A DNA stretch of 44,987 nt from Minisyncoccota bacterium. Its GTDB lineage: Bacteria; Patescibacteriota; Minisyncoccia; Phycocordibacterales; UBA9973. The stretch is taken from assembly GCA_031291825.1 (NCBI GenBank), contig JARLIG010000012.1, forward strand, positions 1 through 44,987, written 5' to 3'. Both the position numbers and the translations under genes were made by a program. The notes under the pieces are model-generated. The model saw only the letters and a list, made by a program, of their open reading frames with translations. It searched no databases and was not told the DNA's origin. Below, piece after piece: positions 1 through 44,987 of this stretch (within the stretch, counting starts at the first letter, position 1; every line of letters starts with the position of its first letter).

Positions 1-478
1 AGAATTTAACCATTAGCCTGTGGATAACCCTCCAGACGTTGGTCGTCTGTATCCTTACAGACGTCCAACGTCTGGGATTTTTGTATTTCGAAGTAAAAGG
101 ATTTCTTTTGGAAATACCCTTAACCATTTTTTTAACACTTTTAGCACCACGCCTAAATAATGTTTGTTTGCGGTCTTTGTTCTTGTTTATATCGTTAAAG
201 AGTTGCATTTTAACCTCATCAATTGCACTATATAAATCTGCATGGTCACTCTCTCCATAGAAATTATTTCCATCTATGTTGATAGTACAATCAGCATGAA
301 AAATCTCTCCAGCTTTATGATGATTTGTTGTTTTCCTAACTTCGAACTTCACACGAGCTTCACCTTTATTTGTTTCAATGTCAGAGAGCAATTTTTCAAG
401 GTTGGTAACTCTTTTTGAAACATAATCCTTAATGGCTTCTGTTAATTCTAGATTTTTACTTTGTAAAGTTATTTGCAT
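1..478 (-). CDS. hpf: Ribosome hibernation promoting factor (HPF/RaiA family), 3' end runs off the window
   Basis: Manual translation from ATG at 478: MQITLQSKNLELTEAIKDYVSKRVTNLEKLLSDIETNKGEARVKFEVRKTTNHHKAGEIFHADCTINIDGNNFYGESDHADLYSAIDEVKMQLFNDINKNKDRKQTLFRRGAK...; open to position 1, not in the ORF track. Confidence 0.88.
   Translation of the reverse strand, partial: MQITLQSKNLELTEAIKDYVSKRVTNLEKLLSDIETNKGEARVKFEVRKTTNHHKAGEIFHADCTINIDGNNFYGESDHADLYSAIDEVKMQLFNDINKNKDRKQTLFRRGAKSVKKMVKGISKRNPFTSKYKNPRRWTSVRIQTTNVWRVIHRLMVKF
32..75. repeat. Inverted repeat family copy A (20 bp arms, 1 mismatch, 4 nt loop)
   Basis: ccagacgttggtcgtctgta-tcct-tacagacgtccaacgtctgg. Confidence 0.9.
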
Positions 479-541
479 AGTTACATTATACCATAATTAC
501 AATTAATTTATAAAACAAGGAAAACTTGTTATAATAAGCAT

Positions 542-1783
542 ATGTTGAAAAAAACAAAAATACTTATAATCGGCAATGGCTTTGGAGGGGTATATGCACT
601 CAAAAACTTGCATAAAATCTTAGCTGGCGATGAAAATATCGAGCTTTCCATGATCGGTGAAAAAAATTACTTTCTTTTTACTCCCCTATTGCATGAGGTG
701 GCAACTGGAGGCATCAACGGAGCAAATATCATAGAACCAATACGCAAAGTATTAGGAGGCTCTTTGAGAGATTTTTATTTAGGCAAAGCAGAACAAATAA
801 ATTTGAAGGATAAAAATGTCGTAGTAGGTGAAGCTATAGTTTCTTATGATTACTTGGTAATAGCTCCTGGCGCAGAAACAAATTTTTTCAATACTCTTGG
901 TGCCGATAAATATGCATTTACTTTAAAATCTATAGACGATGCTGTTAAAATAAAAAATCATTGCATCACGCAAATGGAACGCGCCTCTCATGTCCTAAAT
1001 ACAGAAGAAAGAAAGAAAATGCTTAAATTTGTAATTATCGGAGGCGGACCGACAGGAGTAGAGTTAGTGGCGGAGATGGAAGAGTTAGTCCGAGAGACTT
1101 TTTCTCATTATTATCGAAAAGAAGTAGTTAAAGATGTTTCAATCGTCCTAATCCAAAGAGGTCCTGAATTGGTGCCTCAGTTCGGAACAAAAATACGCAC
1201 TAAAAGCCTGTCAGTCTTGCAAAAAAAAGGAGTAAATGTACTATTAAATACAGCTGTTAAAGAAGTAGGCGTTTCGTATGTAGTTGTCGATGAAAATAAA
1301 AAAATTGATACAGAAACTGTCATTTGGGTGGGTGGAATAAAACCAGCAAGTTTAAACTTTACTGAAAAAATAAACAAATCCCCTGACGGAAGAATTATCG
1401 TGAATGAATACCTGCAACTCGATAATTATAAAGAAGTTTTTGCAATTGGAGATATTGCTCTTTTTAAAGATAAAACTTCCGCGTTGCCAGCCCTAGCACA
1501 AGTGGCAGAAAAACAATCAAAAACTGTTGCAAAAAATATAAAAAACTTAATGGACGAAACAGCACTAGAAAAATTTTCTTATCACAGCTCTGGAAACTTG
1601 ATGTCTTTGGGACAATGGATGGCAGTGGGAGAAATTGCTGGTTTCTCCTTTTCTGGACACTTAGCGTGGTGGTTCTGGAGAACTGTTTATCTTTCTAAAC
1701 TTATTTCTTTTAGAAAAAAAGTACGAGTGGCCGTGGATTGGACCATGAATATTTTTTCTCCCAGAGATATTTCCAAAATTTAG
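542..1783 (+). CDS. ndh: Type II NADH dehydrogenase / FAD-dependent pyridine nucleotide-disulfide oxidoreductase
   Basis: N-terminal ILIIGNGFGGVYALKNL, second dinucleotide fold FVIIGGGPTGVELVAEM, C-terminal FAIGDIA; NDH-2 architecture. Confidence 0.87.
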   Translation: MLKKTKILIIGNGFGGVYALKNLHKILAGDENIELSMIGEKNYFLFTPLLHEVATGGINGANIIEPIRKVLGGSLRDFYLGKAEQINLKDKNVVVGEAIVSYDYLVIAPGAETNFFNTLGADKYAFTLKSIDDAVKIKNHCITQMERASHVLNTEERKKMLKFVIIGGGPTGVELVAEMEELVRETFSHYYRKEVVKDVSIVLIQRGPELVPQFGTKIRTKSLSVLQKKGVNVLLNTAVKEVGVSYVVVDENKKIDTETVIWVGGIKPASLNFTEKINKSPDGRIIVNEYLQLDNYKEVFAIGDIALFKDKTSALPALAQVAEKQSKTVAKNIKNLMDETALEKFSYHSSGNLMSLGQWMAVGEIAGFSFSGHLAWWFWRTVYLSKLISFRKKVRVAVDWTMNIFSPRDISKI

Positions 1784-1785
1784 AA

Positions 1786-3720
1786 TTATTTTTTCTTAAT
1801 ATCTCGAGTTAAGGCTTTTAAAATAATATTTAGTTCAATCGTGGCAACTCCAACGACAGTATCTGCGCCACCATAATAGATATACAATAATCCGTCTTTT
1901 TCCACCATGCCACAAGGAAAGACAACATTATTTACAATACCTTCTTTTTCATACTTTTCTTTTGGTTCAAAGATAGGGTCAGAAGTCCGTGCGAGAACAT
2001 TTGTCGGGTCCTTTAAATCAAGCAGCACTGCTCCAACGCGATAAGTATGACTATGTTTAGAAATACCATGATAAAGCAATAGCCAACCATGTTTAGTTTT
2101 TATAGGCGGAGCAGAAATTCCAACCTTCGCGCTATCCCAAGTGTTCATCCTTGGTCCAATAATTCTAATGCATTTTTGAATAGTCTCTGTTTTAAAATTC
2201 AGTGATTTTAAGTAGTCGCCACACATTTCATTTCCTACTCTGTGTAAAATAAAGTATTTTCCATTAATTTTTTCTGGAAAGATACAGGTGTCTTTGTCAT
2301 CAAAACCAGCGGGAGTAATTAGAATGGGTGTTTCCCATTGCCAATTTTTAAGTAGGAAGTTCTTTTCTGATATAGAAGTAACAGCCACCCGCGGCGGACC
2401 AATTCCATCAAAAGCTGTGTAGCACATGTAAATTGTTTTTCCTATTTTGGTCAGCCGTGGATCTTCACAACCAGAATTACCACCAGCAATTTTTTTTAAT
2501 TCAAAACTCTCTCTTGGTATATATATCGGCAACGGAGATTTTTCGTTTATAGAAACACCGTTTTTAGAACTAGCATAACCAACCGAAGAAGTATTATCCA
2601 TTGAAAGAGCTCTATATAATATGTAGGTGGTGCCCTTTATTCTCAAAGCCGCTGGATTAAAAGTAGCTTGAGCTTCGAAAGGATGTGTCTTATCGGGAAT
2701 AATGATAGGATTCTTCAAAGAACGTTGGAAATGCCACCTAGCAGCAGTTTTGGGACGCATGGTTGAGATTAGATCGGTTATATTTACATGTGCCATACAG
2801 GTCGTGGTATCAGCTGCTCCGTAATATATATAAAGTGTATCTTTTTCTAAAATTGCGCCAGACGGAAAAACTATATCTGGAACATGACCCAAAAGTTCAT
2901 ATGCATCTCTCGGGACGAGAATAGGTCCTTCAGTACGTCCAGTAATTTTTAGTGGATTATTTAAATCAAGTAAAACTGCTTCAATTCCAAATATTCTGTC
3001 AACATTCCCTTGTCCAGGAAAATAATTTTGAATATGAGAGTAAAGAAAAATCCAACCATGAGAAGTTTTTATTGGCGTAGCTCCAACTTCAGTATGGTCA
3101 TAGGGCGTTCTTTTTAAATCAATAGAATATTTATCTACATTTGCGTACCATTTTTCCCAAAACGCTGAATTCCATAAATCTTCTATTGTATCCATCTGTG
3201 CTATCGCTATTTTGGATGGAGGCATATCCGTGTTTACCGTCACAATAACGGTTATCTTTCCATTAACACGCTCCGGAAAAAGAGTCATTGCTTTGGCATT
3301 AAAGGGAGTGACTAAATGACGTTCATTAACTTTTTTTAAATCTCTAGAAACAGCAACAGCGACTTTTATGCCACTAGCCTCAAATGGATATTTAGAGAGA
3401 GCTGTGTAAAATATATAATACTGTCCTTCAAAAAAAGTAATGCGCGGATCTTCACAGCCATATTTTTCCCAATCTTCTTGCGGAGTAATAAAAGGCACAG
3501 AATCTTCAAAATGTGTTTTATCTTTACTGTGCCCCAAACCAATTACCGAAGTCTGCTCCGGCGTATGTAAAACATCGGACGCCCCGATGGCTCGATAGAC
3601 GCCATAATAAAGTTTCCCCTTCTTGACGACGCTCATATTAAACGTCGCGAAAGATTCCCAATAATGGTCTCGATACGGGGTCAAAATCGGATTGTGATGT
3701 GATCTTTTTACAACGTACAT
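1786..3720 (-). CDS. Tandem-domain GH130-like glycosidase/phosphorylase (two modules)
   Basis: Two repeats of the NPIL/I...FEA/WES..FN.. ..YRA....GCEDPRIT...YYIFYTA module in 644 aa. Confidence 0.8.
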   Translation of the reverse strand: MYVVKRSHHNPILTPYRDHYWESFATFNMSVVKKGKLYYGVYRAIGASDVLHTPEQTSVIGLGHSKDKTHFEDSVPFITPQEDWEKYGCEDPRITFFEGQYYIFYTALSKYPFEASGIKVAVAVSRDLKKVNERHLVTPFNAKAMTLFPERVNGKITVIVTVNTDMPPSKIAIAQMDTIEDLWNSAFWEKWYANVDKYSIDLKRTPYDHTEVGATPIKTSHGWIFLYSHIQNYFPGQGNVDRIFGIEAVLLDLNNPLKITGRTEGPILVPRDAYELLGHVPDIVFPSGAILEKDTLYIYYGAADTTTCMAHVNITDLISTMRPKTAARWHFQRSLKNPIIIPDKTHPFEAQATFNPAALRIKGTTYILYRALSMDNTSSVGYASSKNGVSINEKSPLPIYIPRESFELKKIAGGNSGCEDPRLTKIGKTIYMCYTAFDGIGPPRVAVTSISEKNFLLKNWQWETPILITPAGFDDKDTCIFPEKINGKYFILHRVGNEMCGDYLKSLNFKTETIQKCIRIIGPRMNTWDSAKVGISAPPIKTKHGWLLLYHGISKHSHTYRVGAVLLDLKDPTNVLARTSDPIFEPKEKYEKEGIVNNVVFPCGMVEKDGLLYIYYGGADTVVGVATIELNIILKALTRDIKKK

Positions 3721-3730
3721 ATTAAATTAA

Positions 3731-4852
3731 CTAGATTCTAGGTTTTTTATGTTTTAATTTAGCTTCACTTGAATGCATCAGTTCTTCTAAGAATTTATCA
3801 AGCGGGGCTGTAGCCACACAGGTAACTTTATCCGCACCACCGTAATATACAAATAAATCTTTTCCTTTCACCACCGCTCCGCAAGAATAAATCACGCCGG
3901 ATTTATATCCTTCATTTTCATACCATTTATCTGGTTCAAGAATCGGCTGACTGGAACGATAAAGAACTTTCGTTGGATTTTTCAAATCCAAAAGCATCGC
4001 CCCAATCCTGTATCTATCTGGACTCCTGTGGTCCATTGCATGATAAATAATCAGCCAACCATATTTCGTTTTGATTGGCGCCGGTCCAACCCCACGAAAC
4101 CAACTATCCCAAGTTCTAGTTTTATCTATCGGTCTAGTGTTGTTGCTTTTGATAAATTTCTTACCGTCTAATTCATCTAAACTATCAAAATAATCAATGA
4201 GAATTTTTGGAGAAAAACTATGTAAAACAGCATACTTTCCATTAATTTTTTCTGGAAAGATAACCCAATTTTTATGTATCTCTCCAGGTGGAGAAATAAG
4301 AACTGGTTCTTTCCAATCCCAACGTCTGTTGATAAAATCTTCTAAACTTATAGAAGTAAGAGCCATTCGCAAAGACCCCCAACCATCAAAGGCAGTGTAG
4401 ATCATGTACACTTCATCGCCCAAGAGCGTGAGTCTAGGGTCTTCACATCCTCCGCCCCAGCCTCCACCAGAAGAATAATTTTGCAGCTTGGTTGCTGGGT
4501 CTTTTTTAACAGCTTTTCTATCTTTAATATAGTAAGCCATCTCTTTTAATTTTGTATCAAAAGAAAAACCGTCGTCACTTCTAGCATAACCTAAAACAGA
4601 AATATCCGTGTCACCAATAGCGCGATAAATGACATGTATTTTTCCATTATGATAGATGGCACTTGGATTGAAAGCTGCTTTTGATTCCCAATAATTTTTA
4701 CTCTCCGGTTCAATAATCGGATTCTTGGTTGACCTTCTTAAATCAAGAGCCGTGAGTTTTTTCCTGACAGCTATTTTTTTCGTAGCTGTTTTCCTTTTAA
4801 CAGATTTTAATATTCTCTCTTTGATTTTTTTTATTTTTTTAAACACGGCCAT
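3731..4852 (-). CDS. GH130-like glycosidase/phosphorylase (single module)
   Basis: STKNPIIEPESKNYWESKAAFNPSAIYHNGKIHVIYRAIG and GCEDPRLTLLGDEVYMIYTAFDGWG. Confidence 0.8.
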   Translation of the reverse strand: MAVFKKIKKIKERILKSVKRKTATKKIAVRKKLTALDLRRSTKNPIIEPESKNYWESKAAFNPSAIYHNGKIHVIYRAIGDTDISVLGYARSDDGFSFDTKLKEMAYYIKDRKAVKKDPATKLQNYSSGGGWGGGCEDPRLTLLGDEVYMIYTAFDGWGSLRMALTSISLEDFINRRWDWKEPVLISPPGEIHKNWVIFPEKINGKYAVLHSFSPKILIDYFDSLDELDGKKFIKSNNTRPIDKTRTWDSWFRGVGPAPIKTKYGWLIIYHAMDHRSPDRYRIGAMLLDLKNPTKVLYRSSQPILEPDKWYENEGYKSGVIYSCGAVVKGKDLFVYYGGADKVTCVATAPLDKFLEELMHSSEAKLKHKKPRI

Positions 4853-5180
4853 ATTTGTCTTTTACTCTAACAATGTCATCTTCATCAAAATCTCCATAGG
4901 CTATTTCTAAAAATTGTACTGCATTATCTTTTGCTTCAATTTGGTGCAGTTCTTTTTTTTCAACCATAAATTCATCTCCAGGTTTTGAATTTGTTTGTTT
5001 TTCACCAATAGTCACTAATGGAAAACCTGAGAGTATACGCCAAAATTCTCTTCTACGATTATGATATTGCAAACTTAAAGAGCTATCTTGATTAATTGAA
5101 ATAACTTTAACCGTGGTTTTTTCGTTCTGTGTGAACTGTTCGAATTGCCCCCACGGTCTTTTTACAATAATCTTTTGCAT
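4839..5180 (-). CDS. Cupin-type mannose-6-phosphate isomerase (type II PMI C-terminal family)
   Basis: MQKIIVKRPWGQFEQFTQNEKTTVKVISINQDSSLSLQYHNRRREFWRILSG; internal ATG preferred over the track start. Confidence 0.82.
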   Translation of the reverse strand: MQKIIVKRPWGQFEQFTQNEKTTVKVISINQDSSLSLQYHNRRREFWRILSGFPLVTIGEKQTNSKPGDEFMVEKKELHQIEAKDNAVQFLEIAYGDFDEDDIVRVKDKYGRV

Positions 5181-5231
5181 AGTTATAACTGAACCTTTAT
5201 TATACAACTATATACATATATTTTGCTAATA

Positions 5232-5993
5232 TTATGATTTTTTCAATGCTAAAATCTTCATCATTAATGCATCTGCAGGGAGGAATTTGCCTGAGAGCGG
5301 AACATAAAATTTTCCTTTTGCCCTTGTTTTATCAGCTGATATTGGCATTCCACTAGCTTCTAGAAGTTCTTGGTCATTATAATTGTCTCCAATTGCCATG
5401 ACATTTTCTTTCTTTAATTTAAAGAGCTTCATGGCGGATTTTAAACCCAGAGCTTTAGTTTGAATTTTTTTAATTAGTATATCGTAGGCCTCACCATTCC
5501 AGACAGTGCAGAGGTTTTTGTCTTGCGCGACTACGTTTTCAATTTCTTTAATTCGTTTTTTAGAGTGGATGGTGATGATAAATTCTTTTGGTTCAAAGCC
5601 CTTAAAATCTCTATGTTGCAGAGCAACTCTTTTTAATTTTGGAAAAATATTTTTATTACGTTCAAAACTATTGATATGTTGATATATTTTACCTTTATAC
5701 CAAGTAGCACTACCACACTCATAAGTCAAACTGACAAAAGGTAAAATTTCGCGAAACATTTCTTGCAACATATAAAGTCCTCGGCCAGAAGAAATATTTA
5801 TCAAAAATCCCAGCTTGTGAAGTTTTTTGATTTGTTCTATTTGTTTTGAAGCAATGACTTTGGTGTTCAAGGTAGTAGTATTACCCACTTGTTTTATTTT
5901 TGTACCACGAGGAACCAGTACTCCATCAACATCAAAAACTATCATTTTGATTTTTGCTAAATCTTTTTTGGAAAATTCGCTTAAGGGTCTCAT
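5232..5993 (-). CDS. HAD-IIB family hydrolase (sugar phosphatase/phosphomutase-like)
   Basis: KMIVFDVDGVLVPRGTKI motif I; AIGDNYNDQELLEASG motif IV. Confidence 0.8.
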   Translation of the reverse strand: MRPLSEFSKKDLAKIKMIVFDVDGVLVPRGTKIKQVGNTTTLNTKVIASKQIEQIKKLHKLGFLINISSGRGLYMLQEMFREILPFVSLTYECGSATWYKGKIYQHINSFERNKNIFPKLKRVALQHRDFKGFEPKEFIITIHSKKRIKEIENVVAQDKNLCTVWNGEAYDILIKKIQTKALGLKSAMKLFKLKKENVMAIGDNYNDQELLEASGMPISADKTRAKGKFYVPLSGKFLPADALMMKILALKKS

Positions 5994-6481
5994 TATTTTT
6001 TATTTTTTATTTTTTTCTTCTGCTCTTTTTCTTTGGCATTTTTTACCAGATCGGAGGAACTTTGAACTTTGCCTCCCCAACCAACATCATTTACTATCTC
6101 ACAATTTATTTCTCTGCAAACCAAAACTTCTGGAGTGGGGATATTTCCCACATGGCGATCTCCGCCCTTTGCAAAAATATGAGGACGCAACGCACGCAAA
6201 TCTTTACTGATACTTATGTCTTTAGTGTTTTTTTTGTGACTGCTTAAGATAACTTTATCGACAGCTTCAAAGGATTCAATAATTTCTTTTCTTTCATGCT
6301 CTGGCATAAAAACATATCCCTTTTTTAATTTCAACCAATTGTCATTATTGATTACAACAATTAGCTCATCGCCTAGTTTTTTGGCTTCATTAAATAATCG
6401 CACGTGTCCGATGTGCACAGGGTCAAATCCTCCACTGACCATCACTACTTTATTTCCATTTTTTTTATTCTTCCTAGTCAT
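5993..6481 (-). CDS. Cytidylyltransferase/adenylyltransferase-like protein (RfaE2/GCT type)
   Basis: VVMVSGGFDPVHIGHVRLFNEAKKLGDELIVVINND; start moved to ATG 6481. Confidence 0.82.
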   Translation of the reverse strand: MTRKNKKNGNKVVMVSGGFDPVHIGHVRLFNEAKKLGDELIVVINNDNWLKLKKGYVFMPEHERKEIIESFEAVDKVILSSHKKNTKDISISKDLRALRPHIFAKGGDRHVGNIPTPEVLVCREINCEIVNDVGWGGKVQSSSDLVKNAKEKEQKKKIKNKK

Positions 6482-6550
6482 GAGTAAGATTATTGTACTA
6501 CTTATATTTAAAAAAACAAACAAAACCAATAATTGTAGTATAATAAACCC

Positions 6551-7048
6551 ATGCCCAAAACCAGAGAACTTTATATCCGTAATATTATTTTCGGTATTTC
6601 TGATAGCTTGGTTTCCACGGTTGGACTCCTGGCTGGTATCGACGTCAGCGGCACCTCCAAACATATTATAATTCTAACTGGAGTGACCTATGCGTTTGTT
6701 GAAGCATTTTCTATGGCGGTAGGAAGTTTTCTTTCAGAAGAATCTGTGGAAGAAGATACTATAAATGGTGAAGTTCATATAAGTGGTCCTTTTATGGCAG
6801 GAAATATTATGTTTATATCATTTATAATAGCCTCTTTTATTCCAATAATACCATACCTTTTTTTTGGATTAACAACAGCTCTCTTTCTTTCCATAGGAAT
6901 ATCTATTATTGCACTCTTCATCGTTGGTGTGATGAGCGCAAGTCAAAAGAAAGTACACATTTTAAAATCCGGCTTAAGAATGGCACTTTTGGGAGGTATG
7001 GCAATTATTATGGGGGTTGTTGTTGGTAAATTTTTAAATATTAGTTAA
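6551..7048 (+). CDS. VIT1/CCC1-like membrane transporter
   Basis: RNIIFGISDSLVSTVGLLAGI...AFSMAVGSFLSEES, multiple TM segments. Confidence 0.75.
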   Translation: MPKTRELYIRNIIFGISDSLVSTVGLLAGIDVSGTSKHIIILTGVTYAFVEAFSMAVGSFLSEESVEEDTINGEVHISGPFMAGNIMFISFIIASFIPIIPYLFFGLTTALFLSIGISIIALFIVGVMSASQKKVHILKSGLRMALLGGMAIIMGVVVGKFLNIS

Positions 7049-9471
7049 TCGTCGGTAACAATTTTTCTATAAAACCAACGTTTGGCAATTTCAGTTACAA
7101 ATAGGTAAACAATCACAGTTAATGTTATTGCCAGCATCGGCGGCCATGGAAGTGAAGTAAATCCAAATAGTCTCTTGAAGGGAAGGTAAACTATCGAGCA
7201 AGCCACACCTACCGCCAGAACCGTACTCATCACCAATGATTTACTTGGGCTACTTTGGAAGAAAGGTATTTTTTTGGTTCTAATAATATAGACAACAAAA
7301 GCTTGAGTGGCAATTGACTCCAAAAACCAACCCGTCTGGAAAGCGCTTTCACCAAAGTGGAAAACACTCAATAAAATAAAAAAAGTTAGGAAATCAAAGA
7401 CGGAAGAAATTGGTCCAAAAATTAGCATAAATAATTTAATGAAACGAATTTTAAATTTACGTGGTTTAATCATGTATGATTCATCAACATTGTCTGTGGG
7501 AATAGCAAGTTGTGATGAATCATAGAGTAAATTATTTAAAAGTATTTGTGGCGCTGTCATGGGTAAAAATGGCAACAAAACAGAAGCGCCAGCCATAGAA
7601 AACATATTTCCAAAATTAGAACTTAGGCTCATCATTAAATATTTAAGAGTATTTGCAAATGTTCTGCGTCCTTCCGAAACTCCATCAATTAAATTTTGTA
7701 AACTCTTTTTCAACAAGATAAGGTCGGCTGCATCTTTAGCCACATCGACTGCGTTATTTACCGAAATGCCGACATCTGCTGCCTTCAGTGAAGGAGCATC
7801 ATTAATTCCATCCCCCAAAAATCCAACTACGTGCCCACGCGACTTTAAAACATTAATAATTCTCTCTTTTTCGTCAGGAGAAACTCTAGCAAAAATTGTT
7901 GTATTTTCAGCTTTTATCGCAAGTTCTTGATCGGTTAGATGGGTTATATCTGACCCCATCAAAATACCCTTAACTGGAAGAGATATTTCCCTAGTTATCT
8001 TTTCTGTTACCAACTCATTGTCTCCAGTTAAAATTTTAATTTCAATTCCATATTTTTCTAAAATTTTTAAAGTTTCCGTGACACTCTCCTTCGGAGGGTC
8101 AAGAAAAGCAACAAAGCCAAGAAAGGTCATTTCTTTTTCGTCTTCCTTTGCGTATGCTTTTTTATTATCTAAAATCGTTTTTTGCGCCACACCTAAAACA
8201 CGAAAACCATCTTGGCTTAAGTCTTCATATTCTTTTAAGATGCTGGCACGCAAATCGGCCGTAATTGGTTTTTTGTCTTCGCCATAAAATGGACATATTT
8301 CAAGAATTTGTTCTGGAGCTCCTTTGGCTATTAAAGTATGCACATTATCTTTACTCACAACGATAGAGTCACGTCGTCGAACAAAATCAAAAGGTATTTC
8401 ATCTATTTTTGTGTAAGCACTAATATCAATGGCTTTAAAATCTTTAATCGCAGAATCGAGCGGACTTTTAAAACTACCTGAAAGAATACTGTTTATATAT
8501 GCCGCCAAAAGAACAGAGTTAGAATCTTTACCTTCAATATCCACACACTTAACAAGTTTAATTTTATCTTCAGTTAAGGTCCCAGTTTTGTCAGTACATA
8601 AAATATCCATATTGCCAAAATTTTGTATAGCTGAAAGTTTCTTCACAATTACGCCATGACGCGCCATCGCCAATGAACCCTTAGAAAGATTGATGGCTAT
8701 AATCATCGGCAAAAGTTCTGGTGTTAAACCAACTGCTAGAGCAATAGAAAAAAGAAAAGATTCAAAAAGACCATGCTTAAGTATCGTGTTTACAAAAAAC
8801 ACAAATAAAACTAAGGCAAATGTAAGCTTCATAATAAGAGTGCTGAATTCTTTAATGCCACGATCAAACTCTGTGGGTTCTTGGTGCTTGATTAATGTTT
8901 CAGCGATATGACTAAATTTTGTATTTTTACCCGTGGCTTTGACCAATAAAAATGCCTTGCCCGTATTTACACTGCTCCCCATATACACCAAAGCGCCCTC
9001 TTCTTTTTCTACTGGAAAAGATTCTCCGGTTAACTGTGATTCATTTACAAAAAGATCTTTAGCTTCTTCTACCTGTCCATCGGCTGGAATAATATCTCCT
9101 GGGTTTAAAACAACCACATCGTCTGGAACAACATGTGATAGTGCTATTTCACACGGAACTCCATCACGTAAAACTGTCGTTGTGATCATTACCCGCTTTT
9201 TTAAATCTTCCGCCGCTTTTTGTGATTTATAAGTATTGATAAAATCAATTGCGACACTCACTAAAACTATAAAAATAATTATTCCAGCCGTAACTGGATC
9301 ACCCAAAACACCAGAGATAATAGCACTAATAATTAAAATTATTAGTAGTGGATTTTTAAATCTGCTTAAAAAATCTAAAAAGCCTGAAAGTTTTTTTGCT
9401 TTAACAATTTCGTTCAATCCATATTTATCTAATTGTATAGTGGCTTGCTCGGCAGAAAGTCCTTTATCCAT
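7045..9471 (-). CDS. mgtA: Magnesium-translocating P-type ATPase (P-IIIB)
   Basis: DKTGTLTEDKIKL, TGES, GDGINDAPSLKAADVGISV; PTDNVDESYMIKPRKFKIRFIKLFMLIFGPISSVFDFLTF is MgtA-type. Confidence 0.9.
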   Translation of the reverse strand: MDKGLSAEQATIQLDKYGLNEIVKAKKLSGFLDFLSRFKNPLLIILIISAIISGVLGDPVTAGIIIFIVLVSVAIDFINTYKSQKAAEDLKKRVMITTTVLRDGVPCEIALSHVVPDDVVVLNPGDIIPADGQVEEAKDLFVNESQLTGESFPVEKEEGALVYMGSSVNTGKAFLLVKATGKNTKFSHIAETLIKHQEPTEFDRGIKEFSTLIMKLTFALVLFVFFVNTILKHGLFESFLFSIALAVGLTPELLPMIIAINLSKGSLAMARHGVIVKKLSAIQNFGNMDILCTDKTGTLTEDKIKLVKCVDIEGKDSNSVLLAAYINSILSGSFKSPLDSAIKDFKAIDISAYTKIDEIPFDFVRRRDSIVVSKDNVHTLIAKGAPEQILEICPFYGEDKKPITADLRASILKEYEDLSQDGFRVLGVAQKTILDNKKAYAKEDEKEMTFLGFVAFLDPPKESVTETLKILEKYGIEIKILTGDNELVTEKITREISLPVKGILMGSDITHLTDQELAIKAENTTIFARVSPDEKERIINVLKSRGHVVGFLGDGINDAPSLKAADVGISVNNAVDVAKDAADLILLKKSLQNLIDGVSEGRRTFANTLKYLMMSLSSNFGNMFSMAGASVLLPFLPMTAPQILLNNLLYDSSQLAIPTDNVDESYMIKPRKFKIRFIKLFMLIFGPISSVFDFLTFFILLSVFHFGESAFQTGWFLESIATQAFVVYIIRTKKIPFFQSSPSKSLVMSTVLAVGVACSIVYLPFKRLFGFTSLPWPPMLAITLTVIVYLFVTEIAKRWFYRKIVTDD

Positions 9472-9481
9472 AATATTTCTA

Positions 9482-9649
9482 TTAATTATTTCCTAATTTG
9501 TATCCTATATAAATACCCAGTCCCCCACCAATGGTAGTCAAAATAACAGACCACATTCCAAAAAAACTATCTCCCCACAGCATAGGAATACACCCTCCGA
9601 GAGTTGAACCGATAAACATAAAAAGCCAAATCAAAGACTTAGAATCCAT
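9482..9649 (-). CDS. Small Gly-rich membrane protein (55 aa), not in ORF track
   Basis: MDSKSLIWLFMFIGSTLGGCIPMLWGDSFFGMWSVILTTIGGGLGIYIGYKLGNN*, two TM segments, just downstream of the bidirectional terminator. Confidence 0.65.
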   Translation of the reverse strand: MDSKSLIWLFMFIGSTLGGCIPMLWGDSFFGMWSVILTTIGGGLGIYIGYKLGNN

Positions 9650-9682
9650 AGCATGATTATAACAGAATTTTATATTTAAAAA

Positions 9683-9718
9683 AGAAAAATCCTCCGACCT
9701 AGGTCGGAGGATTTTTCT
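9683..9718. terminator. Bidirectional rho-independent terminator (perfect 36 bp palindrome)
   Basis: agaaaaatcctccgacct|aggtcggaggatttttct. Confidence 0.9.
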
Positions 9719-9735
9719 AGAAAGTTTTATTATTT

Positions 9736-10206
9736 TTAGCTTCCACTTACTTCAGAAACAGAATTTGCGGAATCAGAAACACCAGTTGGGGCTTTACACG
9801 TCTTAGTAGAGGCTCGGAATGTAGTCCAAGCAGCATTACGACTTGTCCTCCAAACCGTTGCAGCTGTTTTTACAGATTTAGTGAAATCAGCCCAAGCAGT
9901 TTTGACACCAACTTTTAAAGTCGCCATAGTTGTGTTTGAATAAGCACCTGCCAATTCTGTAGCTCGGGTCGCATAAGCATTGTTAACAGCGGTCTCATGT
10001 GTGGTAACAGCAGCATCTAGAGCTGCTTCACGAGTTGCAACTGCTGCCCCAACACAAGCAATTTTTGTAGCCATGGTAGAAGTAGTTGTAGTACTAGTAA
10101 TTGTTGGTACGGTTGGAGCAACAGCGGTAGTTTGAGCGAATGCTGGAACAGCCACTAAAGCTAAAGACAATAGAACACCTGAAATAAATAACGTTTTTCT
10201 TAACAT
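9736..10206 (-). CDS. Secreted Ala/Thr-rich helical protein of unknown function
   Basis: Signal peptide MLRKTLFISGVLLSLALVAVPAFAQ; helical A/T/W-rich body flanked by two Cys. Confidence 0.65.
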   Translation of the reverse strand: MLRKTLFISGVLLSLALVAVPAFAQTTAVAPTVPTITSTTTTSTMATKIACVGAAVATREAALDAAVTTHETAVNNAYATRATELAGAYSNTTMATLKVGVKTAWADFTKSVKTAATVWRTSRNAAWTTFRASTKTCKAPTGVSDSANSVSEVSGS

Positions 10207-10296
10207 AATAAATTATAAAATTAAACTAATAATTTTTCGACTCTGGTCCGCAAATTATGAAGTCGGACACAAGACAATTATAACAATAAAAAACTT

Positions 10297-10422
10297 TTAC
10301 GCAAACTTTTTACGTGAAGCTTTTTTTGCCAACATCACTCTCTTAACCTCTAAACGCTTTTTGGTTTTATGAGAACGTCGTGACTTATTTTTTGGACTTA
10401 AGGTTGTTCCTCTTTTTGCCAT
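10297..10422 (-). CDS. Very basic 41-aa protein, not in ORF track
   Basis: MAKRGTTLSPKNKSRRSHKTKKRLEVKRVMLAKKASRKKFA*. Confidence 0.6.
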   Translation of the reverse strand: MAKRGTTLSPKNKSRRSHKTKKRLEVKRVMLAKKASRKKFA

Positions 10423-10485
10423 ATTGATTTTATGATTAATAATAAATTCTCTAAATTATACTTTAAATTAGCCTAAAATGCAATT

Positions 10486-11112
10486 TTAAGTCAAAAAAAC
10501 ATACATTGTTCGATAAACCGAATAAATGAATACTGTAAAAACAACGACAAAAATTAGTGGCGTTCCAGTATGTGCCAGATTAGTTGAAACATTGAATGAA
10601 TTTTTCACTAATTCAGTCGGATTTAAAAACACATCCCAGCTATTCCATCGTTCAAACCTTCCGAGATATACTCCAAAGCTCGAAACAAGACAAATCAAGA
10701 AAACACCAACCTCTGAGAAAAAATAATTTAAGTGCGCTTTTAGATATTGATGAACGTGGAAAAGAGAAAGCATCCCTAGGAATAATCCAACCCATCCAAA
10801 AAAGAAAAGTAGTAGACTATCGTACCACAGCGAAGCTGGTGAGCTGGAAACTACATGAAACACATCGGTAACTAAATACATAGCGTTTGGAAAGAATAAA
10901 ATCCAAACAAAAAATACTGGAATGAAGTATCTTATACGCGTATCTTTTTTTATTAAAAACAAAGAAATAATATAAGGCACCCAAGCTAGAAAAAGATTCC
11001 AAATTAAATATAATAAATTAGTAGTTCCCCACGCATCGAGACGAGCCAGATTAAAAACAATAGCAATAATTGATAAAAAAATTAATGGTTTAGTTATTTT
11101 TTTACTTTCCAT
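10486..11112 (-). CDS. DUF1361-like membrane protein
   Basis: NLLYLIWNLFLAWVPYIISLFL...FFPNAMYLVTDVFHV...YLGRFERWNSWD. Confidence 0.8.
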   Translation of the reverse strand: MESKKITKPLIFLSIIAIVFNLARLDAWGTTNLLYLIWNLFLAWVPYIISLFLIKKDTRIRYFIPVFFVWILFFPNAMYLVTDVFHVVSSSPASLWYDSLLLFFFGWVGLFLGMLSLFHVHQYLKAHLNYFFSEVGVFLICLVSSFGVYLGRFERWNSWDVFLNPTELVKNSFNVSTNLAHTGTPLIFVVVFTVFIYSVYRTMYVFLT

Positions 11113-11130
11113 GGCCTCGATTGTATAAGT

Positions 11131-11781
11131 TTACTTGTTTGTAAATTTAAAAGTAGAAACTATTTGACTTAAAATACTCGGTTGGTTTTTATTGGTCGCA
11201 ACACAGTTATTATAATTTGTCGCCTGCGTCGCATTACCTGCTTCGAGTGGTAAATAAGCATCACAATTTGTCGTACTGGTAGCAAAGTTTACAACTAAAC
11301 ACTGATTATTTGAAACTGTCGCATAATAATAAGAATTAAAACTATGCATCATCGCCGCATCTTGTGTTTGATATAGACAATATGGAACCTTGTTTATAGT
11401 CGTCTCTTCTCCATTTGGATTTTCCCAATAATTTGGATAGGCTAAATTGCTTTTAATTGCATTAATATCACCACCCGCTGCCACCTGTTGTTGTATAACA
11501 ATGTCATTTATGTTAGGACAAGTCTCAGGAAATACCTCATAGTTACAATTTCCAGTCAGAATTTCAGGCTGCTGATTCACATCAAAGAAACCATCGGGGT
11601 ATTTAAGTTCGAAATTAAACTGTGCACTTGCGGTAGTTTCCCAACCTGCAGTAGGTTCCGGTACAACTGCCATTGGAACACTTTGCTTAGTCGGAACTTT
11701 AGCGCCCGAGTAAACATAATAACCAAGACCAATAATTAAAATTATAGCAATAACTAAAAATATAAGGAGTTTTTTATTCAT
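11131..11781 (-). CDS. Membrane-anchored extracytoplasmic protein
   Basis: MNKKLLIFLVIAIILIIGLGYYVYSG anchor followed by soluble domain. Confidence 0.6.
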   Translation of the reverse strand: MNKKLLIFLVIAIILIIGLGYYVYSGAKVPTKQSVPMAVVPEPTAGWETTASAQFNFELKYPDGFFDVNQQPEILTGNCNYEVFPETCPNINDIVIQQQVAAGGDINAIKSNLAYPNYWENPNGEETTINKVPYCLYQTQDAAMMHSFNSYYYATVSNNQCLVVNFATSTTNCDAYLPLEAGNATQATNYNNCVATNKNQPSILSQIVSTFKFTNK

Positions 11782-11887
11782 GATATTTTGCAACTTCAAT
11801 AACCCATTTAGTATGAACTTAATTTCATAAAAAAGCCACAGATATTTGTTTAGCTAAAAAATTTATGCTAATATACCCAGTAATCAT

Positions 11888-12634
11888 ATGTTAACTATTT
11901 TAAGACGAACATTTTATTTTTTGGTGCCGTTTTCTGTGGTTTTTTGGTTTATTCATGAAAAATTCGAATCAACTATCTCCCGTTCTACGCAAAATGGGTT
12001 GGCTGGATTTTACTCCACGGATGGTATTATTTTTGGCTTAATCGTCGCTTTTGTGATTCAGCGTGAATGGGAAATCTGGACCAATCTATCAGAATCAGTC
12101 AGGAGAGAGATAGATGCTGTTAGGGAAATGTGGAAATGGAGTTCTTATGCAGAAACTTCAGTTTGTGAAGAAGCGCACAAACATCTTGAAAAATATCTCA
12201 TTTTGATTGTTTTGGAATGGCATAAAGGAGGAGAAACTAGAAGAACTGAAAATGTGGATGCAGAGCTAAACAGCCTCCGCGGAATGCTTGTGAAAATGAC
12301 AACCTCAATGGGTCACTTAAGCCAACAACCACTAAATGCCTTTGAAAACCTTGTAAGTGCACGCAATCAGCGCTTAAATTTCAGCAAAGAACACATGCCT
12401 ATAATTCTAAAAAGGATTGTTTATTTTGCCGATATACTTTTGATTCTTTTATCACTGTTTATAGCCGTTAACAACATTTCACTGGACTATATTTTCACCG
12501 CCTCAATTGGTCTCTTGGCTTTCACTCTACTTTTAGTGATAGATGATTTAGATAATCCATTTAGGCCTGGCACCTGGCACCTAACAACCGAAGGTTATGA
12601 AAAACTTCTAGAAGAGCTCACCTTAACTAGTTAA
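11888..12634 (+). CDS. DUF4239-like (bestrophin-like) membrane protein
   Basis: FYSTDGIIFGLIVAFVIQREWE...LVIDDLDNPFRPG. Confidence 0.65.
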   Translation: MLTILRRTFYFLVPFSVVFWFIHEKFESTISRSTQNGLAGFYSTDGIIFGLIVAFVIQREWEIWTNLSESVRREIDAVREMWKWSSYAETSVCEEAHKHLEKYLILIVLEWHKGGETRRTENVDAELNSLRGMLVKMTTSMGHLSQQPLNAFENLVSARNQRLNFSKEHMPIILKRIVYFADILLILLSLFIAVNNISLDYIFTASIGLLAFTLLLVIDDLDNPFRPGTWHLTTEGYEKLLEELTLTS

Positions 12635-13200
12635 ATAGTTTTTTTCTTCAAAAAAGCTTTATAAATAACATAGCCAATTGGAATTATCACAATTACCGCA
12701 ATAACATAGTATTGTAAGTAGGTTGGTCCCAAGTGCAAAGCAACTTTTCCAAAATAAAAACCAATAGCTATTAAAATAGCTGAGCGAATAAAATTTAAAC
12801 TTAAAACATATTCAAGGAATTTATTCCAAGACATGCGTACAGCGCCAGTAGCGATCATAAAAATAGTACCCAAACCATAAGACACTTTTGCTAGTATCAT
12901 GGTCTTCCAAGGTGACGAAGCAAACTGATTTTCTATCCTTTTTAGTTGGTCTTCTGAAATACGTGAAAATTTAAGATAGTTAATCATATACCTCCCTCCT
13001 CTGCCAATAGAATGGAAAACTGCATCAGAAATAACATCACCAAAAAAAACAACCATAAGAGCCGGAAATAATTTCAAATCTCCGCGCGAAACTAGGAAAC
13101 CCGAGACAATACTTATAATTGGTCCCTCTAAAACCGCAACTGGAAAAATTGCCTGATATTTATATTTTATAAAAAACCTTATTATTTGACGGAGAGTCAC
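12631..13200 (-). CDS. DedA/VTT-domain-like membrane protein
   Basis: FPVAVLEGPIISIVSGFLVSRGDLKLFPALMVVFFGDVISD...; TM profile. Confidence 0.65.
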   Translation of the reverse strand: MTLRQIIRFFIKYKYQAIFPVAVLEGPIISIVSGFLVSRGDLKLFPALMVVFFGDVISDAVFHSIGRGGRYMINYLKFSRISEDQLKRIENQFASSPWKTMILAKVSYGLGTIFMIATGAVRMSWNKFLEYVLSLNFIRSAILIAIGFYFGKVALHLGPTYLQYYVIAVIVIIPIGYVIYKAFLKKKTI

Positions 13201-13262
13201 AAAAATTAATGTTTTAATTAAGCGTATCTTTTACTTTTCCAAACTTAAAACGCAGACGTTAA

Positions 13263-13574
13263 TTATACACTCTTTTTCGAAAAAATGCTTCGTCCGCAAA
13301 CGGACATTGCATCCAACACTTTTCTTAATTTTGCTCCTTTTTTAGTCAGAGAATATTCAAGGTCATTTTTAGTGACGATTCCTTCATTTTCTAGATGTTT
13401 AATTTTACTGGTCAAAGTGCGACTGCTGATGCCCTCAAGCGAATGTTCGAAATCTCGAAAGCGCATATCCCGCTCTAATAAGTCCCGAATAATTAACATT
13501 GTCCAAGGGTCAGACAGCAAAGTGGCGACTTTGGCTATGGGGCAATCATTGTGATAAATCTTGTTCATAGACAA
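13263..13574 (-). CDS. HxlR family transcriptional regulator
   Basis: CPIAKVATLLSDPWTMLIIRDLLERDMRFRDFEHSLEGISSRTLTSKIKHLENEGIV. Confidence 0.9.
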   Translation of the reverse strand: MSMNKIYHNDCPIAKVATLLSDPWTMLIIRDLLERDMRFRDFEHSLEGISSRTLTSKIKHLENEGIVTKNDLEYSLTKKGAKLRKVLDAMSVCGRSIFSKKSV

Positions 13575-13601
13575 AGCCTATCATTTGTGCTTTAACTTGT
13601 A

Positions 13602-13626
13602 AAGTACTTTACAAAGTAAAGTACTT
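13602..13626. promoter_or_regulatory. Perfect palindromic operator candidate in divergent hxlR/yceI promoter
   Basis: aagtactttac-aaa-gtaaagtactt; 11 bp arms. Confidence 0.75.
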
Positions 13627-13666
13627 AATATATGCTTTATATTATTAATAATAATATAAAAATATT

Positions 13667-14191
13667 ATGCATACATGGATTATTGATACAGCTCATTCGG
13701 AAATTGGATTCAAGGTAAAACACTTGATGGTTTCCACTGTTCGCGGACAATTTACTAATTTTACTGGAAATATTAAATCAGGTGATGATTTAACTAAAGC
13801 AGAAATTACTTTTAGCGCAGAAATAGCCAGCATTAACACAAACAATGCTATGCGAGATGGTCATTTGCAATCTCCTGATTTTTTCGATGCTGCAAAATTC
13901 CCTACCCTATCTTTCAACTCAACAAAGATAAATAAAACTGACAATACTGACTATGTTGTCACGGGAGAACTTAGTATGCATGGCGTCACCAAGGAAATAA
14001 GCTTTGATGCAAAATCAAATGGCACAAGCACAAATATGCAAAAAGAAAAAGTGATGGGTTTTGAAATTTCTGGCGCTTTGAGCCGTAAGGATTTTGGACT
14101 AACTTGGAATGCACCTATTGAACAAGGTGGTGTAGTGGTTTCCGATGAAGTAAAACTCGATATTAATATAGAATGTAAAGAATTGAAATAA
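13667..14191 (+). CDS. YceI family protein
   Basis: WIIDTAHSEIGFKVKHLMVSTVRGQFTNFTGNI...DGHLQSPDFFDAAKFPTLSF. Confidence 0.92.
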   Translation: MHTWIIDTAHSEIGFKVKHLMVSTVRGQFTNFTGNIKSGDDLTKAEITFSAEIASINTNNAMRDGHLQSPDFFDAAKFPTLSFNSTKINKTDNTDYVVTGELSMHGVTKEISFDAKSNGTSTNMQKEKVMGFEISGALSRKDFGLTWNAPIEQGGVVVSDEVKLDINIECKELK

Positions 14192-14823
14192 TGAAAAAAG
14201 AAGAAATAATTGAAGCTCTCAATAAACGTTATGCGGTAAAAACTTTTGATAAGTCAAAAAAAGTTTCCGAAGAAGATTTAAAAACTATCTTAGAAAGTGG
14301 CAGACTTGCTCCGAGTTCTTTGGGCTTGGAACCTTGGAAGTTTATCGTTGTAAAAAATGAAGAGCTTCGTGCCAAAATGCGAGCGGCGTCTTACGACCAA
14401 ACCAAGGTCACTGATGCCTCATATCTTATCGTCGTCGCGTATAGGACAGATAGTGAGAAACTCGTTTCAGAAATACTTGAACGTACCGCTAAGATACAAA
14501 ATAGAACCAAAGAAGAACTGGCTCCATTACAGCAAATGCTAGATGGTGCAATGAGTCGACAAGAACCAGGAAAAACATCGTGGATAAAAGCTCAGGGCTA
14601 TATAGCGCTCGGAATGATGATTGAAACAGCTTCCCTGCTTAACGTAGATAATTGTCCAATGGAAGGTTTTGACCCTGCACAGATTGATACGATTCTTGGA
14701 TTAAAGGAAAAGAATTTATCAACTGCCACAATTTTAGCCATCGGCTACCGTGGCCTTGATGCTTATGCTTCTAAACCAAAAGTCCGCCGAAGTTACGACG
14801 AAGTAGTTGAGGTAGTGGACTAA
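14191..14823 (+). CDS. Nitroreductase family oxidoreductase
   Basis: RYAVKTFDKSKKVSEEDLKTILESGRLAPSSLGLEPWKFIVVKN...PMEGFDPAQID. Confidence 0.92.
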   Translation: MKKEEIIEALNKRYAVKTFDKSKKVSEEDLKTILESGRLAPSSLGLEPWKFIVVKNEELRAKMRAASYDQTKVTDASYLIVVAYRTDSEKLVSEILERTAKIQNRTKEELAPLQQMLDGAMSRQEPGKTSWIKAQGYIALGMMIETASLLNVDNCPMEGFDPAQIDTILGLKEKNLSTATILAIGYRGLDAYASKPKVRRSYDEVVEVVD

Positions 14824-15320
14824 AAAATACACTTAAAAATAAAAACAACTAGAAAAATAATTAATAGCTGAGAAGTTATACCTATGAATGGCATGTCATC
14901 TATTCGCACGTTTGTGTGTGCCCAATTGTGAAGCCTTTGAAAGGGTTTGAGTAATTTTGGTTTCCACATCCAATAACAAAACTGCAAAAAGTCTGGCAAC
15001 ATTCCACCAGTCGCACCCATAAAAATTACTAGCGGATAAGCGTGAAAAAATATTCCCAATATGATAAAAGAAAGTAACAAACCCAAAATTCCATCCGTTC
15101 CGACTTTGAATAAATCTTTATAGGAACTTTTACTTATCACCATCGTGGTATTAAGTGAATTTTCTTTATCTTTTTCCAAGCCAGCCACGGGATAACTCCA
15201 ATGTGGCATAGCATCTAAAAGATAGTGACTACCAAAGCCAACCAAAAAGCCCAAGGCGGGATAGTTCGGCACAAGGGTAGCAAGCGTTGCTCCAGCGATA
15301 GCATGCGTGGTAAGAGTCAT
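14820..15320 (-). CDS. Membrane metal-dependent hydrolase-like protein (YdjM/DUF457-like)
   Basis: MTLTTHAIAGATLATL...GFGSHYLLDAMPHW. Confidence 0.6.
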   Translation of the reverse strand: MTLTTHAIAGATLATLVPNYPALGFLVGFGSHYLLDAMPHWSYPVAGLEKDKENSLNTTMVISKSSYKDLFKVGTDGILGLLLSFIILGIFFHAYPLVIFMGATGGMLPDFLQFCYWMWKPKLLKPFQRLHNWAHTNVRIDDMPFIGITSQLLIIFLVVFIFKCIF

Positions 15321-15391
15321 GCTTGTTATTCTAACAAATAAAGAAATTAATTGAAAATTCACTTAGTTAAGGTATACTGGATGGACATATT

Positions 15392-16249
15392 ATGATTTCA
15401 TATTTTCAAGCTATTGTTCTGGGAGCCGTTCAGGGGGTAACTGAACTCTTCCCTATTTCCAGCTTAGGACACAGCGTCATATTACCGAGCCTACTTGGTT
15501 GGCACATAAACCAAAATGATAATTTATTTTTAGTATTTTTAGTGGCCACTCATTTTGCCACTGCTTTAGCACTCTTTATATTTTTCTTTAAAGATTGGAT
15601 ACTAATTATTAAAGGATTCTTCCGTTCTATTAAAGAAAAATCAATAAAGCAAACAGATACACATGCAAAGCTTGGCTGGCTAATAATTTTGGGAACTCTT
15701 CCTGCTGGCATACTTGGATTTTTACTGCAGAAAAAAATACAATTACTCATCGCCTCGCCTTTTTATGTAGCTATCTTTTTGTTTTTTAATGGATGCATTT
15801 TATACGGCGCAGAGATGTTAAGAAGAAAGAAAGTAGAAACATCCCAAGCTAGTATTGATGAAAAAATTACAAAAATTTCTTATACTCAAGCTTTAAAGAT
15901 TGGATTCACAGAATGCTTGGCTCTAATTCCTGGATTTTCCAGAACTGGTTCAACCCTTACTGGCGGGCTATTGGTCGGACTAAATCATGAAGAAGCTGCG
16001 CGTTTTTCCTTTCTTTTAGCCACTCCGATTATTTTTGCTGCCGCAATTTTAAAACTACCTGACCTTTTTAAATCAAGCAACATACACACTATCGGCCCTA
16101 TTTTGTCCGGTTCTCTGGTTGCCATGACAGCTGCTTATTTATCTACTCGTTTTTTGACTCAATATTTTAAAACTAAAAAATTAACACCTTTTGCAATCTA
16201 TTGCATGGTTTTCGGAATCGGATCATTCCTACTACTTTATTTTAGATAA
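15392..16249 (+). CDS. uppP: Undecaprenyl-diphosphatase
   Basis: [53 protein letters not shown]. Confidence 0.95.
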
Positions 16250-16725
16250 CTATCAAAATAAATTGCATGACATGTATATCCACCTGGATTTTTCTCTAGA
16301 TAATCTTGGTGATATTCCTCCGCTCTATAAAATTTTACCAATGGCTCTAAGGTTGTAACCACGGGATTTGGCCAGCGGTGAGATTTATTTACAATATCAA
16401 TAAAGTTTTCACCCTCTGTTTTTTCCTCTTCATTACCATAAAAAATCGCTGAACGGTAAGATGTTCCCCTGTCGTTTCCTTGTTGATTTAAAGTCGTCGG
16501 ATTGTGAATCTGAAAGAAAAAATCTAATAATTTTTTGTAAGAAGTTTTTTCAGTATCGTATTCAATCTCGACCGCTTCCGCATGACCTTCGTGGTTATGA
16601 TAATTTGGATTTTCCACTTTTCCACCAGTATAGCCGACAGTTGTATCAACAACGCCTGGTTGCTTACGAATCAAATCCTCTAATCCCCAAAAACATCCCC
16701 CTGCTAATACTATTTTTTTAATCAT
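16237..16725 (-). CDS. msrA: Peptide methionine-S-sulfoxide reductase A
   Basis: [29 protein letters not shown]...[16 protein letters not shown]. Confidence 0.96.
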
Positions 16726-16735
16726 ATGTTTAAAA

Positions 16736-17116
16736 TTATTTATCCTGAGCTGTGTCTAAGAATTTTCCCGGAATAAATTTCATAGAAATGGAATTCACAC
16801 AATGACGAATATTTTTATCTGTTAATCCTTCGCCTGTAAATAAATGTCCTAGATGTCCACCACACTTAGCACAAGTTATTTCCGTACGCATACCATCTGC
16901 ATCCAAGCTTTTATGAATTGCTCCAGGTATCTCATCATCAAAAGATGGCCAGCCACAAGTAGACTCAAATTTATCTTTTGAATTATAAAGTGGAGCTTCA
17001 CATTGACGACAAACATAAACACCCGTCTCTTTGTTGTTTACATACTCGCCTTTAAATCTAGCTTCAGTGTCTTTGTCGATAATGACTCTTTTTTCTTCTG
17101 GTGTAAGTTGATTCAT
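16736..17116 (-). CDS. msrB: Peptide methionine-R-sulfoxide reductase B
   Basis: [26 protein letters not shown]...[12 protein letters not shown]...RHCVNSISM; start [10 protein letters not shown]. Confidence 0.96.
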
Positions 17117-17124
17117 AATTTTTG

Positions 17125-17162
17125 AGACATTGGACACCTACTTTAGTAGATGTCCAACATCT
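17125..17162. repeat. Inverted repeat family copy B (degenerate)
   Basis: agacattggacacctac-ttta-gtagatgtccaacatct; 17 bp arms with 3 mismatches. Confidence 0.75.
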
Positions 17163-17177
17163 TTGTATTATTAATAA

Positions 17178-19013
17178 TTATCCAAACGTAAACGTATACG
17201 CGTCCAAGGTTCCATTTAAAACATCTATCTCTAAAGTATGCTCTCCGTAGTCTGTCCCTTGTATAATTTTATATAGTCTATTGTCTTTAATCAAGGCTGT
17301 ACTATCTGCATTGACGTCGGCTCCTCTATCCGTAGTCAAAGGCTCTCCGTCAACTAAAATTTTTATATTGGCGCCAAGCGCCGAGCTAGCGACAAAATAT
17401 AAATTTTTAGAATCATATTTGTAAATTATTTTAGCAGTGGTATCGCTAGTCTCAGCGTATTCAGGATTAAAATTCCAAGTACCTGATAAGTATAAACTGT
17501 TTGTAGAAATATTATCTGGAATCGAAAGCGTCTGTAAACCTGAAGTACTCTGAGTTCCGTTTGCCAAATACTCATTTCGATTGGAGCCAAAATAAGTTTC
17601 TGGACTATTTACTTGATTGGGACTCACACTTATCGCATCTGTCGGCGCCACGGTTCCTCCTGAAACATTTCCAGTTCCTAAAATATCGGCACGTTCCGCT
17701 AATGCTTTTTGGATGGCTTGCTCGGTTACATCATAATCCCCCTCTCCGGCATGGTCATGCACTATAAACCCATCGAGGTTTATTAAATATTCTCTTGGCC
17801 AATATTCATTTCCAAAAGCATTCCACGTGCCGTAATCATTGTCCATAACGACTGGATAATCTATACCCAAACTTTTTACCGCATTCTCTACATTGCTTTG
17901 CACTTTTTCAAAAGCAAATTCTGGAGTATGAATACTGATAATCTCCAAGCCTTGGTCTGAATATTTTTGATACCAAGCTTTCACATAAGGCAGAGTTCGC
18001 AAACAATTTATACAGCTATATGTCCAAAAATCAACCAGTACAACTTTTTTACCGACAAAATCCGAAAGCTTTATGGGCTGTCCATCGGTATTTATAAAAC
18101 CACTCGGGTCTGTAATTTCTGGCTCTTTTGGATAAATCAGAGACTCTGCTACAATGCGAGCTGCTTGTGACAAACTTGAAGTAACAGTTGCTGCACTATC
18201 CGTTTTAGTCGCGCCTGAGTTTGATGCGGTTGCAGGATTTGCAGTAATTCCACCAGTGACACTATTAACTGGCAAAGAATTATTATTTCCCCCCTGTACA
18301 GTCAGAAGTTTTTGTTCAATCTTCGTAACATCAAAAATATGGCTAGAAAGCGAAAGTTCAATCTTTTGGTCAAAACCAAAAACAATGGCAATACCTAAAA
18401 TCAAAAAGATTACACCAATAGTACGTTTAATCCATCCTCGATTATCCGAAGCAATTCCAAGTTTTTCTATCGCTTTTTGACTTAGGATACTAATGATTAA
18501 AAGAAACCCGCACAAGCCAACTACATAAGCTAGCAAATCCACAAGTCCTGCTCCAATACTTTTCGGTAGTACGGTAGCAAGAATTATAAAATAGGTTGGA
18601 CTACAAGTTGAAAAGACTGGACCCAGCGCAGCGCCCATAATTATATCTCCTGTAAAATTTTTTTTCTGGTAGCCAGTCGCCAACATGCGGTTAGAACCCA
18701 AATTTAATTTGCCGATTAATGGAATACTTTCCCAAATACCAGGGAAAAGCATTATAAAACCAAGAATAAAAATAATTACTCCAGAAAAAATCTGCCAAAA
18801 TGTTTGCGGAACATTTATAAAGACAGTACTGACTTTTAAAATCAGAGTAAATAAAATAACTGACAGACCGAGTGATAAAGTAACGACAAATGAATGAAGC
18901 TTGGTATTACCTTCCCCAATATTGCCACCTACGATTACAGGTAATAAAGAAAGGGTACACGGAGCAAGAACGGTTAAAACTCCAGCTAAAAATGAAATTA
19001 AAAATAAGATCAT
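17178..19013 (-). CDS. dipZ: CcdA-thioredoxin fusion, DipZ-like
   Basis: CcdA-like N-terminus (APCTLSLLPVIVGG), thioredoxin domain VDFWTYSCINCLRTLPYVKAWYQKY, DipZ-type C-terminal domain. Confidence 0.9.
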   Translation of the reverse strand: MILFLISFLAGVLTVLAPCTLSLLPVIVGGNIGEGNTKLHSFVVTLSLGLSVILFTLILKVSTVFINVPQTFWQIFSGVIIFILGFIMLFPGIWESIPLIGKLNLGSNRMLATGYQKKNFTGDIIMGAALGPVFSTCSPTYFIILATVLPKSIGAGLVDLLAYVVGLCGFLLIISILSQKAIEKLGIASDNRGWIKRTIGVIFLILGIAIVFGFDQKIELSLSSHIFDVTKIEQKLLTVQGGNNNSLPVNSVTGGITANPATASNSGATKTDSAATVTSSLSQAARIVAESLIYPKEPEITDPSGFINTDGQPIKLSDFVGKKVVLVDFWTYSCINCLRTLPYVKAWYQKYSDQGLEIISIHTPEFAFEKVQSNVENAVKSLGIDYPVVMDNDYGTWNAFGNEYWPREYLINLDGFIVHDHAGEGDYDVTEQAIQKALAERADILGTGNVSGGTVAPTDAISVSPNQVNSPETYFGSNRNEYLANGTQSTSGLQTLSIPDNISTNSLYLSGTWNFNPEYAETSDTTAKIIYKYDSKNLYFVASSALGANIKILVDGEPLTTDRGADVNADSTALIKDNRLYKIIQGTDYGEHTLEIDVLNGTLDAYTFTFG

Positions 19014-19109
19014 GCGAATTTATTGATAAATAAATTAATTAACTTACTAATAATTAAAGTATAACAAACGCATTTATAAATGTAAAGGAGACTTTACATT
19101 TACTTATCT

Positions 19110-19472
19110 TTAAAGGTTTTTGTCACTCCATATTCTAGTGGTAATTTTAACTATAATCATTAATATCAAGGCAATTACCAGCCACGGATCTATCGAATGT
19201 GAATAGCCTTGCACAAGGATACCCAACATCAAGACAGCAGAGCCGACAAGAAAAGCATTTCTTCCAGCAAGAGTTCGGTGTATACCATCCCGTTCATCAA
19301 ATATTCTTTCTCTTAAAATAAAAGTAGCAAATATGCCAAAAATAATCAGCGCTAAGGCAAGCATTAGTATTACCATCATGTCTGGCATCCAAAAACGTAA
19401 AGGATTCAAAAGAAGAATCGTGATAACAACTAAGCAAGTAGCAACAATGATTTCTTTTATATTATTTTTCAT
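19110..19472 (-). CDS. Small membrane protein paired with XRE regulator
   Basis: Four TM segments; overlaps the upstream HTH gene. Confidence 0.65.
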   Translation of the reverse strand: MKNNIKEIIVATCLVVITILLLNPLRFWMPDMMVILMLALALIIFGIFATFILRERIFDERDGIHRTLAGRNAFLVGSAVLMLGILVQGYSHSIDPWLVIALILMIIVKITTRIWSDKNL

Positions 19473-19674
19473 ATACTATTTTGAATATTTTTTCCACTGG
19501 CAACTTAAAAAAAGCTGCAATTTTTAATGCTAATAATATGGACGGAGTATAATTCCCCTTCTCTATCGCAATAATTGTCTGTCTGCTTACGCTTAACTTA
19601 TTAGCCAATTCTTCTTGAGTGACATTTTGAGCAGTGCGCAAGCGATTAACTTCATTTGAAATATATTCATGCAT
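19462..19674 (-). CDS. XRE-family HTH regulator (70 aa)
   Basis: VNRLRTAQNVTQEELANKLSVSRQTIIAIEKGNYTPSILLALKIAAFF. Confidence 0.92.
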   Translation of the reverse strand: MHEYISNEVNRLRTAQNVTQEELANKLSVSRQTIIAIEKGNYTPSILLALKIAAFFKLPVEKIFKIVYEK

Positions 19675-19731
19675 ATCTTATGACACAACTTTTACATAAC
19701 AAAAAGAATATGTCAACGCACTTAGTCGTTA

Positions 19732-20262
19732 TTATTTTGGCTTATTGCCGTATGCTTCATCTAAGACGTTTGTATCTGCCTCTGCCTTTGTAACTTCGAT
19801 TGTCCCATCAAGATGATTCGGTGGAGCATAGACTGTCCACAATTGTAATGGAATAGTACCGGTATTTATAAAATTATGTTCTGTCCCAGGAACCACTACG
19901 ACAATACTGCCCGGACCTATTGGAGTAGTTTTTCCGTCTAAAACTGCATTTCCAGTACCACTTACGAAATCTAAAATTTGTTCAGAATATGTATGGACTT
20001 CATCACCGACAACGTCTCCTGGAGGAATGCTCATCACAACAAGCTGACTTCTAGTGCCAGTAAAAAGAACTTTTCTGTAATCTGTATTATTCTCTGTTTG
20101 TTCAGTAATATTTCCTATATATGGCATACCAGCCTTACTATCTATTTGGGCCACACTATAAGCCACACCTTTACTGTTATCGTAAGAATGCACACCAATA
20201 CCAACAATAATTATTACAACGATTGTCGGTATTAGATAAAAAAACAAATTAATATTTTTCAT
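19732..20262 (-). CDS. Membrane-anchored cupin-domain protein
   Basis: N-terminal TM; SIPPGDVVGDEVHTYSEQILDFVSGTGNAVLDGKTTPIGPGSIVVVVPGTEHNFINTG. Confidence 0.85.
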   Translation of the reverse strand: MKNINLFFYLIPTIVVIIIVGIGVHSYDNSKGVAYSVAQIDSKAGMPYIGNITEQTENNTDYRKVLFTGTRSQLVVMSIPPGDVVGDEVHTYSEQILDFVSGTGNAVLDGKTTPIGPGSIVVVVPGTEHNFINTGTIPLQLWTVYAPPNHLDGTIEVTKAEADTNVLDEAYGNKPK

Positions 20263-20390
20263 GATTGGATTGTTTTGAGGCTGTGCCGCACAACCACTAA
20301 AGCGCGGCTTTATTAATAAATAAGTACTATATAAAAAGCCGTTATGTAACAGTACATATTACAGAACTATTTGTGATTAAATATCTTATC

Positions 20391-21311
20391 TTATTTTTTG
20401 AAAACAAAAAGCTTATATAACAAAAAGAGTGCTGGCAAGAGAATAACCATACCCACAACGAAACTCCAAGAAATTAACATCAAAGATGCACTATCTGTAA
20501 CACTTGAGGCAAGTGTTGTAGTCGGATAAATAATATATGGCAAGTGCGCAATAAATAACGCCCAAAAAAGTGTAGTCATAAAAAAACAGAAGAAAATAAA
20601 ACTCCATATATATTTTTCGGATGATTCGGTAAATAAAATAATCACAATAAAGAAAATCATCAAGCTCGCAATGTATGTTTCTATATAATTGTTAGAAAAA
20701 AGATATGGCAAATCTTTGGCAATCGTAATTAAAAAAAATGTCGTTGAGAGAAAAAATAAAGTTCCACTTAATCGTAAAAATTTTGTCAAAGCTCCATTCT
20801 TCTTATAGACTCGAAAAAAAGCCAGTGTCATCGTGACAATAAAAGCAATCACACTTAAAGCAAACCAGAAATAAAGAGAAGTTTTAATGTATAAAATCCA
20901 TGAACCAGTTAAAAAATATAAAATAACTAAAGAAAAAAGTATAGGCACGACAAGACTAGCTAAAAAATATAGGATGTCGACAAATCGTGATTTTACATCA
21001 CTATATTGTTTAAACAGAATACAAATAATACGCACAGCAAAAATAGCCAATATCGTGAAAACGAGGGTAAACAAATCGGTTCCCCAACGAAGCGTTGCGC
21101 CAGGAAAACAAGCAAACATAGAAGTTAGAGAAAAAACCAAAAAAACTGTTGTTGTTTCCCAGATTGGATTTAAGTATTCATTTACCATATCCTTCTCATT
21201 GACTAAATTTGGAAACACAGCAAAAAGAGAAGAGCCAAATTCGATTGAAGAAAGCAGAAAATATATAAAGAGAGAGAAACAGGTTATAAAAAAAGCAAAA
21301 TTTTCTTGCAT
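20391..21311 (-). CDS. cydB: Cytochrome bd oxidase subunit II
   Basis: SIEFGSSLFAVFP, multi-TM, directly downstream of cydA. Confidence 0.83.
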   Translation of the reverse strand: MQENFAFFITCFSLFIYFLLSSIEFGSSLFAVFPNLVNEKDMVNEYLNPIWETTTVFLVFSLTSMFACFPGATLRWGTDLFTLVFTILAIFAVRIICILFKQYSDVKSRFVDILYFLASLVVPILFSLVILYFLTGSWILYIKTSLYFWFALSVIAFIVTMTLAFFRVYKKNGALTKFLRLSGTLFFLSTTFFLITIAKDLPYLFSNNYIETYIASLMIFFIVIILFTESSEKYIWSFIFFCFFMTTLFWALFIAHLPYIIYPTTTLASSVTDSASLMLISWSFVVGMVILLPALFLLYKLFVFKK

Positions 21312-21315
21312 ATTT

Positions 21316-22710
21316 TCAATTGGTCTTATTAATAAAATAATTCGTATCTAAATCCAATTTATTACGGTTATAGTGACGAATCAAAATCCAAGGAGTCAAA
21401 ATTAAAAGAATTGTATAAATACTCGGAAATATAGAGCCGAATTCAAGTACTGTTTTGGAAGTGGTAAAAGCTTCCGAAACAGTCATCACTCCTCTAATAA
21501 CATATGGCTGTCGACCCACTTCGGTGACCATCCAACCAAATTCCAGCGCTAAAAAAGAAGCTGGACTACTTAAAACCACTAAACCAAGCATTGGATGTGA
21601 AAAACTATATTTCCGTTTAAAGAAAAATAAAACAAAAAATAAAGTCACCACAAAAGCGATATACATACCAAAGAAAACCATCAAGTCAAACATCGCATGA
21701 ATCCAAAGCGGTGGCCAAGTATTCGAATCAAAATCGTCCAAACCCTTAACCACAGCCGTCGTTCTTCCAAAAGAAAGAAAACTCAAGAGCTTTGGTATTT
21801 TAATCGCATCTTCTAGCTGGTCATTTTTTTCAATACCACCGATTTCCATCGGCGCTTCAGCTTCAGTGTGCTCCGCCATTTCTGCTGCAGCGAATTTCAG
21901 TGGTTCATTGTTGGCGACATATCGTGCAGATTCATCGCCCGTAATAGTCATAAGAAGCGCAAACACTGCGCCAATAATCATCGTATAAACTAATGCCTTT
22001 TTACGATAATTTTGTAATTTTTTATGCTCTTCTTCATTCGGAACAATATTTTTTTTCTTTAATAGATGTTTCGTACGATGTTTATGAAAACCCAAGCTCC
22101 AAGCATATATACCAGCAAACACCAAAGCCGTCGTTAAGTAATAAGAAACGATAGAATGTGTCGTTTCAGTATAGGTCGCCTTGTTCAGCATTGCGGCAAT
22201 TGGATTGATATTCGAAACGACCCCGTTCACATATGTAAAACCAGCTGGACTATTCATCCATGCATTGGCAGTGGTGATAAAAAAAGCAGAAGCAACTGAC
22301 CCCAATACTATCGGTATAGAGCAAAGCCAGTGCGTATATTTATTTTTAAAACGGTCCCAAGAATATAAATAAATTCCAAGAAATATCGCTTCAATAAAAA
22401 ATGCAAAACCTTCCATATAAAAAGGTAGGCCAATAACTTTTCCAGCCAATGCCATAAATTTCGGCCACAACATTGTGAGTTGATTGGAAATAATCATTCC
22501 GGAAACTGCGCCGACGACAAAAAGCGTTGCCATCGCAAAAGACCAGCGCTTGGCCATAACAAAAAAATCGTTATCCTTTCTAGTGATAGCGATAAGTTCA
22601 GCTAGGGAAATAAGTAAAGGAATACCAACTCCAAATAAAGCAAATAAAATATGAAAGCCAAGAGAATCTCCCATAAAAACTCGTCCAGCAGAAAGTGAAT
22701 TCGAATTCAT
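21316..22710 (-). CDS. cydA: Cytochrome bd oxidase subunit I
   Basis: GRVFMGDSLGFHILFALFGVGIPLL; FITTANAWMNSPAGF; GDESARYVANNEPLKFAAAE; TEVGRQPYVIRGVM. Confidence 0.95.
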   Translation of the reverse strand: MNSNSLSAGRVFMGDSLGFHILFALFGVGIPLLISLAELIAITRKDNDFFVMAKRWSFAMATLFVVGAVSGMIISNQLTMLWPKFMALAGKVIGLPFYMEGFAFFIEAIFLGIYLYSWDRFKNKYTHWLCSIPIVLGSVASAFFITTANAWMNSPAGFTYVNGVVSNINPIAAMLNKATYTETTHSIVSYYLTTALVFAGIYAWSLGFHKHRTKHLLKKKNIVPNEEEHKKLQNYRKKALVYTMIIGAVFALLMTITGDESARYVANNEPLKFAAAEMAEHTEAEAPMEIGGIEKNDQLEDAIKIPKLLSFLSFGRTTAVVKGLDDFDSNTWPPLWIHAMFDLMVFFGMYIAFVVTLFFVLFFFKRKYSFSHPMLGLVVLSSPASFLALEFGWMVTEVGRQPYVIRGVMTVSEAFTTSKTVLEFGSIFPSIYTILLILTPWILIRHYNRNKLDLDTNYFINKTN

Positions 22711-22733
22711 AATAAAATTATATCACAAAATAT

Positions 22734-23195
22734 TTAGGCAAGATTCAAGGTATCTACTCTGGCAGAATTTTCTTTTGGACTAAAATAGGCATCATAATAA
22801 AAGAAAATTCCAGAAAAAACTGCTACAAGCCAACAAATCAAAAATAGCATAGAAAAAACACTATGCAGTTTAAAATAATTTATTCCCTTTCTATAGTTTT
22901 TCCAAGCGAGACCCATAAATATCAACAAGGCTACAAACATTACCAAAGAAAAAATACCGTGAAAAATTGCTAGGTCTAAAATCAAACTTGGCATTTTGGG
23001 TTCATTTTTTACGTTGCTAATCGCCCGGTACGTCATATAACTTATATTAAAAGCAATTTCATAAGCTAGCGCTATAGCAACTATCTTGAAGGGAAACTTA
23101 TTTTTTTTATATCCAGAGTAAAAAACATAAAGAATACTGATTGTCACAATCGTTTCAGTAAAAAGCGTGAAAGTGCTAAAGAATGGTATATTCAT
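22734..23195 (-). CDS. Multi-TM protein upstream of cydAB (DUF420-like?)
   Basis: Four TM segments with conserved-looking His residues. Confidence 0.5.
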   Translation of the reverse strand: MNIPFFSTFTLFTETIVTISILYVFYSGYKKNKFPFKIVAIALAYEIAFNISYMTYRAISNVKNEPKMPSLILDLAIFHGIFSLVMFVALLIFMGLAWKNYRKGINYFKLHSVFSMLFLICWLVAVFSGIFFYYDAYFSPKENSARVDTLNLA

Positions 23196-23366
23196 ATAAA
23201 TTATGTAAGTAGTCTAATTTTAACATATTTTATGGTTAGAGCACAGAAAGAAAAATTATCTACTATAATATTTGTTTATAGATTATTGGTATTTACAATA
23301 ATAAATTTTTGTGTTAATATCTAAATGAATATCGGGTAGCTTGATGCTAGCTCGGAGGGAGAACAC

Positions 23367-23507
23367 ATGGTGATAACAGGAATCGTTGACTCAATCAAGG
23401 AGGAGATGTGTTGGTATAAATTACTCCTCCCAAACTGGCTGCTACGGTGGCAAGAACGTCGTGCACACAAAGCAGCTACTGCGGAGCAGTTGCAGAAAAG
23501 AAAGTAA
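23367..23507 (+). CDS. 46-aa basic protein with strong SD, not in ORF track
   Basis: ggaggga SD at 23354-23360; MVITGIVDSIKEEMCWYKLLLPNWLLRWQERRAHKAATAEQLQKRK*; terminator follows. Confidence 0.6.
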   Translation: MVITGIVDSIKEEMCWYKLLLPNWLLRWQERRAHKAATAEQLQKRK

Positions 23508-23520
23508 TCGCCATTTTGGC

Positions 23521-23564
23521 AAAGATGGCTCGCGCGACAATGTCACGCGAGCCATCTTTTTTTT
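23521..23564 (+). terminator. Rho-independent terminator
   Basis: aaagatggctcgcg...cgcgagccatcttttttttt-type stem plus T-run. Confidence 0.9.
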
Positions 23565-23625
23565 AATAAAAATAAGTACCTTTAGATAGCTACCATTTGG
23601 ATAATTTGATAAAATCAATCTTATG

Positions 23626-23874
23626 ATGAAAAAAGATACCATCGCTAGTATGCCACACAAAATTCCAGCAGATCTACAAAAAGCTCTTACGTCTTCGCCG
23701 GGAGCTATGATGACGTGGAAAGACACTACTCCACTCGCACACAATGAATGGATATGCTGGGTTATATCAGGTAAAAAAGCAGAAACAAGAGATATGCGCA
23801 TCAAAAAAGCAATATCAAAACTTACAGGCGGAATGCGTAGACCTTGTTGTTGGGCTGGTTGTACTCATCGTTAA
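23626..23874 (+). CDS. YdeI/OmpD-associated family protein
   Basis: WKDTTPLAHNEWICWVISGKKAETRDMRIKKAISKLTGGMRRPCCWAGCTHR. Confidence 0.82.
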   Translation: MKKDTIASMPHKIPADLQKALTSSPGAMMTWKDTTPLAHNEWICWVISGKKAETRDMRIKKAISKLTGGMRRPCCWAGCTHR

Positions 23875-23916
23875 AATATTTAAGCACGTCAAAAAATAGT
23901 TGAAGCTTGCTAATTT

Positions 23917-24465
23917 TTAGCTCTTTACTTCCTTGACTATTTGAATGCTCGTTTTTTCTAAAAGATCTTCTCGCAGCTTTTCGGCAATATTAGAATCAAT
24001 CACCTCAAAAATTCCTTCTGACTCCCCTTCTTTATCTTTTTCATCATTACCAGCGGTTAAAACAATCAGCCTGCTGACACCCATCAGCTTGTGAAAAAAA
24101 GTTTGTTCAATGTCTAAATCTTGAATTTGCCTATACGGTATAGATACTTCTTTTTTATTAAAAATTCCACGACTAATATCAAAGGAATCCACGTCTAAAG
24201 TAAAAGTACGACTTATATAATTCAACCAGCTTATGAAAAATCCCAATAAAATCACAATAATAGAAATAACAAAAAATCCAATCGTAAGATAATTCACTAT
24301 GGCAATAGACGCATTCCATGGTAAAAGAAAAGATATTTTTGAAACTATAATATTATTTAAGGAATAAAAAATAAAAGATAAAATCAGCAATAAAAGACCG
24401 ACTGGTATACTCTTGGAGAGATAATAGTAAAATACTTTAATACCTAATTTTTGCTTAGTGCCCAT
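23917..24465 (-). CDS. Bacterial PH domain membrane protein (YdbT-like)
   Basis: Two TM helices then TFTLDVDSFDISRGIFNKKEVSIPYRQIQDLDIEQTFFHKLMGVSRLIVLTAG. Confidence 0.85.
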   Translation of the reverse strand: MGTKQKLGIKVFYYYLSKSIPVGLLLLILSFIFYSLNNIIVSKISFLLPWNASIAIVNYLTIGFFVISIIVILLGFFISWLNYISRTFTLDVDSFDISRGIFNKKEVSIPYRQIQDLDIEQTFFHKLMGVSRLIVLTAGNDEKDKEGESEGIFEVIDSNIAEKLREDLLEKTSIQIVKEVKS

Positions 24466-24542
24466 GCTGATATTATAGCAAATCTTTCCCAAATTGGAAA
24501 AAATGTATTCACCAACGCCAGACTGTAAAAAAGGGGTAGTAA

Positions 24543-26939
24543 TTAAATTGCACTGACCACCATGCTTGAATTTAGACTCTTCTTGTTGTGATTATTATAA
24601 AGGCGTTTAGCTAATTCACTTGCCTGCATCCAAAGGAATGACCATATCCAAACAAATATAATATACTTAATTGAAATTGCTGTAGTAAATATTCCAAAGA
24701 ATGCAATCAAGCTGGCAATGATTTGCGTTATGATAGTTGCCCAAATAACTTGTTTCGATGGTAAAAATTTATACCATGGCTTCTCTGTGTGAGCGACGTA
24801 AACCAGCATATGTCCAGAAACTGTAAGTTTCAAGAAAAATAATGTTTGAATTATAATCCACGGAGTGTGAAAGACAGAAATTGCAACCCAAAGCAAAATC
24901 ATACTATTCAAAATACCTGTAAATCCAAAAAGCAAACTAAGCGTAAAACGTTTTCTTGGGTCAACACTGGCTGGTGCTTTGGCTAAAGTAACACGGTCAA
25001 AAGCGAGAGAAATAATTGGAACATCATTCAAAAGAGCAATCAAAATAATTTGCACTGGCGTAAGAGGATAAGTGCCAAAAATAACGCCAATGATTGCAAT
25101 AGTCACAATTAATCTGAAACTTTCTGAAATACGATAAAGTGAATAATTATATAATCTAGTAAAAACATTCCTTGCTTCTATAATTGCATCTTTAATAACC
25201 GCAATACCTGGAAGAGTCAAAACAATGTCTGCGGTTCCTTTAAGCGCGTCAACTGCATTTGCTACCGCAAAACCCACATTTGCAGCCTTAATCGGTGATA
25301 CATCATTAACCCCGTCACCTGTTACTGCAACTACATATTTTTCTGGTAAAGATTGCGCCATTTTAACTAAATCATATTTATCTTTTGGAAGAACTTCAGC
25401 AAAACCAGCCAGCGAGTTAAATCTTTTTCTTATTTCCTCGGCATTTTTTTCTAATTTCTCACGCGTTATTATTTCTCCTTCGATACCAATTTCTTTTGCG
25501 ACGTGTATTGCTACATCGTGTCCATCCCCTGTCACCATTTTTACCGCTATTCCATAATCATTCATAAAAGCGATGGTTTCTTTTGCTTCAGCGCGAACTG
25601 CATCAGCCAGAAAAAGAATGGCTATCGGCGTCATATTTTCTTCTCGTTCATTTTTACTGATAGCGACAGCGATAGCGCGAAATCCTTCTTCGGCTGCCTT
25701 TCTGACTAAATTATCATATTTCATAGCAACTTTATCGGTTATCAAAGAAAGGTCTCGAATTGTTTGCGGTGCCCCTAAGACAACAGCTATACTTTTTCCA
25801 TCCTCCTCAATAAAAACAGTCGTGTGCTTGCGCATAGAATCTCCTGGTATAAAACTTAGTATGGGTCTAGAAATGATTGATACTTCTTTCGATTTGTCTT
25901 CGATTGCTTGATCTATCGGATTTTGTTTCGGCATCGGCGCAGCGGCGAGAATTAAGGACCAGATTTCTTTTTCAGGTATGTCAGATGTAAAAAAATGTGT
26001 TTCAGTAACCTCAATTTTATTTTCTGTCAGCGTTCCTGTTTTATCAGAAAGTAAAAGATTTACATTTGCCAAGTCTTCCAGAGAAGATAGCCTGCGCACA
26101 ATTACAGATTTTTTTGATAACTCAACTACTCCAACTGAAATAATCAATGTCATTACTGTTGGTAGCGCGACTGGAATACCAGCAATCAGCATACTCACAT
26201 CAAGCGTTGATATTTCTATAATAGATTTATGCGCAAGAATCAGCGCTATTGTTAAAATAGCCATTATCACGATACTAATAACCGAAAGAAGTTTTGAAAT
26301 GGAAAGAATATCTTTTTCTAGCTGACTTTTTTGTTTTGTGTTGTCTATCAAAGACATTGTTGTTCCGAAATAAGTATTTTTCCCAGTTGTAGATACTTTG
26401 GCAATCGCTAGACCTGTGCAAACAAAAGCTCCAGAATAACTGGATTCATTTTCTTTCTTTTCTTTCGGCAGAGATTCACCAGTAATTACAGAATCATTTA
26501 TCGAAAGATTGTTTGTATTAATAAAAGTAATATCGGCTGGTATCAAGTCACCGACAGAAAGTTTGATTATATCTCCTGGAACAAGCTCGACTGAAGAAAT
26601 TTCTTTCCATTCTTTATCACGTAACACTTTTACAATTATCGTTAGTTTTTCTCTAAGTTTTTCTATCGCGTTGTCGGCTTTTGCTTCATGCCAGGCACCA
26701 ACACCAATATTAGTAATAAATAATACAAGTATAATAAGTGCATCACTTTTTTCCCCCGCCCAGAGAGAAAGACCTCCAGCAGCAATAAACATCAATGACA
26801 TCGGAGAAATAATCCAACCGATAAAACGCGAAAACAGAGAATGCTTTTTCTCTTCTATTGAATTGAAGCCATATTTTTTTCTAAGTGTATCTACTTCTGA
26901 TGAAGAAAGACCTTCAAGTTCCGCTAATTTTTCAGTCAT
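24543..26939 (-). CDS. Plasma-membrane proton-efflux P-type ATPase (P-IIIA)
   Basis: DKTGTLTENKIEV; GDGVNDVSPIKAANVGFAV; NIGVGAWHEAKADNAIEKLREKL; TM6 LIALLNDVPIISLAFDRV. Confidence 0.88.
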   Translation of the reverse strand: MTEKLAELEGLSSSEVDTLRKKYGFNSIEEKKHSLFSRFIGWIISPMSLMFIAAGGLSLWAGEKSDALIILVLFITNIGVGAWHEAKADNAIEKLREKLTIIVKVLRDKEWKEISSVELVPGDIIKLSVGDLIPADITFINTNNLSINDSVITGESLPKEKKENESSYSGAFVCTGLAIAKVSTTGKNTYFGTTMSLIDNTKQKSQLEKDILSISKLLSVISIVIMAILTIALILAHKSIIEISTLDVSMLIAGIPVALPTVMTLIISVGVVELSKKSVIVRRLSSLEDLANVNLLLSDKTGTLTENKIEVTETHFFTSDIPEKEIWSLILAAAPMPKQNPIDQAIEDKSKEVSIISRPILSFIPGDSMRKHTTVFIEEDGKSIAVVLGAPQTIRDLSLITDKVAMKYDNLVRKAAEEGFRAIAVAISKNEREENMTPIAILFLADAVRAEAKETIAFMNDYGIAVKMVTGDGHDVAIHVAKEIGIEGEIITREKLEKNAEEIRKRFNSLAGFAEVLPKDKYDLVKMAQSLPEKYVVAVTGDGVNDVSPIKAANVGFAVANAVDALKGTADIVLTLPGIAVIKDAIIEARNVFTRLYNYSLYRISESFRLIVTIAIIGVIFGTYPLTPVQIILIALLNDVPIISLAFDRVTLAKAPASVDPRKRFTLSLLFGFTGILNSMILLWVAISVFHTPWIIIQTLFFLKLTVSGHMLVYVAHTEKPWYKFLPSKQVIWATIITQIIASLIAFFGIFTTAISIKYIIFVWIWSFLWMQASELAKRLYNNHNKKSLNSSMVVSAI

Positions 26940-27002
26940 GTTTTTATTATAACAAAATTATAACTGAAAATATTAGTTGCTTGTGCGGGCATTTTCTAGA
27001 AC

Positions 27003-27263
27003 CTAGTTTGTATCGTCAGGATTCCCGTCTTCATTTTTTTTAACAGTCATCCTAATCCTGTCGATTATTTCGTCAGGTGAAGCATCTGAAGCGATATCGA
27101 CATTCAAATCCTCTGCGATAGATTTCAATTTATCTACCGCTTCTGTCGTTCCAGTTATCGCCAGAGATTGAAGATACGCAAAATCAGGGTCGCCATGTTC
27201 GTTGCGCCAATCTTCTATTTCTTCTACCTCATTTTCTTCGCTACCATCATTATTTTTTGTCAT
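27003..27263 (-). CDS. Small acidic hypothetical protein (86 aa)
   Basis: Intact ORF with ATG; no family recognised. Confidence 0.5.
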   Translation of the reverse strand: MTKNNDGSEENEVEEIEDWRNEHGDPDFAYLQSLAITGTTEAVDKLKSIAEDLNVDIASDASPDEIIDRIRMTVKKNEDGNPDDTN

Positions 27264-27354
27264 ATAACTTATTTGCCGTTGTGTTTACAAAATTATTACA
27301 AATTAATATCTGGCTTCATTTGAACATTTGAGTTTTTGATACTATAATCAACAT

Positions 27355-27993
27355 ATGCAAACAGAAGACACAATCAAGACCTTGCCAGGTGGCTCAAAAT
27401 TAAATAAAAATCTTAGGCTATTAATTTTTGTAAATACTATTATAAATTTTACAGTTGGTATGTTTGCACCATTTTATGCCGTTTTTGTGGAAAAAATTGG
27501 CGGAGGTGCTGTGATTGCAGGAACATCATGGGCTCTTTTTTCAGTAGTCTCTGGACTGCTCATTCTTTTTTTTAGTAAGTGGGAACTTCGTGTAAAAAGA
27601 CAATTCATTCTCCTTGCTGTTGGATATATTTTTCGCTCCGCTGTCTTTTTAAGTTATGCTTTTATGAATAGTATTTCACAACTTCTTATTACCCAAGTAT
27701 TATGGGCTGTTGCTTCGGCAATTGGAACACCGGCTTTTGATGCCCTGTATACATCAAGCACTTCCAAGGAAACAGCCATAGTAGAGTGGGCTGACTGGGA
27801 AGGAGTTTCCGCAATTGCAACTGGAATCGCTGCTTTGGTTGGCGGATTATTGATTCAAACGATAGGTTTTAGAATTCTTTTTATTATTATGGCAATAATT
27901 TCCGCCTCACTGGGAAGTGGATTGCTGTATCAAAGATATAAGGTACAAAAATTTTCTTTCTTGGGAGAAGCCGTAGTAGATACTAAAAAATAA
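27355..27993 (+). CDS. MFS-type membrane protein, N-terminal-half size (about 6 TM)
   Basis: MFS-like N-terminal half: VNTIINFTVGMFAPFYAVFVEKIGGGAVIAGTSWALFSVVSGL. Confidence 0.7.
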   Translation: MQTEDTIKTLPGGSKLNKNLRLLIFVNTIINFTVGMFAPFYAVFVEKIGGGAVIAGTSWALFSVVSGLLILFFSKWELRVKRQFILLAVGYIFRSAVFLSYAFMNSISQLLITQVLWAVASAIGTPAFDALYTSSTSKETAIVEWADWEGVSAIATGIAALVGGLLIQTIGFRILFIIMAIISASLGSGLLYQRYKVQKFSFLGEAVVDTKK

Positions 27994-28028
27994 AAAACAG
28001 CTCTATCGTAGCTGAATTTTGATGGTTC

Positions 28029-28057
28029 GGGGGCTGGGACTGTAGTCCTCAACCCCC
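28029..28057. terminator. Strong GC-rich hairpin between convergent genes
   Basis: gggggctg-ggac-tgta-gtcc-t-caaccccc; no clear T-run. Confidence 0.6.
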
Positions 28058-28076
28058 TCTCCAAACTGAAGAGATG

Positions 28077-28349
28077 TTATTTTTTTGGTGAGAATTTTTC
28101 TAGCATTCTCTGGCGACGTTCATAGTTGTGCTCTAAGATGGCTATGAACTCCGCAAGGGTTGTCTCCGAACGCGTGATGTTCATCTCACTCACACAACCC
28201 CCCAAAGCAAACAGGAGGTCAAGCTGTAGGTCTTCGTGCTCAATCAATTCTTTGCCGACAACTAAATCGTCGGTCATATCGGCAAGAAGAATATTCATGT
28301 GTTGGCCCAACATTTCTCTGACCTTGGGACCAATTTCTTCTTTGGTCAT
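28077..28349 (-). CDS. Small hypothetical protein, ACP-like in appearance
   Basis: MTKEEIGPKVREMLGQHMN...KELIEHEDLQLDLLFALGGCVSEMNITRSETTLAEFIAIL. Confidence 0.55.
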   Translation of the reverse strand: MTKEEIGPKVREMLGQHMNILLADMTDDLVVGKELIEHEDLQLDLLFALGGCVSEMNITRSETTLAEFIAILEHNYERRQRMLEKFSPKK

Positions 28350-28447
28350 ATCATCCCCTTTCTGGGATTGACGGTGCAGGTTCAAAAAAGTAATAACATA
28401 AATATAAGATTTAATCAACACATTCTCGGATGTATAAAAATTATTAT

Positions 28448-28750
28448 TCAGTACATTTTAATTATTTGATTATATAAATCTGCTTCGTTGTGTTGCAAGG
28501 CTTGTCTAAGGGCATCGTCAAGCGCATTTAAAAATTCTTCGTTGTCTCCAATAGCTAAATAAACCTCTGCGCGTTCGACGTTGAAGATAATTCTATCTCG
28601 AGGGGTCCCTTTGTCAGTTTCCCTTTCTCGTTGCAACGTCCAATCCATAAAAAATTTCTTGACTTCCAGATTGTCAATACCTCTTGCTTTAAGTAGTTCA
28701 ACTACTTCAGATTTTTTAATTTTTCTTTCTATGTTTGGTTTTTCCTCCAT
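28448..28750 (-). CDS. Hypothetical helical protein (100 aa)
   Basis: FNVERAEVYLAIGDNEEFLNALDDALRQALQHNEADLYNQI, TPR-like. Confidence 0.55.
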   Translation of the reverse strand: MEEKPNIERKIKKSEVVELLKARGIDNLEVKKFFMDWTLQRERETDKGTPRDRIIFNVERAEVYLAIGDNEEFLNALDDALRQALQHNEADLYNQIIKMY

Positions 28751-29016
28751 ATTAAGATATTAACTACTAAAAAATTTATTTATAATATGCACTGCAACGA
28801 AAGTAGAACATAACATGTTGCCCAGCTTTGAGTTACACAGAGAGCCTCCTCTCAAGAACTTAACTTTAAGATAAATTTACAGCTAATAAAATATTATGTC
28901 AAAAATTATGAGCTCCGAACATGGGACGATGTTCGAATAAGTTTACTAGAAAAAAGTTGACATAACGAAAATTAAATATTACTGTTTTAGGGAATCGCAT
29001 CTAAAGGAGGTGCTCT

Positions 29017-29391
29017 TTGGAAAAACCTAAGGTTGAGGTGTTAACGTTCTCACTCCAAGAAACTTCTCTTGGAGCGGAGTATGCAGCGAAGAAGTACGGG
29101 TTCAAATTGGATGAAAAACTTCTTCGTTTGCTGGCTGACAAAATCCTGACTGAAATGCGAGAGCATGACCAGTCATTCGAGAATGTTCGGCGAGGCATCT
29201 TGAACGGAGCCGACATTCACCCGTGGTCTGACGGTGGACCGGCATACTACAGCGCGCTTGGTAAAATGTTCAGCCTGCGCAGAGTTGTACAACAGAAGCA
29301 TCAACCGAGGGGTTTGAAAAGGAAAGTTTCTCGCTTTCGGGCTCCCAAAACTGTCGAGGAAGGAGACGGACAACTGGCATGGAGATTTTAA
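29017..29391 (+). CDS. Hypothetical protein (124 aa), TTG start with strong SD
   Basis: aaaggaggtg at 29003-29012 then TTG; own terminator downstream; upstream TTGACA. Confidence 0.65.
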   Translation: MEKPKVEVLTFSLQETSLGAEYAAKKYGFKLDEKLLRLLADKILTEMREHDQSFENVRRGILNGADIHPWSDGGPAYYSALGKMFSLRRVVQQKHQPRGLKRKVSRFRAPKTVEEGDGQLAWRF

Positions 29392-29431
29392 AGAGTCGTC
29401 CAAGAGGGTCACCCCTCTGGGCGACTCTCTT
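29392..29431 (+). terminator. Rho-independent-like hairpin
   Basis: agagtcgtccaagagggtcacccctctgggcgactct. Confidence 0.8.
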
Positions 29432-29588
29432 GTTTATTAGATAACCGAATTAGAAAATGGTTCTAATTGGCTCGCTTTAGTGAACAACTTTCAAACTATT
29501 GATTGGATGACTGAATACCCTTTTCCCAATACAGTGTTAGTTGAAATCAAGGCGTTATTGGCTTAGATAATTTTTTGATTTTAGTTAA

Positions 29589-30164
29589 TTTTTTGAGTAT
29601 CCTATCGGGAGCGGAAAATGGTATCAGGGAGCATATGAACCGATCATCACCAAAGAGCTTTACCTTAAAGCTCGAGCGAATGTACAGTCAGCACCCCGAA
29701 GACATCCAGGCACTCTTGAGTTTGATTTCACCAAACTCTTCTACTGCGGTGGTTGCGGTTCAGGAATTTCTGCCGAGGAAAAATTCAAACATTGCAAGAA
29801 CGGCAAAACACATAGATATGTATACTACCACTGCACCCATTCAGCAGATAGATACTGCAAACAAGGAGCATTAAGAGAAGAAAACTTAGTCGAACAACTC
29901 ATTAACTTAATAGACAAAATTGACCTCGATGAAATTGGCATCCGAGACCATATTGAGCATGAAGTGCTTAAATATCGGCAGTTCAGCTATACAATACTCG
30001 GCAAATCAACCGAATTTGACAACAAACCCATTGAAGCAGATGTCCGAAGCTACGCAAAACACATACTAAAAAACGGAACAAGGGAGCAGAAACGGGAGTT
30101 ATTGACCTGCCTGAGGAGTAAGGTGGAGATCAAGGATAAAAGTATTTATTTGAAAATTTCCTAA
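29589..30164 (+). pseudogene. 5'-truncated serine site-specific recombinase (C-terminal recombinase + zinc beta-ribbon part)
   Basis: Frame after TAA at 29586-29588 reads FFEYPIGSGKWYQGAYEPIITKELYLKARANVQSAPRRHPGTLEFDFTKLFYCGGCGSGISAEEKFKHCKNGKTHRYVYYHCTHSADRYCKQGALREENLVEQL... to the stop at 30164; no catalytic N-terminus. Confidence 0.88.
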
Positions 30165-30170
30165 GAAGAG

Positions 30171-30983
30171 TTATCTTGATGCACTCATAATGATTTGTCG
30201 AGAAACCTGATTAAACATTTGCCAAAAAAGTAGCGCGCCCTCTTGCTCCAGAGTAAATCCCGTACTTAGCTCTCGTTCGGGATGAATGAAATTTCTATAA
30301 TCGCGAAGGACAATGCCGATATCTTTTGCAGGTCTTCTTATCCACCCCAGCTCAGCTCCTACTTCTATATAACTATTCAACATCCACCTTTCCAAAGGTA
30401 TCACTTTTTTTGTTTTTGAATCAAGCGGTGCCGCTTTCGCTTTATAGACTGGACCCTTGTCAATAAGTTTGTTTATGCGAGCCAAAAACAAAGCTTCAAG
30501 CAATCCTCCCATCATAATAGTTGCGGCTAACGGCGCAGTACAATTAAGGCATTTTATAATCTCACTCCACCTATTGTCTAGAATTTTCTGCATTTCTAAG
30601 TTAGACGTAAGAGGTGAAAAATCAGGCTTAACAGAAAAATCACTTGCGTAAGATGAAGACGCTGATAAAGACTCAGATTGCAACGAGATTAGCGAAAGTT
30701 TTAATTTTTTTAAAACACTTTGATATTTTTCGCGAGATACGGCATGGGATGTATACTCAAACAATTGAGTATACCCAAACTCCACTTCTTTGGTGTGTGG
30801 ACTATCTTGGATATTTAAATTAGGGCGGTGATTGTTAAACCATGCTAAAGCTGTAGCTTTTATTATTTGCTGTTCTTCTTTAGATTTAACCTGAATAGGT
30901 TTACTCTTTTTGAGCAATTTACAAAGTCTATTAACTTCTTCAGTTGCCCTCTGAAGAACCTCCATTTGGTTATTCGACGACAT
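30171..30983 (-). CDS. HEPN-like domain protein (270 aa)
   Basis: C-terminal helical region with LRDYRNFIHPERELS (R-x6-H, RNxxH). Confidence 0.6.
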   Translation of the reverse strand: MSSNNQMEVLQRATEEVNRLCKLLKKSKPIQVKSKEEQQIIKATALAWFNNHRPNLNIQDSPHTKEVEFGYTQLFEYTSHAVSREKYQSVLKKLKLSLISLQSESLSASSSYASDFSVKPDFSPLTSNLEMQKILDNRWSEIIKCLNCTAPLAATIMMGGLLEALFLARINKLIDKGPVYKAKAAPLDSKTKKVIPLERWMLNSYIEVGAELGWIRRPAKDIGIVLRDYRNFIHPERELSTGFTLEQEGALLFWQMFNQVSRQIIMSASR

Positions 30984-30990
30984 ATTACTA

Positions 30991-31593
30991 CTACTTCTTT
31001 TTTACAGCAGTTTTTTTCTTAACTATCTTCTTTGGCTTGGAAGCTATTTTACTTATTTTTCTTTTGGCTGGGAGTGATCCAGGTAATGTCATCGCTACAA
31101 GATTTTCTCCGACAGCGTTTATGCGATACATCCCTGTTTCATCAGCTTTATCAAGAAAACCGGAATACGCTGCATTAATAAGAGTTTGTATTGGTTTTTT
31201 AGGGCGGCGGCGTTGTGCAAGACGACAAGCATCTATTATTTCATCTGAACCAATATAATTCTTTCGCTGATCCTCACCTACCTCAAATGCATAATAGTAA
31301 GCCACTACCGCTGCTAATTGTTGATCATTTTGAGGGTCTTTTTCATCAATGAAAGATTTTATATCCTTCACCGTCTTCCTTGAGGTATCAGATGCCGACG
31401 ACCTCGGGATTTCACTCCCCACCACAGTTTTATCTTTAGAAAGAATAGGTTGTAATCCAGACATACTAGTGAGGCCTAGTTTTTCAGAAGCCCATCTGAT
31501 GATTCTATCTCTTTCTGTATTGTCGAATGGTGCCAAAGCATCAACAAGAATTCTAACTGCCTCCAAATCGTCTTTTTTATCTTCTTTTGCCAT
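30991..31593 (-). CDS. Conserved hypothetical, winged-helix-like core with Lys/Ala-rich tail
   Basis: VKDIKSFIDEKDPQNDQQLAAVVAYYYAFEVGEDQRKNYIGSDEIIDACRLAQRRRPKKPIQTLINAAYSGFLDKADETGMYRINAVGENLVAMTLP; tail KPKKIVKKKTAVKKK. Confidence 0.6.
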   Translation of the reverse strand: MAKEDKKDDLEAVRILVDALAPFDNTERDRIIRWASEKLGLTSMSGLQPILSKDKTVVGSEIPRSSASDTSRKTVKDIKSFIDEKDPQNDQQLAAVVAYYYAFEVGEDQRKNYIGSDEIIDACRLAQRRRPKKPIQTLINAAYSGFLDKADETGMYRINAVGENLVAMTLPGSLPAKRKISKIASKPKKIVKKKTAVKKK

Positions 31594-31671
31594 AAGTTTT
31601 TGTATAAAATTATATGATGAAAGTATACTCCTAAAAACCAAGAAAGTACAAGTAAATCACTATTTTAAATG

Positions 31672-32643
31672 TTATTTGTTCTTTTCCTCCATATAGTCAT
31701 ACACAACCTTCGCCAGTTTCTCTGTCGGAAATCGTTTGCGCGGACTTAGCTGTTTGCTAACACTAAAAAATGCAATCACATAGTGAGAGTGGTCGCCTTC
31801 AACAACACCTGCATCGTTAACCCAACGGATAAATGCCCAGCCTTTGGTCAGAATGGTTTTGGCTAATTTGAAGAAATCTTTAGCAGCATAATCAATGGCA
31901 AATCCTGCTTTCTTATAATACGAACGGTAAAAGGGTGCGTAATAGTTGTTCTCTAGATATCCGCCTTTATGATAACCCAGGGTGTATTCTGAAAGTGAGA
32001 GCGGTCTATTTCCTTGTCGATTCCACCTCATCATATATTCCTTGAGTTTTTTTGAAACAAATGGACTAATGAGCTTTTCACTCTCTACCAAATAGAAAAA
32101 TTCGGCAACGTGACGAGCGCAGGTCATCGTTGTCTCTGACCAACGATACTTTGTATCTTCTTTACTTCGGTCGAGAAACTTGCGTGTGACACCGCTTCCT
32201 TTCCAGTCATACCTATCAATGATATTCTCATTGATGCTTTCCCGACCAACGAGATCGATCAACATATTAGAAGCTGTATTGTCACTTTCTGAGAGCATGA
32301 GATCAAGAAGATACTCTATAGTAATTTCTTCTCCCACAGTCAGGAGTTTTCGGCTTCGTCCAGGGAAAAGTTTTGGGTCTCTGTCGACATCGTTCGGGGA
32401 CGTAACCGCAATAGTCTGATCTAATGAAAAATCTCCAATTTCAACTCTTCGTAACACTTCTGCTCCGACAAAGATTTTGTACACAGATGCCGGATACATA
32501 AAGTGATCCATATTGTATCCGAATATCTTGGATTCTTTCTCTTTCAGATCGATGATGGCAAGACCAAGTTCTGTATTAGAAAAACCGTTTTCAAAGAGAA
32601 GTGTTTTTATTTCTTGGCTTCGAGTGGTGTCTTCGGAGAGCAT
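31672..32643 (-). CDS. Class A beta-lactamase-like serine hydrolase
   Basis: SVYK (SxxK), SESDNTASNML (SDN), YHKGGYLEN (KGG). Confidence 0.83.
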   Translation of the reverse strand: MLSEDTTRSQEIKTLLFENGFSNTELGLAIIDLKEKESKIFGYNMDHFMYPASVYKIFVGAEVLRRVEIGDFSLDQTIAVTSPNDVDRDPKLFPGRSRKLLTVGEEITIEYLLDLMLSESDNTASNMLIDLVGRESINENIIDRYDWKGSGVTRKFLDRSKEDTKYRWSETTMTCARHVAEFFYLVESEKLISPFVSKKLKEYMMRWNRQGNRPLSLSEYTLGYHKGGYLENNYYAPFYRSYYKKAGFAIDYAAKDFFKLAKTILTKGWAFIRWVNDAGVVEGDHSHYVIAFFSVSKQLSPRKRFPTEKLAKVVYDYMEEKNK

Positions 32644-32647
32644 ATAG

Positions 32648-33379
32648 CTAGTTTTTAATAACGTCTGCAACAACACCCATATGATCACTCACACCATCTA
32701 CCAATTTCACATTTAAAGCTGTGTAGCTTGGGGTCGTAAATAAGCCATCAACCATAAATTGTATACCTTTAACCCTATGTAAGTTCTGGTCAATACTTGT
32801 CTGATATTCTGAAGGAATATTGTCTTTGTACTTCTGTGCCAAACGGCCAAAGGTTTCACCTCCACGCGGAGCGTTCGTATCACCACAAAGAACAAACTCT
32901 CCAAGCATATCAAGCTGAGAGATTAAAGCATCCGTAACTTCTAGTTGGAAGGGACTGACAGATCCTTTATCTGTGACTGGTAAATGGGTTGTTACAAATT
33001 TATAGATTAGGCTATCATTACCTTTTGTGTCTATCCACGCAAGTGCGTAATTCTTCTGAGGGTCGTTTACGTATTCTTCAAAAGGTCTCAGAATATTCTC
33101 TTCTTTTCCGTAATAGAATACCGAACCCGAAGTAACGATGTTTTTAGCAAAGATACCTACTCCTTGTTTCTTGCCCATCAGTGTCGGATATTGTACTGGA
33201 TTTTTCCAATAGCTCACTGGTCGGTATATGCACTCAAAACCCAGTTCTTTCTTGAACATTTCAACATCTTCTTCTAGTAATTCTTGCATACAAATAACGT
33301 CAGCGTTCTCTCTTTTCAGGAATGCTAGAACGAGATCGGTGTGAAAATTACTTTCGATATTAACAGATATTAGTTTCAT
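32648..33379 (-). CDS. Endonuclease/exonuclease/phosphatase family protein
   Basis: MKLISVNIES..., VICMQELLEED, FVLCGDTNAPRGGE, GVSDHMGVVADV. Confidence 0.9.
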   Translation of the reverse strand: MKLISVNIESNFHTDLVLAFLKRENADVICMQELLEEDVEMFKKELGFECIYRPVSYWKNPVQYPTLMGKKQGVGIFAKNIVTSGSVFYYGKEENILRPFEEYVNDPQKNYALAWIDTKGNDSLIYKFVTTHLPVTDKGSVSPFQLEVTDALISQLDMLGEFVLCGDTNAPRGGETFGRLAQKYKDNIPSEYQTSIDQNLHRVKGIQFMVDGLFTTPSYTALNVKLVDGVSDHMGVVADVIKN

Positions 33380-33397
33380 ATATGGCATTTTGACCCA

Positions 33398-33415
33398 GAG
33401 GTAGGGATCGAACCT
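33398..33415 (-). repeat. 18 bp duplication of the tRNA-Asn 3' region
   Basis: gaggtagggatcgaacct, identical to 33570-33587. Confidence 0.85.
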
Positions 33416-33466
33416 CTGAACGTTATACAAATAAAAGATATTTTCTAAAACGACCATTTTGACGGA

Positions 33467-33500
33467 GACGGGGCGGATTTCTCGGTGTACCGTCCCCGTC
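33467..33500. repeat. GC-rich hairpin (REP-like) downstream of tRNA-Asn
   Basis: gacggggcgg...ccgtccccgtc, arms match with one bulge; nearby gacggggaca at 33531-33540. Confidence 0.65.
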
Positions 33501-33564
33501 CTAGACCCATATTTTACTTAAGATGCTACTGACGGGGACAGGTCACTTGCACCAAATTTGTCTG

Positions 33565-33636
33565 CTCGGGAGGTAGGGATCGAACCTACGACCAATCGCT
33601 TAACAGGCGACCGCTCTACCGCTGAGCTACTCCCGA
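33565..33636 (-). tRNA. tRNA-Asn (GTT)
   Basis: TCGGGAGTAGCTCAGCGGTAGAGCGGTCGCCTGTTAAGCGATTGGTCGTAGGTTCGATCCCTACCTCCCGAG. Confidence 0.97.
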
Positions 33637-33712
33637 ATTCATTGTTCAATAATGAACTTCTATCATACTAACAGAAATTACAGAAAAAACAACCAGAAAA
33701 ACCCTCTAAAAT

Positions 33713-33740
33713 TTGCATTATTAGTAAAATGAGATAGAAT
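33713..33740 (+). promoter_or_regulatory. Sigma70-type promoter for tRNA-Ala
   Basis: TTGCAT-N16-TAGAAT. Confidence 0.65.
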
Positions 33741-33756
33741 ATCTCTGTTAGCTTTT

Positions 33757-33829
33757 GGGCCGTTAGCTCATCTGGTAGAGCACCTCATTTGCAATGAGGG
33801 GGTGGCAGGTTCGAGTCCTGTACGGTCCA
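33757..33829 (+). tRNA. tRNA-Ala (TGC)
   Basis: GGGCCGTTAGCTCATCTGGTAGAGCACCTCATTTGCAATGAGGGGGTGGCAGGTTCGAGTCCTGTACGGTCCA. Confidence 0.97.
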
Positions 33830-33839
33830 CAAATTAAAA

Positions 33840-33868
33840 TAGCCCTCGCTTGAGGGCTATTTTTTTAT
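33840..33868 (+). terminator. Rho-independent terminator
   Basis: tagccctcgcttgagggctattttttt. Confidence 0.9.
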
Positions 33869-33869
33869 T

Positions 33870-35306
33870 TTAGAATTTATTCCAAAGCACTTGGTTGGTC
33901 ACTTCGTGATGATAAAGCACTTCTGAAGGTTTGATGATGGCACCCAAAGCTTTCGGACTGCGGTCCGCAGCAGCTTGTTTATATTCAGCGTATTTTTCCT
34001 GATTGGTTCTGTGTAAAATTTTACCGATAAAGTCACTGGCCTTGAAAAACTTAATGGCATCGTTGATATTATCCGGTAAGACTCGCACTCGGTCTCGCTT
34101 ATCTTTATCTTTGACGAGCGGCGTACCCTCCAAGCCTGTTTTTAAAATTGTCAGCATCACTAAATAAGGATTAGCATCTGGAGCAACCGAACGCACTTCG
34201 ATACGAGTGGAGCGTTCATTACCGACAGGAATACGAATCATTGAGCCTCGGTCAATAGCCGAAACTTTGATTTGGTTTGGGGCTTCAAAGTGCGGGTCAA
34301 GTCGGCGGTAAGAGTTTACGCTCGGATTTAAGGTCAGGCAAATCTCGGAAGCATGATTTAAAATACGGGAGACGAAATCCCAAGCGATTTTTGATAAACC
34401 ATCATTCCCTTTTGGTTCATAAAATATATTTTTCCCATTTTTCGAGAGCGAAATATTTGTGTGCATACCAGAACCATTGATGCCGACAACTGGCTTCGGT
34501 AAAAAAGTCGCGGTCATGCCGAGGTTGTTGGCAACCTGACGAGAGACGAGTTTGTAAAGTTGAATATTGTCTGCTGCGCGCAAAACATCTGAGTAAGAAA
34601 AATTCATTTCAAACTGTGATGGTGCAACTTCTGGATGGTCCTTTTCATTCTTAAATCCCATTGCTCTTTGCGCTTCTGCGGCTCGGTCGATAAATTGACG
34701 CAAACGGTCTAATGGTAACGAATGATAATATCCGCCAGTAGAAATAAGATTAAAACCTTTTTCACTATATGCTTGTTCGGCATTGATGCCATCAACTAAA
34801 AATCCTTCTACCTCAGCAGAGGCATTGGCAATCAAACCACTTTTTTTCTTTATCTGCTGTGTGTAAAGTTTGAGCTGTCCACGAAAATCAGAAACATAAG
34901 GGGCACGGTCGCGGTCTAGCACATCAGCAAACATCACAACTTTTCCAGGTCCAAAAATATCCGAAGGTAAAAAGCGAATACTGCTCCAGTCTGCATCTAG
35001 TCGTAAATCGGATTCATGCTGTTGACTAAACCCACGAATAGAAGAACCATCAAAAGTTAAATTATTTACCGAATCAAGGAAAAATTTTTTATCATAATCG
35101 AGCATATGGAAACGTCCTTCGATGTCAGTAAAACAAATCGTAATAGCTTTGATCCTTTTTTCTTTTTGTAAATATAGACGATATTCTTTTTCAAGCATAT
35201 TTGCACTCAACTTCTCTGCTTGTTCTTTCACCTTCAAATTCATTACCTCTAGCTCATCATAAGGGATCTCTAAAAAATTCTTTAATGCTTTATTTATATC
35301 AACCAT
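33870..35306 (-). CDS. glnA: Glutamine synthetase
   Basis: LTFDGSSIRGFSQQHESDLRL; PEVAPSQFEMNFSYSD; GINGSGMHTNISL; NPSVNSYRRL. Confidence 0.95.
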   Translation of the reverse strand: MVDINKALKNFLEIPYDELEVMNLKVKEQAEKLSANMLEKEYRLYLQKEKRIKAITICFTDIEGRFHMLDYDKKFFLDSVNNLTFDGSSIRGFSQQHESDLRLDADWSSIRFLPSDIFGPGKVVMFADVLDRDRAPYVSDFRGQLKLYTQQIKKKSGLIANASAEVEGFLVDGINAEQAYSEKGFNLISTGGYYHSLPLDRLRQFIDRAAEAQRAMGFKNEKDHPEVAPSQFEMNFSYSDVLRAADNIQLYKLVSRQVANNLGMTATFLPKPVVGINGSGMHTNISLSKNGKNIFYEPKGNDGLSKIAWDFVSRILNHASEICLTLNPSVNSYRRLDPHFEAPNQIKVSAIDRGSMIRIPVGNERSTRIEVRSVAPDANPYLVMLTILKTGLEGTPLVKDKDKRDRVRVLPDNINDAIKFFKASDFIGKILHRTNQEKYAEYKQAAADRSPKALGAIIKPSEVLYHHEVTNQVLWNKF

Positions 35307-35334
35307 ATACTTTTTATGTTAGATTTATAAAGAA

Positions 35335-35354
35335 TTAGTATAAAAATATACTAA
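35335..35354. promoter_or_regulatory. Short perfect inverted repeat upstream of glnA
   Basis: ttagtata-aaaa-tatactaa. Confidence 0.45.
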
Positions 35355-35403
35355 CTTAAGTTAAATATATAACATATTAACATGAAAAGCCAGTGAAGGA
35401 CCC

Positions 35404-35482
35404 AAAACAAAAGACGTCCCGAAGGACGTCTTTTGCGGCACATATATTGTTTACGATAAATGTAAGCATCACTTACACTCAC
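35404..35482 (-). ncRNA. Candidate small RNA (~79 nt) with own promoter and terminator
   Basis: Promoter TTGCAT-N17-TATACT just upstream; internal hairpin TGTAAG-TGATG-CTTACA; ends in AAAAGACGTCC-TTCG-GGACGTCTTTT terminator. Confidence 0.55.
35408..35435. terminator. Rho-independent terminator
   Basis: caaaagacgtcc-cgaa-ggacgtcttttg. Confidence 0.9.
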
Positions 35483-35488
35483 ACAGGT

Positions 35489-35517
35489 AGTATAGCACAC
35501 TTGCAAAAAAAATGCAA
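35489..35517 (-). promoter_or_regulatory. Strong sigma70-type promoter
   Basis: Minus strand TTGCAT (35517-35512), 17 nt spacer, TATACT (35494-35489). Confidence 0.75.
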
Positions 35518-35526
35518 GTAGAGCAG

Positions 35527-35554
35527 AAAAATCCTCTCTTGCGAGAGGATTTTT
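35527..35554. terminator. Rho-independent terminator downstream of rnpB
   Basis: aaaaatcctctc-ttgc-gagaggattttt. Confidence 0.9.
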
Positions 35555-35565
35555 CATGTTTCTGT

Positions 35566-35932
35566 CTTGTATCTATAAGCCGAATTTTGTCTCTCAACTT
35601 TCGTTGAAACGATGACAATTTGTCTAGGCACGCCATTGCTGGAATGCTCGAGCGATTCTCCCCAATTCACCCCGCCGAGGCGGGGCAAAGTCAGGGCACG
35701 ATCTTGCACAGAGGTAAGGATTTAGCCGTTTCACCCTAGTGTTACCACTAGATTATTCCGACCGAAATCGGAACCATAGCCTTTCGGCATTTGCGTCTCT
35801 GCTCGCACCTATGCATTGCTGCACACGGGAGTTACCCGCTACCCTGCTCCCCGACATTACGTCGGGGCTGTGTTCGGACTTTCCTCCCCATGGTTTTTAC
35901 GCCACAGAGTAGCCATCCAATACAGGACCAAA
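35566..35932 (-). ncRNA. rnpB: RNase P RNA (bacterial)
   Basis: Minus strand has GGGGAGGAAAGTCCGAACA, AGGGTGAAACGGC and 3' ACAAAATTCGGCTTATAG hallmarks; boundaries approximate. Confidence 0.95.
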
Positions 35933-35950
35933 TCATTGTACTATAAATTT

Positions 35951-36433
35951 CTAATAAGTAAACCCTACACTGTCTCCAACTTTTAGATTATTTTGGTCTG
36001 AAAAACCAGTTGGAACTTCCAAAACATATTGCGCCATCGCATCACTCGCGCCAGGACCGAAAGTGGCAGGATAGGATGCTGGAGTAGCATTTTTTTCTAT
36101 GTAGTCAATCTTCATATCTGGCGTAATCCAAATTATATCAATTGAGAAATTCATATCTGGCATCCAAAAGAGTTGTCTACCAGGTTGGTTAAAAACAAAA
36201 AGCATTCCTGTGTTTGGAGCTAGGCTTGTCATACCCGAAAGACCTTGTTCTTGTTCTGCCCCAGTCAGAGCTAAATAAACCTTCACTTCTTGTCCTCCAA
36301 TCTCTATAGATTTTATATTACTAGGAATATTTAGTGCGGTATCTTTTGCAGAATGGCTAATCAGGAAAAATCCTGCTAGAAAAAAAATCACAATAAACAA
36401 AATAGAAAAAAGTATTTTATTTTTATGTTTCAT
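35951..36433 (-). CDS. DUF192 family protein
   Basis: LTGAEQEQGLSGMTSLAPNTGMLFVFNQPGRQLFWMPDMNFSIDIIWI. Confidence 0.9.
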   Translation of the reverse strand: MKHKNKILFSILFIVIFFLAGFFLISHSAKDTALNIPSNIKSIEIGGQEVKVYLALTGAEQEQGLSGMTSLAPNTGMLFVFNQPGRQLFWMPDMNFSIDIIWITPDMKIDYIEKNATPASYPATFGPGASDAMAQYVLEVPTGFSDQNNLKVGDSVGFTY

Positions 36434-36436
36434 GGG

Positions 36437-37831
36437 CTATTTATGGTCTCCGTTCCAACCAAAAAGTTTGCCAATAGATTCAGCATTTTCTCTTTTGCGA
36501 GCAATTTGCACAGTTCCATCCTTAACTACGATTTTCATCGGAGCAGAGAGCAAACAGTGATGTGAAGCCAAACCATCCTGATAAGCTCCAGTGTCGAGTA
36601 AGGCAATATATTGGTCTTGGTCTTCGTGAAGTTTAGGGAGAAGAATATAATTTCCTCCAGCTGTATACTTGTCATCTGAATCACAAGTGCTGCCCGCAAG
36701 CCAGGTTGTCCAAAGAGGGTCCTGCATGTTGTTCAATGGAATCGTATGCCATCTCTGGTGAATCGTCCAAGTATCTTTCAAGTCATTCACAAAGCTACCA
36801 TCTATGACATACCAAGCCTTTGCATTTGCTTTAGGAATCAATTTTTTTGAAATAATTTTATAAATTGTAATTTGCGCCGGGTCGACAATATACCAGCCCC
36901 ATTCAACTATCAAATTGGGGTGTTTAATTTCAGCTTTGTCTGCTAAAGTTTTTAGCAACTTTACTATGTTACTGGAAACAACCTTGGCTGTATAAAACTT
37001 TTTCTTTTCATGGGAAATACCAAATCCCCCTCCGATATCCAACGTATCTAAAGAAGGATGTATTTTTTGTAATTGAGCATAAATACTAAATCCATGCTTG
37101 ACCGCTTCTAAAATACTTTTTTGAGTTTTGATCTGTGAGCCCATGTGATAATGCATTATCTTTAAATTTTTTATTCTGGACAGGTCTAGCACATCTTTTT
37201 CCGACAAACCGAAACGGTCAAATTTTTTATCCCAATGTGTATCAGCTTTTATTGACAAATCCACACGTACTCCAATATCACCTTTGTATTTTACAAGTCT
37301 GTCCACCTCCTCAGGACCTTCAATTATTGGAACGATGTTCATACCCTTACCACGCAATTCTTCGATTAAGTCCAAGTATTGATCTGTCTTTGGACCGTTG
37401 CAAAGCACGCGAATTTTGCTGTTAAATCTTTCCCCCTCCCAAAGCTTTTTTACAATCCAAAGCTCGTTGGCAGATGTGACTTCCAGGTTAGCTCCCTCTG
37501 AAATCAGAGGGAGAACAAATTCCTTATTTTGATTCACTTTCATCGGATAGTGATAAGAAAATTTTCCCTTATAGTTATATATTTTTATATAAGCCTGAAA
37601 ATAACCGATTAAATCTTTAAGTCGGTCTTCTAGTACAAAAGGGAAAATCACTTGCAGTGGTGTGCCATACTTACGAGCTAGGTCATATAGATTGTAAACA
37701 TGGTGACCTTCGTTGGCCAACAATTCTCCATCCTTACTAATATCCAAAAACTGAGTATTAAATTCTTCTGCTCCGAGTTTCCAAAACTTCTTCCAGTTTT
37801 TGCCTTTTCTTTTTATTTTTTTCGTGGCCAT
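36437..37831 (-). CDS. Arginine decarboxylase-family (SpeA-like, fold III PLP) enzyme
   Basis: YGTPLQVIFPFVLEDRLKDLIGYFQ...KFSYHYPMKVNQNKEFVLPL...LDIGGGFGI; start moved to MATKKIKRK. Confidence 0.8.
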   Translation of the reverse strand: MATKKIKRKGKNWKKFWKLGAEEFNTQFLDISKDGELLANEGHHVYNLYDLARKYGTPLQVIFPFVLEDRLKDLIGYFQAYIKIYNYKGKFSYHYPMKVNQNKEFVLPLISEGANLEVTSANELWIVKKLWEGERFNSKIRVLCNGPKTDQYLDLIEELRGKGMNIVPIIEGPEEVDRLVKYKGDIGVRVDLSIKADTHWDKKFDRFGLSEKDVLDLSRIKNLKIMHYHMGSQIKTQKSILEAVKHGFSIYAQLQKIHPSLDTLDIGGGFGISHEKKKFYTAKVVSSNIVKLLKTLADKAEIKHPNLIVEWGWYIVDPAQITIYKIISKKLIPKANAKAWYVIDGSFVNDLKDTWTIHQRWHTIPLNNMQDPLWTTWLAGSTCDSDDKYTAGGNYILLPKLHEDQDQYIALLDTGAYQDGLASHHCLLSAPMKIVVKDGTVQIARKRENAESIGKLFGWNGDHK

Positions 37832-37875
37832 TAAATTAAAATTAGTATAGCAACTGTCAAAAAAATGTAAAGGTT

Positions 37876-37917
37876 CCAGACGTTGGACATCTGCTAAAGC
37901 AGGTGTCCAACGTCTCA
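37876..37917. repeat. Inverted repeat family copy C
   Basis: agacgttggacatctgc-taaa-gcaggtgtccaacgtct; 17 bp arms, 1 mismatch (T-G); abuts the tgt stop codon. Confidence 0.88.
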
Positions 37918-39108
37918 TAAATACCCTTTTAGAAAATCGTCTTTAAACGCAAAAAAATTATCATCGAGAATTGATTGTCGAATATTTTTCACCAGATTCA
38001 CGATAAAATACAGATTGTGAATGGAGGCCAAGGTTCCCGCCAACATTTCTTTACCATGAAAAAGATGTGCCACATAAGCGCGAGAATAATTTTTACAAGT
38101 ATAACACTCACAATCCTTCTCAATCGGAGAAAAATCATTTCTGAATTTTGTATTCATAATTATTATTTTCCCAGTTTTAGTATAAATGGTTCCATTCCTG
38201 CCCAGACGCGTCGGCAAAACACAATCAAATAGGTCTACTCCATTTTCTACCCCCATAAATAAATCTTCTGGCTCGCCGATGCCTAGTAAATGCCGAGGCT
38301 TTTCTTCTGGTAATATTTCATTTACCCAACGTACAGCAGTCGACATATCCTCTTTGGCAAAACTCCCGCCGATACCAAAACCGTCAAAATCTAAGCTACT
38401 TATAACCCTAGCGCTTTCTTTTCTTAATCTCTCATCTCTTCCTCCTTGAACTATTCCGAATAAAGAAATTTTTTTTTCTGAATTTAATTTCTGATGCTCT
38501 ACCAAACTACGTTCTGCCCAACGATGTGTCCGTTCCAGCGCTTCTTCTTGATATCTCAAATCTTCAGTCGGACTAGTGCATTCATCAAATGCAAAGATTA
38601 TATCTGCACCCAGATTATGCTGAATTTGAATAGATTTTTCGGGAGTAATATAGTGAATCGAACCATCCAAGTGCGACTTAAAAGAAACTCCATCTTGTCC
38701 TATTTTTGCCAGACGTGGAGCATCGCTGTCGTCAAAACGTTCTGGAATTAAAAGCGACGGGTCAGTAATTTTAGTAATTTTTGAAATATCTTTGCCGTAA
38801 GCAGCGCCAAGTGAAAAAACTTGGAAGCCACCAGAGTCAGTCATCGTCGGACCAGGCCAATTCATGAATTTACCAATGCCACCTCCATCGCGGACAATTT
38901 CATCTCCAGGCTGTAAATATAAATGATAGGTATTTCCGAGAACTACTTCTACCCCAGTAGCTTTCACTTGCTCTGGATTTAAAGATTTAATCGTTGCCTT
39001 GGTTCCAACTGCGACAAAAGCTGGAGTGTGGATTTCTCCATGCGGAGTTTTTAAAATTCCCGCTCGTCCCAAAGTACCTTTTAATTTTTTTTCAATTTTA
39101 AATTCCAT
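37915..39108 (-). CDS. tgt: tRNA-guanine transglycosylase
   Basis: MTDSGGFQVFSLG; GIVQGGRDERLRKES; GIGGSFAKED; zinc site CECYTCKNYSRAYVAHLFHGKE. Confidence 0.95.
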   Translation of the reverse strand: MEFKIEKKLKGTLGRAGILKTPHGEIHTPAFVAVGTKATIKSLNPEQVKATGVEVVLGNTYHLYLQPGDEIVRDGGGIGKFMNWPGPTMTDSGGFQVFSLGAAYGKDISKITKITDPSLLIPERFDDSDAPRLAKIGQDGVSFKSHLDGSIHYITPEKSIQIQHNLGADIIFAFDECTSPTEDLRYQEEALERTHRWAERSLVEHQKLNSEKKISLFGIVQGGRDERLRKESARVISSLDFDGFGIGGSFAKEDMSTAVRWVNEILPEEKPRHLLGIGEPEDLFMGVENGVDLFDCVLPTRLGRNGTIYTKTGKIIIMNTKFRNDFSPIEKDCECYTCKNYSRAYVAHLFHGKEMLAGTLASIHNLYFIVNLVKNIRQSILDDNFFAFKDDFLKGYL

Positions 39109-39124
39109 TTTATTTTTGCAATCT

Positions 39125-39168
39125 CCAGACGCTCCACGTCTGTAAGCTAACAGACGTGGAGCGTCTGG
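39125..39168. repeat. Inverted repeat family copy D (perfect 19 bp arms)
   Basis: ccagacgctccacgtctgt-aagcta-acagacgtggagcgtctgg. Confidence 0.92.
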
Positions 39169-39184
39169 ATGTTTATACATAGGT

Positions 39185-40021
39185 CTACTGTTCTACCTCC
39201 ACGAACTTTAACGATTGAATATTTACTGGACTCGTTAATAAAATTTTTGTCGAAGAACTGCGCGGGTCGGAAATTACTTTTTGAAAAACCGCCAGGACGT
39301 AAGAATTAACCCCGGGCAAAACTACCTGACCTCCCGCTTGGAAATTAAAATCTTTCGGCATGACCATTTCAAAATTTCCACCGCCTCGTCCGACAACTTG
39401 CACAAAAGCATTCGAAGCAGAAGGTGTTGTGGTCGACACAGTTCCATCAGCATTCAAAGAAGCAGAAATTACTGCCTCAGTAGTTTCACCTGGATTGGAA
39501 AAAAGTATCACTTTAGCAGAATCTTGATAAACATCCGAAACATTTCCAATCGGTACATTACCTAAAGCAAAAACCGTATCCCCCGTTTTCACGCCTTCTG
39601 CGACACCTGCATCAATCAATAAAATATCATATGGACTTTGGTTTGGTTTAGCTAATATAGCTGCTAAAACTATATTCGCTTTTGGGTCTTTTCTATTTAA
39701 AATTTCTTTTAAGCTGGCATTATCTGTCGCCACGGAATCATAATTCGCCATACGTGCATCATCAAAAGATACTTCCGTTTGGAGTTTCTGATTTTGGTTA
39801 TAAAGATAATTCTTGGAAACAAAATACGAACCGACACTCTGAACTTTTTCTTCAACTTTTTGCCCTAAAACTAAAACTGGATGAAAAATCACTGCACCAA
39901 CTTTTGAAAGTCCACTCCAAATACCCACGCGAAAATAAAACACAATTACCAAAAAAATCACGCAGAGCGCTATCTTTGAAAATTTTTTTCTTTTTATTTC
40001 TTTATCTAGGAGGTAACTCAT
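39185..40021 (-). CDS. mreC: Rod shape-determining protein MreC
   Basis: TM anchor, coiled coil, and beta-rich domain; adjacent to mreB. Confidence 0.87.
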   Translation of the reverse strand: MSYLLDKEIKRKKFSKIALCVIFLVIVFYFRVGIWSGLSKVGAVIFHPVLVLGQKVEEKVQSVGSYFVSKNYLYNQNQKLQTEVSFDDARMANYDSVATDNASLKEILNRKDPKANIVLAAILAKPNQSPYDILLIDAGVAEGVKTGDTVFALGNVPIGNVSDVYQDSAKVILFSNPGETTEAVISASLNADGTVSTTTPSASNAFVQVVGRGGGNFEMVMPKDFNFQAGGQVVLPGVNSYVLAVFQKVISDPRSSSTKILLTSPVNIQSLKFVEVEQ

Positions 40022-41048
40022 CTTGATTACCAATCAAAACTTCTTTATAAAGAGCCATATCATCTAAAATGACTCCCGTGCCACGAGCCACAGCCGAAAG
40101 AGGGTCTTCCACCACATAGACTGGAATTTTAAGCACTTTTTGCAACATCTGGTCGAGCCCTGGGAGCAAAGCACCACCACCAGAAAGAGTAATCCCTCTG
40201 TGCATAATGTCTGACAAAATTTCCGGCGGAGTTGTTTCCAACATATCTTTAACTCCTTCCACTAGTCCTTTGACAGAGACAGCTAAAGCTTCACGAATAT
40301 CCGAATCAGTCACCACTACTTCGCGAGGCAAACCAGTCAAAAGATCGCGGCCTTGAATTTCCGTTTCCATGTATTCTTCTTGAGAAACAGAACCAATCGC
40401 AATTTTTACCATTTCGGCAGTCCTTTCACCAATTAATATTTTAAATTCATCACGCATGTAAGTGATAATGTCGTTATTCAATCGGTCACCCGCAATTTTA
40501 AGATTTTTTGATTTCACGATTCCACCGAGCGCAATCACCGCGATGTCTGTCGTTCCACCACCAATATCAATAATCATCGAACCAACTGCATCTTTGATCG
40601 GCAGACGCACTCCAATTGCTGCTGCCATCGGTTCTTCTACAAGAAAAACTTCTCGTGCACCAGCGCTACGGGCAGCGTCATAGACAGCTCGCGTCTCAAC
40701 GTTGGTCGTGCCAGAAGGCACTCCAACCAAAACTCTCGGGCGAGCTAATTTTTTAGACATTTTATCGGCTTTATTTATAAGATAAGAAAGCATTTCTTCG
40801 GTCACTTCGAAATCAGAAATGACGCCATCCACCAACGGACGAATTGCCTTGATGTGTCCCGGGGTACGTCCCAGCATTTCTTTCGCCTGTGTTCCGACAG
40901 CAAGAATTTGATTGGTCTTGATATTGACCGCCACCACCGAAGGCTCGTTAATCACAATACCCTGCCCTTTCAAGTAAACCAAGGTATTGGAAGTGCCCAA
41001 GTCTATACCGATGTCGTTGGAAATTAATTTGTAAATTTTATCAAACAT
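40002..41048 (-). CDS. mreB: Rod shape-determining protein MreB
   Basis: NDIGIDLGTSNTLVYLKGQGIVINEPSVVA; IDIGGGTTDIAVIALGGI. Confidence 0.97.
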   Translation of the reverse strand: MFDKIYKLISNDIGIDLGTSNTLVYLKGQGIVINEPSVVAVNIKTNQILAVGTQAKEMLGRTPGHIKAIRPLVDGVISDFEVTEEMLSYLINKADKMSKKLARPRVLVGVPSGTTNVETRAVYDAARSAGAREVFLVEEPMAAAIGVRLPIKDAVGSMIIDIGGGTTDIAVIALGGIVKSKNLKIAGDRLNNDIITYMRDEFKILIGERTAEMVKIAIGSVSQEEYMETEIQGRDLLTGLPREVVVTDSDIREALAVSVKGLVEGVKDMLETTPPEILSDIMHRGITLSGGGALLPGLDQMLQKVLKIPVYVVEDPLSAVARGTGVILDDMALYKEVLIGNQDELPPR

Positions 41049-42304
41049 TATTTTTTAAATATTTTTAGTAATTCGTCGAGTGTTACAATTTTTCCTTTTT
41101 CTTCTGTACGCTTTTTTATTTCAATTCCCCCAGAAGGTAAGTCTTTTATACTGCGAGCAGAAACCACTGCACGAAGTGGCATGCCGAGCAAATCTGCATC
41201 GGAAAATTTTTCTCCAGCTGACAACCCCGTACGGTCATCAAATAAAACTTCCACTCCAGCTTTTAATAAACTTTCATAAACCGTATCAGCTTCTTTCAAA
41301 ACTGCAACATCTTCACCTAGTGAAAGTAAGTGTATTTGAAATGGTGCAATTGCTTCAGGCCAAATAATGCCTTTGTCATCAGAAAGAGCTTCTACTACGG
41401 TACCCATTAGTCGGCCAAGTCCAATTCCATAACAGCCCATCAAAACAATGTTTTTTTCACCTTTTTCATCAGTAAAAGATAAATCAAAAGGCTTGGAATA
41501 CTTCGTTTTTAAATCAAAGATATTTCCGACTTCAATAGATTTATGTTCAACTAATTTTTCACGCTCAAGGTGAAGCTGAGCCAAAACTTCGTCATTTAAA
41601 ACTTCTTTATTAAGAGCTACTCCGCTCGTCTCGTCTAAATATATTGTGTCTTCACCTGCAGCGGTAATCGTCTGGAACTCATGAGAATATTTTGAAAAAG
41701 TTCCACCAGAAGCAAAAGTGAGATAAGTAAGATGACCAATACCAGCTCGATTGAAAACTGTTTTGTAAACCTCTTTCATTTTTTCATAAAACTTTTCAAA
41801 ATCTTCTTGCGAGGTGTGGAAAGAATACATGTCCTTCATGATAAATTCTCTGCCGCGCAACATGCCACTCTTGGCGCGAAGTTCCATGCGAAATTTATTT
41901 TGAATTTGGTAAACAGCCACTGGCAAATCTTTATAGGAAGTTACATAATTTTTTAAAATCGGAACTACAATTTCTTCATGAGTCGGACCCAGCGCAACTT
42001 CCCTGCCGGAAGAGTCGGAAACTTTATATAAGTCATCCATACCAGTCCAACGTCCCGTTTTTTCCCAATTATCTTTCGGCTGGAAGGTGGACATTAAAAT
42101 TTCTTGTCCGCCGGCTTTGTTCATTTCCTCTCGGATAATATTTTCAATCTTATTTAAAACACGAAGACCTAGTGGCAAATAGCTATAAACTCCAGCCATT
42201 TCTTTATGCACAAAACCTCCACGAATTAGGAATTCTGCGTTTTTGGATACTTCGTCGGCTGGCGATTCCTTTCTGGTTTTAGTAAAAAGTTTAGATTGTC
42301 TCAT
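41048..42304 (-). CDS. proS: Prolyl-tRNA synthetase, short form without the INS editing insertion
   Basis: MRQSKLFTKTRKESPADEVSKNAEFLIRGGFVHKEMAGVYSYLPLG; RAKSGMLRGREFIMKDMYSFH; only ~45 aa between AGEDTIYLDE and IEVGNIFDLKTKYS. Confidence 0.93.
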   Translation of the reverse strand: MRQSKLFTKTRKESPADEVSKNAEFLIRGGFVHKEMAGVYSYLPLGLRVLNKIENIIREEMNKAGGQEILMSTFQPKDNWEKTGRWTGMDDLYKVSDSSGREVALGPTHEEIVVPILKNYVTSYKDLPVAVYQIQNKFRMELRAKSGMLRGREFIMKDMYSFHTSQEDFEKFYEKMKEVYKTVFNRAGIGHLTYLTFASGGTFSKYSHEFQTITAAGEDTIYLDETSGVALNKEVLNDEVLAQLHLEREKLVEHKSIEVGNIFDLKTKYSKPFDLSFTDEKGEKNIVLMGCYGIGLGRLMGTVVEALSDDKGIIWPEAIAPFQIHLLSLGEDVAVLKEADTVYESLLKAGVEVLFDDRTGLSAGEKFSDADLLGMPLRAVVSARSIKDLPSGGIEIKKRTEEKGKIVTLDELLKIFKK

Positions 42305-42377
42305 AACGCCCATCTTACCCGAAAAAAGTCTTTTGGTCAAAGGTTAGAATTTTATAAAAAATTGACCAGAAATGGTG

Positions 42378-42412
42378 ATGCGGTTCGCGACGACAAGTCG
42401 CGAACCGCATTT
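42378..42412. terminator. GC-rich hairpin, plus-strand T-run
   Basis: atgcggttcgcgac-gaca-gtcgcgaaccgcat type stem followed by ttttt. Confidence 0.7.
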
Positions 42413-42427
42413 TTGATTGATGGTCTC

Positions 42428-42688
42428 TTATACTTCTTGCACAAGAGACTTGTGTGGTCTATCAAAAGACTCGTAGTACGAGCCGTCAACCCACTTAAGA
42501 AATTTATCCCTTGGGAGCTCAGACATTTGTTTTGCTCCTTTTGGAATTGCTTGGTTGTCTGTCGCCAGTACAACAAAGTACTCACGAGCATTGAGGTTAT
42601 AACAACGAAGATTGTCTGAAACCCTCCAGATATTTCTCGGTGGTTTCGTACTAAGTTTCTCTGAGACATAAGAAGATCCTTCACACAT
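42428..42688 (-). CDS. Hypothetical protein (86 aa), strong SD
   Basis: Minus strand CAGGAGGGAAAGTAAATATG; MCEGSSYVSEKLSTKPPRNIWRVSDNLRCYNLNAREYFVVLATD... Confidence 0.65.
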   Translation of the reverse strand: MCEGSSYVSEKLSTKPPRNIWRVSDNLRCYNLNAREYFVVLATDNQAIPKGAKQMSELPRDKFLKWVDGSYYESFDRPHKSLVQEV

Positions 42689-42745
42689 ATTTACTTTCCC
42701 TCCTGAGAGAATTTTTGAAGAACAACGTCCACCCCTTCTAGAAAC

Positions 42746-42827
42746 AAAAAAGCCCCTTCTAGAAGGCTGGTGTTTGGATTGTAACTTATTTTGAGATTCT
42801 ATTTACAGTACAAAAATCAGCCTTCTA
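42746..42827 (-). promoter_or_regulatory. Candidate attenuator/alternative-fold leader
   Basis: Minus strand: AGCCTT-CTAGAA-GGGGCT-TTTTT terminator-like stem overlapping CAGCCTTCTA, which can also pair with upstream TAGAAGGCTG. Confidence 0.4.
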
Positions 42828-42961
42828 AGTTTAGGGTAATGAGACAACACATTAGAATGTGAGAAGAAGTGTATTTTTTTGCTGTATTTCCTTCCATATT
42901 TAAAATATATCACATAAATAAAAAGTTGCAAACCATCTATCTTTCTGTTATATTAGTCCAT

Positions 42962-43684
42962 ATGCAAAAAACAGAAAACAAGAAAGATGCTGATACAGCA
43001 ATAGAGAAAATGTTCAAAGCTGGAGCGCATTACGGCTACAGTAAAACCAGAAGACACCCTTCTGTTTCTAAGTATATTTTCGCTACCAAAAACAAGGAAG
43101 ATATAATTAACCTTGAAAAAACAACACTTTTACTTGATACTGCCGCAGAATTTATCAAGGAACTTGGCTCTAAAGGCAAAGTAGTTCTTTTTGTCGGAAC
43201 CAAACCTGAAGCGAAAGTTACCATCAAAGACGTCGCTGAATCCTTAAATATGCCTTACGTTATAGAACGATGGATCGGTGGAACACTTTCTAATTTCACT
43301 GAAATCAAAAAGAGAATTCTTGAACTAGAAAATTATCGCAAAGATAGTGTAGATGGCGGTCTTGATAAGTACACCAAAAAAGAAAGAGTTGTGATGGCCA
43401 AGAAAATGGAAAAGCTTACTCGTTATTACTCTGGTTTGATTGGTTTAAAGAAATCTCCAGATGCATTGTTCGTCATTGATGCTAAGAGCGAACACATCGC
43501 TGCAACGGAAGCTAGAAAGTCTGGTATCCCAGTTATTGCCTTAGTCAACTCAGACTCGAATATCAAAACTATTGATTACCCTATCGTCGCTAACGATTCC
43601 GGAATTCCTTCTATAAAGTTTTTTACACTCGCGATTGCAGACGCTTATAAAGAAGGCATTATGTCCGTGCCTGAAAAGAAATAG
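42962..43684 (+). CDS. rpsB: 30S ribosomal protein S2
   Basis: MFKAGAHYGYSKTRRHPSVSKYIFATKNKEDIINLEKT; RWIGGTLSNFTEIKKRI; start moved to MQKTENKK. Confidence 0.96.
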   Translation: MQKTENKKDADTAIEKMFKAGAHYGYSKTRRHPSVSKYIFATKNKEDIINLEKTTLLLDTAAEFIKELGSKGKVVLFVGTKPEAKVTIKDVAESLNMPYVIERWIGGTLSNFTEIKKRILELENYRKDSVDGGLDKYTKKERVVMAKKMEKLTRYYSGLIGLKKSPDALFVIDAKSEHIAATEARKSGIPVIALVNSDSNIKTIDYPIVANDSGIPSIKFFTLAIADAYKEGIMSVPEKK

Positions 43685-43730
43685 TCTCCCAAAGAGAAAT
43701 TAAAAACTCTGGGCGGAGCGATTATTTATT

Positions 43731-44513
43731 ATGTCAATACAAATAACAACCGAACAAGTCAAAGAATTAAGAGATGCTACTGGTATCTCTGTCATGCAAT
43801 GTAAACGCGCTCTGGAAGAAGCTGAAGGCGATATGAAAAAAGCATTGGCTATCTTAAAAAAGACCAGTTCTGACATTGCCCAGAAAAAAATGACCCGTGA
43901 AGTAAAAGACGGCCGAGTTTCTATTAAGACTGGAAATAAAAAGGCCGTATTGGTATCTTTGCATTGCGAAACTGATTTCGTCGCAAAGAATAAAGACTTC
44001 ACTACCCTTTTGGAGAAACTATCAGAAAAAGCTTTGGCTGAAGGCGCAGAGAAAATGAAAACTGAATCCAAAGACATGATTGATACTATCATCCAGAAAA
44101 CTGGAGAAAATATTCAGCTCGGTGATGTTTACGAAGTCTCTGGAGATGTTTTGGGAAGTTACTTGCATAACAACAAAATCGGCGTGATTGTGAGCCTAGA
44201 AGGAGGAAACGCAGAACTAGCTAAAGATATCGCAATGCACATCGCTGCGATGAAGCCAGAATATATTTCTCAAGCAGAAATCGGGGAAGATGTAAAAAAG
44301 ACGATGCAAGAAATTTTTGAAAAAGAAGTGGCCAGTATTGATAAGCCCGCCGAGATAAAGAAAAAGATGCTGGACGGTAAAATAGCCACCTACTTCAAAG
44401 AAAAGACTCTACTAGACCAGATATTCATCAAAGGCGAAAACAATGAGACTGTCGGTAAGCTTCTAGAAAATGCGAAAGCTAAGATTAAGGAAGTAAAACG
44501 CTACTCAATTTAA
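43731..44513 (+). CDS. tsf: Elongation factor Ts
   Basis: ITTEQVKELRDATGISVMQCKRALEEAEGDMKKALAILKK; CETDFVAKNKDF. Confidence 0.97.
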   Translation: MSIQITTEQVKELRDATGISVMQCKRALEEAEGDMKKALAILKKTSSDIAQKKMTREVKDGRVSIKTGNKKAVLVSLHCETDFVAKNKDFTTLLEKLSEKALAEGAEKMKTESKDMIDTIIQKTGENIQLGDVYEVSGDVLGSYLHNNKIGVIVSLEGGNAELAKDIAMHIAAMKPEYISQAEIGEDVKKTMQEIFEKEVASIDKPAEIKKKMLDGKIATYFKEKTLLDQIFIKGENNETVGKLLENAKAKIKEVKRYSI

Positions 44514-44518
44514 AAAAA

Positions 44519-44920
44519 ATGATGTATTTTCTTTTAATTTTGTTTTTTGGGTCATTACTTGGAATCACTTTTATGATTGGGAGAAAGTTGGTAATGTTTC
44601 CAGATGGACAGGGGTTACATAAAAATGCAACAACCAAAGATTCTTATTTAGAAGAATGGAAATATATCATAATTAAGAATGGCAAGAAATACGGATATCT
44701 TGGGTTGGTGGCAAGCGTAAGAGCATATGTGCACTTCGTTTCTTTTTTAAAAAGAAAATATACCACAGTAAAAATGAAGCTAAGTCAGGTTCTTGATAAA
44801 AAATTTAAAAAAGGCAGTGTTCAAAAAAGAGAAGTGAGTGGTTTCCTTAAAATGATTTCCGAGTACAAATATAAGATTAGAAAAATAAGACATCAAATAA
44901 AAGAAGAAGAAGATTTGTAA
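44519..44920 (+). CDS. Membrane-anchored hypothetical protein
   Basis: N-terminal TM MMYFLLILFFGSLLGITFMIGRKLV then Lys-rich soluble part. Confidence 0.55.
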   Translation: MMYFLLILFFGSLLGITFMIGRKLVMFPDGQGLHKNATTKDSYLEEWKYIIIKNGKKYGYLGLVASVRAYVHFVSFLKRKYTTVKMKLSQVLDKKFKKGSVQKREVSGFLKMISEYKYKIRKIRHQIKEEEDL

Positions 44921-44931
44921 GTTAAATATTT

Positions 44932-44987
44932 GCCGCCTTAGCTCAGTTGGTAGAGCAACACTTTTGTAAAGTGAAGGTCCTCGGTTC
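44932..44987 (+). tRNA. tRNA-Thr (TGT), truncated by window end
   Basis: GCCGCCTTAGCTCAGTTGGTAGAGCAACACTTTTGTAAAGTGAAGGTCCTCGGTTC. Confidence 0.93.

What the first reader, a model, noticed from the sequence alone, without database searches (positions are those of the whole stretch)
30171..31593. Two-gene HEPN-like / winged-helix-like cassette: candidate undescribed system
Two minus-strand genes separated by 7 bp sit beside a decayed serine recombinase. The first ORF (216 aa as tracked, start moved to 31593) has a basic helix-rich core (DACRLAQRRRPKKPIQTLINAAYSGFLDK...YRINAVGENLVAMTLP) and a Lys/Ala-rich tail suited to nucleic-acid binding. The second (270 aa) ends with LRDYRNFIHPE, matching the R-x4-6-H signature of HEPN proteins, which are often RNases in defence or toxin-antitoxin modules. 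I do not recognise the pair as a named system. RDYRN(F/L)IHP motifs also occur in non-toxic HEPN-like proteins, so function is open.
Basis: partly seen in the sequence, partly recalled or inferred. Interest (0 to 1): 0.7.

Follow-up and report, generated by a model that had tools for sequence, protein, structure and literature searches.

The report
Winged-helix protein paired with HEPN nuclease
Two neighbouring genes in a tiny, probably host-dependent bacterium encode a DNA-binding-type helper protein and a predicted RNA-cutting enzyme, and relatives show the same helper type paired with several different nuclease genes, often beside restriction systems, so this looks like an undescribed plug-in self-destruct or phage-defence module that has not been tested.

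Summary
Two minus-strand ORFs, A (30991-31593, 200 aa) and B (30171-30983, 270 aa), are 7 bp apart beside a truncated serine recombinase. Neither matches Pfam, NCBIfam or PADLOC. Relatives decide the case. Another class of the same phylum carries the same pair: B is 40% identical over its full length, A about 40%, 11 bp apart, about 1 kb from a restriction-modification gene. B's C-terminal 150 aa belong to a HEPN family just below the DUF4145 cut-off; the AlphaFold model (pLDDT about 90 there) resembles HEPN toxins, and R230-N231-x2-H234 is invariant. A ends in a winged helix: a 26-member profile's only PDB matches are MepR/MarR (best E 9.5e-4). A-type genes, often in tandem, precede candidate effectors in 18 of 25 loci: DUF4145-like, Ymh, PD-T7-3-like and a seven-member HEPN-like group, a pPIWI-associated nuclease, and a phospholipase-D-like protein. 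At least five are beside or inside restriction-modification loci. B's N-terminal domain recurs, with an unrelated nuclease behind it, in another A-partner. Best reading: a modular two-part suicide or abortive-infection unit, with A as sensor/adaptor and B as RNase effector. Function is inferred only. New variant of a known kind.

The parts
30991..31593 (-). Gene A: 200-aa basic winged-helix protein (frame extends to TTG 31641)
   Evidence: homologues
31480..31587 (-). A N-terminal helical hairpin (aa 3-38)
   Evidence: Helices 3-19 and 25-38 in a low-confidence single-sequence model; recurs in L041, L007, L008
31081..31368 (-). A winged-helix region (aa 76-171)
   Evidence: Profile A14 matches MepR/MarR, E 9.5e-4; helix-helix-helix-strand-strand order; weak Mrr_N, AbiEi_4 and HTH_46 matches in relatives
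30994..31080 (-). A Lys-rich tail (aa 172-200)
   Evidence: Tail pI 11.6; a Lys-rich tail recurs in L041, L007, L008, L015
30171..30983 (-). Gene B: 270-aa HEPN-like protein
   Evidence: full-length orthologue L041:665-1486 at 40% identity
30654..30983 (-). B N-terminal helical domain (aa 1-110), proposed docking module
   Evidence: Shared with the pP_pnuc_1 protein L007:2061-2873: phmmer 3.8e-4 and 6.8e-4 reciprocally; shuffle z 8.7, 0 of 2000
30174..30626 (-). B C-terminal HEPN-like domain (aa 120-270)
   Evidence: pLDDT about 90; Foldseek HepT 7bxo_D prob 0.90, TM 0.59 by target; DUF4145 in relatives
30282..30305 (-). HEPN-type motif R227-D-Y-R230-N-F-I-H234
   Evidence: R230, N231, H234 invariant in 11-row alignment and in L041; R227 lost in L041
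29589..30161 (+). Truncated serine recombinase, C-terminal piece only, convergent with B
   Evidence: PF13408 E 2.1e-6; frames
31672..32649 (-). Upstream neighbour, beta-lactamase-like gene; accessory island, not part of the module
   Evidence: PF13354 E 7.5e-32; absent from 20 relatives searched

Best explanation
A and B form a two-part, modular self-destruct (abortive-infection or toxin-antitoxin-like) unit. B is the effector: its C-terminal HEPN-like domain is predicted to cut RNA, and its N-terminal helical domain is the part that docks to A. A is a basic winged-helix protein that probably binds DNA, keeps B inactive or in place, and lets it act when infection, foreign DNA or failure of a restriction system is sensed. 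Relatives keep an A-type protein and swap the nuclease behind it. Shown: the two genes, their co-conservation, A's winged helix (by profile), B's HEPN-like fold (by model), recurrent A-effector adjacency, nuclease exchange behind a shared N-terminal domain, and restriction-modification neighbourhoods of relatives. Inferred: RNase activity, A-B binding, inhibition by A, the trigger, and phage defence.
For: Pair conserved in another class: A about 40%, B 40% identical over full length, 11 bp gap, near an N6-methylase/HSDR protein and a tyrosine integrase. HEPN fold of B. Winged helix of A. A-type genes precede a candidate effector in 18 of 25 loci: Ymh E 1e-34 and pP_pnuc_1 E 3e-12; Aga_HEPN, PD-Lambda-3_B, Aga_Nuclease and PD-T7-3 matches; PDC-S05 E 5e-15; a seven-member group with an invariant R-x3-H. 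A-type domains also sit at the N-terminus of some effectors. Shared N-terminal domain, different C-terminal nuclease. Restriction-modification in or beside five A loci by Pfam and a sixth by HsdS/HsdR homology. Patchy among close relatives, as expected for accessory defence genes. HEPN domains as RNases in Abi, TA and R-M loci: PMC3710099.
Against: No experiment. No PDB Foldseek hit below E 0.001 (best HEPN E about 0.6). The canonical HEPN arginine R227 is missing from the closest B orthologue. Window B itself gets no DUF4145 match. No restriction-modification gene was seen next to this copy; the genome's one N6-methylase match is on another contig. About a quarter of A-like loci have no visible effector, one of them ahead of dnaG-rpoD. 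A-family similarity is low (10-40%), so distant members may not do the same job.
Confidence: 0.55

Rival explanations
1. A plain type II-like toxin-antitoxin pair that stabilises an accessory island: A is the antitoxin and autorepressor, B the HEPN toxin, with no phage or restriction sensing.
For: Gene order (putative antitoxin first), 7-11 bp gaps, a DNA-binding-type first protein and a HEPN second protein fit the TA layout described for HEPN/MNT (PMC3710099). The island carries a recombinase remnant and genes absent from relatives.
Against: Both proteins are large for TA partners. A-type genes occur in tandems of up to four and inside type I restriction operons, and some are fused to the effector, which would be odd for a labile antitoxin.
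Confidence: 0.27
2. B is a catalytically inactive HEPN-like protein and the pair is a regulatory or structural complex (as MtlR is for mannitol genes), not a toxin.
For: The closest B orthologue lacks R227; the HEPN superfamily includes members without the conserved motif, such as part of the MtlR family (PMC3710099), and MtlR is among the weak fold matches.
Against: R230, N231 and H234 are invariant; relatives put known or candidate nuclease families in the same place; no metabolic operon context.
Confidence: 0.13
3. Adjacency is incidental: A is a stand-alone DNA-binding protein and B an unrelated Abi-type protein that happen to share a promoter.
For: Some A-like genes have no effector next to them (L050, L054, L078, L080, L081). 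Most B-like C-terminal domains occur without A.
Against: The pair is retained over full length at about 40% identity in another class, and 18 of 25 A loci have an effector next in line.
Confidence: 0.05

Closest known systems
DUF4145-like HEPN proteins with AbiJ-type N-terminal domains (PMC3710099)
   Same: HEPN-like C-terminal domain behind a variable N-terminal domain; restriction and Abi contexts; B relatives L002-L004 and the viral-contig and plasmid set have this general layout
   Different: B has a different N-terminal domain and a dedicated upstream winged-helix partner; window B scores below the DUF4145 model
HEPN/MNT toxin-antitoxin (HepT/MntA)
   Same: Two-gene operon, partner first, HEPN second; HepT is the best fold match by probability
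   Different: A is a winged-helix protein, no nucleotidyltransferase match; B is about twice HepT's size
CoCoNuT CnuE effectors (PMC11090510)
   Same: A winged-helix module coupled to swapped effectors: HEPN, phospholipase D, Vsr
   Different: CoCoNuTs work with a McrB-type GTPase and CnuH helicase; none seen beside this cassette, and A is a separate protein
PD-Lambda-3 / PD-T7-3 and short-Argonaute-associated HEPN and nuclease effectors (PADLOC)
   Same: Same effector families downstream of A homologues
   Different: Neither A nor B of the window matches any PADLOC model
PanA promiscuous antitoxin network (PMC10440598)
   Same: One partner domain combined with many toxins
   Different: Partner domain not compared here; only the abstract start was seen, the rest is recalled

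Membership tests
HEPN superfamily | Helical-bundle HEPN fold | tested here: met
   Model aa 120-270 pLDDT about 90; top-probability PDB matches are HEPN toxins, but E above 0.6
HEPN superfamily | R-x4-6-H motif | tested here: met
   R227-x6-H234 in window B and nearly all relatives; R227 absent from L041, where R230-x3-H234 remains
HEPN superfamily | Endoribonuclease activity | not testable with these tools
   Needs a bench assay
DUF4145 (PF13643) | Score over the curated cut-off | tested here: not met
   Window B no match; relatives E 3e-4 to 0.1, all under 23.1 bits
HEPN/MNT toxin-antitoxin | MNT nucleotidyltransferase partner | tested here: not met
   A has no such match and its family profile matches MarR-type winged helices
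AbiJ-type Abi proteins | AbiJ-NTD fused to HEPN | tested here: not met
   No AbiJ_NTD match in B
PD-Lambda-3, PD-T7-3, other PADLOC systems | Match to a system model | tested here: not met
   No PADLOC match up to E 5 for A or B; relatives' effectors do match
CoCoNuT | McrB-type GTPase and CnuH helicase in the operon | tested here: inconclusive
   Immediate neighbours are a beta-lactamase-like protein, an endonuclease/exonuclease/phosphatase protein and a recombinase piece; not every window ORF was scanned
Winged-helix DNA-binding proteins | Winged-helix fold in A | tested here: met
   Profile of 26 family members: only PDB matches are MepR/MarR, E 9.5e-4 to 1.6e-3, over the winged helix
Winged-helix DNA-binding proteins | DNA binding | not testable with these tools
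   Basic tail is suggestive only

The most novel reading that the evidence does not exclude
A phylum-wide, undescribed plug-in defence class: one to four winged-helix sensor/adaptor genes followed by an exchangeable nuclease (HEPN, pPIWI-associated nuclease or phospholipase D), inserted into or beside restriction-modification loci as a fail-safe suicide arm, with the exchange taking place behind a shared docking domain.
Probability: 0.45. Interest if true: 0.75.

Novelty: new variant of a known kind. Interest (0 to 1): 0.6.

Why it matters
Bacteria of this kind have very small genomes, and how they fight phages is poorly known. If right, a compact adaptor-plus-nuclease unit is reused across the phylum with different nucleases, and the shared N-terminal domain gives a direct handle on how a sensor is wired to an effector. 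It would also supply a search profile for such modules that Pfam, NCBIfam and PADLOC currently miss.

Tried and rejected
Direct family and PDB sequence searches with A and B: nothing. Genome-collection scan with B: its one hit (L005) aligned through a chance string to an unrelated protein in a type I restriction locus; discarded. Phage records: no relative of A or B; plasmid records: relatives of B's C-terminal domain only, none of A. Viral contigs: none of A or of the N-terminal domain. Plasmids with the pP_pnuc partner and a tandem A protein: none. AlphaFold of A alone: pLDDT 43, used only for helix order. Sequence profile of B against PDB: only bromodomain-type noise. Viral fold library: nothing firm. 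Weak A-profile hits L016-L019 judged chance. Promoter and terminator scan: no more sites than shuffles. Serine-recombinase transposition of the cassette: possible but not shown; the recombinase is only a fragment.

Full report
Check of the observation. Two ORFs on the minus strand lie as described: A, 30991-31593, 200 aa from ATG (the frame extends to TTG 31641, 216 aa), and B, 30171-30983, 270 aa, with 7 bp between them. Both are basic (pI 9.6 and 9.4), and the last 30 residues of A have pI 11.6. The recombinase remnant is real: 29589-30161 (+) carries the recombinase zinc ribbon (PF13408, 2e-6), with no long ORF upstream that could hold a catalytic domain. The R-x4-6-H motif alone would be close to chance in a protein with 14 R and 4 H; its conservation is what matters.

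Neither protein is in the libraries. Pfam, NCBIfam, PADLOC and PDB sequence searches give nothing for A or B.

B is HEPN-like. Its C-terminal part has relatives in the same phylum (L002-L004), on plasmids and on 15 viral contigs. Several of these hit DUF4145, a HEPN family, just under its cut-off (E 3e-4 to 0.1). In the 11-row alignment R230, N231 and H234 are invariant. AlphaFold with those rows gives a confident helical domain at aa 120-270 and a poorly defined helical N-terminal half. The most probable PDB fold matches are HEPN proteins: HepT 7bxo_D (prob 0.90, TM 0.59 by target), 1wwp, and 7ae8, a HEPN toxin. Their E-values are 0.6-2, so this is coherent support rather than proof. The plasmid relatives include one beside TIGR02679/TIGR02680 genes and one near Qat defence genes.

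A is a winged-helix protein. Single family members give only weak Mrr_N, AbiEi_4 and HTH_46 matches. A profile of 26 family members finds only MepR/MarR chains in the PDB (8 matches, 9.5e-4 to 1.6e-3), over their winged helix. The helix-helix-helix-strand-strand order in the low-confidence model agrees.

The pair is conserved. In a genome of another class (L041/L046) an A orthologue (40%) and a B orthologue (40% over the whole length) stand 11 bp apart. They are about 1 kb from an N6-methylase/HSDR protein and near a tyrosine integrase. This B has lost R227 but keeps R230-N-x2-H234.

A-type genes go with different effectors. Profile searches of about 1,000 genomes in the phylum gave 25 loci with an A-like gene at E below 1e-5 (some of these seeded the profile, but they were selected on A alone). 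In 18 a candidate effector follows directly: the window type (2 loci), a pP_pnuc_1 nuclease (L007/L047, E 3e-12), a Ymh HEPN (L008/L048, E 1e-34), PD-T7-3-like proteins (L009/L049, L085, L086; L077 assigned by eye), a seven-member group with an invariant R-x3-H whose R-x2-R-x3-H spacing equals that of window B, a winged-helix/phospholipase-D-like protein (L044/L053, PADLOC PDC-S05 5e-15), and two unassigned proteins (L052, L088). A-type genes are often in tandem, and the same domain sits at the N-terminus of some effectors. Six loci lack a visible effector, one of them at a contig end; one more (L089) has only a small membrane protein.

Restriction-modification context. L046 (N6-methylase/HSDR), L047 (TdeIII endonuclease plus methylase), L048 (NgoBV endonuclease plus C5 methylase), and L051 and L052 (inside type I operons) were confirmed by Pfam; L089 by HsdS and HsdR homology. 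L087 and L088 look similar by eye, not tested. No such neighbour was seen beside the window copy, and the genome's single N6-methylase match is on another contig.

The nuclease is exchanged behind a constant N-terminal domain. The first 118 aa of window B match the start of the pP_pnuc_1 protein that follows A in L007, as the best hit among 1,145 ORFs outside the B pair (3.8e-4; reciprocal 6.8e-4). The shuffle z-score is 8.7 with 0 of 2000 shuffles reaching it, while the C-terminal halves are unrelated (z 1.9); N-termini of 15 other effectors give z of about 3 or less. The L041 B alone gives only z 2.4, so this rests mainly on one pair. These three B-type proteins follow the three most similar A proteins, which fits direct docking.

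Mechanism. Most likely A holds or positions B through the N-terminal domain, and B's HEPN domain cuts RNA once A senses infection, foreign DNA or loss of restriction. HEPN domains are known RNase toxins in Abi, TA and restriction loci (PMC3710099). The nearest published design is the CnuE effector of CoCoNuTs, a winged-helix module with HEPN, phospholipase D or Vsr effectors (PMC11090510). No paper found here describes this pair; the library searched is open-access only.

Limits. No bench data; the A family is very diverse; neighbour counts lack a formal background; other phyla were not sampled for A except through plasmid, phage and viral collections.

Noticed in passing
window 31672-32649 (-): Class A beta-lactamase-like gene (PF13354, 7.5e-32) with SVYK and SDN motifs, absent from 20 relatives searched; accessory gene next to the cassette.
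   Followed up: partly
window 32648-33457 (-): Endonuclease/exonuclease/phosphatase-family gene overlapping the start of the beta-lactamase-like frame, possibly the same operon.
   Followed up: no
L050 7427-7939 (G062); L080; L081: A-like winged-helix genes without any effector, one directly ahead of dnaG and rpoD; possibly a domesticated branch of the A family.
   Followed up: no
L051 5846-6427; L089 5329-5676: Small predicted membrane proteins beside A-type genes inside type I restriction operons; possible membrane effectors.
   Followed up: no
L002 2575-3375: A window-B relative with a different N-terminal domain lies next to a C5 DNA methylase.
   Followed up: no
L088 4511-5953: LexA-type repressor apparently fused to a DNA methylase (TSPPYDD motif) next to an A-type operon; a separate LexA-like gene sits beside a methylase in L047.
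   Followed up: no
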